Positions 1 to 64,000 of a stretch of DNA of 64,000 nucleotides are shown piece by piece. Positions within the stretch are counted from its first letter, which is position 1; the number at the start of each line of letters is the position of its first letter. Below the pieces are notes generated by a model, which had not been told where the DNA came from, ran no database searches, and worked only from the letters and a program-made list of their open reading frames with translations. Both the position numbers and the translations under genes were made by a program. Source of the stretch: Acidobacteriota bacterium. GTDB taxonomy: Bacteria > Acidobacteriota > Terriglobia > Terriglobales > SCQP01. The DNA is taken from the NCBI GenBank assembly GCA_004299485.1, contig SCQP01000018.1, forward strand, positions 62,001-126,000, given 5' to 3'.

Positions 1-1096
1 CAAGCGCGACCCTTCCTTTACCGCCGAGCTGAACGAGCTGCTGCAGAAATTCGCCGGGCGGCCGACACCGCTGACGTTTGCGCCCCGCCTGACGGCGGAG
101 CTGGGCGGCGCCCGGATCTATCTCAAGCGCGAAGACCTGCTGCACACCGGCGCGCACAAGATCAACAACTGCCTGGGGCAGGCGCTGCTGGCGCGGCGGA
201 TGGGCAAGCGGCGCATCATTGCCGAGACCGGCGCGGGCCAGCACGGCGTGGCGACGGCAACGGTGTGCGCGCATTTCGGGATGGAATGCGTCGTGTACAT
301 GGGCGCCGACGACATGGCGCGGCAGGCGCTGAACGTGGCGCGCATGCGGCTGCTGGGGGCGGAAGTGCGGGCGGTGAACTCAGGAAGCCGCACGCTCAAG
401 GACGCAATCAATGAGGCCATGCGCGACTGGGTGAGCCGCTGCACGGACACACATTACTTGTTGGGGTCGGTGCTGGGCGCACATCCGTATCCGGCCATGG
501 TGCGGGATTTTCACATCTGCATCGGGCGGGAGGCGCGGCAGCAGATTCTGGCGGCGGAGGGACGGCTGCCGGCGGCGCTGATCGCCTGCGTGGGCGGAGG
601 GTCAAACGCCATCGGGCTGTTTCACGCGTTTCTCAACGACCCCGGCGTAGCGCTGATTGGTGTGGAAGCAGGCGGCCGGGGGACGGCCTTGGGCCAGCAT
701 GCCGCGCGCTTTCAGGCAGGTGAGGGCGGCGGGACGCCGGGCGTGCTGCAAGGGACATTCTCCTACCTGCTGCAGGATGCCTACGGACAGGTGGCGCCGA
801 CACACTCGATATCGGCGGGCCTGGATTATCCTTCGGTGGGGCCGGAGCACGCGGAGCTGCACGACCGGCGGCGCGCGGAGTACGTGGCTGCGGATGATGC
901 CGCAGCGCTCGAAGCGTGTCAGCGATTGTCACGGTTGGAAGGCATCATTCCGGCGCTGGAATCGGCCCATGCGGTGGCCGAGGCCTGCCGGCGCGCGCCA
1001 CAGATGGAACTGGACAGCGCGATGATCATCAATATCTCCGGGCGCGGCGATAAGGACATGGACATTCTCACGCGGGAGCTCAAACTGAACGCATGA
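1..1096 (+). CDS. trpB: Tryptophan synthase beta chain (5' end outside window)
   Basis: The reading frame is open from base 2 with no start, so the N-terminus lies upstream of the window. The protein catalyses PLP-dependent condensation of indole with serine to give tryptophan in the cytoplasm. The PLP lysine lies in the HTGAHKINN motif (about bases 143-169). The [11 protein letters not shown] substrate loop and the [10 protein letters not shown] phosphate-binding loop are both present. The stop codon overlaps the trpA start as ATGA at 1093-1096, so the two subunits are translationally coupled. They form the alpha2beta2 complex. Identification is secure; only the extent is partial. Confidence 0.97.
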
Positions 1097-1878
1097 GCCG
1101 GCTGGAGCGTATCTTTGCCGAAAGCCAGACGCAACCGCGGGCGCTGATCCCCTACCTGACGATCGGCGATCCGACGCTCGACGCCAGCCGCGCGATTGCG
1201 CTGGCGCTGGCGGAAGCGGGCGCCGACATTATCGAGCTGGGCGTGCCCTTCAGCGACCCGGTGGCGGATGGGCCGGTGATTCAGGCCGCAAGCCAGCGCG
1301 CGCTGGCACAGGGCGTGCATTTGAGCGACGTGCTGGCGACGGCGCGCGCGATCCGCGATCGATCCAAGGTAGGACTGCTGCTGTTCAGCTATTACAACCC
1401 CATCCTGCGCTATGGCCTGGAGCCGTTCGCACGGGATGCGGCGGCAGCCGGATGCGACGGCGTGCTGGTGACGGATTTAATTCCCGAGGAAGCCGGCGAT
1501 TACCGCCGCATTCTGCAGGCGGCGGGACTGGACACGGTCTTTCTGGTGGCGCCGACTTCGCCGCCGGAGCGGCTGGGAGCGATCGCGGCGGCGAGCAGCG
1601 GATTCATCTACGCGGTTTCGCGGCTGGGAGTAACCGGCGGCAGCACCAGTGCCGGCAGCAGCCGGGATTTGATTGCGGAGCTGCGGCGGCATACCAAGCT
1701 GCCGGTCGCGGTTGGGTTTGGCATCGCCAGCGCGGAACAGGTGAGCGCGGTCGCGGCATATGCGGATGGCGCGGTAGTGGGTTCGGCGCTGGTGAGCGCG
1801 ATCGCCGCAGCGGCGCCGGGAACCGAGGCGGCGGCGGCGGCGCGGTTCTTGAAAGGCCTGAGAAATGGACATCGCTGA
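1093..1878 (+). CDS. trpA: Tryptophan synthase alpha chain
   Basis: This 261-residue TIM-barrel protein cleaves indole-3-glycerol phosphate to indole, which is channelled to TrpB. The catalytic Glu is in [16 protein letters not shown] (about residue 48) and the catalytic Asp in LVTDLIPEE (about residue 128 in this numbering). The phosphate-binding GFGIAS segment is near residue 205. Length is normal for the family. It overlaps trpB by 4 bases and the downstream chorismate mutase by 14 bases, so all three genes form one tightly coupled operon. Confidence 0.97.
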
Positions 1879-2137
1879 ATGGCGCAAGCAAATTGACACG
1901 CTGGATCAGCAACTGGTGGCGCTGCTGAACCAGCGCTGTCGCTGCGCCCTGGCGATCGGCGAGCTGAAGCAGGCGCAGGGCCTGCCGATTGCCGAGCAGG
2001 AACGCGAAGAACGGGTGCTGGCCAATATCCGGGCGGCCAACCGGGATTGCGGCGGGCCGATCGATGATGCCGCGCTGGAACGCATCTTTAACTGCATCAT
2101 GGCGGAAATGCGGCGCTTGCAAGGGACGGGAAGCTAG
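1865..2137 (+). CDS. Chorismate mutase (AroQ type)
   Basis: This 90-residue all-helical AroQ-class protein converts chorismate to prephenate, the branch towards Phe and Tyr. It begins with the typical [22 protein letters not shown] helix, with an early Arg (catalytic-type residue) and the conserved D..L...L pattern, followed by K in IGELKQAQ and a C-terminal helix ending in MAEMRRLQ. It starts inside the end of trpA (14-base overlap), so it is the last gene of the trp transcript. That is an economical arrangement in which the competing chorismate branch is expressed together with trpAB. There is no periplasmic signal, so it is probably cytoplasmic. Confidence 0.9.
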   Translation: MDIAEWRKQIDTLDQQLVALLNQRCRCALAIGELKQAQGLPIAEQEREERVLANIRAANRDCGGPIDDAALERIFNCIMAEMRRLQGTGS

Positions 2138-3360
2138 CGCGCGAGCGCCGCGAGCAAAGCCCCAACCACCAGGGCCAGGGCACCGATGAGGAAGATGGGC
2201 TCGTAGCGGCTGGCGTGGGCGTAGATGCCGGAAAAGGCCATGGCGGCGGCGGCGTAGGCGCTGGAAAAGGCGAGCGTCATCACGCCCCAGGCGCGGGTGC
2301 GGCGGGCAGGCGGGGTCAGCTCGACCGTGCGCGCGGCAAATAGGGTGGTGGCGCCCATGCCGGCGGCGCCGACTAGCAGCGAGGAAATCACCAGCGGACC
2401 GGTCGTGGTCGCCCAGAGCGGCAGCGCCAAGCCCAGCGCCTCGATGACCATGCCGGCTGCGAGACTGCGGCGGACACCGAACCGGTCACCCAGCCAGCCG
2501 GCGGCGAGCGGACCGAAGGTGACGCCGATGCCAAATAAGAGGTAATCGTGACCACCGGCCTGCAAGCCGCGACTGAGCTGGCGGGCGATGAAATCGACCC
2601 AAAAGAGCGAGTGCGGAGCAAAGCCGACGGCGTTGCAGCAGTAGGCGGCGAACAGCCATACGAACGCCCAGGCGCCGGCGTCGCGCACTCGCGCTCCCCC
2701 GGGCATTGACTGGCGCCTGGCACCGAGTGGTGGAGGCGGGGCAACCTCAGCCGGGGCAACCGCCATTACGCTCCAACCGCTCCAGACGATGGCGGTGAGC
2801 ACAAAGCCGAGTAGTGCGAGCAAGAGCCAGGCGGCGGGCAAGCCCAGACGCACAAGCGCCGGGATGGCTTCGCCGGAAAAAATCATGCCCACGCCGACCC
2901 CGCCGAAGATCAAGCCGCCGACTACGCCGCGGGTGCGCGCCGGCACGAGAGCCAGAATGCTGGGCACCGCCAACACCATGAGCACGCCAGCGGCAACGCC
3001 GGCCAGCAGGCGCCAAACGGCGTACCAGGCAAATCCCCAATTCAGGGAGCAGGCGGCAAGGCTTCCGGAAGCCACCAGCATGGCCGCGCGCAGCCAGGGA
3101 GCGGGAGCACGATGGGCCAGCCAAGTGCCGGTGATGACCGCGCCAATGAGATAGCCCACCAGGTTGACAGAGGCCAGAAAGTCCGCAACCCCGGGCGTGA
3201 ACCAGCGCGCGTGCACCAACGCGGGAATCAACGGAGAGTAGCCAAAACGGGCAATGCCGAGACCTACGAACAGGGCCACCGCACCCAGCATTGCAGTCCG
3301 CCAGGGGGAGAGAATGGGCGCGGTCAGGCGCGAGGTGGGTTCCGGCATGAGGAATCTCAT
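2134..3360 (-). CDS. MFS transporter, YbfB/YjiJ-like
   Basis: This 408-residue integral membrane protein has about 12 predicted hydrophobic segments. The N-terminal motif LFVGLGIARFGYSPLIPALV is characteristic of the YbfB/YjiJ (MFS_4) branch of the major facilitator superfamily. The usual inter-domain hydrophilic loop lies near residues 205-225 (APPPPLGARRQSMPGGAR). The substrate cannot be read from the sequence. It converges on the trp operon, overlapping its last codon, and is transcribed away from the lipoprotein hydrolase at 3415. The 3361-3414 gap would hold both divergent promoters. Confidence 0.85.
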   Translation of the reverse strand: MRFLMPEPTSRLTAPILSPWRTAMLGAVALFVGLGIARFGYSPLIPALVHARWFTPGVADFLASVNLVGYLIGAVITGTWLAHRAPAPWLRAAMLVASGSLAACSLNWGFAWYAVWRLLAGVAAGVLMVLAVPSILALVPARTRGVVGGLIFGGVGVGMIFSGEAIPALVRLGLPAAWLLLALLGFVLTAIVWSGWSVMAVAPAEVAPPPPLGARRQSMPGGARVRDAGAWAFVWLFAAYCCNAVGFAPHSLFWVDFIARQLSRGLQAGGHDYLLFGIGVTFGPLAAGWLGDRFGVRRSLAAGMVIEALGLALPLWATTTGPLVISSLLVGAAGMGATTLFAARTVELTPPARRTRAWGVMTLAFSSAYAAAAMAFSGIYAHASRYEPIFLIGALALVVGALLAALAR

Positions 3361-3389
3361 TTTCCCATGCGCGGCTGCCTACTCTGCGA

Positions 3390-3395
3390 TACAGT
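3390..3395 (+). promoter_or_regulatory. Probable -10 element of first C45 hydrolase
   Basis: TACAGT lies 19 bases before the ATG, followed by GAGGAA as ribosome-binding site. The same leader layout is found in front of the second copy (4954), so promoter and leader appear to have been duplicated with the gene. No convincing -35 box is seen. Confidence 0.4.
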
Positions 3396-3414
3396 GGCGC
3401 CTGAGGAACCAGAT

Positions 3415-4917
3415 ATGCGCCGTTATTTACCGTTTTTGCTGCTGAGCGTGATTGCCGTTGTCGCCTGCTCGTCGGCCGGATCGAAAGCCGCCAAGCCGGA
3501 TCCGCGCCTGACCGGAGCGTATATGAGGCCGGCGCAGCAAGGCTGGTATTTTGTGCATCTGCAAGGGCCGCCGGGCACGATCGGCTACCAGAACGGCTAT
3601 TTACTGGCGCCGCGAATTGAGGATTTGCTGCAGGTGGTAGAGCTGGAACAGACGCACGACAGCCACCGGCCCTGGAGTTTTTTCCGGACCGAAGCGAAAG
3701 CAGAGATGTGGCCGCACATCGAGGCGGAATACCAGCAGGAGTTGCAAGGAATTGCCGACGGCGTGAACGCCCACGGCGGGCACGTGGACGTGTGGGATAT
3801 CACGGCCCTGAACGCGCTGGAGGAGTGGAGCTACTTCATTGAGCAGTGGGACAAGAACCATCCGCAACAGAAAGTGGCGCAGGCGCAGCACCGGACTGGG
3901 GCTACGGGCCCCCAGCCCGGTGCGGGCATAAGCGGGTCGCTCGGCGCAGCCGAGCGCGGCCCCGCGCCAATCAAAGCCCACTATCCCGGTGCGGGCGAAC
4001 ACTGCAGCGCCTTTGTGGCGACGGGCGCGTATACGAAAGACGGCAAGATCGTGCTTGCCCATAACGACTGGGCCAATTACCTGGACGGGGAACGCTGGAA
4101 CATCATCTACGACATCGCGCCGGAGCACGGCTATCACTTCGTCATGGACGGGCTGCCAGGCGTCATTCACAGCGCCGACGATTTCGGCGAAAACGCCGGC
4201 GGCATCATCATCACCGAAACCACCATCAGCGATTTTCATGGTTACGCGTTCAACAAGATTCCGGAATTCGTGCGGGCACGCAAGGCGATGCAGTACGCCT
4301 CGTCGATCCAGCAGTTTGCCCAGATCATGGAGGGCGGCAACAACGGCGGCTACGCCAACAACTGGCTGGTGGGCGACACCAAGACGAACGAGATTGCCGA
4401 TTTGGAGCTGGGACTGAAGGTGGTGACGCTGTCTACGTCGAAGAGCGGCTTCTTCGTGGGCTCGAATTTCCCGGTCAGCCCCAAGCTGGCCAGGGAAGAG
4501 ACGACCTTCAACCGGAAGGATCCGGCCAACAGCGAAAACGCGCGGCATACGCGCTGGCTGCAGTTGATGAAGCAGTACAAGGGCAAGATCGACGTCGCAG
4601 ATGCGAAGAAGTTTGAGAGCGATCACTACGACGCGATTTTGCACAAAATCAACCCGGACTACCGGACACTGTGCGGACACGGAGAAGGGCAACCGACCGG
4701 GGACATTCCTCTGGATATGGGAGCGGTCGAAGGCAAGGCCACGGACGCGGCGCTGGCGGCCAATTTGTCGTTCTGGGCGGTGGAGGGGCGGCCGTGCGGC
4801 GAAAGTTTTGTGGCGGCCACGTTTTTGAAGACCCACCCGCAATTTGCCTGGGAAGCGCCGGAGCTGCACGACATGCCTGGCCATGCCTGGATCGAAATTA
4901 AAACCGGCGGAAAATAG
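3415..4917 (+). CDS. C45 / phospholipase-B-like Ntn hydrolase, lipoprotein, copy 1
   Basis: This 500-residue protein has a signal peptide ending in a lipobox (VVAC, Cys about residue 19), so it is probably a lipoprotein. The ATG at 3415 was chosen because it gives an intact signal sequence preceded by GAGGAA, and because it matches copy 2. The predicted N-terminal nucleophile after autocleavage is Cys197 in the motif HCSAF. Downstream blocks (AHNDWANY, GVIHSADDFGENAGGIIITET, NNGGYANNWLVGD) match the acyltransferase/amidohydrolase C45 and phospholipase-B-like superfamily. The substrate is unknown. Compared with the adjacent paralogue it carries a 31-residue insertion just before the nucleophile, encoded by an interspersed repeat (3880-3972). 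Confidence 0.8.
   Translation: MRRYLPFLLLSVIAVVACSSAGSKAAKPDPRLTGAYMRPAQQGWYFVHLQGPPGTIGYQNGYLLAPRIEDLLQVVELEQTHDSHRPWSFFRTEAKAEMWPHIEAEYQQELQGIADGVNAHGGHVDVWDITALNALEEWSYFIEQWDKNHPQQKVAQAQHRTGATGPQPGAGISGSLGAAERGPAPIKAHYPGAGEHCSAFVATGAYTKDGKIVLAHNDWANYLDGERWNIIYDIAPEHGYHFVMDGLPGVIHSADDFGENAGGIIITETTISDFHGYAFNKIPEFVRARKAMQYASSIQQFAQIMEGGNNGGYANNWLVGDTKTNEIADLELGLKVVTLSTSKSGFFVGSNFPVSPKLAREETTFNRKDPANSENARHTRWLQLMKQYKGKIDVADAKKFESDHYDAILHKINPDYRTLCGHGEGQPTGDIPLDMGAVEGKATDAALAANLSFWAVEGRPCGESFVAATFLKTHPQFAWEAPELHDMPGHAWIEIKTGGK
3880..3972. repeat. In-frame palindromic repeat element, copy in C45 gene
   Basis: These 93 bases (31 codons) are absent from the tandem paralogue at the equivalent point (after codon VA, before K.xYP). 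They contain a hairpin with the apex GGC-GCA-GCC flanked by CGCTC/GAGCG stems. Forty-one bases (3929-3969) are identical to 22368-22408 in the MazG region. Reading frame is preserved. Confidence 0.85.
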
Positions 4918-4932
4918 CCGCTTTTTTCGTGG
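4905..4932 (+). terminator. Possible weak terminator between tandem hydrolases
   Basis: CGGC and GCCG flank an 8-base loop across the stop codon and are followed by six T residues. The stem is only about 4 bp, so termination would be weak; it is listed because the T run is exceptional in this GC-rich window. Confidence 0.3.
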
Positions 4933-4953
4933 TGCGGCCTTGCGGGTTCGGGG

Positions 4954-4959
4954 TATAGT
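4954..4959 (+). promoter_or_regulatory. Probable -10 element of second C45 hydrolase
   Basis: TATAGT lies 20 bases before the ATG at 4979, with GAGGAG as ribosome-binding site. It suggests that copy 2 has its own promoter rather than relying on readthrough from copy 1. Confidence 0.5.
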
Positions 4960-4978
4960 GGCGGCTGAGGAGCGAGAT

Positions 4979-6385
4979 ATGCGCCGTTACCTACCCTTAT
5001 TGCTACTGGGAGTGATTGCCGTCGTGGCCTGCTCGTCGGCAGGTTCGAAAGCGGCCAAGCCGGATCCGCGCCTGGCCGGGGCGTACATGAAACCGGCGCA
5101 GGATGGCTGGTATCTGGTCCACCTGCAGGGCACGCCCAGCGACATTGGCTTCCAGAACGGCTATTTGCTCGCCCCGCGCATCGAGGATTTCCTGCAAGTG
5201 GTCGAGCTGGAGCAGACGCATAACGGTCATCGGCCCTGGAGCTTTTTCCGCACCGAAGCCAAGCAGGTGATGTGGCCCTATATTGAGCCGGAATATCAGC
5301 AGGAGCTGCAAGGCATCGCCGACGGCGTCGATGCGCACGGCGGCCACGTGGACGTGTGGGATATCACGGCCATGAACGCGTTCGAGGAGTGGAGCTACTT
5401 CCTGGAGCAGTGGGACAAAGATCATCCGCAACAGAAGGTTGCCAAGCTGGATTATCCCGATGTGGGCGATCACTGCAGCGCCTTTGTCGCTACCGGCGCC
5501 TATACCAGCGACGGCAAAATCGTGCTGGCGCACAACAACTGGTCACCCTACATGCAGGGCTCACGCTGGAACATTATTTATGACATTACGCCGCAGCACG
5601 GCTATCACTTTGCGATGGACGGACTGCCGGGCGTGATTCACAGCGCCGACGATTTCGGCATCAATTCCGCCGGCATCATCATCACCGAGACCACCATCAG
5701 CGACTTCCATGGCTACAACTTCAACGGCGTGCCTGAGTTTGAGCGCGCGCGCAAGGCGATGCAGTATGCGTCGTCGATCAAGCAGTTCGCGCAGATCATG
5801 GAAGACGGCAACAACGGCGGTTATGCCAACAACTGGCTGGTGGGCGACACCAAGAACAACGAGATTGCCGACCTGGAACTGGGGCTGAAGGTGGTGACGC
5901 TGTCTACGTCCAAGAACGGCTTCTTCGTGGGCTCGAATTTTCCGGTCAGCCCCAAGCTGGCGAAGGAAGAAACGACCTTTAACCTGAAAGACCCGGCCAA
6001 TAGCGCCGACGCCCGGCATACGCGCTGGCTGGAGTTGATGAAGCAGTACAAGGGCAAGATCAACGTCGCCGCGGCGGAAAAGTTTGAGAGCGATCACTAC
6101 GACGTGATTCTGAAGAAGATCAACCCGGATTCCCGCTCGCTATGCGGGCATGGCGACACCCATCCGCCGTTCCATGATTCCGGCGCGGTCGAGGGCAAAG
6201 TGACGGACGCGGCGCTGGCGAACCATCTGTCGTTCTGGGCGGTGCAGGGGCACCCGTGCGGGGAGAGCTTCAACGCGGCGGCGTATCTGAAGGCACATCC
6301 GCAGTACGACTGGCAGGCGCCGGAACTGCGCGACATGCCGGGGCACTCCTGGACGGAATTCACGCTGGGCCTCAAGAGCAACTGA
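4979..6385 (+). CDS. C45 / phospholipase-B-like Ntn hydrolase, lipoprotein, copy 2
   Basis: This 468-residue tandem paralogue of the preceding gene is strongly conserved along its length. It has the same lipobox signal (LLGVIAVVAC) and the predicted nucleophile is Cys166 in HCSAF. The family blocks AHNNW, GVIHSADDFG and NNGGYANNWLVGDT are intact. The 31-position offset of the nucleophile relative to copy 1 exactly equals the repeat insertion in copy 1, so this gene preserves the ancestral form. The start at 4979 is fixed by the signal peptide and GAGGAG. It ends three bases before the stop of the convergent PIN gene. Function is likely extracytoplasmic amide or acyl hydrolysis; substrate unknown. 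Confidence 0.82.
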   Translation: MRRYLPLLLLGVIAVVACSSAGSKAAKPDPRLAGAYMKPAQDGWYLVHLQGTPSDIGFQNGYLLAPRIEDFLQVVELEQTHNGHRPWSFFRTEAKQVMWPYIEPEYQQELQGIADGVDAHGGHVDVWDITAMNAFEEWSYFLEQWDKDHPQQKVAKLDYPDVGDHCSAFVATGAYTSDGKIVLAHNNWSPYMQGSRWNIIYDITPQHGYHFAMDGLPGVIHSADDFGINSAGIIITETTISDFHGYNFNGVPEFERARKAMQYASSIKQFAQIMEDGNNGGYANNWLVGDTKNNEIADLELGLKVVTLSTSKNGFFVGSNFPVSPKLAKEETTFNLKDPANSADARHTRWLELMKQYKGKINVAAAEKFESDHYDVILKKINPDSRSLCGHGDTHPPFHDSGAVEGKVTDAALANHLSFWAVQGHPCGESFNAAAYLKAHPQYDWQAPELRDMPGHSWTEFTLGLKSN

Positions 6386-6388
6386 CGC

Positions 6389-6796
6389 TCAGCCGCGGAT
6401 GCGGCACTTGCCCCACTGAGCAAAGTGATGGTCGTAAGTAAACGCCTCCTGGATGTTTTGTACCTCCAGCAAGGCGAAACTCATCGCATCACACAGTGAC
6501 CAGTCTTTATCGCGGTAGCGTGCCAGGATGGAGCGCGCCCTCTCTTCTTCTCCACGGGTCAGGCGCACCACCGTCAATGGGCGCCGCTGCAGCCAGGCCC
6601 ATGCGGCATTCCGGCCAAGCCGCGACAGCAGAAGTGCATGCGCTTCCGCCTCGATATAATTCGTGATGATCCCTGCCCGACGCTCTGAAGCCAGAGCACC
6701 GGATGCTGCCATAGCCGCGGCATGGTGCTCATCGTCCGCATCAAGCCACGCCAGAATCGCGCTCGAGTCCCAGAGGACAGAAGGCGTCATTTCCAA
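6389..6796 (-). CDS. PIN-domain ribonuclease toxin (VapC-like)
   Basis: This 135-residue PIN fold has acidic metal-binding residues at the expected positions: LWDSSAILAWL (Asp near 10), ITNYIEAEAHALL (Glu near 50), LCDAMSFALLE (Asp near 102) and TYDHHFAQWG (Asp near 120). PIN toxins of this type cleave RNA. The gene overlaps the 3' end of the HTH gene at 6787 by 10 bases, the usual antitoxin-then-toxin order. It converges with the C45 hydrolase, leaving 3 bases. Confidence 0.85.
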   Translation of the reverse strand: MEMTPSVLWDSSAILAWLDADDEHHAAAMAASGALASERRAGIITNYIEAEAHALLLSRLGRNAAWAWLQRRPLTVVRLTRGEEERARSILARYRDKDWSLCDAMSFALLEVQNIQEAFTYDHHFAQWGKCRIRG

Positions 6797-7086
6797 TGTG
6801 GCTGCCCGAGGATGGCGTATTTATCGCCCGAGCCCGGTCCCTTGCCTCCGCTGCGGTACTTGCCCAGCAGCTCGAACATCGGGTTATCGAAAGTAAACGG
6901 CGGCAGGTTGGCAAACCTTAGGTCCACACGGGAGCGGGGGCGCCGCACTGCGGAGGCGGGGATGCGGCGGCGGCCATGCGTACGGACACTTCTCAAACTA
7001 CCGCGTTGCAACATGCGGTAAACCGTGGCGCGAGACACGCCCAGCCGGCGGCCGGCCTCTTCCACGCTCAACAACTCCTGCGCCAT
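6787..7086 (-). CDS. Excisionase/MerR-type HTH protein, probable antitoxin
   Basis: This 99-residue protein has a N-terminal helix-turn-helix of the excisionase (helix_turn_helix_17) type: LLSVEEAGRRLGVSRATVYRMLQRGSLRSVRTHGRRRI. A C-terminal tail of about 50 residues probably binds the PIN toxin. The 10-base overlap with the PIN gene implies coupled translation and a type II toxin-antitoxin unit. HTH antitoxins normally bind their own promoter, here in the short 7087-7132 gap. An isolated regulator is the alternative, but the overlap argues against it. Confidence 0.78.
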   Translation of the reverse strand: MAQELLSVEEAGRRLGVSRATVYRMLQRGSLRSVRTHGRRRIPASAVRRPRSRVDLRFANLPPFTFDNPMFELLGKYRSGGKGPGSGDKYAILGQPHWK

Positions 7087-7132
7087 AGGCTTACTGTATC
7101 ATGCGACACTCGAATTCTCATTTTTCTCACAC

Positions 7133-9556
7133 CTATTCCGCGCGCAGGGCGGTGAGGGGATCGGTGCGGGTGGCGCGATGGGCGGGCCAGAGGCAGGCGA
7201 TCACGGCCGCGGCAATGACCGCGGCGGCGACCACGGCCAGCACGAGTGGGCTGGCGGGGCTGACGTTGAACAGGAAGGAAGCGAGCAGGCGGCCGGCGAG
7301 CAGGGCGACGATCAGGCCCGCGACCACGCCGGCGAGGACGGGCGCGAGGGCCTGGCGCACGACGAGGCCCCAAATATCGCCGCCGCCAGCACCCATAGTC
7401 ATGCGGATGGCCAGCTCCTTGCTGCGCTGCGCCACGTTATGCGACACCAGCGCGTACACGCCGATGGCGGCGAGGATAAGCGCCATGATGGCGAACAGCA
7501 GCAGCAGCGAAAACTGGTAATGCTGCGGCGCGACAGCCTGGGTCGTGAGCGCCGCGAGCGGACGAATTTTGGGCACGGGCGCCAGCGGGGCGACACTCGC
7601 GATGGCCTGGCGCAACGCGGCATCGAGCGAAGCTGCGGGCAGCGTGGTGCGGACCACCAGCGCGACCGAGCCGAGCGGAAAGCCGCCCACGATGGGAGCG
7701 TAGAGCACCGCCGGGGGCTTGGTCTTGAGTGACGCCCGGACATCGCCGACCACGCCTACGATCTGGGCGGGGTGGTCATTGTGAATCAGCGCGCGTCCGA
7801 CCGCAGCCGCCGGATCGCGGGTGAGATCAGGCCAGAGCGCTCGCACTGCAGCGAGGGAGAGGATAACAGGCTCAATCTTGTTGTCGTCATGGTCGTCCGG
7901 AGCGATATCGCGGCCGCGCAGCAACGGAATGCCGGCGGCGGCGAAATAGCCGGGGCTGACGAAACGGACGTTCACCGTCGGCTGTGTGCCGGGTGCATAG
8001 GTTTGGCCGATGACGCCCATGCTGTCGATCCAGGTCTCGCCGCTGAGCGGCAGATGCGAGGTTTCGGCCGCGACGCTAACCCCGGGAATCGCCGCCGCCG
8101 CGGCGGGCAGGCGGGCGAAAATCTGCTCCCGCTGCTGGCTGCTGTACGCGCTCATCACCACGTCGGCGGCGACGGCGTGACTGGCGTCAAAGCCGGTCGG
8201 CTGATGAATCAGTTTGTAAAAGCTGAGACCGAGCAGGCCGACGGCGACGAGCAGGATGGTCGAAAGCGCCGCCTGCACGGCGATCAGGCTCTGGCGCGAG
8301 CGCAGGCTGGAACGGTCGGCAGTGGTGGCGGCACCGGAGGCCTTGAGGTAGCTGTGGGGATCGGAACGGGCAAGGCGCAAGGCAGGCACCAGGCCGGTGA
8401 GGAGACCGGCAACGACAGAAAGTGCCAGGCCAAAGGCGATGACGCGCCAGTCGAGATGAACCTGATCGAGACGCGGAATATCGGCGGGCGCCACGGCGAT
8501 TAGGAAGCGCAGCGAGAGAGCGGCACAAACAATGCCCAGAATGCCGCCAAGGAGGGCCAGCAGAATGCTCTCCTGCAGCACCTGTCGGACGAGCCGGCCG
8601 GGCGCGGCGCCGAGGGCGATGCGGATGGACCAATCGCGCCGGCGGTCGGCAATGCGGGTGACCCACAGACCCCCCAGGTTGACACAGACCACCAGCAGGA
8701 CGGCGAGCACGCCGGCGAGGAGAATCCAAAGCTGCTGCTGGGCCTCGGCCACGGTATAGTCGCGCAGGGTGGTGATTTTGGCGATCAGGGTGAGATTGCC
8801 CTGATGCGCGGCGCGGGCGACATCAGCCTGGATGGTATTCAGTTGCGCCAGCGCCATGGCAGGCGTGACGCCCGGCTTGAGGCGGCCGACGACGCTGAAG
8901 TTGAAGTTGCTGAAGGGATCAGTGAACGAACCATAGAGCTTGAACGCCTGAAAGTACTGAACCGGCTCGGCGGCGGTCATGGTGCCAAGCGAGCGGCCGT
9001 CCACGTGGAAGCTGGACGGCAGCACGCCGATGATGAGGGCGGGATGACTGAGTGAGCCGACGGTGCGGCCAATGACATCGGGGTTAGCGGCAAACTGCGT
9101 GCGCCAGACCTGATCGGTAATGACGGTGGGATTGAGATTGCTGTTCGCATCTGCCGCAATGAAGTTGCGGCCCAGCTCGGGATGAACTTCAAGCATGGAG
9201 AAAAAATTGGGCGTGACCGCGGCGCCGTGCAGCAGCAGGGGGCGACCGCTCTGCTGCAGCGCCATGGAGCGGCCTTGCAGAGCGGAAAGCGCCTGAAAAT
9301 CGGTGGCTTGGGCCGTCCAGGCGTTAAATGAGGCAGGCGTGCAGAGCCACGCGAGATCGAGTGCGGCGGCCTGCGGGACATTCGGAATCGCCTCGCCGAG
9401 CATCACCAACTGGCCGGGGCGCGGCAAGCGCAAAGGCGTCAGCAGCACGCCGTTGACGACCGAAAACATGGCCGTGGTGGCGCCGATGCCGAGGGCCATG
9501 AGCAGGATCATCGTCCAGGCCAGGCCGGAGCCAAAAGAGCCCTTTCGAAGTCGCAT
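7133..9556 (-). CDS. ADOP-family / MacB-like ABC permease
   Basis: This 807-residue protein is made of two MacB periplasmic core + FtsX units in tandem. A first TM helix (residues about 10-33: ILLMALGIGATTAMFSVVNGVLL) is followed by a long extracytoplasmic domain. TM clusters lie near 280-400, a second core begins near 430 after another TM helix, and a final TM cluster is near 690-790. This is the 'ADOP' architecture typical of Acidobacteria, where dozens of paralogues occur without an adjacent ATPase gene. No ATPase gene is adjacent here either. The N-terminus is shorter than the usual ADOP with its extra cytoplasmic extension. Likely roles are export or envelope stress; the substrate is unknown. 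Confidence 0.88.
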   Translation of the reverse strand: MRLRKGSFGSGLAWTMILLMALGIGATTAMFSVVNGVLLTPLRLPRPGQLVMLGEAIPNVPQAAALDLAWLCTPASFNAWTAQATDFQALSALQGRSMALQQSGRPLLLHGAAVTPNFFSMLEVHPELGRNFIAADANSNLNPTVITDQVWRTQFAANPDVIGRTVGSLSHPALIIGVLPSSFHVDGRSLGTMTAAEPVQYFQAFKLYGSFTDPFSNFNFSVVGRLKPGVTPAMALAQLNTIQADVARAAHQGNLTLIAKITTLRDYTVAEAQQQLWILLAGVLAVLLVVCVNLGGLWVTRIADRRRDWSIRIALGAAPGRLVRQVLQESILLALLGGILGIVCAALSLRFLIAVAPADIPRLDQVHLDWRVIAFGLALSVVAGLLTGLVPALRLARSDPHSYLKASGAATTADRSSLRSRQSLIAVQAALSTILLVAVGLLGLSFYKLIHQPTGFDASHAVAADVVMSAYSSQQREQIFARLPAAAAAIPGVSVAAETSHLPLSGETWIDSMGVIGQTYAPGTQPTVNVRFVSPGYFAAAGIPLLRGRDIAPDDHDDNKIEPVILSLAAVRALWPDLTRDPAAAVGRALIHNDHPAQIVGVVGDVRASLKTKPPAVLYAPIVGGFPLGSVALVVRTTLPAASLDAALRQAIASVAPLAPVPKIRPLAALTTQAVAPQHYQFSLLLLFAIMALILAAIGVYALVSHNVAQRSKELAIRMTMGAGGGDIWGLVVRQALAPVLAGVVAGLIVALLAGRLLASFLFNVSPASPLVLAVVAAAVIAAAVIACLWPAHRATRTDPLTALRAE

Positions 9557-9561
9557 AAATC

Positions 9562-9567
9562 CTTATA
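9562..9567 (-). promoter_or_regulatory. Probable -10 element of ADOP permease
   Basis: TATAAG in the context AGTATAAG lies close to the ATG at 9556, and AAGG within it could also act as the ribosome-binding site. The very short leader makes the assignment tentative. Confidence 0.35.
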
Positions 9568-9588
9568 CTGCCGCGGCAAGCAAAAGTT

Positions 9589-10131
9589 TCAGGGATTTTT
9601 CGTCTGCAGTTTAGGAATGCCGAGGTTGCCCCCCAACTGCGTCAGCTCGTGCGGCGTAATCGCGCCGACGATATTGACCACAGTGAGCTCGTAAGGCTCG
9701 CGGCAGAGGATGGCCATGCCCAGAATGCTTCCGTCGTTGGCGGTAGAGACGTAGACTTCGGTGTTCTGGTGGTCGCGGTCGCGGCCGGTGGTGCGAACCG
9801 TGGCGATGCGCGTCCAGCCGGGGGCGCGTAACTGCTTGCGAATGCCCGCTAGCGCCGGATCGGTGAGGCGCGGAGCATGATCGAACTCGAAGCTTTTGAC
9901 ATAGATGCCCTTGAGCTTGGAGAGCATGGCGCGATCCTCGGCGTTGAGGCCACCCTCGCCGTGATTCAGAAACGCCAGGCCCAGCTTGAGCACCGTGCCA
10001 TCGAGAGTCACGTCGCTGACCTGACTGGCGCGCGCGGCGAGACCGGGAAGATTCATTTGCAGGCGCGGCTGCTGCGCCCTAAGGGGCAGCAGCCAAATGG
10101 GGAGCAGGAGCAACCAAAGGGAGCGTCGCAT
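9589..10131 (-). CDS. DUF4252 secreted protein
   Basis: This 180-residue protein has an N-terminal signal peptide (MRRSLWLLLLPIWLLPLRAQ). Typical DUF4252 blocks follow: VKSFEFDHAPRLTD, IRKQLRAPGWTRIATVRT and CREPYELTVVNIVGAITPHELTQLGG. Start 10131 was preferred over an ATG at 10158 because GAAGG precedes it at good spacing and it gives a clean signal peptide. It is third in an operon after an ECF sigma factor and a small membrane protein. DUF4252 genes are often found beside sigma/anti-sigma pairs, so it is probably an extracytoplasmic member or target of that regulatory unit. Biochemical function is unknown. Confidence 0.82.
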   Translation of the reverse strand: MRRSLWLLLLPIWLLPLRAQQPRLQMNLPGLAARASQVSDVTLDGTVLKLGLAFLNHGEGGLNAEDRAMLSKLKGIYVKSFEFDHAPRLTDPALAGIRKQLRAPGWTRIATVRTTGRDRDHQNTEVYVSTANDGSILGMAILCREPYELTVVNIVGAITPHELTQLGGNLGIPKLQTKNP

Positions 10132-10164
10132 ATTTGCCTTCACACGGAACATACGCACCGGCGC

Positions 10165-10479
10165 TTAGGGCGCACGCACCACTTTCGCGCGCACGGCAGC
10201 CAGTTCGCTGGACGCCAGGTGGAGGGCGGCAACGAGCTGTTGAGCGGCGGTTCGGGCGCGCTGATGCTGCACCCGCTGATAGCGGAAGAGGCCGAAAGCA
10301 GCAAAGATTACGACAACCGCGAGCGCAGTGCGCAGACGCCAGGGGCCAGGGGCCAGGGACCAGGGGCGCTTCGGCGAGGCTGGCGGTAGGGCGCGCAGGC
10401 GGGCCAGAACTTTAGGCGCCAGATCCTCGCGCGGAGGCTGGCGGCGGAGGGCAGCTTGGAGTTCGTCATCGAGGTTCAT
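10165..10479 (-). CDS. Small single-TM protein, putative anti-sigma factor
   Basis: This 104-residue protein has a cytoplasmic N-terminus (MNLDDELQAALRRQPPREDLAPKVLARL), one TM helix near residues 50-64 (TALAVVVIFAAFGLFRY), and a short C-terminal helical tail. There is no zinc-binding HxxxCxxC motif. The start overlaps the sigma factor stop as ATGA, the usual sigma/anti-sigma arrangement, so function is inferred from context. Residues about 39-48 are encoded by a 4 x 7 bp tandem repeat (10339-10366) whose change in copy number would shift the frame. Confidence 0.6.
   Translation of the reverse strand: MNLDDELQAALRRQPPREDLAPKVLARLRALPPASPKRPWSLAPGPWRLRTALAVVVIFAAFGLFRYQRVQHQRARTAAQQLVAALHLASSELAAVRAKVVRAP
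10339..10366. repeat. Heptanucleotide tandem repeat (4 units) in coding sequence
   Basis: Four consecutive 7-base units read CCAGGGG, CCAGGGG, CCAGGGA, CCAGGGG on the plus strand. Because 7 is not a multiple of 3, gain or loss of one unit would frameshift the putative anti-sigma gene just before its membrane helix. Confidence 0.85.
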
Positions 10480-10994
10480 GAGATGACGATCCTTTCTACT
10501 GGGCGCGCATCGAGCTCAGCACGGAGACGGCGCAGGGCGCGCTGGAGCTGGCTCTTGACGGTAAACAACGGCCGCCGCAGCACGCGGGCAATTTCGGCCG
10601 GGTCGAGGCCTTCCTGATAGCGCAGTACGACCACGGCCCGCTGATGCGCCGGCAGGCGGGCGACGGCGGCGCGGAGCGCCTGAGTGCGCCAGGGATCGGA
10701 TGCGTGAGGCAGAACCGAAGGTTCGGGAGCATCCTCCAGGCCGAGGCGCGGACGTAGCTTGCGGCGGCGGTAACGATCGAGCGCCTGGCGTGTGGCCACC
10801 TGGCGCAGCCAAAACAATACGTGGCGGTCGGATTCCAGCTCCCGGCCGTGCTGGAACAGTTTGCAGAACACTTCTTGCGCCACCTCCTCGGCGTCGGCCT
10901 CATCCCCCAAAAGGCGCCGCGCCAGGCTGACAACCATCGCCTGGTGCTCGCGCACCAGGGCCGTAAAACGCTCTGGATCGCTCGTCAGGTCCAA
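10476..10994 (-). CDS. ECF-type RNA polymerase sigma factor
   Basis: This 172-residue protein has sigma-70 region 2 (SLARRLLGDEADAEEVAQEVFCKLFQ, then VLFWLRQVATRQALDRYRRRK) and region 4 (AVARLPAHQRAVVVLRYQEGLDPAEIARVLRRPLFTVKSQLQRALRRLR). A longer frame runs to an ATG at 11072, but that would overlap the divergent DUF2911 start. I prefer the TTG at 10994, which lies just after a TATAAC-like -10 box and puts the N-terminus where ECF sigmas usually begin. It is coupled by ATGA to the putative anti-sigma gene. It probably drives its own operon and an unknown regulon. Confidence 0.88.
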   Translation of the reverse strand: MDLTSDPERFTALVREHQAMVVSLARRLLGDEADAEEVAQEVFCKLFQHGRELESDRHVLFWLRQVATRQALDRYRRRKLRPRLGLEDAPEPSVLPHASDPWRTQALRAAVARLPAHQRAVVVLRYQEGLDPAEIARVLRRPLFTVKSQLQRALRRLRAELDARPVERIVIS

Positions 10995-11044
10995 GGCAGG
11001 GGTTCCCTGCTCGTTATATACGCGCCGGTCGCTAACCGCGAGTG

Positions 11045-11050
11045 CATAAT
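11045..11050 (+). promoter_or_regulatory. Extended -10 element of DUF2911 gene
   Basis: CATAAT preceded by TG lies about 20 bases before the ATG at 11071, in the divergent gap with the ECF sigma operon. The leader is very short. Confidence 0.45.
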
Positions 11051-11070
11051 TTTGAGCTACACTGATGCGC

Positions 11071-11598
11071 ATGAAGAAGCTGCTGGCACTTGTGGCGTTC
11101 TTGTCGGCGTTCGGCATGGTCTTGACGGCGCTGGCGCAACAGAAACCGCTAAGCCCTCCCGAGCAGGCGCAGGTGACGGTCGGGGGCAAGACGATCTCCA
11201 TCAAATATTCTGCGCCCTCGGTGCGCGGGCGCAAGATCTTTGGACCGGGCGGGTTGCTGTCGCATGATCCGACCTACCCGGTGTGGCGGGCGGGAGCCAA
11301 TGCCGCCACGGCGTTCCACACGGACGCAAACCTGAAGCTGGGTAACCTGAACGTGCCGGCGGGAAATTACACGCTGTACGTGCTGGTGAAGGATCCCGAT
11401 CACTGGCAGCTCATCGTCAACAAGCAGACCGGACAGTGGGGACTGACCTATAAGCCAAACCAGGACCTGGGGCGCATTCCCATGGAGATGAGCGTGCCCG
11501 GCCAGGTGATTGAACGGCTGCGCTACGTCCTCAGTCCGGCGAAGCTGACGCTGGAATGGGACAAGCACATCGCCTCAGTGCCCATGCAGATCCGCTAA
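11071..11598 (+). CDS. DUF2911 secreted protein
   Basis: This protein is about 175 residues long with a signal peptide (MKKLLALVAFLSAFGMVLTALAQ). DUF2911 blocks follow: GGKTISIKYSAPSVRGRKIFG, YPVWRAGANAATAFHTD, VPAGNYTLYVLVKDPDHWQLIVNKQTGQWG and a C-terminal beta-rich LTLEWDK. The fold is an all-beta domain frequent in Acidobacteria and Bacteroidetes, with unknown function and a likely periplasmic location. An ATG two codons earlier (11065) is possible. It is transcribed divergently from the ECF sigma operon and could be part of that regulon. Confidence 0.85.
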   Translation: MKKLLALVAFLSAFGMVLTALAQQKPLSPPEQAQVTVGGKTISIKYSAPSVRGRKIFGPGGLLSHDPTYPVWRAGANAATAFHTDANLKLGNLNVPAGNYTLYVLVKDPDHWQLIVNKQTGQWGLTYKPNQDLGRIPMEMSVPGQVIERLRYVLSPAKLTLEWDKHIASVPMQIR

Positions 11599-11610
11599 CG
11601 CAGTTTTAGC

Positions 11611-11690
11611 ATCACTGTAGCCCGCGCCAACCATCCCGCACCACGGTAAACGACGCACGTGCCGTCGTTCGTACGGGTGGCAAGCCACAT
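11611..11690. repeat. Intergenic mosaic palindromic repeat
   Basis: It contains an AACGACG/CGTCGTT hairpin (11649-11669) and a GTGGC-AA-GCCAC hairpin (11677-11688). The block AGCATCACTGTAGCCCG resembles AGCATCGCTGTGGCCCG at 25080-25096. The tail hairpin resembles the GTGGCGAGCCAC end of the second repeat family. Confidence 0.6.
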
Positions 11691-11694
11691 TTGC

Positions 11695-11700
11695 TATGCT
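11695..11700 (+). promoter_or_regulatory. Extended -10 of metal-efflux operon
   Basis: TATGCT preceded by TGC lies 6 bases before the GTG at 11707, so the first message would be leaderless or nearly so. It lies immediately after the repeat hairpin at 11677-11688. Confidence 0.4.
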
Positions 11701-11706
11701 GAAGCG

Positions 11707-12081
11707 GTGAAGCAGTTGCGGCATTGGCTGGCGGTCACAGTTGCCATAGGGGTTCTGGCTCCGGTGCTTTGTTTGGCGCTCACGTGCCAAACGCCGGGCC
11801 CCGGCGCGATGGCGGCGATGAATTGCTGCCGGAAAATGCATAGCTCCTGTATGCGAGGCGAGCTCGCGGGCACGGAATCGTGCTGCCGGAAGGTAGAGGC
11901 GCAGCCGCTGGCAGCATTGCACGCGGCCAACGCCGAGTATGGCGCCCCGGCCCTGATGCCGCTTACCGCAGCCATGCCGGCGGTGGTCGCAGTACCGCCG
12001 TGCGGGTGCATGCCGGAGGCGAACGTTTCCCCGACACCACCCGTTTCGCTGTACGCGCTGCACGCCAGCCTGCAGATCTAA
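11707..12081 (+). CDS. Cys-rich small exported protein ahead of metal-efflux operon
   Basis: This 124-residue protein of no named family starts at a GTG (11707) that gives a hydrophobic signal or anchor (LAVTVAIGVLAPVLCLAL). The upstream ATG at 11659 would translate a repeat sequence. The mature part has paired metal-ligand motifs: NCCRKMHSSCM (about residues 39-49), ESCCRKV (about 58-64) and PPCGCMP (about 99-105), all rich in Cys, Met and His. It lies 52 bases before the CusC-like gene. By context it is probably a periplasmic metal-binding chaperone or sensor for the RND pump; this is inference. Confidence 0.65.
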   Translation: MKQLRHWLAVTVAIGVLAPVLCLALTCQTPGPGAMAAMNCCRKMHSSCMRGELAGTESCCRKVEAQPLAALHAANAEYGAPALMPLTAAMPAVVAVPPCGCMPEANVSPTPPVSLYALHASLQI

Positions 12082-12133
12082 AGCCACAACCCCGCAACCT
12101 TCCTATTCACCGTTCTCAACGGGAGGAGATCCC

Positions 12134-13372
12134 ATGCGTGTGTTTTGGCTTTTTTGCGCCCTGAGCGTAGCCGCTCTGGGGCAAGCGCCCATTCCGCTGG
12201 CGCAACTGCAGGCGGAGGCACGGGCGCACAATCCGGGATTGCAAGCGGCGCGGCAGCAGTGGCGGGCGGCGCAGGCGGCGATTGCGCCCGCGGGCGCGCT
12301 GCCCGACCCCAGCGCCGTGGTGCAGCAAATGACGGTCGCGGTGCCGGCGCCGTTTACCGGCCTGCGGGGCAATATGATGTCGGCGATCGGGGTGGGGGCG
12401 ATGCAGGCGCTTCCCTACCCCGGCAAGTTGAAGCTGCGGGCGGGCGTGGCCCGCGGTCAAGCGCAGGCGCAGCGGCAGCACTGGGAACAGGCCGCGCGGC
12501 AGCTCGACCTGCAGGTCGCCGGCGCCTATATCGGGTTGCAGCAGTCGCGGGCACTCGAGACGGTGCTGCGGCAGCAGCAGCAGGTGCTGGCGCTGGCGGA
12601 AAAGCTGGCAGAGGTCCATTACCGTACCGCGCAGGGCCCGCAGGCGGATGTGCTGGAAGCACAACTGCAGCAGACCACGCTGCTGCGGGATCTGGACAGC
12701 AATCAGGAAATGCAGCAGGCGGCACAGGCGGAGCTGCAGGCGCTGCTGAACCGGCCGGCAAGTACCCCGGCGATCGTGCCGGAACCGCTGCATGAGACGC
12801 GGTTGCCAGCCGCGGCGGCGCAGCTCGCTGCGGCGCTGGCGGCCAGCCCGGCGCAGGCGGCGCAACGGGCGCGCCTGCAGGGAGCGGAGACGGCAGTGGC
12901 GCTGGCGCGCAAGAACTTCAAGCCGGACTTCACAGTGCAATACATGTTCGAGGAAACGGCGTCGGGTTTTCCTGACCGGTACGAGCTGTCGCTGGGGATG
13001 ACGTTGCCGTGGTTTCACCGCCGTAGCCGGCAGGAGCCGGAACTGGAGCAAGCCGCAGCCGAGCGGCTGGCGGCACAGGCCGGGCTGGAAGAGCTCGCGC
13101 AGCAGCAGCGTTACCAGCTCACGCGGGCGCTGCTGGAGGCGCAGAACGAAACGCGCCTGCTCACCATCGACCAGCAGGGCGCGCTGCCGCAGGCGCAGGC
13201 GGCAGCGCAAGCCACGCTGACGGCCTATGGCAGTGGAAAGTCCGACTTCAACAGTTACCTCACGGCATGGCGGGAAACGCTGGCCGTCGAGCAGCAGTAC
13301 TGGAACACCCTCGCAGCGCACGAGACGGCGCTCGCGACGGTGACGGAATTGACGGGGGTGAAGCATGAATAA
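12134..13372 (+). CDS. TolC-family outer-membrane channel of metal-efflux system (CusC/CzcC-like)
   Basis: This 412-residue protein has a short signal peptide (MRVFWLFCALSVAALGQA). Two repeated coiled-coil outer-membrane efflux domains follow, with Ala/Gln-rich heptads such as AQLQAEARAHNPGLQAARQQW and ALTYHYRTAQGPQADVLEA-type helices. An AGGAG ribosome-binding site precedes the ATG. It overlaps the next gene by 8 bases. With the adaptor and the HME-type RND pump it forms a tripartite channel spanning both membranes. Confidence 0.88.
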   Translation: MRVFWLFCALSVAALGQAPIPLAQLQAEARAHNPGLQAARQQWRAAQAAIAPAGALPDPSAVVQQMTVAVPAPFTGLRGNMMSAIGVGAMQALPYPGKLKLRAGVARGQAQAQRQHWEQAARQLDLQVAGAYIGLQQSRALETVLRQQQQVLALAEKLAEVHYRTAQGPQADVLEAQLQQTTLLRDLDSNQEMQQAAQAELQALLNRPASTPAIVPEPLHETRLPAAAAQLAAALAASPAQAAQRARLQGAETAVALARKNFKPDFTVQYMFEETASGFPDRYELSLGMTLPWFHRRSRQEPELEQAAAERLAAQAGLEELAQQQRYQLTRALLEAQNETRLLTIDQQGALPQAQAAAQATLTAYGSGKSDFNSYLTAWRETLAVEQQYWNTLAAHETALATVTELTGVKHE

Positions 13373-14780
13373 CGGAAAGCGGTTTTTGCTGCTGCTGGGA
13401 CTGTTCGCTTTGGCGGCGGGCGCGCAGCAGCGGGTGCAGGCGATTGGGACCCCTACCGCCGTAGTGCGGGTACAGGCGCTGGCGAATCCGATAAGCACGG
13501 TGGCGACGGTGGCCACGGACGAAGCGACGATCACCACCGTCACGGCACGCTTTAGCGGCTGGATCGTGAGCATGAACGCCAACACGCGCTATCAGCACGT
13601 GAACCGGGGGGAGGTGCTGTGCACCATCTATAGCCCGGAAATCTACGCCGCCGAGCGGGACTATCTGTTCGCGGCGCAGAATGCGCAGACGCTGGCGGCG
13701 AGTCCGGTGGCGGGCGTGGCTGCGGGAGCCAAAGCGCTGGTAGCCGATGCCCGCGAGCGGTTGGCGCAGTTGCAGGTGCCGGGACAGGAGATCGCGCGGC
13801 TGGAACGCACGGGCGTGGCCAAGCAGCGTTTTGCGCTGCGGGCGCCGGAGACAGGGATTGTGAGCGAGCGGGAGGCACTGCCGAACGAACAGGTGACGGC
13901 AGGAATGCGGCTGTACACGCTGACGGCGCTGCAGCCAATTTGGGTGAATGCACAGGTAGAAGAAAGCGCCCTGGGGCGCATTCACGCGGGGCAGCGGGCG
14001 ACAGTGCGGATGGACGCCTATCCGGGCCGGACCTTTACAGGACGCGTCGACTTCATCAATCCGCAGGTAAACGAGACGAGCCGGACCGCCAGCGTGCGCC
14101 TGGTGCTGCCGAACGCAAGCCAGGAACTGACGCCGGGCATGTACGGCAGCGCGACGGTCGAGGTGCCGCTGGGACGGCGGCTGGTGGTACCGGCGAGCGC
14201 CGTCCTGCAGACCGGAACCGGGGCGCTGGCGTTTGTGGCGGAAGGCGGCGGGCGGTTTGACCCGCGGCCGGTGGAAACGGGACCGCAGGTGGGGCAGCAG
14301 ATCGTCATCCGCAAGGGCTTGCGGGCGGGCGAACGGGTGGCGACCGGGGCGAACTTTCTGATCGCTTCGGAAGCGCAGTTGTCGGCGGCGGCGGGCAGCT
14401 ACGCGCCCCCGCCGCCGGGCGTCAGCGGGTCGGGGGCCAGCGGTCAGGGGACCAGCAACGCAGCACAGGTCGCGCTGACGAGCGATCCCAGCCCGGCGCG
14501 CAAGGGCGCCAACACCTTTCGCGCGCTGCTGACCACCGCGGCCGGCCGGCCCATCACGGGCGCCCAGGTGGAGCTGACGCTGAGCATGCCGGCCATGCCG
14601 GCAATGGGCATGGCAGGGATGACCGTGCGCGTGGCGATGCAGGAAGTCGGCGGCGGGCGCTATCGCGGCCAGGGCACGCTGGGCAGCGGTGGCAATTGGC
14701 ACGTGAGCCTTGTGGCCCGCAAGAACGGCAAGATTGTGGCCCAGGCGCAAACCTCGCTGCGCGCCGGAGGTGGAATGTGA
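13365..14780 (+). CDS. RND periplasmic adaptor (CusB-like) with C-terminal YtkA-like domain
   Basis: This 471-residue protein has a signal peptide at residues 1-22, then a lipoyl/barrel-sandwich hybrid domain (FSGWIVSMNANTRYQHVNRGEVLCTIYSPE), a helical hairpin, and a beta-barrel domain (PGRTFTGRVDFINPQVNETSRTASVRL). A membrane-proximal domain ends near 345. After a Gly/Ser/Pro linker (about 345-370) comes an extra beta domain of about 100 residues. It has a Met-rich run (MPAMPAMGMAGM) and resembles YtkA/FixH-like domains. The Met-rich loop suggests direct metal capture, as for Cu(I)/Ag(I). The stop overlaps the pump start. Confidence 0.87.
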   Translation: MNNGKRFLLLLGLFALAAGAQQRVQAIGTPTAVVRVQALANPISTVATVATDEATITTVTARFSGWIVSMNANTRYQHVNRGEVLCTIYSPEIYAAERDYLFAAQNAQTLAASPVAGVAAGAKALVADARERLAQLQVPGQEIARLERTGVAKQRFALRAPETGIVSEREALPNEQVTAGMRLYTLTALQPIWVNAQVEESALGRIHAGQRATVRMDAYPGRTFTGRVDFINPQVNETSRTASVRLVLPNASQELTPGMYGSATVEVPLGRRLVVPASAVLQTGTGALAFVAEGGGRFDPRPVETGPQVGQQIVIRKGLRAGERVATGANFLIASEAQLSAAAGSYAPPPPGVSGSGASGQGTSNAAQVALTSDPSPARKGANTFRALLTTAAGRPITGAQVELTLSMPAMPAMGMAGMTVRVAMQEVGGGRYRGQGTLGSGGNWHVSLVARKNGKIVAQAQTSLRAGGGM

Positions 14781-17700
14781 TCGAGCGGCTAATCGCTGTC
14801 TGCGCCCGCAACCGCTTCCTGGTTCTGGCGATTGCGGTACTGCTGTTGCTGGCGGGGACTTACTCCATCGGGCGGATTCCGCTGGATGCGCTGCCCGACA
14901 TCAGCGATGTGCAGGTGGTGGTGCATACGCAATGGCTGGGCGAGCCTCCCAACGTGATTGAAGACCAGGTCACCTATCCGCTGGTGACCGCGATGCTGGG
15001 CACGCCGAAGGTGACCGACGTGCGGGCGCAAACTATGGAAGGCGACTCCTATGTGACGGTTGTGTTCCAGGACGGCACCGACCTGTATTGGGCGCGGGCG
15101 CGGGTGCTGGAGTCGCTCGAGCGCGAGCAGGCGCTGCTGCCGCCGGACGTCCACCCAGCGCTGGGGCCGGATGCCACCGGCGCGGGATGGGTGTACGAGT
15201 ACGCCCTGGTCGACCGGACGCACCCGCAGAGCCTAGCGGATCTGCGGGCGCTGCAGGATTGGTTTCTGCGCTACCAACTGGAGACGGTGCCGGGCGTGGC
15301 CGAGGTGGCGACCATCGGCGGGTTCGAGCGCCAGTATCAGGTGAACCTGATGCCGGACAAGCTACGGCAGTACGGGGTAAGCCTGGAACAGGTGATTGCG
15401 GCGGTGCGCGCCAGTACGAATGAAGTGGGCGGCAGCACGCTGGAGCTGAGCGGGGCGCGCTACATGGTGCGCGGACTCGGCTACGTCCACTCGCTGAGCG
15501 ATTTGCGGGCGGTATCGGTCGGCGAGCGCGGCGGCGTGCCCATCACCCTGGCGCAGCTCGGGACGGTGGCGTTCGGGCCGGAACCGCGCACCGGCATCGC
15601 CGACTGGAATGGCGCAGGCGAGACCGTCGGCGGCATCGTGATGGCGCGCTCGGGCAGCAACGCGCTGGAGGTGATTCAGGGGGTCAAGGCGAAACTGCAG
15701 GCGCTGGCGCCATCACTGCCCGCGGGCGTGCAAGTCGAATCCGGCTATGACCGCTCGGGGCTGATCAATCAATCGGTAACGACGCTGCGTGACGCACTGA
15801 TTGAGGAAGTGATCGTGGTCAGTTTGGTGATTATTTTCTTCCTGTGGCATTTCCGCTCGGCGCTGGTCGCGGTGCTGACCCTGCCGGTGGTGCTGGTGGT
15901 GACGTTTTTGCCGATGGCGTATCTGCACGTAAGCGCCAACATCATGAGCCTGGGCGGGCTGGCGCTGGCCATCGGAGAACTGGTGGACGCCGCCATTGTG
16001 ATGGTGGAGAACGGGCACCGGCGGCTGGCGGATCATCCCGAGGCGCAAGGGCGCGAGCGCGCGCGCATCCTGCTGGAAGCAGCGCAACAGGTGGGGCCGG
16101 CGCTGTTTTTCTCGCTGCTCATCATCGTGGCGTCGTTTCTGCCGGTGTTTCTGCTGGGTTCGCAGGCGGGGCGGCTGTTCCGGCCGCTGGCGTGGACGAA
16201 AACGCTGGCCATCGCCATCTCGTCGATTCTGGCAGTCACGCTGGTGCCGGTGCTGATGCCGCTGCTGATCCGGGGCAAGCTGCGGCCGGAGAGCCGCAAC
16301 CCCATCTCGCGGGCTACGCAGGCCGTGTATCATCCCACGCTGCGCTGGTGCCTGCGGCATCCGGCGTGGACCATTCTCTTCAACGTGATCTTCTTTGCCG
16401 CCACGTTGCCGTTGGCGTTCCATCTGGGCAGCCAGTTCATGCCGCCGCTGTTTGAAGGCTCCAGCGTCTACATGCCCACCGGACTGCCGGGGCTGGGGGT
16501 GACGCCGGCGGCGCGGCTGCTGCAAGCGCAGGATCAGATCATCCGCGGCTTCCCCGAGGTCAAAAGCGTATTTGGAACCGCGGGCCGTTCCAACAGCGCC
16601 ACCGACAACGCCCCGCTGTCGATGTACGACACCACCATCACGCTCAAGCCGCGTTCAAGCTGGCCCGCGGACATGACCTATAGCAAGCTGATCGCGGCGA
16701 TGGACGCTAAGCTGCAGTTCCCGGGACTGACCAACAACTGGACCATGCCCGTGGCCAACCGCATGGATATGGAGCTCACCGGAATCAAGACACCGGTGGG
16801 GATGAAGATCTACGGCCCCAGCCTCGATGGCATTCAGGCGCTGGGAGTGAAAATCGAGGGCATTCTGGCGGGCGTGCCGGGCGTGACTTCGACATTTGCC
16901 GAACACGTGGCGGATGGGCTATACATCAACATCACGCCGCGGCGGGCGCAGATTGCCCGCTTTGGCCTGAGCGTCGCGGCGGTGCAGCAGGCGGTGACGA
17001 GTGCCATTGGCGGCATGGACGTGGCGGAGACGCTGGACGGAAGGCAGGTGATTCCGATCAACGTCCGCTATGCACGCGACTTTCGCAGTGATCTGCCGGC
17101 GCTTCAGCAGGTGCAGATCGCGACGCCCAGCGGGGCGCAGATTCCGCTGGCGCAGGTAGCGCAGATCAGCTTTAACCGCGGGCCGGCGATGATCCGGGAT
17201 GAAAACGGCGTGCTGACGGGATATTTATACCTGGACGTGGCCGGACATGATTACGGCGGCCTGGTAGCGCGCGCCAACCAGGCCTTGCAGGCCGGGCTGA
17301 AGCTGCCGGCGGGCTACAGCTACACGTGGTCGGGTGAATATGCGTTTCAGCAGCGCGCCGACCGGCGGCTGGAGATGGTGGTCCCGATCGTGTTTTTCAT
17401 CATCTTCCTGCTGTTGTACATGATCTTTCACTCGGTGATGGAGTCGGTGATGCTGATGATTCCCACCTTCTATGCGCTCAGCGGCGGCTTGCTGCTGCAG
17501 TGGTGGCTGGGGTATGAGTTCAGCGTGGCGGTGTGGGTAGGCTACATTGCGCTGTTCGGTATAGCGGTCGAGACCGCGGTGGTGATGCTGGTCTATTTGC
17601 GCGAGGCCTGGGAAGAGCGGCGGAAGACCGGCCAAGGGAGCCTGGAAGATGCGGTGATGGCAGGCGCGGTGCTGCGGCTGCGGCCCAAACTGATGACCGT

Positions 17701-17890
17701 GGCGGCGGTGCTGGCGAGCCTGATTCCGATTCTGGCGTCGTCGGGCATCGGCTCGGACGTGATGAAGCCAATTGCCGCGCCGATTGTGGGTGGCATGGCG
17801 ACGTCGGCGGTCAATGTACTGATTCTGGTGCCGCTGCTGTACGCGATGCTGAAGCGGTGGGAAGAACGGCGAGAGTTGCGGTCACGCTGA
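14777..17890 (+). CDS. Heavy-metal efflux RND pump (CusA/CzcA-like)
   Basis: This 1037-residue HME-type RND transporter has the family-typical length and 12 TM helices. The TM4 motif LAIGELVDAAIVMVENGHRR has the charged residues of the proton relay and is closer to CusA/SilA (VDAAIVM) than to CzcA (VDGAVV). This points to monovalent Cu/Ag export. The periplasmic MDMELTGIKTPVGMKIYGPS stretch retains a Met at the CusA-type metal site. The GTG start at 14777 overlaps the adaptor stop (GTGA). An upstream ATG in the same frame would lie inside the adaptor gene and was rejected. Confidence 0.9.
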   Translation: MIERLIAVCARNRFLVLAIAVLLLLAGTYSIGRIPLDALPDISDVQVVVHTQWLGEPPNVIEDQVTYPLVTAMLGTPKVTDVRAQTMEGDSYVTVVFQDGTDLYWARARVLESLEREQALLPPDVHPALGPDATGAGWVYEYALVDRTHPQSLADLRALQDWFLRYQLETVPGVAEVATIGGFERQYQVNLMPDKLRQYGVSLEQVIAAVRASTNEVGGSTLELSGARYMVRGLGYVHSLSDLRAVSVGERGGVPITLAQLGTVAFGPEPRTGIADWNGAGETVGGIVMARSGSNALEVIQGVKAKLQALAPSLPAGVQVESGYDRSGLINQSVTTLRDALIEEVIVVSLVIIFFLWHFRSALVAVLTLPVVLVVTFLPMAYLHVSANIMSLGGLALAIGELVDAAIVMVENGHRRLADHPEAQGRERARILLEAAQQVGPALFFSLLIIVASFLPVFLLGSQAGRLFRPLAWTKTLAIAISSILAVTLVPVLMPLLIRGKLRPESRNPISRATQAVYHPTLRWCLRHPAWTILFNVIFFAATLPLAFHLGSQFMPPLFEGSSVYMPTGLPGLGVTPAARLLQAQDQIIRGFPEVKSVFGTAGRSNSATDNAPLSMYDTTITLKPRSSWPADMTYSKLIAAMDAKLQFPGLTNNWTMPVANRMDMELTGIKTPVGMKIYGPSLDGIQALGVKIEGILAGVPGVTSTFAEHVADGLYINITPRRAQIARFGLSVAAVQQAVTSAIGGMDVAETLDGRQVIPINVRYARDFRSDLPALQQVQIATPSGAQIPLAQVAQISFNRGPAMIRDENGVLTGYLYLDVAGHDYGGLVARANQALQAGLKLPAGYSYTWSGEYAFQQRADRRLEMVVPIVFFIIFLLLYMIFHSVMESVMLMIPTFYALSGGLLLQWWLGYEFSVAVWVGYIALFGIAVETAVVMLVYLREAWEERRKTGQGSLEDAVMAGAVLRLRPKLMTVAAVLASLIPILASSGIGSDVMKPIAAPIVGGMATSAVNVLILVPLLYAMLKRWEERRELRSR

Positions 17891-17951
17891 GCGTGCCCTT
17901 AAGGGAGTCCTGCCAAAGCAGGAGCGTCGGCCTGCGCTAAGGTAAAGGAAC

Positions 17952-19148
17952 GTGACGCCTGTAGGCTTGCAGCCGCTGCTCAGCCTGTTTCTGCTGTTTG
18001 TCGCCGCCAAGATCGGCGAGGAGGTATTCGAGCGTCTGCGGCAGCCGGGGCTGATCGGGCAGATCGTCGCCGGTTTCCTCATTGGCCCGGGACTGATGCA
18101 CTGGGTGCAGCCGTCGGCAACGCTGGACTTCATGGCGGAAGTGGGCGTCATTTTTCTGCTGTTCGAGACGGGCCTGAAAACGCAGCCGGAAGAGATGACC
18201 GAGCACGGCTTCGTCAGCGTGGGCGTGGGGTTTTTTGGCGTGATCACGCCGCTGGCGCTGGGCTGGGCGTTTGCCGCTTCGATTGGCGAGAATGCCGTTA
18301 CCGCGCGCTTTGTGGGCACGCTGCTGGTGGCCACCAGCATCGGGATTACCGCCAAGATCCTGACGGATTTTGGCGCGCTGAACACGACCTTCGGGCGCGT
18401 CATTCTGGGCGCGGCCGTGCTGGACGACATTCTCGGCCTGCTGGCGCTCTCGATGCTCACCAGCTTCAGCAGCACGCAGTCGCACTGGCTGAACCTGCTG
18501 CTGACGGTGGTATTCGTGGCGTTGTTTTTCGTGGTGGTGCTGTTTTTGCGGCGGCAGGCGTTTCCGCACCTGCGGCCGCGGCTGGGGAAATTACGCACGG
18601 CGGCGCCGCAATGGACGTTTGCGCTCATCATCCTGCTGGGCTTTTCGGCGATGTCAGCCTATATCGGCCTGGCCGCCATCATCGGATCGTTTCTGGCCGG
18701 CCTGTTCGTGAGTGAGTCGGAAGAGATTGCGCCGGCGCTGCGCGCCAAGGCGGAAGCGGTGAGCAGCTTTGTGGTGCCGTTCTTTCTGGCTAACATCGGC
18801 CTCAAACTCAGTCCGTCGGCGTTGACGCGGCCGCACGATCTGGAGCTGATCGCCGCGCTCACGCTGATCGCCATCGTCACCAAACTGTTCGCCTGCGGCA
18901 TCGCGGCGCTGCCGCTGGGGCGGCGCTCGGCGCTGCTGGTGGGACTGGGAATGATTCCGCGCGGCGAGGTGGGCATCGTGGTCGCCAACGAGAGCCTGCG
19001 GATTCCGGCGATTCCGAATGCGTATTACTCGATCGGCATTGCCATGGCGGTGCTGACCAGCCTGATCGGGCCGCTGTTGCTGCGGCTGGTGCTGCGGCCC
19101 GAGCGGCCGCTGGCGGAGGCCGAGGCGGTCAAGCCGGCGGCGGGTTAG
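17952..19148 (+). CDS. Kef/CPA2-type cation:proton antiporter, membrane domain only
   Basis: This 398-residue polytopic protein belongs to the Na+/H+ exchanger CPA2 family, with about 12 TM segments. The N-terminal motif LRQPGLIGQIVAGFLIGPGL and the ion-binding region GRVILGAAVLDDILGLLAL (paired Asp) are typical. There is no C-terminal TrkA-N/RCK domain, so it resembles short KefB/NapA-like antiporters. It starts with GTG after AAAGGAA. The 61-base gap after the metal pump has a TCCTGC-CAAA-GCAGGA hairpin, so co-transcription is uncertain. Confidence 0.87.
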   Translation: MTPVGLQPLLSLFLLFVAAKIGEEVFERLRQPGLIGQIVAGFLIGPGLMHWVQPSATLDFMAEVGVIFLLFETGLKTQPEEMTEHGFVSVGVGFFGVITPLALGWAFAASIGENAVTARFVGTLLVATSIGITAKILTDFGALNTTFGRVILGAAVLDDILGLLALSMLTSFSSTQSHWLNLLLTVVFVALFFVVVLFLRRQAFPHLRPRLGKLRTAAPQWTFALIILLGFSAMSAYIGLAAIIGSFLAGLFVSESEEIAPALRAKAEAVSSFVVPFFLANIGLKLSPSALTRPHDLELIAALTLIAIVTKLFACGIAALPLGRRSALLVGLGMIPRGEVGIVVANESLRIPAIPNAYYSIGIAMAVLTSLIGPLLLRLVLRPERPLAEAEAVKPAAG

Positions 19149-19576
19149 GTCAAGCCGCCGGACGCGTGCAACGGACGTACATGCTGGCTGAGATCGGGCG
19201 CTTTGCGCGCCAGCAGCTTCAGGAGGCGGCTATCAGCAGTGACATAGGCAGCACCGGAGTCGACAGCGAGAGCGAGATAGAAGCAATCGTACGCCGGGTG
19301 ATCCAGGCGACAGGCGATTCGGGTTGCTGCCGCGATCAGTGGCCGAGAGGGAATGATCTCAACTTCCACGAGGAGCAGAAGTTCGACCGCAAGCGCGGCC
19401 TCCTTACTGCTGAGTTCGCCGCGATGGTGCTTTTTCCAAATAGAGTTCGCGCACTCCGGAAGTAGCAAATCAGGCGCAACCAGTTGGTTCGGAAGCAATT
19501 CCAGCGCCGCGTCCGCATCCACTTCCGGCACGATCCACTTGATGGCGACGCTGGCGTCAACTACGAGCCGTCTCAT
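19145..19576 (-). CDS. VapC-like PIN-domain toxin
   Basis: This 143-residue PIN protein has VVDASVAIKWIVPE (Asp near 7), LLPECANSIWKKHH (Glu near 41), HPAYDCFYLALAV (Asp near 95) and YVTADSRLLKLL (Asp near 114), the full acidic quartet. It overlaps the preceding RHH antitoxin by 4 bases (ATGA). It is expected to be an RNase toxin neutralised by the partner. Its 3' end overlaps the antiporter stop by 4 bases in convergent orientation. Confidence 0.88.
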   Translation of the reverse strand: MRRLVVDASVAIKWIVPEVDADAALELLPNQLVAPDLLLPECANSIWKKHHRGELSSKEAALAVELLLLVEVEIIPSRPLIAAATRIACRLDHPAYDCFYLALAVDSGAAYVTADSRLLKLLARKAPDLSQHVRPLHASGGLT

Positions 19577-19806
19577 CGTTCACGGCGCGATTCGCGCAAC
19601 AACTGTTCGGAAGGCGTGTGATGGCGACCGGCGAGGCGGCGGCGAAACGCGCGTGCCAGATCTTCAAAGGAAGATGAGGTTGACCCCAGCGCCTGGCGGA
19701 GGATTTCGCGGTGTTCGGCCTCGGCGGAGCGGCCGTGACGGGCGGCGCGCAGCTTGAGACGCTTCACCAGATCCTCGTCGAGATTGCGGACGTGCAGGCT
19801 CGCCAT
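19573..19806 (-). CDS. FitA/VapB-like ribbon-helix-helix antitoxin
   Basis: This 77-residue protein has the Arc-type RHH fold signature MASLHVRNLDEDLVKRLKLRAARHGRSAEAEHREILRQAL, typical of FitA antitoxins. The C-terminal half (about 40 residues) would wrap the PIN toxin. It probably represses its own transcription through the repeat cluster at 19812-19838. Confidence 0.88.
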   Translation of the reverse strand: MASLHVRNLDEDLVKRLKLRAARHGRSAEAEHREILRQALGSTSSSFEDLARAFRRRLAGRHHTPSEQLLRESRRER

Positions 19807-19811
19807 ACCCC

Positions 19812-19838
19812 AATGCTAGCATTGCTGGCATTGCTGGC
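19812..19838 (-). promoter_or_regulatory. Probable operator: triple 9-bp repeat before RHH antitoxin
   Basis: The plus strand carries AATGCTAGC, ATTGCTGGC, ATTGCTGGC in tandem, starting with the 12-bp perfect palindrome AATGCTAGCATT, five bases upstream of the antitoxin ATG. Spaced 9-10 bp repeats are typical RHH operator geometry. Confidence 0.6.
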
Positions 19839-19881
19839 ATTTTGGGGTCAAGAATACGCCGGCCCGGCAAAGGCGCCGTTG

Positions 19882-21102
19882 TTACTCGCCTTTGACGCCG
19901 GAAGACCCGCCGTGTTCACGGCTGTTGAAGATGCGTGCGGGATAGCCGCCCCACGCGAGCATATGCAGCAACGCATCCCGCAATGGTCCCCGCTGCATAG
20001 TGCCCGAGTGGATCAGCGCCGCGACCATGTCCAGCGCGCGGTCCGGCTCCGCGGCGAGGAAGGCGGTCATTAGGGTGCGGTCCTGGTACGCATGGCGCAT
20101 GGCGCGCGCCATGTTGGGCCAGATCCCCAGTTGCAAATTGATGGCGCTGGGGTTGTTCACGAAACGGCTATTCAAACCCCGCCCCCCGGCGCCGCACCAA
20201 AACCATATAATGTCGCCATTCGGCCGGATGTAACAGCCGTGCAGCACGCTGCCCGACAACGCATGAAAATACTCCGTGCGTGCCAGGAACGTAGTCAGCG
20301 TCCCGTTCCCGCCGAAGGTACGCCGCGGCCGGCTGAGCTCGACCTGGTCCCGTCCCGAAGTCAGCACCCCATGGCCGATGCGCCGCTGCAAGGTGTCCGC
20401 CTCGACCTCGTGGCGCAGGTCCTCCAGCACGCCGGGGAACAATGAAACATCGGCGCCGCCCGCCATCATGCTGCCCGCCCACGTCGCCATCATGTGCGGC
20501 ATGGACGACAACCGGCCGCGCACGAACTCCGGCGAAGTTCCGGTCATCTCCGCAATCCGATATATATTGCCGGCATTCGTGGCCACCAGATAGAAATGAG
20601 CGTCTGGAGGACCGTTGTACAGCCCCGGGTTAACCACGCCGGTCACAATTCCCCCTTCCTCCAGGGAATATTGCTGCGCCAGTCTTTCCACGTCGCCTAT
20701 TTGAATCCCCAATTGCGGGCATTCCGGCGCCGTCTGCGGGTCGAAACCGAACTCCCTCATGATCGTCGGCGGTAGCTGACTGGGCTGATCCGATCCAAAA
20801 ATATATGCGAAGATGCCGACTACGGCTACACCCACCGCCGCGACCGCCGCCAGGGTGTTGAAGTTGCGCCGCTGGTTACCCCCTCTACCGCTGCCTTGCC
20901 CGCCACCGTGCCACTGCCGGCGCGGTGGCTGAATCTGAAGCTGCCGGGGATTGAAGCGCGGGGACGGCGGGACATACCTGATGGGCGGGGGCGGGAGATA
21001 TATGATCGGCGGGGGCGGGGGCGGGAACCATGCCGGCTGCGGAATTCGCAGGCGCAGCCGGACGGCAAACCCGCGAAAGAATCCGAATTGCAAGAACGAC
21101 AC
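19882..21102 (-). CDS. Unrecognised Pro-rich single-TM protein
   Basis: This 406-residue protein matches no family I recognise. The GTG at 21102 was chosen because a strong GGAGG sits 5 bases upstream; an ATG 13 codons earlier has no such site. The N-terminal 75 residues are Pro/Arg/Gly-rich and low-complexity (WFPPPPPPIIYLPPPP). A TM helix follows near residues 84-104 (LAAVAAVGVAVVGIFAYIFG). A C-terminal part of about 300 residues has conserved-looking aromatic and Cys residues (GCYIRPNGDIIWFWCGAGGRG). It may be a membrane-anchored protein with a large soluble domain. It lies between a toxin-antitoxin pair and an alcohol dehydrogenase, with no informative operon partner. Confidence 0.7.
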   Translation of the reverse strand: MSFLQFGFFRGFAVRLRLRIPQPAWFPPPPPPIIYLPPPPIRYVPPSPRFNPRQLQIQPPRRQWHGGGQGSGRGGNQRRNFNTLAAVAAVGVAVVGIFAYIFGSDQPSQLPPTIMREFGFDPQTAPECPQLGIQIGDVERLAQQYSLEEGGIVTGVVNPGLYNGPPDAHFYLVATNAGNIYRIAEMTGTSPEFVRGRLSSMPHMMATWAGSMMAGGADVSLFPGVLEDLRHEVEADTLQRRIGHGVLTSGRDQVELSRPRRTFGGNGTLTTFLARTEYFHALSGSVLHGCYIRPNGDIIWFWCGAGGRGLNSRFVNNPSAINLQLGIWPNMARAMRHAYQDRTLMTAFLAAEPDRALDMVAALIHSGTMQRGPLRDALLHMLAWGGYPARIFNSREHGGSSGVKGE

Positions 21103-21187
21103 TTCTGCCTCCAGTCTCAACTGACCATGACATAACAGCACCGGAAAACAAACCGACTATAACACCCCGATCCGCTTCAGGAACAGG

Positions 21188-22201
21188 TTAGGGAGCGAGT
21201 AACACGCCGGCGCCGGCGATGGCGTCGTTTTTCAAGGCCGCAAGAGCTTCGTTCGCCTGGGCGAAGGGGAAGGTGCGGGTGCGGCTGGTGACGCCGGCGC
21301 GATGGGCTTCGGCGAGGAAGTCACGGCCGTCCGCGCGGGTGTTGTTGGCGACGCTGCGGATGACACGCTCGCGGTACAGCCAGTCGTAGTTGAGGGCGGG
21401 AATCGGGCTCATGTGAATGCCGCCAAGGACGAGCGTGGCCCCGGGGGCGAGGGCGCGCAGCGCGGGGGGGACGAGCTCGCCGGCGGGAGCAAACATGAGG
21501 GCGGCGTCGAGCGGCGCCGGCGGCGCGGCGGCAGCATCGCCGACCCAGACGGCGCCCAGCTCGCGCGCCAGCTTCTGGTGGCGCTCGTGATCGCGGGTGC
21601 AGACGTAAACTTCGGCGCCGCGAGCGCGGGCGATCTGGATGGCAATGTGGCCCGCCGCGCCAAAGCCGTAAATGCCGAGACGCGCGCCCGGCCAGGCGTC
21701 GGCAGCGATGCCGCTGAGACGCAGGCAACGGTAGCCAATGATGCCGGCGCAAAGGAGCGGGGCGGCTTGCATGTCATCCAGGGCGTCGGGGATCGGGTAG
21801 ACGAAATCTGCGGAGGCGAGGAGAGCCTCGGCGTAGCCGCCCGGAACCGTCCAGCCCGTAAACTCAGCGTGTTCGCAGAGATTTTCGCGGCCGCTGCGGC
21901 AGAACGGACAGGTGCCGTCGGTGTGGTGTAACCAGGCGACACCGACCCGCTGGCCAGTCCGGAGGTTCGAGACGCCCGAACCCAAAACCGCAATTTCACC
22001 GACAACCTGATGGCCGGGTGTGATGTTGGGACGGCGAACGGGCAGCTCGCCCTCGACGACATGCAGGTCGGTGCGGCAGATTCCACAGACATGAACCCGC
22101 ACCAGAACTTCACCCGCGCCGGGCGTGGGCTCCGGCACCTCGGCGAGTTGCAACGGGTGTTGGCCGATGGGCTGCGGATGTGGCAATATCCAAGCTTGCA
22201 C
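21188..22201 (-). CDS. Zinc-dependent alcohol dehydrogenase (MDR family)
   Basis: This 337-residue medium-chain dehydrogenase has catalytic zinc ligands at Cys39 in [11 protein letters not shown], His in [10 protein letters not shown] and a later Cys/His. The structural zinc lobe is [19 protein letters not shown]. The NAD(P) Rossmann motif [24 protein letters not shown] follows. It resembles AdhA/YugJ-type oxidoreductases acting on primary alcohols or aldehydes; the substrate is not determined. It is divergent from the MazG gene. Confidence 0.88.
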
Positions 22202-22246
22202 TCTGAAACGCCCCTCTCAGCCATCGTAACGCGGGGGTCGCGCCGT

Positions 22247-23173
22247 TTGCCCCCAAGGCAGAACCGGCGCGGCAAGGCCGCGAAACTCGGCAAGCCAGCT
22301 CGCCCCAGTGGAACGAAGAGGCGCGGCCCCGGCGGGGCTGGGCCGCGGGCCCCAGCCCTGCCGAGCGTAAGCGGGTCGCTCGGCGCAGCCGAGCGCGGCC
22401 CCGCGCCAGTCAATGAAGCCCGCTTCCAGCGCGTCGTCGAGATCATGCGCCGGCTGCGCGCGCCCAACGGCTGCCCCTGGGACCGCGAGCAGACCTTTGA
22501 CAGCATCCGGGCGAATACGCTGGAGGAAGCCTACGAGGTGCTGGAGGCGATTGGCGAGCGCGACTGGGAAGGCCTCCGCGAAGAGCTCGGGGATTTGCTG
22601 CTGCAGGTGGTGTTCTACGCCGAAATGGCCGAGGAGGAAGGCAAGTTCACGATTGCCGGCGTGCTGGAAGAGCTAGCTGACAAGCTGGTGCGGCGGCATC
22701 CACACGTGTTCGGGAAAGAGAAAGCGGCCAACGCCGACGCCGCGCTGGCGCGCTGGAATGCAGCCAAGGCGGCGGAAGGCAAGCGCGAAGACCGCTCGGC
22801 GCTGGCGGGCATTCCCCGGGCGCTGCCGGGACTGGCAGAAGCGCAAAAGATGGGGCAGCGGGCGGCGCGGCAGGGCTTTGACTGGGACAATGTCGAGGGC
22901 GTGTGGCGGAAGCTGGACGAAGAGTTGGCCGAACTGCGGACCGCGGAAACGCGGGAAACGCGGGAAGAAGAAATGGGCGACGTATTGTTTACGGCCGCCA
23001 ATCTCGCCCGGCACATGGGCGTGGATCCGGAAGCGGCGCTGAAGCACGCCAACCAGAAGTTCGCCCGCCGCTATCGGGCGATGGAAGCGCTGGCGCCGGA
23101 TGCGCGCGGGCGCACAGCACAACAGTGGGAGGAACTATGGCAACGGGCGAAGCGCGCGGAAGCGCAGGAGTAG
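22247..23173 (+). CDS. mazG: MazG nucleoside triphosphate pyrophosphohydrolase with repeat-derived N-terminus
   Basis: The body is a two-domain MazG: GCPWDREQTFDSIRANTLEEAYEVLEAI, then the EELGDLLLQVVFYAEMAEEE motif (EExxExxD metal site), then HPHVFG and a second domain ending EEEMGDVLFTAANLARHMGVDPE. It hydrolyses (d)NTPs to monophosphates for pool sanitation. The start is uncertain: the conserved first helix (FQRVVEIMRRLRAPNG) has no in-frame ATG before it except far upstream. The nearest candidate is TTG at 22247, giving an extension of about 54 residues that translates the repeat at 22318-22413. An internal ATG at 22445 would remove half of the first helix. The 3' end overlaps the GNAT gene by 37 bases. 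Confidence 0.85.
   Translation: MPPRQNRRGKAAKLGKPARPSGTKRRGPGGAGPRAPALPSVSGSLGAAERGPAPVNEARFQRVVEIMRRLRAPNGCPWDREQTFDSIRANTLEEAYEVLEAIGERDWEGLREELGDLLLQVVFYAEMAEEEGKFTIAGVLEELADKLVRRHPHVFGKEKAANADAALARWNAAKAAEGKREDRSALAGIPRALPGLAEAQKMGQRAARQGFDWDNVEGVWRKLDEELAELRTAETRETREEEMGDVLFTAANLARHMGVDPEAALKHANQKFARRYRAMEALAPDARGRTAQQWEELWQRAKRAEAQE
22318..22413. repeat. Palindromic repeat element, copy at MazG N-terminus
   Basis: Bases 22368-22408 are identical to 3929-3969 in the C45 gene and are read in the same frame (SGSLGAAERGPAP). The upstream half is more divergent but shares the GGGCT...GGGCCCC(A)GCCC blocks. It sits between the mazG start region and the first conserved MazG helix. Confidence 0.85.
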
Positions 23174-23922
23174 AACCAGAGACAGTCATCCGGGAGCTGG
23201 AAACCCCGGCGGAAATGGAAGCCTGCGTGGAACTGCAGCGCCAGGCCTGGGGGTTCAGCGACCTCGACTTGATCCCGCGACGGGTGTTTGTAGTGGCGCG
23301 CAAGATCGGAGGGCAGATGCTGGGGGCGTGGGAAGGCGAGCATCTGGTGGGATTTTCGATGGCGCTGCCCGGCCATCGGCCGGGGCAGTCGTTCTGGCAT
23401 TCGCACATGCTGGCGGTGGCGGCCTCGCACCGCAACCGGGGACTGGGACGGCGGCTGAAGCTGAAGCAGCGGGAGACGGCGCTGGCGGTGGGCATTGAGG
23501 TGCTGGAATGGACCTTTGACCCGCTGGAGATCAAGAACTGTTACTTCAATCTGGCGGTACTGGGGGCGATCGCACGGCGCTATCACCCCAACTTGTATGG
23601 CATGACGAGCAGCAAGTTTCAAGCGGACCTGCCCAGCGACCGGTTGACGGCGGAGTGGTGGCTGCGTTCGGCGCGCGCGGAAGCGGCCGCCAAAGGCGAA
23701 TCCCTGCCGGCGGCCGAAGTCAGCAGCGAAGTGGTGGTCCCCGGCGAGATTGACGCCTGGAAGCAGCAGCGCGACGAGCGCGCCGCAGCGACACAAGCGC
23801 GGGTGCGGGAAGCGCTCACGGCCGCCTTCGCCAATGGCCAGGCGGTGGTGGGCTACCGCGTCGAAGCGGGCGAGGGCCGGTTTCTGCTGGGCGCGGCCAT
23901 GCAGGCGGGAGTAGCCGCATGA
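23137..23922 (+). CDS. GNAT-superfamily acetyltransferase-like protein (COG3375 type)
   Basis: This 261-residue protein has a GNAT fold in its first two thirds: EMEACVELQRQAWGFSDLDLIPRRVF, MLGAWEGEHLVGFSMALPG, then the acetyl-CoA loop HMLAVAASHRNRGLGRRLKLKQRETAL (Q/RxxGxG/A-like) and WTFDPLEIKNCYFNLAVLGAIARRYHPNLYG. This subgroup commonly neighbours MenC-type enolases, and here it overlaps one by ATGA at 23919. The start at 23137 follows GGGAGG. It is probably an N-acyl or CoA-dependent acyltransferase acting on the substrate of its neighbour; the substrate is unknown. Confidence 0.82.
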   Translation: MATGEARGSAGVEPETVIRELETPAEMEACVELQRQAWGFSDLDLIPRRVFVVARKIGGQMLGAWEGEHLVGFSMALPGHRPGQSFWHSHMLAVAASHRNRGLGRRLKLKQRETALAVGIEVLEWTFDPLEIKNCYFNLAVLGAIARRYHPNLYGMTSSKFQADLPSDRLTAEWWLRSARAEAAAKGESLPAAEVSSEVVVPGEIDAWKQQRDERAAATQARVREALTAAFANGQAVVGYRVEAGEGRFLLGAAMQAGVAA

Positions 23923-25028
23923 AGATCGAACAAATTACACTGCGGGAAATCCGGATGCCGCTGGTCACGTTTTTTGAGACCAGCTTTGCACGCATGCGCG
24001 AGCGGCGGATTCTGCTAGTCGAAGTGCGTGTCGATGGCGTCGTGGGCTGGGGCGAGTGCACCTGCGGCGAAGCTCCCTATTACAACCACGAAAGCACCGA
24101 CATTGCGGCCGTGGTGCTGAAGGAGTTTGCGATTCCGCTGGTGCTGGGCAAGGAGTTCGCCACGCCGGGCGAAGTGGGGCAGGCGATGGAGCGCATCCGG
24201 GGACACCGGATGGCGCGGGCGGCGATCGAGGATGCCGTCTGGGCGGCGCAGGCCGAGCGCGAAAGCAAGCCGCTGTGGCAACTACTGGGCGGTACGCAGC
24301 GCGAGATTGCCTGCGGGGTTTCGATTGGGATTAAAGACTCGGTGGAAGAGCTGCTGGAAACCATCGCCAAGGAACTCGCGGCCGGTTACCAGCGGGTGAA
24401 GATCAAGATCAAGCCGGGCTGGGATGCGGCGGTGGTCGAGCAGGTGCGGGAACGATTTCCCGGCATCGCGCTGACCGCCGACGCCAACTCGGCGTATACG
24501 CTGGCCGATGCCGCCATGCTCCGCGGCCTGGACCGGTTTCACCTGATGCTGCTGGAGCAGCCGCTCTGGCACGACGACATCCGGCTGCATGCGCAGTTGC
24601 AGCGGGAAATGACGACCCCGCTGTGCCTCGACGAGAGCATTCACCATGCGCGCGACGTGGAGACGGCGGCGGCGCTGGGGGCCTGCCGCATCATCAACAT
24701 CAAGCTCGGGCGCGTGGGCGGGTTCAGCTCAGCGATCGCGGTACACGACGCCGCGCAGAAGGCCGGAATGCCGGTGTGGTGTGGCGGCATGCTGGAGTCG
24801 GGCGTGGGGCGGGCGCACAACATTGCGCTCTCCACGCTGCCGAATTTTTCGCTGCCGGGAGACGTGAGCGCCAGCCAGCGGTACTGGACGGAAGACATTA
24901 TCGAGCCGGAAGTCACGGTGACGGCGCGAGGAACCATCGCGGTTCCGGACCGCGCGGGAACGGGCTACGCCGTGCGGCGGGAGCGGGTGGAGAAGTTGAC
25001 CGCCTGGAAAGAGAACTTCAAGGCCTGA
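23919..25028 (+). CDS. menC: o-Succinylbenzoate synthase / N-acylamino acid racemase family (MenC)
   Basis: This 369-residue enolase-superfamily protein has a N-terminal capping domain followed by the barrel. Catalytic Lys pairs are in YQRVKIKIKPGWD (KxK). Metal ligands are TADANSAY (Asp), LLEQPLWHDD (Glu) and CLDESIHHA (Asp/Glu). The second catalytic Lys is in IINIKLGRVGG, followed by CGGMLESGVGRAHNIAL. These match the MenC-2/NSAR subgroup, which can make o-succinylbenzoate for menaquinone or racemise N-succinyl amino acids. No other men gene is present nearby, and the coupled GNAT gene favours an N-acyl amino acid role. The in vivo reaction is undecided. Confidence 0.88.
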   Translation: MKIEQITLREIRMPLVTFFETSFARMRERRILLVEVRVDGVVGWGECTCGEAPYYNHESTDIAAVVLKEFAIPLVLGKEFATPGEVGQAMERIRGHRMARAAIEDAVWAAQAERESKPLWQLLGGTQREIACGVSIGIKDSVEELLETIAKELAAGYQRVKIKIKPGWDAAVVEQVRERFPGIALTADANSAYTLADAAMLRGLDRFHLMLLEQPLWHDDIRLHAQLQREMTTPLCLDESIHHARDVETAAALGACRIINIKLGRVGGFSSAIAVHDAAQKAGMPVWCGGMLESGVGRAHNIALSTLPNFSLPGDVSASQRYWTEDIIEPEVTVTARGTIAVPDRAGTGYAVRRERVEKLTAWKENFKA

Positions 25029-25195
25029 GAGGCCCTGCTTCGCGCTGACGCGCTTCGCAGGGCGGCCGAAAGCAAAATCAGCATCGCTGTGGCCCGGCGG
25101 ATCGAACCGCCTGCGGCTTTGACATCAGGAAAAGCCGCACGCCTCAGCCCGATGCGGGATACGCCAACGCTGATTTTGCTTTAGCGGCGCAGCCG
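25029..25195. repeat. Complex intergenic inverted-repeat cluster
   Basis: This is the whole gap between convergent genes. Exact 12-base arms AGCAAAATCAGC (25071-25082) and GCTGATTTTGCT (25169-25180) enclose nested hairpins: GGCGG/CCGCC with a 6-base loop near 25097-25112, and GCGGCTTT/AAAGCCGC (25113-25139). TAGCGGC-GCA-GCCGCTA (25182-25198) follows and reaches into the stop codon of the next gene. CAGCCCGATGCGGG matches CAGCCCGGTGCGGG in the C45 insertion. Confidence 0.8.
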
Positions 25196-25615
25196 CTAGG
25201 CCGGGGGCAGGGTTTTCCAGCCCTGGAAAGAGCGGCCAGCGGTCGAGCCACGCTGGGCTTGTTCGGGATAGACGGTCTCGGGACGGGGGCCGGGCTTGAT
25301 TTTGGCAAGGACGTCGGCGACGAGCTTTTCCAGCTTGTGATTGAAGCGGAAGCGCGTCGTGGCGTCGATCTCGTAGGGCAGGGTGATGAGCTGGTCCTGC
25401 GGATTGTAAGGGCTGAGGACTTTGTGGATCACCAGACCCTTGAGGTCCAGCCACGTTGTGGGCTGGCCGTAGGCGGTGGCAAAGGCCTCGGCGGTGAGCC
25501 GGTCGTCGGGATGCTCGTGAAACCAGCGCGAGATTTTCTTGAGGGCCGGATGCGTGGTCAGAAAATTATCCAGCGAAATCCAGTCCATGCGTTCGTATTG
25601 CCCGGATTCGTCCAT
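25196..25615 (-). CDS. Hypothetical protein
   Basis: This 139-residue soluble protein of no recognised family has no signal peptide or TM helix. It has a predicted helical N-terminal half (LDNFLTTHPALKKISRWFHEHPDDRLTAEAFATAYG) and a central KLEKLVADVLAKI helix. The C-terminal tail is basic and low-complexity (GPRPETVYPEQAQRGSTAGRSFQG). It is divergent from the DegT aminotransferase (38-base gap). Coding is supported by an uninterrupted frame with normal codon usage. Function unknown. Confidence 0.65.
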   Translation of the reverse strand: MDESGQYERMDWISLDNFLTTHPALKKISRWFHEHPDDRLTAEAFATAYGQPTTWLDLKGLVIHKVLSPYNPQDQLITLPYEIDATTRFRFNHKLEKLVADVLAKIKPGPRPETVYPEQAQRGSTAGRSFQGWKTLPPA

Positions 25616-25653
25616 CGTTCTCAGTCTAGAGGAAGTTAGACTAGAACAGCAAC

Positions 25654-26775
25654 ATGGCCGAGTTTATTCCACCATTTTCTCTGGCACGCCAAGCCACTAC
25701 AGTCGGCCCCGCCGTAGCGGCGGCCGTGGAACGCGTGCTCGCCTCCGGGCGTTATGTGCAAGGGCCGGAATGCGCGGCCTTCGAGGCCGAGGTGGCCGCG
25801 GCGGAGTTGGGTGGGCCGCCGACCGCAGCCGTGACCTGCTCGAGCGGCACCGATGCCCTCCATTTGGCGCTGCGGGCGGCAGGTGTGGGCGCGGGGGACG
25901 TGGTGTTGACGACGGCCTTCAGCTTTTTTGCCACCGCGGGCGCGATTCTGCTGGCGGGCGCGCGACCGGAGTTCGTGGACATTGATCCGGTCAGTTTCAA
26001 TCTCGACCCCGAGGCACTGCGCGAGGCACTGGCAAGGAAGCGGACGGGGCGCGTGGCCGCTATTTTGCCGGTACACCTCTACGGGCGCGTGGCGGACATG
26101 CCCGCGATCCTGGCCCTGGCGGCCAAGCAGGGAATTCCGGTAGTCGAGGATGCGGCGCAGGCACTCGGCTCGTCGCTGGATGGACGTCCGGCGGGGACGT
26201 GGGGGGCAGCAGCCAGCTTCAGTTTCTACCCCACCAAGAATTTGGGTGCGATGGGCGAGGGCGGGCTGGTGAGCGCAAGCGATACGGAGATTCTCGACCG
26301 GCTGCGGCTGTTGCGCGCGCACGGCAGCCGCAAGCGCTACGAGCACGAAACCATGGGCTGGAATGGACGCATGCACGAGCTGCAGGCGGCGATTCTGCGG
26401 ACGAAGTTGCCGCACTTGCGTGACTGGATCGCGGCACGGCGGCAGGTAGCGGCACAGTATGAAGCCGGCTTACGCGGACTGAAGACAGTGACGCTGCCCG
26501 AGCGGGTGGCCGGGCACGGATTTCATCAGTACGTCATCCGCGTGCCCGAACGCGACCGCGTGCGCAAGGCGCTGGCCAACCGCCAGATTGGAACCGAAGT
26601 CTATTACCCGATTCCGCTGCACCAGCAGCCGGCGCTGCGGGCGTACGCTCCGGCCGAACCGCTGCCGGAGTCGGAGCGTGCCAGCCGCGAGGTGCTGGCG
26701 CTGCCCATGTATCCGGAATTGTCGGCGGCGGAAATCGAGCGCGTGGTCACAGCCTTGCGCGCGTGCTGCGAGTAA
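25654..26775 (+). CDS. DegT/DnrJ/EryC1/StrS sugar aminotransferase
   Basis: This 373-residue PLP enzyme transaminates keto-sugar nucleotides. CSSGTDALHLALRAAGVG is the cofactor phosphate loop and PVVEDAAQALGS holds the pyridine-N Asp. FYPTKNLGAMGEGG contains the PLP lysine, and MGWNGRMHELQAAIL and YYPIPLHQQPAL are further family blocks. It is the first gene of an operon with an ABC permease (4-base gap) and glmM, suggesting amino-sugar or surface polysaccharide metabolism. The specific sugar is unknown. Confidence 0.9.
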   Translation: MAEFIPPFSLARQATTVGPAVAAAVERVLASGRYVQGPECAAFEAEVAAAELGGPPTAAVTCSSGTDALHLALRAAGVGAGDVVLTTAFSFFATAGAILLAGARPEFVDIDPVSFNLDPEALREALARKRTGRVAAILPVHLYGRVADMPAILALAAKQGIPVVEDAAQALGSSLDGRPAGTWGAAASFSFYPTKNLGAMGEGGLVSASDTEILDRLRLLRAHGSRKRYEHETMGWNGRMHELQAAILRTKLPHLRDWIAARRQVAAQYEAGLRGLKTVTLPERVAGHGFHQYVIRVPERDRVRKALANRQIGTEVYYPIPLHQQPALRAYAPAEPLPESERASREVLALPMYPELSAAEIERVVTALRACCE

Positions 26776-26779
26776 GATC

Positions 26780-27889
26780 ATGCCGGGCATGATTAATCGC
26801 ATGATTGTCTCGAACCTGCGGCGGCGGCCGATGCGCAGCCTGGTCAGCGTGCTCGCCGTGGCGATCGAGGTGATCCTGATTCTGATGGTGGTGGGGCTGG
26901 TGAACGGCATGATCAACGACCAGCGCGCGCGGGTACACGGCATCGGCGCCGACATCATCGTCTACAGCGGCTCCGGATCGATCATCACCCAGCTCACCGG
27001 CAACACGCTGCCGCTGAAAATGGGCGAAGTGTTCGCCCGGGTTCCCGGCGTCGAGGCGGTCGCGCCGGTGGCGTACATGCTCAACCAGGCGACGCAGACG
27101 ATTGGCGGAGTAAACCTGGAGCAGTTCCGGGCGGTGAGCGGCGGCTTCCGGTTTCTGCACGGACACGCCTTCCAGCCCGATAGTCACGAAATGATTGTGG
27201 ACGATCTGGAAGCCGCGTCGCGGCATTACCACATTGGCGAGCAGGTAGAGCTCCTGGGCCAGACGTTCACGCTGACCGGCATCTTTGAGCACGGCATGGG
27301 CTCGCGGACCTTCGTGCCGTTGCAAACCCTGGATAAGCTTGCGGGTTCCCCGAACCGTGCGGCGACGTTTTACATCAAAGTTACGCCGGGCGTGCCGGTG
27401 GCAACCGTGGTCGAGCGGTTGCGGAAGCTGGCGCCGGCCGTGAAGGTCGATTCGCTGCAGCAATATCTGTCCCTGTTTACGGCCAATACCATTTCGCCGG
27501 TCATCGACGTGTTCCAACGCGTGATTGTAGGCATTGCGATGGCGATCGGCTTCCTGGTGATCTTTCTTTCCCTCTACACCACGGTACTGGAACGCACGCG
27601 GGAAATCGGCATTCTGAAGGCGTTGGGGGCCTCGCGCAGCTACATCGTCAAGGTGATTCTGCGGGAAAGCGAGCTGCTGGCCATTGTGGGCATCGTTGCC
27701 GGCGTGATTCTCGCCTACGGATTGTGGCGCTTTCTCGAGTATGCCTATCCCACGCTGAGCATGCAGATGTCCTGGCCCTGGGTGATTTACGCGGCGGCGG
27801 TTTCCCTCGTCTCCAGCGCGCTGGGGGCGCTGTATCCGGCGGTCAAGGCCGCGGGGCAGGACGCGATTGCTGCCTTGGCGTATGAGTAA
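26780..27889 (+). CDS. FtsX/MacB-type ABC transporter permease
   Basis: This 369-residue permease has an N-terminal TM helix (LVSVLAVAIEVILILMVVGLVNGMI), an extracytoplasmic MacB-PCD domain (residues about 45-235), and three C-terminal TM helices of the FtsX domain with VLERTREIGILKALGASRSYIVKVILRES. No ATPase or adaptor gene is adjacent, so its partner must be elsewhere. It starts 4 bases after the aminotransferase and overlaps glmM by 8 bases, hence it is co-translated with both. Substrate unknown. Confidence 0.87.
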   Translation: MPGMINRMIVSNLRRRPMRSLVSVLAVAIEVILILMVVGLVNGMINDQRARVHGIGADIIVYSGSGSIITQLTGNTLPLKMGEVFARVPGVEAVAPVAYMLNQATQTIGGVNLEQFRAVSGGFRFLHGHAFQPDSHEMIVDDLEAASRHYHIGEQVELLGQTFTLTGIFEHGMGSRTFVPLQTLDKLAGSPNRAATFYIKVTPGVPVATVVERLRKLAPAVKVDSLQQYLSLFTANTISPVIDVFQRVIVGIAMAIGFLVIFLSLYTTVLERTREIGILKALGASRSYIVKVILRESELLAIVGIVAGVILAYGLWRFLEYAYPTLSMQMSWPWVIYAAAVSLVSSALGALYPAVKAAGQDAIAALAYE

Positions 27890-29210
27890 GCGCTATTTCG
27901 GCACCGACGGCATCCGGGGAGTGGCGGGCGAGCCGCCGCTCGATGCGGCGACCGTGTACGCCATCGGGCTGGCGCTGGGGGATGATTTGCAGGGCGGCAC
28001 GGTGGTGCTGGGCGAAGATACGCGGGAAAGCAGCCCGGCCATTGCGGCGCAGTTAGCCGCCGGGTTGTCGGCACGCGGCGTCGAAGTAGCCCACGCGGGA
28101 GTGCTGCCGACGCCGGGCGTGGCCTTTCTGGCGGCAACGGGGAAATTTCGCGCTGGAGTGATGATCTCGGCGTCGCATAATCCCTGGCAGGACAATGGCA
28201 TCAAGATCTTTGGCGCGAGCGGCTACAAACTGCCCGACGAGGAAGAAGCGGCCATCGAAGCCGCAATTGAGAAGTATCGGCCTCTGCCCGCGGCCGCACC
28301 CGAGCGCTTGCGCACGTCGCCGGAATTGCGCGCCGCCTACGCCACCTCGCTGGCGGAGCGGTTCCGGGACACCAACTTTCGCGGCTTGCGCTTCGTCATC
28401 GACTGCGGCAACGGGGCCGCCAGCAGCGTGGTGGGCGAGCTGTGCGCGCGGCTGAACATCCGGGCGGAGATCATCGCGGCCACGCCGGATGGACGCAACA
28501 TCAACGCCGGGGTGGGCGCGCTCCATCCGCAGGCAATGACCGAACAGGTGCGCCAGAGCGGAGCGGATGCGGGGGTGGCGCTGGATGGCGACGCCGACCG
28601 CGCCATCCTCGCGGATGCCCAGGGCGGACAGATCGACGGCGATTGCGTGCTCTGGATGATGGCGCACGAGCTGCACCTGCCGCACGTTGTCGGTACCGTG
28701 ATGACCAATCTGGGACTGGAGCTGGCGCTGCGGCGCGACGGCATCGCACTGGAGCGGACGCAGGTCGGCGACAAATATGTGTTGGAGCGAATGCAGCAGC
28801 GCGGTGTCGCTTTGGGCGGCGAGCCCAGCGGCCATGTGATTTTTGCCAACGAGGCGACCACTGGCGATGGCTTGCGCACCGCGCTCCACTGCTTTGCCTT
28901 GATGGCACGGAAGCGGCAACCGCTGCGGGCGCTGTGCGCGGGCTGGCAGGCGCTGCCACAAAAAATCGTGAATGTGCGCGTGGACAGGAAGCAGCCGCTG
29001 GAGGAACTGCGCGGTACACAAGCTGCCATTCACACCGCCGAGCGGGAATTCAACGGCGCCGGGCGCGTGCTGGTGCGCTACTCGGGGACGGAAATGCTGG
29101 CGCGGGTGATGGTGGAAGCGGCCGATGGCGGTCTGGTCGAGCGGCACGCGCAAGCCATCGCGCTGGCGCTGCAGCACGACTTGCGTGACCGCAATGCGGT
29201 GAGCGGCTAG
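27882..29210 (+). CDS. glmM: Phosphoglucosamine mutase
   Basis: This 442-residue protein interconverts glucosamine-6-P and glucosamine-1-P for UDP-GlcNAc, peptidoglycan and LPS synthesis. It begins KRYFGTDGIRGVAGEPPL, the GlmM hallmark. The phospho-Ser is in MISASHNPWQDNGIK (about residue 97) and the metal loop is LDGDADRAI. The sugar loop is GGEPSGHVIF and the phosphate loop RYSGTEMLARVMVE. Length is normal. The start at 27882 overlaps the ABC permease gene. Confidence 0.96.
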   Translation: MSKRYFGTDGIRGVAGEPPLDAATVYAIGLALGDDLQGGTVVLGEDTRESSPAIAAQLAAGLSARGVEVAHAGVLPTPGVAFLAATGKFRAGVMISASHNPWQDNGIKIFGASGYKLPDEEEAAIEAAIEKYRPLPAAAPERLRTSPELRAAYATSLAERFRDTNFRGLRFVIDCGNGAASSVVGELCARLNIRAEIIAATPDGRNINAGVGALHPQAMTEQVRQSGADAGVALDGDADRAILADAQGGQIDGDCVLWMMAHELHLPHVVGTVMTNLGLELALRRDGIALERTQVGDKYVLERMQQRGVALGGEPSGHVIFANEATTGDGLRTALHCFALMARKRQPLRALCAGWQALPQKIVNVRVDRKQPLEELRGTQAAIHTAEREFNGAGRVLVRYSGTEMLARVMVEAADGGLVERHAQAIALALQHDLRDRNAVSG

Positions 29211-29225
29211 CGAAGCGGCGCGGCC

Positions 29226-29438
29226 TTACGCCGAAGTCTTAAGGCCGTACTTACGCCGGAAGCGTTCGACGCGGCCGGCCGTATCCACGAGATGCTGCTT
29301 GCCGGTGTAGAAGGGATGGCACTGGGAGCAGATTTCCACGTGGATGTCGCCTTTGTGGGTCGAGCGGGTGGCAAAGGTATGGCCGCAGGCGCAGACGACG
29401 CGCACCGGGTTGTAGGCGGGATGGATCTTGTCCTTCAT
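29226..29438 (-). CDS. rpmE: 50S ribosomal protein L31 (zinc-binding form)
   Basis: This 70-residue L31 of the C+ type has zinc ligands in VVCACGHTF and [10 protein letters not shown], followed by the conserved [19 protein letters not shown]. It is part of the large subunit at the central protuberance. It has its own TATAAT box at 29451, lying over the end of the gene upstream. Confidence 0.97.
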
Positions 29439-29447
29439 GCTGAGCTC

Positions 29448-29825
29448 TTAATTATACTGAGGTTTTCGATGGCGGCGCAAGGCACGCAGCCCCACGTGCA
29501 AAAAGCCGAAGACGAGGCCAATGGCGCAGTAGAGCAGGCCGTTTTCCACCGTAGACCAGAGCGCCAGGCGGCCCATAGTGCTCTGCGAGGCGCCCCCGGC
29601 GAGCATGAGATGGACCGAGGCCGGCCAGAGGCGCAGCCAGGTCTGGGCATCCACACGGAAATGGGTAAACAGCGACAGGATCAGCAGGAAGGCAACCAGT
29701 ATGCCGGCGATGGCGAACCAGAACCCCCACTGCACGATGGTGACAATGGCCTGGGCCCGCGACGAGAGCTCCGGGACCACCGGTTCAGCCTCCAGCAGCC
29801 TGTAGTGGCGGCGCTTTTTGCGCAT
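29448..29825 (-). CDS. Small two-TM membrane protein
   Basis: This 125-residue protein has a basic N-terminus (MRKKRRHYRL) and TM helices near residues 27-53 (IVTIVQWGFWFAIAGILVAFLLILSLF) and 92-110 (VENGLLYCAIGLVFGFLHVGL). I know no family for it. The ATG at 29825 was chosen over 29909 because the longer form would translate the repeat fragment at 29868-29904. It lies directly upstream of rpmE in the same direction. Confidence 0.65.
   Translation of the reverse strand: MRKKRRHYRLLEAEPVVPELSSRAQAIVTIVQWGFWFAIAGILVAFLLILSLFTHFRVDAQTWLRLWPASVHLMLAGGASQSTMGRLALWSTVENGLLYCAIGLVFGFLHVGLRALRRHRKPQYN
29451..29456 (-). promoter_or_regulatory. -10 element of rpmE
   Basis: Perfect TATAAT on the minus strand, 13 bases before the rpmE ATG and touching the stop codon of the preceding gene. 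TTGCGC at 18-base spacing could be the -35 box. Confidence 0.6.
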
Positions 29826-29867
29826 GCAGAATTTTAATACGCCTGAGAGGCGGCTTGCCTTTTCGTT

Positions 29868-29904
29868 GCGACCAACGGGAGCGACCAGGGCAAATGGCGA
29901 GCCA
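29868..29904. repeat. Second repeat family, partial copy
   Basis: It matches the 3' 40 bases of the full copies at 50722 and 59341: GCGACCAACGGGAGCGACCA, then GGGCAAA and TGGCGAGCCA. It lies upstream of the minus-strand membrane protein gene, in the same orientation as the other copies. Confidence 0.75.
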
Positions 29905-29922
29905 ACCACGGTGGGCGGAGAT

Positions 29923-33645
<3,723 letters not shown>

Positions 33646-33722
33646 CCCCGCGCCGGAGACGACGGGGAGCCGACCAGCGGGGTGAACGACGCAGCGCGTC
33701 GTTCACCGGGGCGCAGCCCCGA
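33646..33722. repeat. Intergenic hairpin repeat between convergent genes
   Basis: It has a perfect 11-bp stem GGTGAACGACG / CGTCGTTCACC (33681-33707), followed by CGGGG-CGCAG-CCCCG (33707-33721) with the same GGCGCAGCC apex as the in-gene elements. It begins with GCCCCGCGCC right after the stop codon. It may serve as a bidirectional terminator. Confidence 0.7.
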
Positions 33723-33741
33723 GTAAAGGCGGCGCGAGCCG

Positions 33742-35046
33742 CTATTCGCCGGGCTTGGCGGCCTTGGGTTCGTAGCCTTCAATGAGGCCGTCCTTCATGA
33801 CCAGCATGAAGGGCTGGGACTCGTAGGCACTGGCGACGCCCTTAACCGTGACCTGCTGGCCGACCTTGGGCCGGCGTGCCTTCAGCGGCGAAAACAGATT
33901 CACCCGCACATCGCCCTGAGTGGCCGATGCGTCTTTGGCATACGCCGCAATCTCGATCGTTTTGGCCGTAATTTTGGTGACGATGCCGGGCAGCTCATAC
34001 CCGACGCCTTTGACATTTTTCCATTCGGCGGCGGCGAGATTGGGCTTTTCCAGACGCGCCTTGATGCCCGGGAAACTGTCGGCCGGCGGCAAGGCGTTGG
34101 CCAACTCTTCCTTTTTCTTCTCGTAGGCCGCCATTTCCTGGCCGTACTGCACGTCGGACTTGCTCAGGACTTTGAAACCAGCCGGCGGAGCAGCGTTGCT
34201 CTTGGCGGTGGCAATCACATCCTGCAAGCCGTCGTTGGAGCCGTGGAAGCTGGTGTAGACGGTGTTCAGGTAGCTGGAAATCGCGCCGGTGCTGGGCGCC
34301 AGGACCGAGGCCTTGGCCAGGTCAAAAATGCCGGCATTGAAGTCGGGCGTGGTCTTGGTGACTTCGGCAATGCCCATCCAGTAGTAGGGCAGCGGGTCCT
34401 TGGGATTGTCCTGAGCCACCTTGCTGAGGGTAGTAATGGCAGCGTCGTACTGCTTCAGGTTCAACTGCGCGAAGCCCTTGGCCTTGGACAAAATAGCGGC
34501 AAACGCGGGCTGCTGAGCGGCCGAGGCGGCAGTCGGCAGCAACTGTTCGCCGCAGCCTGCGATGGCCAGCAGCTTATTGCTCTCCTCCTGCGCGCTGGGA
34601 TCGGTCGATTTGATGAGGTTGGGCTGCAGGTAGGCAATGATCACGTCCGCCGACATGAGCTGGCTGGCGTTGGCGCCCGAGGTTTGGAGCAGTCCTTCGG
34701 CCGTCTTGACGGCTTCGGGCTGAAGCGAGGGCACGCCCGATTGGGCCTGCATTTCGACCTGAAGCGCCGTGATCTTGTAGTCGGAGTCGGGATATTTCTG
34801 CACGAATTCAGCCGCCAGCTTGGCCTGCTCGGCGCCGGTGGCCTTAGCGGCGGCGGTGAAGGCGTCGTATTCGGGCCGCCCATGTTTCCAGGATTTCTTG
34901 GCTTCCGTGCTCGCGGGCGTGGGGCAGGCCGCGCCCTGAAAGGCAGCAGCGGACGCCAAGGGAGCGGCCCCAGGGGCCGGCGGAACCGCGGCCCAACTGG
35001 AAACCGCAAGGGTTGCCGCGACAGCGAGGGTGGTAGACAGCTTCAT
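33742..35046 (-). CDS. Secreted TPR-containing protein
   Basis: This 434-residue protein has a signal peptide (MKLSTTLAVAATLAVSSWA). A helical region with at least two TPR-like repeats follows: LAAEFVQKYPDSDYKITALQVEMQAQ and AKGFAQLNLKQYDAAITTLSKVAQDNPKDPLPYYWMGIAEV. A C-terminal OB-like beta domain begins near residue 330 (GVGYELPGIVTKITAKTIEIAAYAKD, then NLFSPLKARRPKVGQQVTVKGVASAYES). AAGGAG sits just before the ATG and TATAAT further upstream, implying strong expression. This type is common in Acidobacteria. Role unknown; probably periplasmic. Confidence 0.8.
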   Translation of the reverse strand: MKLSTTLAVAATLAVSSWAAVPPAPGAAPLASAAAFQGAACPTPASTEAKKSWKHGRPEYDAFTAAAKATGAEQAKLAAEFVQKYPDSDYKITALQVEMQAQSGVPSLQPEAVKTAEGLLQTSGANASQLMSADVIIAYLQPNLIKSTDPSAQEESNKLLAIAGCGEQLLPTAASAAQQPAFAAILSKAKGFAQLNLKQYDAAITTLSKVAQDNPKDPLPYYWMGIAEVTKTTPDFNAGIFDLAKASVLAPSTGAISSYLNTVYTSFHGSNDGLQDVIATAKSNAAPPAGFKVLSKSDVQYGQEMAAYEKKKEELANALPPADSFPGIKARLEKPNLAAAEWKNVKGVGYELPGIVTKITAKTIEIAAYAKDASATQGDVRVNLFSPLKARRPKVGQQVTVKGVASAYESQPFMLVMKDGLIEGYEPKAAKPGE

Positions 35047-35082
35047 GGTCTCTCCTTAAACAGGGCTCTACTTGATCGCAGG

Positions 35083-35088
35083 ATTATA
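35083..35088 (-). promoter_or_regulatory. -10 element of TPR protein gene
   Basis: Perfect TATAAT on the minus strand in an unusually AT-rich patch, about 37 bases upstream of the ATG at 35046, with an AAGGAG ribosome-binding site between. Confidence 0.6.
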
Positions 35089-35162
35089 AAATAGTCAGAG
35101 GTCCCCGGGAAACGCAAAGTTTATCTTGAATTTGGATGCCCGGCAAGCCTATTGGTCGCACT

Positions 35163-35888
35163 ATGCCAGATTCCCTATTGCAAGAGCAAGTGGCAATTGT
35201 TACCGGAGCCAGCCAGGGGGTGGGTCGGGCGATTGCCGTCCGGCTGGCCGATCTGGGGGCCAGTGTGGTCCTGGCCGCCCGCAGCCAGGCGCGCTTAGCC
35301 GAGGTCACGGCCGCCATTGAAGCCCAAAAAGGCCGGGCGCAAGCCGTGCCAACCGATGTGCGGAGCCAAGCCTCGATCGAGGCGCTGGTGCGGACCACCC
35401 TGGCCGCTTTCGGGCGAGTGGATATTTTGGTCAACAACGCGGGCATTGGCCGCTACGGCGCGCCGTTGCACGAAACCCCACCCGAGGTTTGGGCGGCCAC
35501 CATGGAAACCAATGTCCGCTCGGTTTACTTTGCCATCCAGGCGGTGGCGCCGCATATGATTCAGCATCGGCGCGGGCAAATCGTCAACATTGCGTCGCTG
35601 GCGGCACACAATCCCTTCCCCGGAGGCGCGGTGTATGCGGCCAGCAAGGCGGCGCTGCATCAGTTGTCGGTTTCGGCCGCCGAGGAACTGCGCGGCTTGG
35701 GCATCCGGGTCAGCCTGATTTGCCCGGGTTCGGTAGATACCGATCTGTCGCCGGACATGGTGGGCAAAAAGGACCGCAGCAAGATGCTGCGGCCCGAAGA
35801 CGTGGCCAACGTGGTCGCGATGCTGGTGACGCAGGGCCCGCAGTGCTTTGTCAGCGAAGTGCAGATGCGGCCGACGCAAAAGCCGTAG
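35163..35888 (+). CDS. Short-chain dehydrogenase/reductase
   Basis: This classical SDR of about 241 residues has the NAD(P) motif VTGASQGVGRAIAVRLA, the NNAGIGRYG block, the catalytic Ser in NIASLAAHNP, and YAASKAALHQLS with the Tyr-xxx-Lys pair. The CPGSVDTDLSP loop follows. It resembles FabG-like oxidoreductases; the substrate is unknown. ATG 35163 was preferred to 35136 because it fits the family N-terminus. Confidence 0.9.
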   Translation: MPDSLLQEQVAIVTGASQGVGRAIAVRLADLGASVVLAARSQARLAEVTAAIEAQKGRAQAVPTDVRSQASIEALVRTTLAAFGRVDILVNNAGIGRYGAPLHETPPEVWAATMETNVRSVYFAIQAVAPHMIQHRRGQIVNIASLAAHNPFPGGAVYAASKAALHQLSVSAAEELRGLGIRVSLICPGSVDTDLSPDMVGKKDRSKMLRPEDVANVVAMLVTQGPQCFVSEVQMRPTQKP

Positions 35889-35913
35889 GCGCGGCTTTTC
35901 CGGGCGGGCACCA

Positions 35914-35953
35914 GCGCGGCTCCGCCGCGCGAGCCCCAACCCGGCGCTGCGCC
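35914..35953. repeat. Intergenic piece of palindromic mosaic repeat
   Basis: Hairpin GCGCGGC-TCC-GCCGCGC (35914-35930) is joined to 22 bases that, in reverse complement, match the start of the C45 insertion with about 3 differences (GGCGCAGC-CCGG-TGGGGCT). It is positioned between the SDR stop and the kinase start. Confidence 0.65.
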
Positions 35954-35983
35954 TCCACCCCGGTCTAGGCTACACTCGCGGGC

Positions 35984-36700
35984 GTGGAAGTCTTGCTGGG
36001 AATTGACGGCGGGGGGACGAAGACCGAGCTGGTGGCGACGGCGCGGTGGGGCGGCGCGGTAGCGCGAGCGCGAGTGGGCGCCACCAGCCTGAGCCGGAAG
36101 GGCGCGGAAGCGGTGGGCGCGGAGCTGGAGCGGGGGTGCGGCGAGGTCCTGAGAGCGCTGGGCGCGGGCGCGGAAGAGTGCGCCGCCGTCTGCGCAGGGT
36201 TTGCGTCGGCCGGCCGCAATCAGGCGCAGTATGATGCCATGCTGGCGAAGCTGCTGCCGCGCGCACGGGTGCGGGTGATGACCGACGCCGAGCTGGCACT
36301 CTGGGCGGCGGTGGGCGAGGGCGACGGGATTGTGGTCATTGCCGGGACGGGATCAATCGCCTGGGGGCGGTACGAGGGCCGCGTGGCGCGCGCCGGCGGC
36401 ACCGAGCCGGGCAATGACCCCGGGAGTGGGGACTGGATACGGCGCGAACTGGCTAGCGGCCAGGCATCGCCGGAGATCATTTACGAACGCGCCGGGACGG
36501 CGTTGGCTGAGCTGTTGCTGGCCTGCGCACGGGAGCTGCGCTGGAGCGCGCCGGCGGCGTTCTACACCGGCGGGGTGCTGACGCATGAGCCGCTGGTGCG
36601 GGCGGCGCTGGCGGCGGCCTGGCCGCATGCGCTGGCGGCGCTTCCCTATCCCCCGGCCGAAGCCGCTCTGGAACTGGCGCGGCGCGAGCTGGCCCGATAA
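35984..36700 (+). CDS. BadF/BadG-type sugar kinase, shortened
   Basis: This 238-residue ASKHA-fold kinase resembles N-acetylglucosamine kinase. It has the PHOSPHATE-1 loop LLGIDGGGTKTELVAT, the Asp of MTDAELALWAAVGEGDGIVVIAGTGSIAWG (catalytic Asp and phosphate-2) and a late adenosine motif YTGGVLTHEPLV. The family is normally about 300 residues. Here the usual GGWGPLLGDEGSG segment is altered to GGTEPGNDPGSGDWIRR, and about 60 residues of the following helical region are missing. It may be a minimal active kinase or a degenerate one. The gene lies 12 bases before a sugar-type SSS symporter, suggesting uptake plus phosphorylation. GTG start. Confidence 0.75.
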   Translation: MEVLLGIDGGGTKTELVATARWGGAVARARVGATSLSRKGAEAVGAELERGCGEVLRALGAGAEECAAVCAGFASAGRNQAQYDAMLAKLLPRARVRVMTDAELALWAAVGEGDGIVVIAGTGSIAWGRYEGRVARAGGTEPGNDPGSGDWIRRELASGQASPEIIYERAGTALAELLLACARELRWSAPAAFYTGGVLTHEPLVRAALAAAWPHALAALPYPPAEAALELARRELAR

Positions 36701-36712
36701 ACTACTTGCGCC

Positions 36713-38221
36713 ATGCTGCATCCGCTGGACCTGTGGGTGATCGGGATCTACCTGGCCGCGATCACCGCATTCGGGATCGCGCTGCGGCGGCCGAACCCCT
36801 CGCTGCACGATTACTTTCTCGCCGGCGGACAGCTCCCCTGGTGGGCGATTTCGCTTTCCATCGTCGCCGCCGAAACCAGCGTACTCACCATCATCAGCAC
36901 GCCAGGGCTGGCGTTTACGGGCGATCTGGGATTTCTGCAGCTCGTCTTCGGGTATCTCGTGGCGCGCGTGCTGATTAGCCTGATTCTGATTCCAGCCTAT
37001 TTTCGCGGCAAGCTGCTGACGGCGTATGAACTGATCCAGCAGCGCTTTGGCTCGCGGGCGCGGACGGTGGCGGGGCTGATTTTTCTGGGCGGACGGTCGA
37101 TGGCGGAAGGCGTGCGGCTGTACGCCGTGGCGATTGTTGTCGAGGTGATCTTGAACGGCCTGCCGGCAGGCTGGCATCTGCATCTCAGCCCGATTGCCGT
37201 CCTGGCGCTGGTCGCTGTGTTGACCCTGCTGTACACGCTCGAGGGCGGCCTGCGGGCCGTGGTCTGGACGGACTTCATCCAGATCTGCATCTATGTCGCC
37301 GGCGCGGTGCTCAGCCTGGTGCTATTGCTGCATGCCCTGCCCGGCGGCTGGCACACGGTCACCGCCATGGCCGCGAACCACGGCAACAAGCTGCGCATCT
37401 TTCATTTCAATTTTTCCTGGACCGAGACCTACACCTTCTGGTCGGGTCTGCTGGGCGGGACCTTCCTGACCATGGCGACCGACGGCACCGATCAGCTCAT
37501 GGTGCAGCGCCTGCTGGCGGCGCGCAATCAGCGCGAGAGCACGGTGGCGCTGATGTCGAGCTGGCTGGTGATCTTTTTTCAGTTCGTGCTGTTTCTGGTG
37601 ATTGGCGTTTCCCTCTACGCCTTCTATCAGACGCATGCCCTGCATTTGGCGGCGGGCGCCTTTGGGCGCTATGACAGCCTCTATCCGCAGTTTGTGGCGG
37701 ATCACTTGCCGGTGGGCATCGCCGGGCTGGTGCTGGCCGCAATTCTGGCGGCCTCGATGTCGAACCTGAGCGCGGCGCTGAACGCGCTCAGCTCCAGCAC
37801 CATCATTGACTTTTACCGGCCGATGTTTGGCGCCGACAAGAGCGAGCAGCACCTGATGTGGATGTCGCGGCTGGCCACGGTCGGGTGGCTGGTGGTGATG
37901 GGCTTTGTCGCCTATGCGAGCCGGCACTCCCGCTCGGTGCTGGAATCCGGCCTGGCGATTATTTCCTACCCCTTCAGCGGGCTGCTGGGCATGTTCCTGC
38001 TGGGAACGCTGACGAAGCGTGCCACCCAAACCGGCGCGATTGTGGGCCTGGTGACCGGCATTGCCGTCACCCTGGAGCTGTCGCACCTGGGGGTGGCCTA
38101 CACCTGGTTTGTGGTGGCGGGCACAATCGTGACGTTTGCGGTAGGGTATGGTATCAGTTGCTTCGATCACCCAAGGCCCCATGAACACGCCCTCAAGCAG
38201 TCCACGTTTAGCGGCAGCTAG
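36713..38221 (+). CDS. Sodium:solute symporter (SSS family)
   Basis: This 502-residue transporter has about 13 TM helices. The N-terminal blocks LHDYFLAGGQLPWWAISLSIVAAETSVLTIISTPGLAF and YFRGKLLTAYELIQQRFGSRAR are typical of the SGLT/SSS family. The sodium-site region SMSNLSAALNALSSSTIIDFYRP is present near residue 345. It follows the sugar kinase by 12 bases, so a sugar or amino-sugar substrate is plausible. Its 3' end overlaps the next permease gene by 41 bases. Confidence 0.9.
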   Translation: MLHPLDLWVIGIYLAAITAFGIALRRPNPSLHDYFLAGGQLPWWAISLSIVAAETSVLTIISTPGLAFTGDLGFLQLVFGYLVARVLISLILIPAYFRGKLLTAYELIQQRFGSRARTVAGLIFLGGRSMAEGVRLYAVAIVVEVILNGLPAGWHLHLSPIAVLALVAVLTLLYTLEGGLRAVVWTDFIQICIYVAGAVLSLVLLLHALPGGWHTVTAMAANHGNKLRIFHFNFSWTETYTFWSGLLGGTFLTMATDGTDQLMVQRLLAARNQRESTVALMSSWLVIFFQFVLFLVIGVSLYAFYQTHALHLAAGAFGRYDSLYPQFVADHLPVGIAGLVLAAILAASMSNLSAALNALSSSTIIDFYRPMFGADKSEQHLMWMSRLATVGWLVVMGFVAYASRHSRSVLESGLAIISYPFSGLLGMFLLGTLTKRATQTGAIVGLVTGIAVTLELSHLGVAYTWFVVAGTIVTFAVGYGISCFDHPRPHEHALKQSTFSGS

Positions 38222-39581
38222 CGCCACCAGCGACGGCTTAGTCCGCGCGCTGGGCCCGTGGCAGAGCCTCGCCATGGTGGTGGGAACGCTGATCGGCACC
38301 GGAATCTTCTTCGTCAGCCAGGAGATGATCCAGGAAGTCCACAGCATCGGCTGGATCCTGCTGGCCTGGGTGGTGGGCGGATTTTTGTCGCTGGCGGGGG
38401 CGCTGGCTTACGCCGAGTTGGGTACGCTGCGGCCGCAGGCAGGCGGCGAATACGCCTACATGCGCGACGGCCTGGGGCCCCTGTTCGGCTTTCTGTTCGG
38501 CTGGGGGATGTTCTGGATCGTGCGGCCGGTTTCGGTCGCCACCATCGGAGCAGGCTTTGCGCTGGCGGCGGAAACGCTCTGGCCGGCGCTGCAGCAGCCG
38601 GTAATCGGCAGCTCGGGCGTGTTTACCGGCCTGCATCTCGTAGCGGCCGGGGTAATCGCGCTGGTCACGCTGATCAATTTTTATGGCGTGCGCCATGGCG
38701 GCCAGGTGCAGGCGTTGTTCACGGCGCTCAAGCTCGTCCTGGTGGCGGGGCTGACGAGCGCGGCTTTCGCGTGGGGCCAGGGGAGCTGGTCACACTTTTC
38801 GCAGCAGTTGCCGGCTTCTCTGGGCGCCAGCGGCGGGTTTGCCGCGGCGCTGGTGGCCGCGCTGTGGGCCTACGACGGCTGGAATGACCTGACCCTGGCG
38901 GGCAGTGAAATCCGTGATCCGGGCAAGACGATTCCGCGCGCCATGATCGGCGGCATTGCTGTAGTTTTCGTCTTTTATGCCGGTATCAACCTGGCGTACC
39001 TGTACGTGCTGACGCCGGCGCAGATTGCCGCTTCGGGCAACGTCGCCTCCAGCATGGTGGCGCATTTCTGGGGCAGTGCCGGCGGCGCCCTGGTCGCCAT
39101 CGCCATCATGGTGAGCGCCTTTGCGACGCTTAACAGCTCGATTCTGTCGGGGGCGCGGGTGCCGTTTGCCATGGCGCATGACGGCCTGTTTTTCAAGCGC
39201 CTGGCGCACGTGCACCCGCAGCATCGCACCCCCGACGTTTCGCTGCTGATTCAGGCGCTGTTTGCCATGGGCTTCGCGCTGGCCGCTTCCTTCAAATCGC
39301 TGTTCACGCTCACCATCTTTGCGGAGTGGCTGTTCTACATGCTGGCCATCGCTTCCCTGTTCGTCTTCCGGCGGCGGGGCGAACGCGCGCCGTATGCAAG
39401 TTGGGGTTACCCGGTGCTGCCTGGCATTTTCATCGCGGCGGCGGCGGTGATTCTGGTGCAGACCTACTGGCAGAACCTGGCCTACTCCAGCCTGGGATTA
39501 GCGATTATTCTGGCGGGCGTGCCCGCCTACTTCTACTTCGCGCGGCGCAAGCGTGAGGGGCAAACGCGAATGCTATCGTAA
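38181..39581 (+). CDS. APC-family amino acid permease
   Basis: This 466-residue, 12-TM protein has the APC signature in TM1 (MVVGTLIGTGIFFVSQEM) and LRPQAGGEYAYMRDGLGPLFGFLFGW. The TM6 region AALWAYDGWNDLTLAGSEIRDPGKTIPRAM and the TM8 loop SAFATLNSSILSGARVPFAMAHDGLFF follow. It resembles LAT-like bacterial exchangers (SteT/YkbA). The ATG at 38181 lies inside the SSS gene; a TTG/GTG further upstream is less convincing. Substrates are probably neutral amino acids. Confidence 0.88.
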   Translation: MNTPSSSPRLAAASATSDGLVRALGPWQSLAMVVGTLIGTGIFFVSQEMIQEVHSIGWILLAWVVGGFLSLAGALAYAELGTLRPQAGGEYAYMRDGLGPLFGFLFGWGMFWIVRPVSVATIGAGFALAAETLWPALQQPVIGSSGVFTGLHLVAAGVIALVTLINFYGVRHGGQVQALFTALKLVLVAGLTSAAFAWGQGSWSHFSQQLPASLGASGGFAAALVAALWAYDGWNDLTLAGSEIRDPGKTIPRAMIGGIAVVFVFYAGINLAYLYVLTPAQIAASGNVASSMVAHFWGSAGGALVAIAIMVSAFATLNSSILSGARVPFAMAHDGLFFKRLAHVHPQHRTPDVSLLIQALFAMGFALAASFKSLFTLTIFAEWLFYMLAIASLFVFRRRGERAPYASWGYPVLPGIFIAAAAVILVQTYWQNLAYSSLGLAIILAGVPAYFYFARRKREGQTRMLS

Positions 39582-39597
39582 CGCCGCGGCGGCGCGC

Positions 39598-39603
39598 TAT
39601 ACT
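39598..39603 (+). promoter_or_regulatory. -10-like element before small ORF
   Basis: TATACT in a GC-rich context, 31 bases before the GTG at 39634. It is the best promoter-like motif in the 39582-39879 gap. Confidence 0.35.
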
Positions 39604-39633
39604 TTGTTCGACCCCCGGGCATGCAAAAAGGGC

Positions 39634-39876
39634 GTGGAGCAACCGGAACAAGAGACAGCCAGTTCGACGCGCAAACGCTGCCACGTGCGAGACACGTTAC
39701 ACGTGCGCGTGCGTGAGGCTGAGGTCGAGATGTGGCAGGAGCGCCTCGACCAACGGCGTGCTGAGCTGGCCGAGGGCAGGCAGCTGAGCGCCGGACCAGG
39801 ACAAGGGCCGGCTCGGCGGCGCTACTTGTACCTACTGGAAGAGTACCTCCGCCACATTCAGAAACACCGCTGTTGA
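39634..39876 (+). CDS. Small hypothetical protein, uncertain
   Basis: The 298-base gap between the APC permease and the convergent histidine kinase holds this frame of about 80 codons. It encodes a highly charged, probably helical peptide (EAEVEMWQERLDQRRAELAEG ... RRRYLYLLEEYLRHIQKH). The TATACT box upstream supports expression. An opposing frame exists on the other strand with poor composition. No family is recognised. Treat as tentative. Confidence 0.35.
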   Translation: MEQPEQETASSTRKRCHVRDTLHVRVREAEVEMWQERLDQRRAELAEGRQLSAGPGQGPARRRYLYLLEEYLRHIQKHRC

Positions 39877-39879
39877 ACC

Positions 39880-41292
39880 TCAAGCGCCGGCCACCGTGGC
39901 GGCAGCGCGCACGTGCGCCAGCGGGAGGGTGAAATGGAAGAGCGAACCGCCGCCGGGGCGGGGCGCAGCCCAGATGCGGCCGCCGTGATGCTGACAGATT
40001 TCGCGGCAGATGGCCAAGCCCAAGCCGGCGCCTACGGGTTTCCCGGCGACGGCCTCGCCGCGCTGGTGGAACTTGTCGAAAATGCGCTCGGCATCGCCCG
40101 GAGGGAAACCGGCGCCGGTATCGGCCACGGTGATGAGCATTTCGCCTTTCTGAAGAGCCGCCGTAATTTCGATGCGGCCAGCGGCGGTGAACTTGAAGGC
40201 GTTGCTCAACAGGTTGGTGAAGACCTGGCGCAGGCGGTCAGGATCGGCCCAAACCCGCGGCAGATCGTCGGGCAGCGCGTAGCGTAGCTCCAGGCCCTGC
40301 TGCATGGCTAGAATCTGAAAGAGCTCGCTGGTTTCGTGAACCAGTTCGGGCAAGGCCACCGGCTGAGGGTGCAGTTGCAGATGTCCGGCCTCAATTTTGG
40401 CCAGATCCAGGACTTCGTCAATCAACCGCATCAGGCGGTCGCTCTCATTGCTGATAATGCTCAAAAATTCGGCGCGCGTCGCCGGATCCTCGTCGGGGTA
40501 GTGGAGCAAGAGCTCGGAAAAGGAGCGGATGGAGGTCAGCGGGGTGCGCAGCTCGTGGCTGACGTTGGCCAGAAAACTGGATTTCAGCTCGTTCAGCCGG
40601 CGCAGATCCGCATTGATGCCGCGCAAATCCTGGGTGGCGTGCTCGAGATCGACGGTGCGCTCGCGCACCAGATCCTCGAGATGATCGCGATGCATGCGCA
40701 GCTCCTCGGTGGTCGCCTGCAGGCGGTGATTGACCGCCTGCAGCGCCTCGGTCTGCCGCCGCAGCATGCGGGAGAACTGAGCCATGCTCAGGCCGGCGAT
40801 GACAAACACCAGTACGCCGACGATGACCAGCGCGACCATCGCCACGATCGCCACGGGCGGCTGCAGCAGGCCGGCGCCCACCCCCACCAGGAACGCGAAC
40901 CCGGCGGCCGCGAGCGCCGCCAGCAGCAGCGCCAGCCGGCGCGGCAGCACCATGTTGGCGTGCAGGATGGTGACCACGTAGAACAGCAGCGCCAGCCAGT
41001 GAAAGCCGGCGGGCAGGCAGTCGGCAATGGCGGTGATCAGGGCGAGCTCCGCCAGGAAGTACAAGCCCGCGGTCCAATAGAGCCGGCGTTCGCTGGAAGC
41101 GCGGACGCCAATCTGGACGAAGCCGCAAGCCAGCAGGAACCAGACGCCGAACAGCACCAGCGCGATATCGGGCAAGTGCCGGCCGAGGACGCGGGAACTC
41201 AGCAGCAGAATAAACAGCACGCCCAGCACCAGCTCGCGGTACTGGTTGATATAAGCGAGCCGCTGGCGGGCGTCGGCGAGGCCGAGGGGCAT
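39880..41292 (-). CDS. Sensor histidine kinase with 6-TM sensor
   Basis: This 470-residue protein has about six TM helices in residues 20-170 with very short loops, so it senses from within the membrane. A coiled-coil linker (about 175-235) leads to HisKA with the phospho-His in SSFLANVSHELRTPLTSIRSF. The HATPase domain has an N box NLLSNAFKFT, G1 DTGAGFPPG, F box FDKFHQ and G2 GAGLGLAICREICQHHGG. It follows its response regulator by 3 bases, so the pair is co-transcribed. Signal unknown. Confidence 0.92.
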   Translation of the reverse strand: MPLGLADARQRLAYINQYRELVLGVLFILLLSSRVLGRHLPDIALVLFGVWFLLACGFVQIGVRASSERRLYWTAGLYFLAELALITAIADCLPAGFHWLALLFYVVTILHANMVLPRRLALLLAALAAAGFAFLVGVGAGLLQPPVAIVAMVALVIVGVLVFVIAGLSMAQFSRMLRRQTEALQAVNHRLQATTEELRMHRDHLEDLVRERTVDLEHATQDLRGINADLRRLNELKSSFLANVSHELRTPLTSIRSFSELLLHYPDEDPATRAEFLSIISNESDRLMRLIDEVLDLAKIEAGHLQLHPQPVALPELVHETSELFQILAMQQGLELRYALPDDLPRVWADPDRLRQVFTNLLSNAFKFTAAGRIEITAALQKGEMLITVADTGAGFPPGDAERIFDKFHQRGEAVAGKPVGAGLGLAICREICQHHGGRIWAAPRPGGGSLFHFTLPLAHVRAAATVAGA

Positions 41293-41295
41293 GCC

Positions 41296-42114
41296 TCAGC
41301 CCTCCGGGGCGGCAGGGCCGGCGGCGGCGGGGTCGTGGATCTTGACGGTCATCTTTTCGGCGGGATCGCGGAAGCGGTAGCCCACGCCGTAGACGGATTC
41401 CAGCCAGTCGGGCGGCTCGCCCGCCTGTTCGAGGAGTTTGATCTTGAGGCGGCTCATGTGGGCATCAATGGCGCGGTGATAGCCTTCGAAGGCAACGCCC
41501 CAGACCTGGGTGAGCAGATTCTCGCGGGTGAAGACCCGGCCGGGCGAGTTCATCAGCAGGCGCAGGATCTTCAGCTCCTTGGGGGTGAGGCGCACGACGG
41601 CGCCGCCGATCGTCAACTGATATTTGGTGCAGTCCAGCACCATGCCGCCCGCGGCAATGGGTTCGGGTTCAAAACTGCCGGTGCGGCGGCGCAGGGCCCG
41701 CACGCGGGCTTCGAGCTCCGCCGGGCTGAAGGGCTTGGCGACGTAGTCGTCGGCGCCCAGGCCCAGGCCGGTGATCTTGTCGATGTCGGAGCCGCGCGCG
41801 GAGATGATGATGATGGGCAGATCTTTGCGGCTCTGGCGCAGTTGCTTACAAACGGTAAAGCCGTCGAGCTTGGGAAGCATGAGATCGAGGATGACGACGC
41901 AGTAGTTGTGCTTAAGCGCCTCCTCCAGGCCGGCCTCGCCATCCGCGCAGCACGTGACACGATAGCCCTGGCGATGGAACTGATAGACGATGCTGCGGCG
42001 GATGTGGGCATCATCCTCGATGAGGAGAACGGGAGCGGCGTCGGCCACCTGCGTCGGTTCTCCCGCGGCCAGCAGCGCCTCGAGATCGCCAAAGGTTGAA
42101 GCAAAATACGCCAT
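41296..42114 (-). CDS. OmpR/PhoB-family response regulator
   Basis: This 272-residue protein has an unusual N-terminal extension of about 27 residues before the receiver domain. The receiver has VLLIEDDAHIRR acidic pair, phospho-Asp in VVILDLMLPKLDG, Thr/Ser in IIIISARGS and Lys in VAKPFSPAE. The winged-helix domain follows (VRLTPKELKILRLLMNSPGRVFTRENLLTQVWG ... HMSRLKIKLLE ... VYGVGYRF). A 20-residue Ala/Pro tail ends the protein. It partners the kinase 3 bases downstream; targets unknown. The 122-base leader contains the hairpin at 42131-42154. Confidence 0.92.
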   Translation of the reverse strand: MAYFASTFGDLEALLAAGEPTQVADAAPVLLIEDDAHIRRSIVYQFHRQGYRVTCCADGEAGLEEALKHNYCVVILDLMLPKLDGFTVCKQLRQSRKDLPIIIISARGSDIDKITGLGLGADDYVAKPFSPAELEARVRALRRRTGSFEPEPIAAGGMVLDCTKYQLTIGGAVVRLTPKELKILRLLMNSPGRVFTRENLLTQVWGVAFEGYHRAIDAHMSRLKIKLLEQAGEPPDWLESVYGVGYRFRDPAEKMTVKIHDPAAAGPAAPEG

Positions 42115-42130
42115 GGCTCTTTACTTTCCA

Positions 42131-42154
42131 CGACCTCCGCAGGGCGGAGGGTCG
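42131..42154. promoter_or_regulatory. GC-rich inverted repeat in response-regulator leader
   Basis: CGACCTCCGC and GCGGAGG-GTCG form a stem of about 10 bp with one bulged G and a 3-base loop, 16 bases from the response-regulator ATG. No T run follows. It could affect translation of the regulator or act as a protein-binding site. Confidence 0.45.
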
Positions 42155-42236
42155 CGTGTCTAGGTTAGAGTAGTCCCGAATGAGGAGGGTTGTAAAATCC
42201 CTCGTCTGGGGGTGACTCAACAGAGAGGGTTACAAG

Positions 42237-43064
42237 TCAGGCTCCGGGATAAAGGGTAAGAAATGCCAGTTCGGGAGGGGCACCCACGCGCATAGGCAGG
42301 ATGACCTTGCCCAGACCGCGCGAAACATACATCTGCGTGGCCTCCAGGCTAAGGAAGCCGGCCGGAAGGAAGCGCTGGTAGAGGGGTTCAGCAAAGGCGA
42401 ATTTGATCTGCCCTCCGTGGGTATGGCCGGAGAGCACCAAATCCACCCCGCAGCGCGCGGCGGCGCCCAGTTCCATGGGATTATGCGCCAGCAGGAGGGT
42501 GAAGCGGCTGGCGGTCGGGCCCAGCGAGGCAGCCAGGTTGGGGTGCTGGCGGGAGTCGTCAATGCCGGCAATCTGGAAGGCGGCGCCGCGGTGGCGCACC
42601 AGCCGGTGCTGGTTGCGCAGCACCTTAAGGCCCTGCTGGCGCAGCACGTGGGTGAGCTGGTCGGCGCCGGCGCGGAAGTCGTGATTGCCGAGGACGGCAT
42701 ACACCCCCAGCGGGGCATGTAACCGGCCCAGCATTTCCCCCACCGGGTCGATAAAGACGGGTGACTGCGTCACAAAGTCGCCCGTAATACAGATGAGGTC
42801 GGGCCGCTGCGCCTGGGTAAGATCGAGAACCCGCAACAGCGACTCTCGGGATAGAAACAGGCCGTAGTGGATGTCCGACAGGTGGGCGATGCGCAGGCCG
42901 CTGAGCGAGACCGGAAGCCGGGGCAGCGGCACCTCGAGATGGCTGATCTGGGGATCGCGCGCCTGGCGGCGGCGCTCGTAGAGGATGGTCTGCACCCGCC
43001 GCCAGGAGTTTTGGCGGAGCAGGTGGGCGCGCTGGCGCGCGGTACCATGGCGGGCGGTCTTCAC
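42237..43064 (-). CDS. Metallophosphoesterase (calcineurin-like)
   Basis: This 275-residue two-metal phosphoesterase has motifs in order: IAHLSDIHYGLF (D-x-H), ITGDFVTQSP (GD), LGNHDFRAG (GNHD), LLAHNPMEL (H) and LSGHTHGGQIKF (GHTH). It is similar to YaeI/YkuE-type enzymes, which act on lipid-linked or UDP-sugar phosphates. It is last in a chain with the inositol phosphatase gene, overlapped by GTGA, and starts with GTG. The N-terminal 30 basic residues may be a membrane-proximal region; there is no obvious TM helix. Confidence 0.88.
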   Translation of the reverse strand: MKTARHGTARQRAHLLRQNSWRRVQTILYERRRQARDPQISHLEVPLPRLPVSLSGLRIAHLSDIHYGLFLSRESLLRVLDLTQAQRPDLICITGDFVTQSPVFIDPVGEMLGRLHAPLGVYAVLGNHDFRAGADQLTHVLRQQGLKVLRNQHRLVRHRGAAFQIAGIDDSRQHPNLAASLGPTASRFTLLLAHNPMELGAAARCGVDLVLSGHTHGGQIKFAFAEPLYQRFLPAGFLSLEATQMYVSRGLGKVILPMRVGAPPELAFLTLYPGA

Positions 43065-43918
43065 CGCGCCGGTACCGCCGAGCGTTCGCGTAGATAGGTG
43101 GCAGGATCGGGCAGCGGGGGCGTGCGGCCCGCAAATAGATCATTGAAGGCGGCGAGCAGCGTGGGATGCAAGCGGCCGTTGCTGGCCAGGATCTCGGGAC
43201 TGTGGAGCTGGTGCGCGGCGCCGCGCATGTCGCTCACCCGGCCACCGGCTTCGGTGACGATCAGGGAGCCGGCCGCCACGTCCCACGGCTTGAGGCCAAA
43301 CTCCCAATAGCCGCCGAAGCGGCCGCAGGCGGTGTAGCAGAGGTCGAGCGCGGCGGCGCCCAGGCGGCGCATGCCGTGGCTGTGCAGGCTGAAGTACTGG
43401 TAGAAGAGGATATTGGGGCTGGAATGGCGCTTGTGCGAGGGGAAACCCGTGGCCAGCAGGGCTTCGGCGATGTCGGCCGTCGCGGAGACGTGAATCGGAT
43501 CGTGGTTCAGCCAGGCCCCGCGACCGCGCAATGCAGTGAACATTTCGTCGAGCGGAGGATTGTAGACAACCGCGGCGACAATCTGACCGGCGCGTTCGAG
43601 GCCGAGCGAGACGGCGAAGAACGGCAGGCCGTGGGCGAAATTGGTGGTGCCATCGAGCGGGTCCACGTACCAGACGGCGCCGCTGCGGCCCTCGGTGCGC
43701 GTGCCCTCTTCGGCGATGACGGCGTGATCGGGAAAAGCGGCGTGCAGGCGGGCAGCAATCAGCTTTTCACTGGCGCGGTCGGCGGCCGTGACCAGGTCGG
43801 CTTCGCCTTTGTATTCGATGCCGACGCGGCCGCGATGGTCGAGCAGCAGGCGGCCCGCTTCGCGCGCAATGCTCTCGGTCTCGGCGAGCAGGACTTCATC
43901 GGTGATCTCAGCCGGCAT
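43061..43918 (-). CDS. Inositol monophosphatase family protein
   Basis: This 285-residue Li+-sensitive, Mg-dependent phosphatase has Glu in AVIAEEGTR, the metal motif WYVDPLDGTTNFAHGLPFFAVSLGL and a C-terminal WDVAAGSLIVTEAGGRVSD. It could act on inositol-1-P, on other sugar phosphates, or as SuhB; this cannot be separated here. It starts inside ccmD (overlap 11 bases), so it is expressed from the ccm transcript. Confidence 0.92.
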   Translation of the reverse strand: MPAEITDEVLLAETESIAREAGRLLLDHRGRVGIEYKGEADLVTAADRASEKLIAARLHAAFPDHAVIAEEGTRTEGRSGAVWYVDPLDGTTNFAHGLPFFAVSLGLERAGQIVAAVVYNPPLDEMFTALRGRGAWLNHDPIHVSATADIAEALLATGFPSHKRHSSPNILFYQYFSLHSHGMRRLGAAALDLCYTACGRFGGYWEFGLKPWDVAAGSLIVTEAGGRVSDMRGAAHQLHSPEILASNGRLHPTLLAAFNDLFAGRTPPLPDPATYLRERSAVPAR

Positions 43919-44075
43919 GAGACTCCGCCGTGCTCTTGCCGGCTTTGGCTCCGGCCGCCTCTGTTTCCAACGCGGCTAAGGTGCGCTTGAGGCGGCGCTG
44001 GCGCGCGGCCAGCGTGAACACGTACACCATCAGCACTACCCAGGCCACCGTATATGCGGCCACCAGACTTCCCAT
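43908..44075 (-). CDS. ccmD: CcmD-like heme exporter subunit
   Basis: This 55-residue protein (GSLVAAYTVAWVVLMVYVFTL..RQRRLKRTLAALE) has one TM helix followed by a basic helix, the CcmD pattern. It lies directly after ccmC, 3 bases from its stop. In System I, CcmD releases holo-CcmE from the CcmABC complex. It is too short for most gene finders, which explains why it can be missed. Confidence 0.8.
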   Translation of the reverse strand: MGSLVAAYTVAWVVLMVYVFTLAARQRRLKRTLAALETEAAGAKAGKSTAESHAG

Positions 44076-44078
44076 ACC

Positions 44079-44798
44079 TTAAACCTCCTCCGCCAGCAGT
44101 TGGTGCTGGCGCAGTTTGACGAGACGATTGCGCGTCAGTTCCTGGTGATAGCGCAACCACACCAGGCAGCCCATCAGCGCCAAAAACGCCACCATCGAAA
44201 TCAGAAAGGCGATCAACATGCGCGGCGCCAAGCCCGAATTCGGGCCGCCCATGAGCACCGGCGCCGGATGCTGCGTCCGCCACCAGCGGATGGCCATGTA
44301 ATCAATGGGCACATCCACGGCAAAGAAGACCGAGAGCGCCGCGGCCAGACGCGGCTGCAGCGAACCGGGCGGCGTAAGCTGGCGCAGGATCAAATAGCTG
44401 GCGAACATCACCCACAACGCCAGCGTCAACGTCAGGCGCGGCCCCCACACCCACCACACGCCCCAGACCGGATGCGCCCAGATGGGTCCGGTGATCAGGT
44501 TAATCGTCAGAAACGCCAGGCCAACTTCGGCACAGGACACCGCCAGCGCATCGGCTGGCTCGGAGCGGCGAACCAGATAGGCAATGCTGGCGATGGCGTT
44601 GATGATGAAGGCGACAAAAGCGGTGAGCGCCGCGGGAGCGTGATAGTAGAAGATCCGCTGGATGGTGCCCATGGTGGATTCCGTGGGCGCACCCACCAGC
44701 GCCCACCACAGGGCGACAAGCAGCAGCGCCAGCGTTGCGGCGAAGACCCAACTCGAGCGGGCGCGCAAGAACGAAGAATCAGAAGGCATGCTACTCAA
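44079..44798 (-). CDS. ccmC: Heme exporter protein CcmC
   Basis: This 239-residue protein has six TM helices. It presents heme to CcmE at the periplasmic face. The two axial His are in IFYYHAPAALTAF and WWRTQHPAPVLM. The tryptophan-rich heme-handling motif reads WGVWWVWGPRLT; the family normally has Asp where this has Gly (WGxWWxWDxRLT). It overlaps ccmB by 8 bases. Otherwise length and topology are standard. Confidence 0.92.
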   Translation of the reverse strand: MSSMPSDSSFLRARSSWVFAATLALLLVALWWALVGAPTESTMGTIQRIFYYHAPAALTAFVAFIINAIASIAYLVRRSEPADALAVSCAEVGLAFLTINLITGPIWAHPVWGVWWVWGPRLTLTLALWVMFASYLILRQLTPPGSLQPRLAAALSVFFAVDVPIDYMAIRWWRTQHPAPVLMGGPNSGLAPRMLIAFLISMVAFLALMGCLVWLRYHQELTRNRLVKLRQHQLLAEEV

Positions 44799-45468
44799 TT
44801 TCCAGTACCGTATCCGCCAGCAGAAGGCCGAGGCAGGAGAAAACCACGTCGTAGCCGATCAGCAGCTTCAACCAATAGTTTGCCACGCCTGAGCCGGCGA
44901 GAAAAACCTGCGTGGCTTCCACCATGGCCAGAATCGCCGGGATGGAAATGGGCAATAGCAAGAGTGGCAGCAGCAGGCCGCGCTGGCGCGAGTGCGCGCT
45001 CATGGCGGAAAAATAGGTGCCATTGGCGGCCAGCGCCCAGGTACCCAGCACGCACGTGGCAGCAATGCCCCACCACTCGGTACGCGGCGGCGCGTTGAAC
45101 AGAATGGCGAACAACGGCACCAGGATGACCTCGAGCGCGAGAATGACCGCGAGGCTGGCGAAGAACTTGCCGGCCAGCATCGCCGAGCGCGAGGCGGGGC
45201 TGATTTGCAGGCCCATCAAGCTGGCCTCGCCGGTCTCGCGCAGGAACGCACGATCGAGCGCTACCAGCGCGGCAAACAGAAAGGCGATCCACAGCAGCGC
45301 GCCGCCGGCGCGGAGGGTGAGCGCGGCATCGGCATTGAAGGCGAAGCTGAAAACCACGATCACCAGCAGTGCATAGAAGCCCATGGCGAGCAGGGCTTCG
45401 CGGGTGCGCAGCTCGATGCGCAGGTCGCGCGCGGCGACGGCGGCGGCGATCTTGAGGGAGTTAGCCAA
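44791..45468 (-). CDS. ccmB: Heme exporter protein CcmB
   Basis: This protein of about 225 residues has six TM helices and forms the CcmAB transporter that drives release of CcmE from CcmC. The N-terminal block RDLRIELRTREALLAMGFYALLVIVVFSFAF and the central AFLRETGEASLMGLQISPASRSAMLAGKF match the family. I choose the TTG at 45468, because AAGGAG lies 6 bases before it. A TTG at 45474 is the next option. It overlaps ccmA. Confidence 0.9.
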   Translation of the reverse strand: MANSLKIAAAVAARDLRIELRTREALLAMGFYALLVIVVFSFAFNADAALTLRAGGALLWIAFLFAALVALDRAFLRETGEASLMGLQISPASRSAMLAGKFFASLAVILALEVILVPLFAILFNAPPRTEWWGIAATCVLGTWALAANGTYFSAMSAHSRQRGLLLPLLLLPISIPAILAMVEATQVFLAGSGVANYWLKLLIGYDVVFSCLGLLLADTVLEIE

Positions 45469-46120
45469 CCGCAACTCCTTGCCGCCCGGCCACGGTCAAC
45501 CGGCCGCGCGCGAGCGTCAGTTCGCCATCGGCCAGGCCGGCGACCTGCTCGGGATTGTGGCTGCTGAGCAGCAGGGTCATGCCGCCGTCGCGCAGTTCGG
45601 TGAGGCAGGCACGCATTTCCGCCACCGTCTGCTGGTCCAGACTGGCGAAGGGTTCGTCCAGCAGCAGCAGCGCGGGTTGATGCAGCAGGCAGCGGGCGAG
45701 CGCGGCTTTCTGGCGCATGCCCTGGGAGAGTTCGGCCACGCGGCGCGGACCGAGCGCGGGGCCGCGCACCTGATCAAGGGCGCGGACGACGGCGGCATCG
45801 CCGTCCGAAAGGCCATAAAGGGTAGCGTAAAAGCGCAGGTTCTCGGCTACGGTGAGATGAGGATGCAGCAGGCTCTGATGCGAGAGAAACCCGGTCTGGC
45901 GGCGCGCCGCGGCGGAACCGGCGCCCGCGCCCTCGACGGTCACGCTGCCGTCGGTCGGCCGCAGCGCGCCCGCCAGGATGCGCAGCAAGGTCGATTTGCC
46001 CGCGCCGTTGGCGCCCCAGAGGGTAAGCAGACGGCCGCGCTCACAGGAAAAGCTGACGTGGCGCAAGACCACGGCGTCGCCAAAAAAGCGGCTGACGCGG
46101 TTGCATTCTAAAAACGGCAC
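45461..46120 (-). CDS. ccmA: Heme exporter ATPase CcmA
   Basis: This 219-residue ABC ATPase has Walker A WGANGAGKSTLLRIL, a Q-loop in GFLSHQSLL, the signature AELSQGMRQKAALARCLL, Walker B ALLLLDEPFASLD and the switch His in LLLSSHNPEQ. With CcmB and CcmC it powers release of heme-loaded CcmE. GTG start; 14 bases after the ccmE stop. Confidence 0.95.
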   Translation of the reverse strand: MPFLECNRVSRFFGDAVVLRHVSFSCERGRLLTLWGANGAGKSTLLRILAGALRPTDGSVTVEGAGAGSAAARRQTGFLSHQSLLHPHLTVAENLRFYATLYGLSDGDAAVVRALDQVRGPALGPRRVAELSQGMRQKAALARCLLHQPALLLLDEPFASLDQQTVAEMRACLTELRDGGMTLLLSSHNPEQVAGLADGELTLARGRLTVAGRQGVAVG

Positions 46121-46134
46121 ACGAGGACTATAGG

Positions 46135-46593
46135 TTAATTCATCATGCCCGCGCTGGTGCGCGGCGCGCGGCCCGCGGCGCGCGCGTACTTGGGCTCATA
46201 CTTCGAGGCGCACTTCGCCTGCACGCCGGAGGCGCGGAAGGTTCCGTCCGCCAGCCAGCGGCCCGAGGCGACGGCTTGGGCATTGTTCACGAAGGTGTCG
46301 GGCAGCGGATCGGTGCCCACATAAGCGACCGGCAGGACATGACCGCCCTGGCTGATCTCAAACGTGGTCTGCAGCATGCCCTGGCGCATGATGTCTTTGC
46401 GGATGCTGCCCGGAACCACATCGCCGGAAACGCGGAGATTGACCGCATGCGCCTGCGCCGGCGGCATCTGCTCCAACTCGGTGACGGTAACGAAGTAGGC
46501 CTTGGTGTCGCGCACCGCGGTAAACGCCAGCCAGGCGATTGCCGCCAGCATGATGGCGATCAGCAGTCCGAATTTCCAGGTGACCTTGCGCAT
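46135..46593 (-). CDS. ccmE: Heme chaperone CcmE, CxxxY variant
   Basis: This 152-residue protein has one N-terminal TM helix (KFGLLIAIMLAAIAWLAFTAV) and a periplasmic OB-fold domain. The heme-attachment motif is KCASKYEPKY, that is CxxxY in place of the common HxxxY. Cys-type CcmE proteins are known from Desulfovibrio-like bacteria and some archaea. The C-terminal tail after the motif is short and flexible. It lies 20 bases after the regulatory-domain gene and 14 before ccmA. Confidence 0.9.
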   Translation of the reverse strand: MRKVTWKFGLLIAIMLAAIAWLAFTAVRDTKAYFVTVTELEQMPPAQAHAVNLRVSGDVVPGSIRKDIMRQGMLQTTFEISQGGHVLPVAYVGTDPLPDTFVNNAQAVASGRWLADGTFRASGVQAKCASKYEPKYARAAGRAPRTSAGMMN

Positions 46594-46613
46594 CCGAGTA
46601 CCTTTCAGTATAG

Positions 46614-47858
46614 CTAGCGGCGGGCGAGCGTGTCCATGCGGGCGTTGAGGGCGGCGCGGGACTGGGCGTATTCGGCGTCGGAAATGTGGCCGGTGTGGTG
46701 GCGGACTTCGAGCAGGAAGAGGTCGTCCTTTAGGCGTGCCAGCTCATCACCCATGGGCGGCGCCGAGGGTGAAGGCGCTGCTGCGGCGGGCGCGACGCCG
46801 GCGGCTGCGACTACGGGCTGTTTTTCCGAGCGCGAAAGCAGTATGCCGAAGCCGGCGGCGGCGAGGAGGGCGAGGACGATGAAGACCGTCCATTTGTTGC
46901 GCTCCAGCAGCGTCGGCATCGGAACGGCGCCGGAAGCCGCTGCGGGCACGGGCGCGGCGGCCGCTTCCGGTCCAGTGCTCGCCGAGCTTGCCGGAGGCGC
47001 GGCGCCCGCGGAGGAGCCATTGGTCACCTCGCTGGGCAGGGGTGCGTTGCCGGAGACAGCAAAGCTGACGGATTTGGGTACCGCCGCGGCTGTGACGCCG
47101 TAGACGTTATAACCCTGCTGCGCGCCGACCTGCACGAAGCCCGCGCCCGAGAACTGCATGGGCTGGGGGACGTAGACCTCGAAATGCGCCGGCACGAAAA
47201 CCGGTGCCTCGGTGATCGCGGCTTTGGCGCCGGCGTAAGGGATGCGGTAGGAGATTTGAATTTTGGTCTCGCCGGGCCGCAGCGGCGTATCCACACTGTA
47301 GACGCTGTGATCGGCCGTGGGCAGCGCGGAGTGGGCCAGCGGCATTTCATTGGGCGCCACCACGCGGACCATGTCCACATGCGCGCCGGCGGGCACGCGG
47401 AAGCGGAACATGCCGCCCTTGGCCGCCAGCGTGCGCATGGGCTGCAAGCCATTTTCGACGCGATATTCGTTCACCACGGCAAGCTGGCCCTGATCGGGCT
47501 GCAAGACCATGATTTCCGCATCCACGCGCAGCAGCGTCGCGTCGCTGCTGACGCTGTAGACGCTGACGTTGGTTTCCGACTGGCCGGTGGCGACCTTGGC
47601 GAAGTAGGGCACGCCCTGATAGTCGACGCGCACCATGAACGGTCCGGGGATGTTTTCGCTGAAGCGATAGTGGCCGGAAGCGCCGGTGGTGGTCTGGCCG
47701 ACGTTGTTCATGTTGCCCTGGAGCTGAACCAGCGTGACCTTGGCGTTGGCGAGCGGCGAGCCGGTGGTGAGGTTGAGGACCGTACCCACCACATTCTGGC
47801 CGGCCTGCGCGGCCGCAGCTATGGCCAAGGCGAAAAAGAGAAAAACCAGCTTACGCAT
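46614..47858 (-). CDS. Carboxypeptidase-regulatory-domain membrane protein in ccm operon
   Basis: This 414-residue protein has a signal peptide (MRKLVFLFFALAIAAAAQA) and a CarboxypepD_reg-like beta domain (VVGTVLNLTTGSPLANAKVTLVQLQG...GHYRFSENIPGPFMVRV). A second beta-rich region runs to residue 270, followed by an Ala/Pro/Ser-rich linker and a TM helix near 325-343 (WTVFIVLALLAAAGFGILL). The cytoplasmic C-terminal helix pair (ELARLKDDLFLLEVRHHTGHISDAEYAQSRAALNARMD) resembles the helix of CcmI-like and SHOCT-type proteins. Its place between ccmH/ccmI and ccmE suggests a role in apocytochrome or heme handling. No characterised homologue is known to me. Confidence 0.75.
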   Translation of the reverse strand: MRKLVFLFFALAIAAAAQAGQNVVGTVLNLTTGSPLANAKVTLVQLQGNMNNVGQTTTGASGHYRFSENIPGPFMVRVDYQGVPYFAKVATGQSETNVSVYSVSSDATLLRVDAEIMVLQPDQGQLAVVNEYRVENGLQPMRTLAAKGGMFRFRVPAGAHVDMVRVVAPNEMPLAHSALPTADHSVYSVDTPLRPGETKIQISYRIPYAGAKAAITEAPVFVPAHFEVYVPQPMQFSGAGFVQVGAQQGYNVYGVTAAAVPKSVSFAVSGNAPLPSEVTNGSSAGAAPPASSASTGPEAAAAPVPAAASGAVPMPTLLERNKWTVFIVLALLAAAGFGILLSRSEKQPVVAAAGVAPAAAAPSPSAPPMGDELARLKDDLFLLEVRHHTGHISDAEYAQSRAALNARMDTLARR

Positions 47859-48117
47859 TTTTGAGAGCCGTGGTGACATCGGCGGCTTCGCGTTCGAGCA
47901 TGGCGCGGCTGCGCTGGAAGTCGGCATCGGAGAGCTTGCCCGCCAGGTGTTCGAAGTGCAAATCCTTGAGATTTTCGTAAACCGCCTTCTTGCGCTCTTC
48001 CAGCGCCTGGCGCATGGCTTCGCGCGGGCCGCCATCGGGCGCGTCGGGCTGGGCGGTAAAGATCCAGTAGCCTACGGCCAAGGTCAGAATGAGGCAACAG
48101 GCGGCAATCAGGGGCAT
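47851..48117 (-). CDS. CcmI-like small membrane protein
   Basis: This 88-residue protein has an N-terminal TM helix (MPLIAACCLILTLAVGYWIF) followed by a helical pair (KKAVYENLKDLHFEHLAGKLSDADFQRSRAMLEREAADVTTAL). This pattern is shared with the N-terminal part of CcmI/CycH. The long TPR domain of classical CcmI is missing. It starts one base after the ccmH stop and overlaps the next gene by 8 bases. Likely role: part of the apocytochrome-handling module. Confidence 0.72.
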   Translation of the reverse strand: MPLIAACCLILTLAVGYWIFTAQPDAPDGGPREAMRQALEERKKAVYENLKDLHFEHLAGKLSDADFQRSRAMLEREAADVTTALKNA

Positions 48118-48606
48118 TTACGGCTTCCCGATCTCGCGCTCCAGCTCGGCCGCCACCTGCGCCCGAATGCCGGCGGTGTCCGGAGCCGGTGGTTCGGCGG
48201 GCGCGGGCGCGGTTTGCTGCCGCACGCGAAAGCGATTGATGAAAAACAGCACCAGCACCAGGCCCACGGCAAGGATGATCCAGGGCATCACCCACGCGGT
48301 CTCGTTAAAGCCCTGATGTGTCGGGTTGGCCAGCACCTCGGTGCCGTACTCCTGCACGAAGGATTGCAGCACCAGCGAATCGGCTTCGGGCAGCAGCGAA
48401 CGCTGGCGGACTTCCGCCTGCATCTGGAGCTTGACGGTGCAGTTGAGGGTGGTGCAGACGAGTGCGCCCTGCTGGCAGCTGCAGGTGCAGATCAACTGCT
48501 TGCCGATGCGCTCAGCACGGGGAGAAAACGTGCCGTCGCCGCGCAGCGCGACGCTGCCGGCAAACAAGAAAAGCACCACAAAAAGGACCGAACATTTACT
48601 GCGCAA
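48118..48606 (-). CDS. ccmH: Cytochrome c maturation protein CcmH, Cys-rich variant
   Basis: This protein of about 162 residues has a signal peptide, then the redox region LICTCSCQQGALVCTTLNC in place of the classical LRCxxC, then a CcmH-type helix (ADSLVLQSFVQEYGTEVLA) and a C-terminal TM helix (WVMPWIILAVGLVLVLFFI). The extra Cys pairs match a CxCxC-type subgroup. TTG at 48606 has GAGGTG at correct spacing; the ATG at 48648 would overlap ccmF by 53 bases. It reduces apocytochrome thiols for heme ligation. Confidence 0.85.
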   Translation of the reverse strand: MRSKCSVLFVVLFLFAGSVALRGDGTFSPRAERIGKQLICTCSCQQGALVCTTLNCTVKLQMQAEVRQRSLLPEADSLVLQSFVQEYGTEVLANPTHQGFNETAWVMPWIILAVGLVLVLFFINRFRVRQQTAPAPAEPPAPDTAGIRAQVAAELEREIGKP

Positions 48607-50626
48607 GCGACACCTCGCGAGGCTCGGCGTCCGGCTCGGGTTGATCAACGCGATCGAGCGCGCGCACGGGCTCGGGGCGTGTGCCGGAATCGGATTTGCG
48701 GCTGGGCAGCAAAGCGATCAGGGTTCCGAAGATCACGACGATGGTTCCGACCCAGATCCACATGATCAGCGGACGGATGTAGGCGTGCAGGATGGGCACG
48801 TGGGTATTGGGATCGTCGCCGGCATAGACCAGGTAAAGGTCGCCGGAGGGTTCCGAGCGGATGGCCACCATGGACTGCGCCTGATTGCTGGCCTTGTAGA
48901 AGCGGCGCGAGGGATACAGGGTATCGACCACGCGGCCGTTCTGGCGGACCTGAATGATTTCGGCTTCGGTCGAGTAGTTGGGGTTGTCGTCCTGCGTGTA
49001 GGATTCGGAGACGAGCTGGTAAGAGCCGATCTGAATTTTTCCCTGGTACGGCATGGGCGCCTCGACGCTCTGGTTGAAGGCCGCGCCGGTGATGCCGATC
49101 GCCATCAGGATGATGCCGATGTGAATGATGTAGCCGCCGTAGCGGCGGGTGTTGCGCGAAGTCAGGTGCACGACGGCGCCGGGCCACGATCGGCCGCGTT
49201 TGACCAGCACGCGCGCCCCCCGGCCAAATTCCATGGCGATGGTCACGAGCACGAAGGCGCAGAGGCCGAACGCGACCAGCGGGTAAGGATCGTGCAGGCC
49301 CTTCAGGACCAGCACAATCGCGGTGGCCACGCCGCACAACGCGGGGTTCAGGAAGTTGCGGCGCAGGCTGCCGAGCGAAGTCCGCCGCCAGGCCAGCAGC
49401 GGCCCGACGCCGGTGAGGAAGAGCAAAAACAGGAACAGCGGAATGTTGATGCGGTCGAAGAACTCCCGGCCGACGGTGATCTTTTCGCCCTGGATCGCCT
49501 CCGAAAGCACCGGGAAGATGGTGCCCCAAAGAATCGCCAGCGCCGCCACCAGCAGCACGAAGTTATTGAACAGGAAGCCGCTCTCGCGCGAAACCGTGGA
49601 TTCAAGCTGATTGTCGCCGCCCAGCGCCGAACGGTTGCGGAAGAAGACGTACAGACACACGACCGCAATCGCGACCAGAAAGACGACGAAGTAGTTGCCA
49701 ATCGCCGATTGCGCGAAGGCGTGTACGGAGCTGACGATGCCGCTGCGCACCAGAAAATCGCCGAAGATGGTCAGGAAGAAAGTAAGGAAGATGAGGCCGA
49801 TGTTCCAGACCTTCAGCATGCCGCGCTTCTCCTGCATCATCACCGAGTGCAGGAAGGCGGTGCCGGTGAGCCAGGGCAGGAAGGCGGCGTTTTCAACCGG
49901 ATCCCACTCCCAATAGCCCCCCCACCCCAGAACTTTGTAGGCCCAGTAGCCGCCGAGGACGATGCCCACGGTGAGGAACGCCCAGGCGATCATGGTCCAC
50001 AGGCGGGTAACGCGAATCCAGCGGTCGCCGGGCATGCGCTTGATGAGCGCGGCGAGCGCGAAGGCAAACGGGATCGCAAAGCCGATGTAGCCGAGATACA
50101 GGATGGGCGGATGCACATCCATCTGGGAGTATTGCAGCAGTGGGTTGAGGCCGCTGCCGTCGGCGGGCGTGCCCACGGGCAGGGTGGTGAAGGGCGAGGC
50201 GACGAAATTGTTCAGCAGCAGGAAGAACGAGGTGATGGCGGCCAGGATGACCGCGACCGTGGGGCGCAGTTGCGGATGCTTGCGGCCGCTGGTGAGCAGC
50301 GCCACGAAGCCGTAGCCGCTGAGCAGCATGGACCAGAACAGCAGCGAGCCTTCCTGGCCGGACCAGAGCACGGCAAACTTGTAGTACAGCGGCAGGGCGC
50401 GGTTGCTGTGCTCGGCGACGTAGGCGACGCTGAAAGTGTCGTGAAAAATCAGGCCCAGCAGGCAGATGACGGCGGCCAGCACCGCCGGGAAAATCATCAG
50501 GTAGGCGCGCTCGGCGCTGGCGATCATGCGCGGCCGGTGCGAACTGAGGCCAACCACGCCGGCGAGCACGGCATAGCAGGCGAGCACGAAGGCCAGGACG
50601 AGGGCGTAGGCGCCGAAAATCTGCAT
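48596..50626 (-). CDS. ccmF: Cytochrome c heme lyase CcmF
   Basis: This 676-residue polytopic protein has about 14 TM helices. The WWD heme-handling motif is WGGYWEWDPVENAAFLPWLTGTAFLHSVM, and conserved His residues lie in HPPILYLGYIGFAIPF and HIGIILMAIGITG. It joins heme from CcmE to apocytochrome CxxCH sites. It is the first gene of the ccm operon; a TAGAAT box lies upstream at 50667. Confidence 0.95.
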   Translation of the reverse strand: MQIFGAYALVLAFVLACYAVLAGVVGLSSHRPRMIASAERAYLMIFPAVLAAVICLLGLIFHDTFSVAYVAEHSNRALPLYYKFAVLWSGQEGSLLFWSMLLSGYGFVALLTSGRKHPQLRPTVAVILAAITSFFLLLNNFVASPFTTLPVGTPADGSGLNPLLQYSQMDVHPPILYLGYIGFAIPFAFALAALIKRMPGDRWIRVTRLWTMIAWAFLTVGIVLGGYWAYKVLGWGGYWEWDPVENAAFLPWLTGTAFLHSVMMQEKRGMLKVWNIGLIFLTFFLTIFGDFLVRSGIVSSVHAFAQSAIGNYFVVFLVAIAVVCLYVFFRNRSALGGDNQLESTVSRESGFLFNNFVLLVAALAILWGTIFPVLSEAIQGEKITVGREFFDRINIPLFLFLLFLTGVGPLLAWRRTSLGSLRRNFLNPALCGVATAIVLVLKGLHDPYPLVAFGLCAFVLVTIAMEFGRGARVLVKRGRSWPGAVVHLTSRNTRRYGGYIIHIGIILMAIGITGAAFNQSVEAPMPYQGKIQIGSYQLVSESYTQDDNPNYSTEAEIIQVRQNGRVVDTLYPSRRFYKASNQAQSMVAIRSEPSGDLYLVYAGDDPNTHVPILHAYIRPLIMWIWVGTIVVIFGTLIALLPSRKSDSGTRPEPVRALDRVDQPEPDAEPREVSLAQ

Positions 50627-50666
50627 GAAGGTACAGCGCTGGCCGCGAACTCAGGACCAGATGATT

Positions 50667-50672
50667 ATTCTA
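50667..50672 (-). promoter_or_regulatory. Possible -10 of ccm operon
   Basis: TAGAAT (minus strand), 41 bases before the ccmF ATG, in an AT-richer patch. The -35 box is not convincing. Confidence 0.4.
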
Positions 50673-50721
50673 CCGTTTCTGCAAGCGCAGTGGATGGCCC
50701 CAAGTGGAGCAAACCGGCGGC

Positions 50722-50829
50722 GGCAGCTCGGAGGAGCCCTGAGCGCCAGCGGGCGCACCCTGCCGGGAATCGAAGCCCGCACTCCAACCGGCCAACGGGA
50801 GCGACCAGGGGTAAAAAGTGGCGAGCCAC
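50722..50829. repeat. Second repeat family, full copy upstream of ccmF
   Basis: About 108 bases, roughly 88 percent identical by eye to 59341-59447. Shared landmarks are GGCAGCT.GGAGGAGCC, CCAGCGGGCG, AATCGAAGCCC, CCAACGGGAGCGACCAGGG and the terminal hairpin GTGGC-GA-GCCAC. It occupies most of the gap between vapC and ccmF. Confidence 0.85.
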
Positions 50830-50838
50830 ATTGCCCGG

Positions 50839-51267
50839 TTAGGAAACGGCTGGGGTGAGCAATCCCTCAGTGCGCGCGGCGGCGTTCAGGCGTTGATCAA
50901 AACAGACGAACTCGATCCCTCTTCCCAACCGCCGCAGGAGATGCAGCGCACTCGCAAGCTGAACCGCATCACCCGCACGCAGGGCGTGGCGGCGCAGCAC
51001 TTCAACCGCGATCCTGCACACGTACCCATCAACTTCGATCAGCAAGATCCCTGCCGCATCCGACTCCAGATCGGCCAACATTCGCTCGCTCTCGGTTACG
51101 GTAATTCCTCCCTCACGCAGACGGCGCGTGATTCCCGACGCCGTCTCCACGACCGTCAGCCGGCTCGTCGCGACTGAGGCCTGCTGCCCGAACCGCATGA
51201 CCTCATCCGTGCCCGGTTCGAACACGTAACGCTTCGCCCAGGCGCTGGAATCAAAATAGCGGATCAA
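50839..51267 (-). CDS. VapC-like PIN-domain toxin
   Basis: This 142-residue PIN protein has IRYFDSSAWAKRYVFE (Asp near 6), SRLTVVETASGITRRL (Glu near 41), LRAGDAVQLASALHLL (Asp near 98) and FVCFDQRLNAAA (Asp near 122). It is the third PIN toxin of the window. It overlaps its antitoxin gene by 4 bases (ATGA). Confidence 0.88.
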   Translation of the reverse strand: MIRYFDSSAWAKRYVFEPGTDEVMRFGQQASVATSRLTVVETASGITRRLREGGITVTESERMLADLESDAAGILLIEVDGYVCRIAVEVLRRHALRAGDAVQLASALHLLRRLGRGIEFVCFDQRLNAAARTEGLLTPAVS

Positions 51268-51548
51268 TACCCCTCATCCCGGTCCTCGCGAATCGCATCG
51301 CTGAGCGAAACTCCGGGGATGCGTAACGGCGTAGCTGGCCGCAGCTTGCCAATTGGTCTGGTCACGGTTCCTTCCGCATGCAGCCGCTCCCAGGCAGCTT
51401 CTTCTGGATCGCTCGGTAACGGCCGCAATTCCGCTACTTCTTTGCCGCGGTCGGTGATAATGAGCGTGCCCCCCTTACGGACCTGTTCCAGGTATTTGCC
51501 CAGCCGGTTTTTCAGCTCGCGCGCGCCGACGGTCCCCTTGGTGGCCAT
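51264..51548 (-). CDS. Phd/YefM-type antitoxin
   Basis: This protein of about 94 residues has the Phd/YefM N-terminal DNA-binding fold (VGARELKNRLGKYLEQVRKGGTLIITDRGKEVAELRPL) and a C-terminal region of about 45 residues that would bind the PIN toxin. The ATG at 51548 was chosen over 51572 because it matches the family N-terminus. It probably autoregulates the pair. Confidence 0.88.
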   Translation of the reverse strand: MATKGTVGARELKNRLGKYLEQVRKGGTLIITDRGKEVAELRPLPSDPEEAAWERLHAEGTVTRPIGKLRPATPLRIPGVSLSDAIREDRDEGY

Positions 51549-51568
51549 GTGGCTACCATAGCACCGAT

Positions 51569-53623
51569 TCAATTCTGCGGGTGCAGGTGCGCGCGGAAGA
51601 AGTCATCGACGCGGCGCCAGGCGTCATGGAGGACGAAGGCGCGGTCAAAGTAGTGGAATTCGCCGGGGTACATCATGAACTGCACCAGGCTGCCTTTGCC
51701 GTCTTTCAGGATGCTATCGAGCAGCAAGGTGGTCTCCCAGAAGGGTACGTTGACGTCGGCGGTGCCGGCCAGGATCAGCAGCGGCCGGGCCAGGCGGTCC
51801 ATGTGGGTGCTGGTGGCGCCGCGCGCGTAGCCTTCCGGATTTTGCTCGGGCGTGCCCATGCGCTCGGCCATCCAGCCGGAGTGATACGGGTCTTTGTAGT
51901 ACCAGGCGGGATTGACCAGACCGGCGACATCGACCGCGCAGGCAAACAGCGTCGGATCGGTCGTGATGGCGCGCAGGGTAAAGTAGCCGCCGTAACTCAG
52001 CCCCCAGACGCCGATACGCTGGGGATCGACGTAGGGCAGCGATTTTAGGTAGTTGGCGGCGAGGCGGGCGTCGGTGGCATCTTCGCCGCCGACATCGCGG
52101 TAGACAGCGGTGCGCCAGTCGCGGCCATAGCCGATGCTGCCGCGGTAGTCGGGCGCGATGACCACGTAGCCCTCCTGCAGCAGGTACTGGTGAAACGAGT
52201 AGTAAACCGCTTCGTTGCGGTCGGTGTGCCAGCCATCATAGTTCTGGTTGACGCCATCGGGATGAATCCAGACGATGGCGGCGTGGCGCTTGCTTTTGTC
52301 GAAATGCGGCGGCAGGAACAGCCACGCTGAGACGGATTTGCCGTCGGCGGCGCGATAGTGAATCAACTCGGGCGCGACGAAATGGCGGCCGCGCAGCGGC
52401 GGCGGCATGGAGTCGGTCAAGCGCAGCGGCGTGCCGCCGGCGGAGGGAATGACGTAAAGATCGGCGGAGTGCTGGGCGTCGGTGTGCTGGTAGGCCAAGC
52501 GGCGGTCATGCGGCGACCACATGGGGCCAAGGTTGGTGCCGCGGCCGTGCGTGAGCCAGGTAACGGTGGCATGCGCCGGGTCGCCGTGGAGCGCGACCAC
52601 GCCGATCTGGCGGTCGCCGGGATGGCCGGGCGCATTGGCATCGAAGGCGATGCGCGTCGAGTCGTGCGACCAGGCTGCGCGCCAGCTCGCAAAGGCGCCG
52701 CGCGTCACCTGCACCGCGGGGCCGCCGGAGGCAGGCATGACGTAGATCTGATCCCAGCCGCTGGCGTCGCTGCCGAACTCGATCCATTGGCGGTTGGGCG
52801 AAATTTTGGGCCGCGCGTCACGGCCGAACATGCTGAAGAATTTCGGCTCGTGGTCGGTATAGACGGCGCGCGGCGCACCGCCGCGGGCATCGAGAAAATA
52901 GATGGCGCGGGATTTGGAGTCAGGTGCGACGGCGCTGGCGAGCAGCGTGTCAGCGTTTAACCATGCGGCGCCGTAACCGCCGGCGGGCATCGGCACCTTG
53001 CCCGGCGCACCGCCGCTTGCGGCCACCACGTAAAGCTGGCCGGGCTCATAGCCGGTGACGCGGAAAATGATCTTGTCGCCGACTTCGGGCGCGGAGAAAT
53101 TGTGCGGTTGCGGCCCGCCGCCCAGCATGTACGCCAGCCGGCGGCCATCGGGCGACCAGCGCAGCGCGCGCGGCTGTGCCTGCAGTGGAACGGAGATCGA
53201 GGCACCGCTGGCGAGCGTGGTGATGACGATGGCGTTACCATCGACGCGGGCGCTGCGCACACCGTCGGGCGAAAGCACGGCGGCCGTACGCTCGCGCGCG
53301 GCCGGAGGCAAAGCGCGAGAGCCGGGTTGGGACTCCCCGGGCCCCCGGCCCGGCCGAGCCTCAAGCGGGTGGCGTGGCGCAGCCACGCCCGGCCCCGCAC
53401 CCGTCAATAGTTGTGGTGTGGCCGGATGCTCCGCGCTCACGCTGTAGCGCTGATGCACGCCGCCAATGTCCCAGTCGAAGCTGACGCTCTGACCGTCCGG
53501 CGACCAGCGCCAGGCGGAGGGGTACCGGATGGCGACGACATCCTGAATGCGGAACGGTTTTGTCTGCGCCGCCAGGGCCGCACCCAAAACCGCCAGCGCG
53601 AGCAACAGGCGGCGAAGACTCAT
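51569..53623 (-). CDS. S9-family serine peptidase (dipeptidyl/acylaminoacyl peptidase)
   Basis: This 684-residue secreted enzyme has a signal peptide (MSLRRLLLALAVLGAALAAQ). A seven-bladed beta-propeller of WD40-like/PD40 repeats (about residues 25-400) is followed by the alpha/beta-hydrolase domain. The catalytic triad is Ser543 (WGLSYGGYFTL), Asp623 (GTADVNVPF) and His657 (GEFHYFDRA), approximate numbers. It hydrolyses oligopeptides at the N-terminal end. In the first propeller blades, residues about 74-107 are encoded by an interspersed repeat (53320-53407), read antisense to the other in-gene copies. It is 17 bases downstream of the RND adaptor. Confidence 0.9.
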   Translation of the reverse strand: MSLRRLLLALAVLGAALAAQTKPFRIQDVVAIRYPSAWRWSPDGQSVSFDWDIGGVHQRYSVSAEHPATPQLLTGAGPGVAAPRHPLEARPGRGPGESQPGSRALPPAARERTAAVLSPDGVRSARVDGNAIVITTLASGASISVPLQAQPRALRWSPDGRRLAYMLGGGPQPHNFSAPEVGDKIIFRVTGYEPGQLYVVAASGGAPGKVPMPAGGYGAAWLNADTLLASAVAPDSKSRAIYFLDARGGAPRAVYTDHEPKFFSMFGRDARPKISPNRQWIEFGSDASGWDQIYVMPASGGPAVQVTRGAFASWRAAWSHDSTRIAFDANAPGHPGDRQIGVVALHGDPAHATVTWLTHGRGTNLGPMWSPHDRRLAYQHTDAQHSADLYVIPSAGGTPLRLTDSMPPPLRGRHFVAPELIHYRAADGKSVSAWLFLPPHFDKSKRHAAIVWIHPDGVNQNYDGWHTDRNEAVYYSFHQYLLQEGYVVIAPDYRGSIGYGRDWRTAVYRDVGGEDATDARLAANYLKSLPYVDPQRIGVWGLSYGGYFTLRAITTDPTLFACAVDVAGLVNPAWYYKDPYHSGWMAERMGTPEQNPEGYARGATSTHMDRLARPLLILAGTADVNVPFWETTLLLDSILKDGKGSLVQFMMYPGEFHYFDRAFVLHDAWRRVDDFFRAHLHPQN
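53320..53407. repeat. In-frame palindromic repeat element, copy in S9 peptidase gene
   Basis: The plus strand reads AGCGGGT, GGCGTGGC-GCA-GCCACGCC, CGGCCCCGCACCCGTCAA. Order and flanks are as in the C45 and mazG copies, but both stem strands are changed in a compensatory way. Inserted codons are Gly/Pro/Arg-rich and lie between conserved propeller strands. Confidence 0.75.
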
Positions 53624-53640
53624 CCTGTGACTATAGCCAG

Positions 53641-54786
53641 TTAAGGAACGACAGTCACGGCCTGACCGGGACGGAGGTCATCCTCGGCCGCGGTCACGAC
53701 GCGGTCGCCAGGCGCGAGAGAGCCGAAGACCTCAAGGTTGGCGCCATCGGCAAACCCGGTCGTAACATCTACCCACTGCAGCCGGCCATCGGCGCCGATG
53801 CGCTCGACAAAGGTGCGCTCGCTGCTGCGCACCACGGCAGAAGCGGGAACGAACAAAGAAGGCTGAGCGCGTTGGAAGCTCCACTGCACCCGCACGAACA
53901 TGCCCGGCGCCAGCACAGAGCCGGAGTTGGCGACGTCGAGCTCAATCGGCATGGAGCGGGAGTCGCGGCGGACACTATGGGCGACGCGCGCGACCACGCC
54001 GGTGAAGGTGCGGCCGGGCTGATTGGCCACGGTAAACGGAAGCTGCGCGCCGGTGGGAATGCCGACGGCCTCGGCCTCCGGCACATCGACGACCAGGCGC
54101 AGGGGATCCAACTGCTGCAGCTCAAACAGCGGCGGGGCGCTGGGGCCGGCGAGCGCGCCCACGCTGGCATCACGGCGGATGATGGCGCCGGTGAAGGGCG
54201 CCACCACGCGAAGATAATCGGTGAGCGCAGCCTGCGAGGCGAGCGCGGCGGCGGCGGCTTGCTCCGCCGCCTGGCGCGACTCCACTTCGGCCTGATCGGC
54301 CGCGACGGCATGCTCGGCCACCTGAATATCGTTGCCCGCCACCGCGCCCGCCTCGGCGGCCGCGGCGCCCTGCAAACGCTGCAACGTCGCCTGATCGCGT
54401 TGCAGGGTCGCTTGCGCTTCGAGGCGCAGCGCTTTGGCGGACGACAGCCGATGCTGAGCCTCGGCGCGTTTGGCGCTCAGGTCGGGCGCATCGAGTTCGG
54501 CCAGCAACTGGCCGGCGCGGACCTGGCTGCCGCGGTCGGCATAGAGTTTGCGGATGAAGCCGGGCACGCGCGCCTGCAGGGTCGCATCCTGAAAGGCAGC
54601 CAGCTCCGCGGGCAGCAGCATGGTCAGGCGCGGGCGCGCGCGGCGCACGGCGACCAGCCGCACCGCGCGCGCTTCCGCGTGGGCGGTGGCCGGCAGCGAA
54701 CTGGGGTGGGCGTTGCAGCCGGTCAGCACGACTCCCGCACCCAGGACAACCAGGGTCAGCCAGATGGTTGGCGTTACCTTACGCAT
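53641..54786 (-). CDS. RND efflux periplasmic adaptor (MFP)
   Basis: This 381-residue lipoprotein-type adaptor (LVVLGAGVVLTGC near residues 14-26) has a lipoyl domain (PGFIRKLYADRGSQVRAGQLLAELDAPDL), a long helical hairpin (about 90-190, Ala/Gln-rich), and a beta-barrel and MP domain (IPTGAQLPFTVANQPGRTFTGVVARV). It bridges the inner-membrane pump and TolC channel encoded upstream. Its start overlaps the pump's 3' end by 8 bases. Confidence 0.9.
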   Translation of the reverse strand: MRKVTPTIWLTLVVLGAGVVLTGCNAHPSSLPATAHAEARAVRLVAVRRARPRLTMLLPAELAAFQDATLQARVPGFIRKLYADRGSQVRAGQLLAELDAPDLSAKRAEAQHRLSSAKALRLEAQATLQRDQATLQRLQGAAAAEAGAVAGNDIQVAEHAVAADQAEVESRQAAEQAAAAALASQAALTDYLRVVAPFTGAIIRRDASVGALAGPSAPPLFELQQLDPLRLVVDVPEAEAVGIPTGAQLPFTVANQPGRTFTGVVARVAHSVRRDSRSMPIELDVANSGSVLAPGMFVRVQWSFQRAQPSLFVPASAVVRSSERTFVERIGADGRLQWVDVTTGFADGANLEVFGSLAPGDRVVTAAEDDLRPGQAVTVVP

Positions 54787-57700
54787 GCGATTCCTCCGGT
54801 TCCAAGTCGAGCGCGGGCGAGCTGGCGTCGCGACGCCGCATCAGGGCAATGTAGGCTGCGGGCATGACCAGCAGCGTAAACACGGTCGAGGCGGCCAGAC
54901 CGCCGATGACCGCCTGGCCTAAAGGCGCGCTTTGCCCGCCGCCCGACTCCCAGGCGAGCGCCATCGGGACCATGCCCGCGATCATGGCGCTGGCGGTCAT
55001 CAGGATGGGGCGCAGGCGCAGGCCCAGGCCGGTGCTTGCTCCTTCTTCGGCGGCGCGCAGCCGCCGCTCGGGTTCCGGCAGGCCCGCCAGCTCCGCGTAG
55101 GCATGCTTGCGGGCGCCTTCCGCCACGGTCACCAACAGAATGCCGTTGGCGACGGAAATGCCCACCGCGGTGATGATACCCATGAAGGATTCGATATTGA
55201 GACTGGAGCCGAACGCCCCCAGCAACAGCAGCGCGCCGGTGAGCAGCGCCGGCACGGCCGTCAGCACCACCAGTGCCAGGCGCCAGGATTGAAAGCTGGC
55301 CGTCAGCAGCAGCAGGATCACGATCACCGCCAGCACCAGGCCGGTTTCGAGGCCGCTCAGCGTCTCCCACATGGGCTGCACCTGGCCGACCACAGCCACA
55401 TGCACGCCGCGCGGCGGCTGCGGCAGGCGCGCCAGCGCACGGTTGACGTCACCCGCGGCCTGACTCAGGCTCGCACCTTGCACGTTGGCGGTGAGTGAGA
55501 CCATGCGTTGCATATTGAAGTGGTCGTATTCGCCCACGACCTGGCCGAGTTGCGCGGTCGCCACGTCGCCGAGCAGCAGCGGCTTGGCGCCGTGGCCGCC
55601 GGCGAGAGGAATGGTCTGGATGGCGTCGAGGTTATTCATTTCTGCCGGCGGCATCAGCACCTGTACCTGGTAGGTCAGGCCAGTCGCGGGATTCTGCCAG
55701 AAGTTGCGCGCGACGAAGCGGCTGGAGGCCGTCGCCTCGGTAAGCGAGCGCCCGACCTGGACCACGGTCATGCCCAGCGTGGCGGCGCGCTGGCGATCGA
55801 CATCGACGAGCACTGCCGGGTAGTCGTAGGGCTGGCCATACTGCAGATCGCGCAGGGTAGGCAGAGGCGCGAGGGCGGTGCGCACCTGCTCGGCGTAGGC
55901 GTGATCGGCGGCCATATCAAAGCCGCTCACCTGCACGGCGATGGGCGTGGGCGAGCCGAGATTCATCATCCGGCCGATGATGTCGCCGGCTTCAAAGCTG
56001 ATCGAGACCGCCGGCAGTTCGCGGGCAAAGTCGCGGCGCAGCCGGGCTTCAAACTCGGCGAGGTGAAGGCCGCTGCCGGGACGCAGGGCAACCTGCATCA
56101 CCGCCTCCTGCGGGCCGCTGGTCCAGAGATAGATCAAATTGATGGGATAGGAGCGCGGCTGCGTGCCGACGAAGCCCAGCGTGGTTTCAACGTTGCCCGG
56201 TCCGGCATCACGGTTGACGATGTCGAGCGCCTGCGCATAGGCCACCTCAGTGCGCTTCAAGCGCGTGCCCGCGGGCGCGCGCAGACGGAGCTGGAACTGG
56301 CCGGTATCGGCTGCGGGAAAGACGTCAGCACCGATCCGCAGGGCCACGCCGCCGGCAAGCAGCACCGCCAGCACGAGATAGATGGGCAATACCAGCCGCC
56401 GCTGCCGGGCGACGGCGCCCGCGGCGCGCTGCGCGGCCGCGCGCAGGTGCTCGAACATGCCCCCGGCAGCGGCGTGCCGGTGCTGCTGTTTGCGGAACTG
56501 CCAGACGGCCAGCACCGGCACCAGCGTCAATGACAACACCAGCGAGGCCAGCATGGCGAGACCCACCGCGAGGCTGAGGGGAATGAACAGCGAGCGGCTG
56601 ATGCCCTGCATGAACAGCGCCGGCAGAAACACCGCGGCGACCGCGAGCATGGCCAGCACCTGGGGTCCCAGAATCTCCATGCCGGCGCTGACGACGGCGC
56701 GCGCGGGCGGCTCGCCGCGCCCGAGGTGGGTATGGATGTTCTCCATCGCCACCGTGGCTTCGTCCACCAAAATGCCGATGGCCAGCGCCAGCCCGCCGAC
56801 GGTCATCAGGTTGAGGCTTTGGCCCAGCAGCCAGAGACCAGCCACTGCGGCCAGCAGCGCAAAGGGGATCACGACCACCACAATGGCGGCGCTGCGGCGG
56901 TCGCCGAGAAACAGCCACACCACCAGGCCCGTGAGCGCCGCGCCCAAAATGCCGTCGATGAGCATGGCGTCCAGCGCATCGCGCACATAGGACGATTGAT
57001 CGAAGGCAAAGGACACATCCACGTCTTCGGGCACTTGCTCGCGCATGCGCCCGAGAGCGCCCTTGACCTCGCCGACGACACGCAGCGTCGAGGCGTCGGC
57101 GTGCTTGGTGACGGGAAGATAAACCACGCGGCGGCCGTTCAATTCGGCGTAGCCGGAAACCACATCGGCAGAATCTTCGAGGCTGGCCACATCACGCAGC
57201 AGCACCTTGTCGGCCGAAGCGCCGGTGCCTACCGGTAAATCCAGAAGCTGCGGGTACGCAGGCACGACGGTGTTGGCATGCACGATGCGGTTGAGATCGC
57301 CCATGCGCGCGTTGCCGGAAGGCATGACGGCATTGCCCGCCACCAGGGCGCGCACCACGTCATCGGGCGAGAGGCGGCGGGCGCTGAGGCGCGCGGGATC
57401 CAGATTCAGGATGACGCTGCGCGGGTTGCCGCCAAACGGCGGCGGCGCGGAAACGCCGGGCAGGGAAGCAAAGACGGGGCGCACGCGCGTCTGGGCGAGA
57501 TCGTCCAGCTCCGCCTGGCTGCGGCTGGCGCTGGAAACGATCAGGTCGCCGACGGGCAGACTGCCGGCGTCGTAGCGCATCACGAAGGGTGGCACCGTGC
57601 CGCTGGGCATGTAGGCCAGCGCGCGCGAAATGTAGGAGGTGGTCTGGGCCGCCGCCTGGCTCATATCCGTGCCCGGATGGAAACTCAGCTTGACGAGGCC

Positions 57701-57964
57701 GAAGTTCTGTACCGAGCGCGACTCGACCTGCTGAACGCCGGAGACGAACAGGAAGTTGGACTCGTAGTAATTGACGATATAGCCTTCCATCTCCGCCGGC
57801 GACATGCCGCCGTAGGGTTGCGCGACGTAAATCACCGGGGCGTCCAATTGCGGAAAGACGTCAATCGGCATGCGCATCACCGCCATGGCGGCGAGCGCGG
57901 CAGCGGCGACGACGGCGACGGCAACCGTGAATGGACGGCGCAAAGCGGCGGCGATGGGATTCAT
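54779..57964 (-). CDS. RND multidrug-type efflux pump
   Basis: This 1061-residue, 12-TM RND transporter has a TM4 relay motif (LALAIGILVDEATVAMENIHTHLG) of the form DE rather than the HAE1-type DD, marking a distinct clade. Porter-domain landmarks PTPIAVQVSGFDMAADHAYAEQVR and PGSGLHLAEFEARLRRDFA are present. It starts directly after the TolC stop (TAA-ATG) and precedes the adaptor, giving the gene order TolC, pump, adaptor. Substrate class unknown; probably hydrophobic compounds. Confidence 0.9.
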   Translation of the reverse strand: MNPIAAALRRPFTVAVAVVAAAALAAMAVMRMPIDVFPQLDAPVIYVAQPYGGMSPAEMEGYIVNYYESNFLFVSGVQQVESRSVQNFGLVKLSFHPGTDMSQAAAQTTSYISRALAYMPSGTVPPFVMRYDAGSLPVGDLIVSSASRSQAELDDLAQTRVRPVFASLPGVSAPPPFGGNPRSVILNLDPARLSARRLSPDDVVRALVAGNAVMPSGNARMGDLNRIVHANTVVPAYPQLLDLPVGTGASADKVLLRDVASLEDSADVVSGYAELNGRRVVYLPVTKHADASTLRVVGEVKGALGRMREQVPEDVDVSFAFDQSSYVRDALDAMLIDGILGAALTGLVVWLFLGDRRSAAIVVVVIPFALLAAVAGLWLLGQSLNLMTVGGLALAIGILVDEATVAMENIHTHLGRGEPPARAVVSAGMEILGPQVLAMLAVAAVFLPALFMQGISRSLFIPLSLAVGLAMLASLVLSLTLVPVLAVWQFRKQQHRHAAAGGMFEHLRAAAQRAAGAVARQRRLVLPIYLVLAVLLAGGVALRIGADVFPAADTGQFQLRLRAPAGTRLKRTEVAYAQALDIVNRDAGPGNVETTLGFVGTQPRSYPINLIYLWTSGPQEAVMQVALRPGSGLHLAEFEARLRRDFARELPAVSISFEAGDIIGRMMNLGSPTPIAVQVSGFDMAADHAYAEQVRTALAPLPTLRDLQYGQPYDYPAVLVDVDRQRAATLGMTVVQVGRSLTEATASSRFVARNFWQNPATGLTYQVQVLMPPAEMNNLDAIQTIPLAGGHGAKPLLLGDVATAQLGQVVGEYDHFNMQRMVSLTANVQGASLSQAAGDVNRALARLPQPPRGVHVAVVGQVQPMWETLSGLETGLVLAVIVILLLLTASFQSWRLALVVLTAVPALLTGALLLLGAFGSSLNIESFMGIITAVGISVANGILLVTVAEGARKHAYAELAGLPEPERRLRAAEEGASTGLGLRLRPILMTASAMIAGMVPMALAWESGGGQSAPLGQAVIGGLAASTVFTLLVMPAAYIALMRRRDASSPALDLEPEESHA

Positions 57965-59335
57965 TTAGTGTCCTTGCGCTGCGGTCAAAACGGGCTGGAG
58001 ATCGCCGGCGGCATAGGCGGTTTCGACCAGCGCGCGCCAGACCTGCAGTTGGCCGAGAGCATTGTCGGAATCCGCCTGGGCGAGGAGTTGTTCGGCATTG
58101 GCGAGATCGACGAGGCTGGCCAGACCAGTCTGGTAGCGCACCCGCGCCTGGCGTTCGCCCGCCTGCGCCGCGGCCAGGCCGATGGGCGATTCGCGGGCGA
58201 CGGTGCGGGCGGCGTTCCAGTCGGCGGCGGCTTGCTGCTGCGCCCTATGGAGTTGCCCTTCCGTCTGGCGCTGCCGCGCTTGTTCCTGCGTAAGTTGGGC
58301 TTTGGCGGCGACGCTCTGACTGCGCTGCGCGCGCCAGCGGGTGAAGGAAAAATCCACCCCCAGCCCCACCGCCCAATTGGCGGCCGTGGTCGGCGCCAGG
58401 CCGGTGAGGCCGGGGGCAAGGCGGCCGGCGGCCAGCACGCCGCTGCCACGGCCATAGGCGCTGCCGAGGGCGTACCAGCGCGGCAGGGCCGAGCGGGCAA
58501 CCTCCTTTTGTTGCGCTTGCGCCGCGGCGACCGCGTCCTGGCGGACCCGCACTTGCGGCGGCGTAGCCCGATTCTTGGCCGGGACTTCAGGCGGCAGGCC
58601 GGTCAAGGCCGCCAGCGGCGGCAGCGGCTGGCCGGGCGCCAGGCCCAGGGCCTCGGCCAGACTGGCACGGGCACTCTCGAGATCGCGGCCGGCGTCGCTG
58701 GCGCGAATGCGCGCCGCCGCCAGCTCCGCCTGGGCGCGGGAACGGTCAGCGCCGGGACGCAATTGCTGGCCGACGAGGGCCTCAACAATTTTGGCTAAAT
58801 CGGCCCAGCGGCGCACGTCGGCTGTACGCACCCGCACCTGCTGCCCGGCGGCCAGGACGGTCAGGTAGGCATCGGCGGCGTGCGCACCCACTTGCAGCCT
58901 GACCACCGCCGCCTGATCGCCGGCCTGCTGCGCCAGATTCTGGAAATAGCGGACATTGGCGGCACGGCGGCCAAAGTCGGCAATCTCCCACGTAAAATAC
59001 AGACCGGCGGCGCTGGTCCAGGCGCTGCGCTGGGAATAGTCGCTGGCGGGGACCGTGCCGCTGATACCCGGCAGCGGGCTGCCAAAACTCAGCCCGAGGG
59101 TGGCGTTGTCGGTGGCGCGGTCCCACTGCGCCGCCAGGCCGGCGTTGGGCCAAAATGCCGTCCGCGCCAGATCGGCCTGCGCGACTGCCAGGGTTGCGGC
59201 CTGCTGCGCGGCGGTCATGCCCGGGTAGCGCATCCAGGCGCTGGTGACCGCCTCCGCCAAATGCAGCGGCGGCGTCTGCGCCCCAGCGCCCGCGCTCATC
59301 GCGAGCGCCACGGCCACGGTGATCGTCCCGACCAT
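57965..59335 (-). CDS. TolC-family outer-membrane channel
   Basis: This 456-residue protein has a signal peptide (MVGTITVAVALAMSAGAGAQ). Two outer-membrane efflux domains follow, with characteristic helices (LAEAVTSAWMRYPGMTAAQQAATLAVAQADLARTAFWPN; VRYQTGLASLVDLANAEQLLAQADSDNALGQLQVWRALVE). The ATG at 59335 was preferred because the longer frame to 59455 translates the repeat at 59341-59447. It is first in the efflux operon and forms the exit duct for the adjacent RND pump. Confidence 0.9.
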   Translation of the reverse strand: MVGTITVAVALAMSAGAGAQTPPLHLAEAVTSAWMRYPGMTAAQQAATLAVAQADLARTAFWPNAGLAAQWDRATDNATLGLSFGSPLPGISGTVPASDYSQRSAWTSAAGLYFTWEIADFGRRAANVRYFQNLAQQAGDQAAVVRLQVGAHAADAYLTVLAAGQQVRVRTADVRRWADLAKIVEALVGQQLRPGADRSRAQAELAAARIRASDAGRDLESARASLAEALGLAPGQPLPPLAALTGLPPEVPAKNRATPPQVRVRQDAVAAAQAQQKEVARSALPRWYALGSAYGRGSGVLAAGRLAPGLTGLAPTTAANWAVGLGVDFSFTRWRAQRSQSVAAKAQLTQEQARQRQTEGQLHRAQQQAAADWNAARTVARESPIGLAAAQAGERQARVRYQTGLASLVDLANAEQLLAQADSDNALGQLQVWRALVETAYAAGDLQPVLTAAQGH

Positions 59336-59340
59336 CCGGT

Positions 59341-59447
59341 GGCAGCTTGGAGGAGCCTTGAGCACCAGCGGGCGGACCCTGCCGGCAATCGAAGCCCCCA
59401 CTCCAGGCGACCAACGGGAGCGACCAGGGCAAAAAGTGGCGAGCCAC
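59341..59447. repeat. Second repeat family, full copy upstream of tolC-like gene
   Basis: A 107-base copy matching 50722-50829 with about 13 substitutions and one indel. It ends with the GTGGC-GA-GCCAC hairpin and lies 5 bases from the TolC start, so it must form the 5' leader or promoter region of the efflux operon. Confidence 0.85.
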
Positions 59448-59509
59448 GATCCCATGCGTATGCAAACGCCGATTAGATCAGGTTGGTTACATCATTTGCG
59501 TGCTGTTTT

Positions 59510-62241
<2,732 letters not shown>

Positions 62242-62245
<4 letters not shown>

Positions 62246-63396
62246 ACCGCAATCGGCGCCCGCGCGCGATGGTGATGGCTTTGCTTGGCGCGATACATTT
62301 CCGCGTCGGCGGCATGGAGCAGTTCTTCAGGCGAAAAGCCGGAACCGGGGTACACCGCAAGACCAATGCTGGCGCCCAGGCTACGCTCGCGCAGCAGCGG
62401 ATCGGCGGCCAGCATGGCCGCCATCCGCTCGGGCAGAAGCTGAGCGTTGGCGGGGTTGCAGGCCGGCGCCAACACCGTGAATTCGTCGCCGCCAAAGCGG
62501 GCCACAATCGAGCCGGCGCGCGCGCTGCTTTGCAGCAGATGCCCGACATGCACCAGCAGACGATCCCCCTCCAGATGGCCATCGTGATCATTCAGGCGCT
62601 TGAAGCCATCGAGATCAATCAGCACCAGCGCGAAGCCGCACTCCCCGGCTCCCTCACGGGCCGGCTGTGTCAGCGCGCTCTGCGCCCGCCGCCATTCGCT
62701 CTCCAGTGCCTGCATGAAGAAGCGGCGCGTCTTCAAGCCGGTGAGCGCGTCGGTGACCGCCTGCTGCTGGATCTCGGCAAACAGACGGGCATTGTCCAGC
62801 GCCACGCCTGCCTGCGCGGCCAGAACCTCAAGCACGTGCAGATGGCCGGTGTCGTAGGCGTATTCGCAGCGGTCGTTTTGCACCGACATAACGCCCTCAA
62901 CTTTGCCCTGGGCGCGCATGGGTACGCCCATCCAGGTGCGCGCGGGCATGCCGCTGAGTACCAGGCCGTTGGCTGCGAGATAGCCCATCAGGTCGTGATC
63001 GATCAGCAGCGGACGGCCCATCTCGATGACGTGCTCGGTCACGCCACGTTTGCGCTCGCGCGTCCGCGGCGCGCGGCGCTCGCGGTTTTCTACCTCGAAG
63101 ACGAAGCGGATGCGGTTGGCCTCCCGCTCCTGAAAGGCAAGGTAGAACGAATCCACGGGCATGAGAGTTTGGAGCTGCTCGTAGATGGTTTGCAGCAGGC
63201 TGTCGGTGTCGAGCGAGGAACTGAGCGTGGTGCCGATACGGGTGAGGATTTCGAACTCGCGGCTGCGGCGCACCGACTTCCGGTCGATCGGGGCTCCCGC
63301 ACCGGCGGAGTTGCGGCGTTGGCCTACGGCCAGAAACACCGCCGCCACCAGCGCAGCACCGGCAACTGCGGCCACGGCCGCCAGAAGATAGACCAT
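62242..63396 (-). CDS. GAF-GGDEF protein, probable diguanylate cyclase
   Basis: This protein of about 384 residues has an N-terminal TM helix (VYLLAAVAAVAGAALVAAVFLAVG), a GAF domain (about 50-210) and a GGDEF domain (about 215-380) with the intact active site RFGGDEFTVL, so c-di-GMP synthesis is likely. There is no RxxD inhibitory site at the usual position before GGDEF. The ATG at 63396 follows GGAGGAGGG. It is co-transcribed with the hybrid kinase, suggesting a shared sensory module. Confidence 0.9.
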
Positions 63397-63453
63397 GCCC
63401 TCCTCCGTTCGGGAATCCCTCAAGCGGCGTATCGGCGGCGGCAGGCGAGTGCT

Positions 63454-64000
63454 TTAGCTCGATGCAGCCGTCAGCACGGCAGCGAAAAAGCCGTCCGTGG
63501 CGAAGCGGCCCGGCAGCACGCGCAGCCAGGGCCCCTCGGTGAGCGCCGCGGCGGGCACGCGGAGGTCCGCAATCGTGGCCAGAACCTCTATCGCGGGCAG
63601 CACGCGAAGCTGGGGGCAAACGGCCAGCAACGCGGTGATGACGTCGGGGCCTTCTTCCGGTTCCATCGAGCAGACGCTGTAGATCAGCCGGCCCCCGGGC
63701 GCCAATCCGCCTGCCGCACGGCGTAATATGCTGAGCTGCAGTTGCGCCAGCCGCTCGGGATCCTGCGGCTGCACGCGCCAGCGGATTTCGGGATTGCGCG
63801 CCAGCGTGCCCGTGCCGGTGCAGGGCGCATCGACCAGAATGCGGTCAAAGCGGCCGGTCAGCGGCCAGGGCGCCGTGGCATCCGCCGCCACGATCTGGAC
63901 GCGATCACTCGCCCCGGCTCGCCGCAGCCGGCGGGCGAGCAACTGCGCGCGGCGGACGTGCCGCTCCAGGGCGAATATCTGCGCCTCCGGCGCGAGCGCA
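63454..64000 (-). CDS. RsmB/NOP2-type rRNA m5C methyltransferase (5' part outside window)
   Basis: The frame is open to the window edge, so the N-terminal NusB-like part and SAM motif I lie beyond 64000. Visible are the SAM-domain motif ALERHVRRAQLLARRLRRAG..DRVQIVAADA, catalytic motif IV ILVDAPCTGTGTLARNPEIRW with the release Cys, and motif VI GRLIYSVCSMEPEEG with the nucleophile Cys. It methylates a cytosine in 16S rRNA (RsmB-like, C967 in E. coli numbering). Confidence 0.9.
   Translation of the reverse strand, partial: ALAPEAQIFALERHVRRAQLLARRLRRAGASDRVQIVAADATAPWPLTGRFDRILVDAPCTGTGTLARNPEIRWRVQPQDPERLAQLQLSILRRAAGGLAPGGRLIYSVCSMEPEEGPDVITALLAVCPQLRVLPAIEVLATIADLRVPAAALTEGPWLRVLPGRFATDGFFAAVLTAASS

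Follow-up and report, generated by a model that had tools for sequence, protein, structure and literature searches.

The window analysed here, 64,000 nt of an Acidobacteriota contig, contains two tandem genes for C45/phospholipase-B-like Ntn hydrolases, and the first of them codes for a segment in front of the predicted catalytic cysteine that has no counterpart in the second. This raises the question where the additional segment came from and how the enzyme copes with it. A sequence-only reading of the locus had regarded it as an exact in-frame insertion of a palindromic repeat. The relevant features are:

3415 to 4917, plus strand: copy 1 (P0001), C45/phospholipase-B-like Ntn hydrolase of 500 residues that bears the insert (assigned by profiles and AlphaFold/Foldseek)
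4979 to 6385, plus strand: copy 2 (P0002), tandem paralogue of 468 residues with the empty site, 82% identical to copy 1
3883 to 3975, plus strand: the insert, a palindromic repeat of type A, 93 nt (delimited by the ends that are conserved among about 40 aligned copies)
3888 to 3923, plus strand: left hairpin of the insert, GCACCGG...CCGGTGC (RNA fold)
3932 to 3965, plus strand: right hairpin of the insert, GCGGG-tcGCTCGGC gca GCCGAGCgcgg-CCCGC (RNA fold and covariation)
4003 to 4005, plus strand: codon for the predicted nucleophile Cys197 of copy 1 (invariant column C197)

Both copies score above the cut-offs for NCBIfam NF040521 (C45 family autoproteolytic acyltransferase/hydrolase) and Pfam Phospholip_B (PF04916), with E-values of 5.5e-41 and 1.3e-16 for copy 1, respectively. 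The AlphaFold model of copy 1, which was built from a 31-sequence alignment, has a mean pLDDT of 87.9, and a Foldseek search with this model returned the 66.3 kDa protein (PLBD2, 3fgw/3fbx) first and isopenicillin N acyltransferase, as precursor and as mature enzyme, next.

The alignment of copy 1 and copy 2 shows a single large gap of 31 residues (residues 156-186 of copy 1), which corresponds to a net gain of 93 nt or 31 codons just 5' of the nucleophile codon. The proposed exact 31-codon insert is thereby confirmed, and the predicted displacement of the nucleophile from Cys166 to Cys197 agrees with the alignment, since Cys197 is invariant across 31 aligned sequences. By homology the insert comprises positions 3880-3972 and by the ends of the repeat (GCGCAGC...ATCAA) positions 3883-3975, two placements that are equivalent at the level of the alignment. 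The additional DNA had also been described as GC-rich and hairpin-forming, and RNA folding indeed gives two GC-rich hairpins with -59.1 kcal/mol and a z-score of -2.75.

Of the aligned C45-type sequences, which come from the window and from 31 loci of relatives, P0001 alone has the segment. Every other aligned homologue is without it, including the C45 gene of a genome of the same genus (G003). The linker at the insertion point varies in length among the other aligned C45 homologues, and the site is, as judged from this alignment, a naturally length-variable linker. In the AlphaFold model, residues 162-188, which match the insert very closely, form the sole internal stretch with a pLDDT below 50 and are located between the helix 150-161 and the strand after Cys197; the insert is therefore predicted to be a disordered loop. 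Some C45 homologues from another genus (L042, L043 and L044 from G011, G006 and G013) possess Gly-rich extras of their own, about 10-20 residues long, in the same linker before the cysteine. The same-genus orthologue L063/L171 (G003:C212:21027-22411) changes reading frame at about query residue 320, owing either to a frameshift in the gene or to an error of sequencing.

The inserted DNA belongs to a large repeat family. The pattern of the right hairpin (up to 3 mismatches) matches 104 times in the 3.3 Mb genome and the reversed control pattern not at all; the copy number is far above chance. There are about 100 copies besides the one in copy 1. Neither of the two outcomes that would have spoken against the sequence-only reading, a segment shared by distant orthologues of copy 1 or a lack of further genomic copies, is thus observed. 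The recurrence noticed earlier within the window holds for two sites:

22340 to 22415, plus strand: second copy of the window, located upstream of a MazG domain within an open frame, possibly gene-internal
53313 to 53408, plus strand: third copy of the window (type B, 96 nt), which lies antisense in an S9 peptidase gene, in frame and near the N-terminus (open reading frame 51572-53677, minus strand), a probable gene-internal insertion

A full copy consists of the left hairpin, the right hairpin and the right end CCARTCAAT. The right hairpin is the most conserved unit, also occurs alone, and its arms covary across 77 distinct sequences (one pair, for instance, is C-G in 38 and T-A in 29). For the left hairpin of type B, no covariation clearly above that of shuffles was found, the copies being too alike, so that the signal is clear in the right hairpin only. 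Type B has a length of 96 nt in 32 of 37 copies and a mean pairwise identity of 0.865. For type A, 95 nt is the commonest length, and all copies but two outliers measure 92-95 nt. No Rfam family matches the 64-kb window. A MiaB/RimO-like gene (L027, G000 C8:120218) contains a half element, consisting of the right hairpin only and adding about 15 residues, which suggests that a single hairpin may move alone.

The insertion in copy 1 is not an isolated case. For the survey of gene-internal copies, the stretches around the copies were taken and the spanning open reading frames were scanned with Pfam, and the following census covers these stretches. At least 19 in-frame copies, distributed over 18 genes, are flanked on either side by homologous sequence, as seen from Pfam matches and orthologue alignments, which bears out the earlier proposal of a palindromic repeat inserted in frame in coding genes. 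Pfam domains flank, or are split by, the copy in DnaE, SRAP, RNase R (RNB), UvrA and PheT (two copies), and likewise in a nitrite/sulfite reductase (NIR_SIR), a DUF5947 protein, a GT87 protein, the MiaB/RimO-like protein and a DsbD-redoxin fusion. Further hosts are a TreZ-like amylase, an ApgM-like metalloenzyme, a GNAT protein, an SMC-type protein, a Fic protein and two BNR/sortilin proteins, and the C45 gene completes the set. For TreZ, ApgM, GNAT and UvrA, homology on the second side was taken from the orthologue alignments. The copies occur in both orientations relative to the gene. For 12 of the 18 genes, orthologues from congeners lack the insert or are shorter by its length, and these empty sites are clearest for RNase R, GT87, SMC, ApgM, TreZ, BNR (32 residues) and C45. 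PheT (L016:545-3091) even contains two separate in-frame copies (G000 C10:23770 and 23986), about 40 residues apart on either side of a segment of the B1 domain.

These hosts also bear on the suggestion that the insert in copy 1 is tolerated because it lies in a propeptide that is removed. The insert would be situated towards the C-terminus of the N-terminal chain, about 10 residues before the predicted cleavage point. The suggestion is not supported, however. At least 18 other in-frame copies reside in proteins without such a propeptide, among them UvrA, DnaE, SMC, RNase R and PheT, so one need not invoke a propeptide that is particularly tolerant, and a flexible linker is enough. In the Ntn hydrolases closest in structure, PLBD2 and isopenicillin N acyltransferase, the N-terminal piece remains bound as a subunit after cleavage.

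In the census of gene-internal copies, which is based on a home-made gene caller, 46 of 103 copies lie inside predicted genes. Only 22 of the 71 full-length copies are inside a gene with a margin of at least 75 nt at both ends, compared to 73% of the sequence (p 1e-13), and insertions in genes are therefore strongly depleted. The two types contribute unequally to the gene-internal copies (18 of 37 for type B, 4 of 34 for type A; p 9e-4), and the four type A copies concerned are 93 or 94 nt long, none having the commonest length of 95 nt. In most copies only one antisense frame of type B is open, and six of the seven antisense type B copies use it; there is some circularity in this figure, since a closed frame would have escaped the gene caller. 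Hidden broken genes were considered for 15 copies located between co-oriented genes, and this was rejected, since none of the 15 splits one gene. Overall, the bias in length and frame points to selection for frame and translation. These results agree with a translated segment and agree poorly with splicing or ribosomal bypass.

The observations can be brought together as follows. A non-autonomous palindromic element of two hairpins and 93-96 nt, which has no gene of its own, would spread through the Acidobacteriota genome, and copy 1 of the duplicated gene would have received one such element in the variable linker ahead of its catalytic cysteine. Since the length gained is divisible by three and the insert is free of stop codons in the frame used, the gene stays open, and the ribosome would read straight through. 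The enzyme would tolerate the product, a disordered loop of 31 residues rich in Gly, Ala and Pro, which may be selectively neutral. Genome-wide, only frame-neutral and stop-free insertions would survive inside genes, and the remaining copies would be intergenic. It is very likely that such a translated mobile palindromic repeat, in frame and tolerated as a loop, is the explanation for the locus. Type B might go one step further. With its fixed 96 nt (32 codons), several stop-free frames and no target-site duplication, it could have made genes part of its habitat. It is possible, although this remains a tentative view, that type B is selfish DNA on which selection acts to keep it frame-neutral, with its off-length sister lineage, type A, staying mostly intergenic.

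Other explanations have to be compared with the translated repeat. The insertion might have damaged copy 1, leaving a decaying duplicate that is covered by copy 2. An intact and similar paralogue is indeed adjacent and a loss would be tolerable, but we regard this as unlikely, since the frame is open, the catalytic columns are intact and the same type of insertion is found in PheT and SMC, genes that are expected to be essential. Moreover, dN/dS between copy 1 and copy 2 is 0.14, which indicates purifying selection on the pair, although this figure does not isolate the period since the insertion. It is far less probable that copy 1 has retained the 31 residues as an ancestral or functional element, such as a regulator within the maturation linker, and that copy 2 and the other homologues have lost it. 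In favour of this, the site adjoins the cleavage and nucleophile region and the linker is variable in length; however, the DNA is a member of a family of about 100 copies in unrelated genes and intergenic sites, and every other aligned homologue lacks the segment. Taken together, these two facts rule out an ancestral origin.

In organelles, certain hairpin elements are skipped during translation or do not persist in the product, and the strong hairpins within the coding sequence could suggest that the insert is likewise absent from the final protein, by bypass or by removal at the RNA or protein level. Then a frame-keeping length and the use of a stop-free frame would be needless, and no intein or intron family was recognised, so that we give this explanation hardly any weight. 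An artefact of assembly or binning might be suspected in a metagenome-assembled genome of 22 contigs with related repeats at contig ends. Yet the insertions lie in the middle of contigs, are in frame, differ in sequence and are unique to each site, which makes an artefact extremely improbable. The translated mobile repeat therefore remains the preferred explanation.

The ends of the repeat are without terminal inverted repeats and the hairpins are subterminal. Matches between the flanks, as expected for a target-site duplication, are no more frequent than in shuffled flanks, and a conserved target site is not above chance. Other REP-like elements are moved by single-strand HUH transposases, and a transposase acting in trans, probably of this type, would mobilise the present repeat, too. 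However, this is inferred only, since neither PF01797 nor NF047646, the profiles for RAYT/Y1 transposases, matched in the own genome (98.8% complete) and none of the 12 Y1 loci of relatives examined is flanked by the repeat. The transposase gene may have been lost, may be unbinned or may be of another kind.

Each of the five genomes of the genus has the repeat family, as does at least one related genus of the same family. The pattern of the right hairpin is absent from three other genomes of the family that were examined, and a DNA search of the other family sampled in the order (46 genomes) did not detect the repeat. Acidobacteria MAGs account for nearly all of the named homologues, from which the taxon was deduced. 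The type B sequence was found in the own genome alone among 299 genomes of the class, with three candidates scored per genome. Congener genomes were also checked for gene-internal insertions, and no secure case was found among the candidates. A uvrA-associated copy in one of these genomes (G004) was rejected, as it lies upstream of the conserved start.

The likeness to the Rickettsia palindromic elements (RPEs) put forward in the sequence-only reading is well founded, as a palindromic family of many copies is inserted in frame in unrelated genes whose orthologues are without the insert. RPEs are palindromic insertions that extend many unrelated proteins, in frame, by tens of residues, for the most part at exposed sites (PMC3767692, PMC10969869). 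The palindromic elements of Rickettsia (RPE-1 to RPE-10) and Wolbachia resemble the repeat described here in being short, palindromic, in frame and present in many unrelated genes. However, the RPE unit measures about 100-150 bp compared to two hairpins and 93-96 nt here, and its host is an obligate intracellular alphaproteobacterium, whereas the present repeat is GC-rich and resides in Acidobacteriota; RPEs were compared by description only. In addition, R. japonica orthologues share their insertions (PMC3767692), while the insertions found here are not shared with congeners.

Intragenic REPs with GTAG or CGTC tags are known from Opitutus terrae, R. conorii, Thauera and others; as dimers they encode 20-30 residues, often in genes for DNA repair or replication and tRNA synthetases, including uvrA, dnaE and DnaE2, and sometimes with two REPs per gene (PMC3733652). 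This set of host genes is strikingly like the present one, with uvrA, dnaE, a tRNA synthetase and two copies in one gene. CGTC repeats, which also occur without a linked transposase, are defined by CGTC before the stem, A-T first pairs, a stem of 8-9 bp and a CCA tail (PMC3733652). In our family the GTAG tag is missing (of the 71 full-length copies, only 8 contain GTAG or CTAC at any position). CGTC stands in front of the right hairpin in 25 of 37 copies of type B but in only 5 of 34 of type A, and a GCCA tail is present, but the stem is longer and GC-rich. Moreover, a REP dimer is a simple inverted dimer, whereas the two hairpins here differ in sequence. Since GTAG is missing and the other CGTC features are not clearly present, the repeat is classed as separate, but of the same kind as RPEs and intragenic REPs. 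The subterminal hairpins, the lack of terminal inverted repeats and the absence of a detectable target-site duplication are shared with MITEs of the IS200/IS605 type and RAYT-mobilised REPs, but no Y1/RAYT gene was found in this genome. A classical MITE differs by its target-site duplication.

Two other repeat families were noticed. A second, unrelated repeat of 99 nt occurs in the window at 50718-50816, 59337-59435 and 29868-29894 and has at least 40 copies in the genome with 92-96% identity (162 first-look candidates). It is more uniform and perhaps more recently active, and in places it adjoins type B palindromes and BNR genes (G000 C3:1698/1739 and C12:36277/36374). A third hairpin family (GAGAGCGGGCCGCGCGGCGCAGCCGCGCTGGGTGCCCGCGATTAAT) coincides with assembly breaks or lies close to them, in some cases as tandem copies, with occurrences at contig ends of the own genome (G000) at C3:102, C3:3127, C4:16784, C6:55453, C7:33 and 144, and C12:157825.

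The repeat described here is another instance of REP-like repeats without a transposase found in the genome. It extends coding insertions of the RPE kind to an uncultured lineage of the Acidobacteriota, with about 20 in-frame insertions in a single genome, core genes included. The sister subfamilies of unequal length provide an internal control for the reading-frame filter, and the insertions constitute a natural set of loop insertions with which to study where proteins tolerate 31 extra residues.
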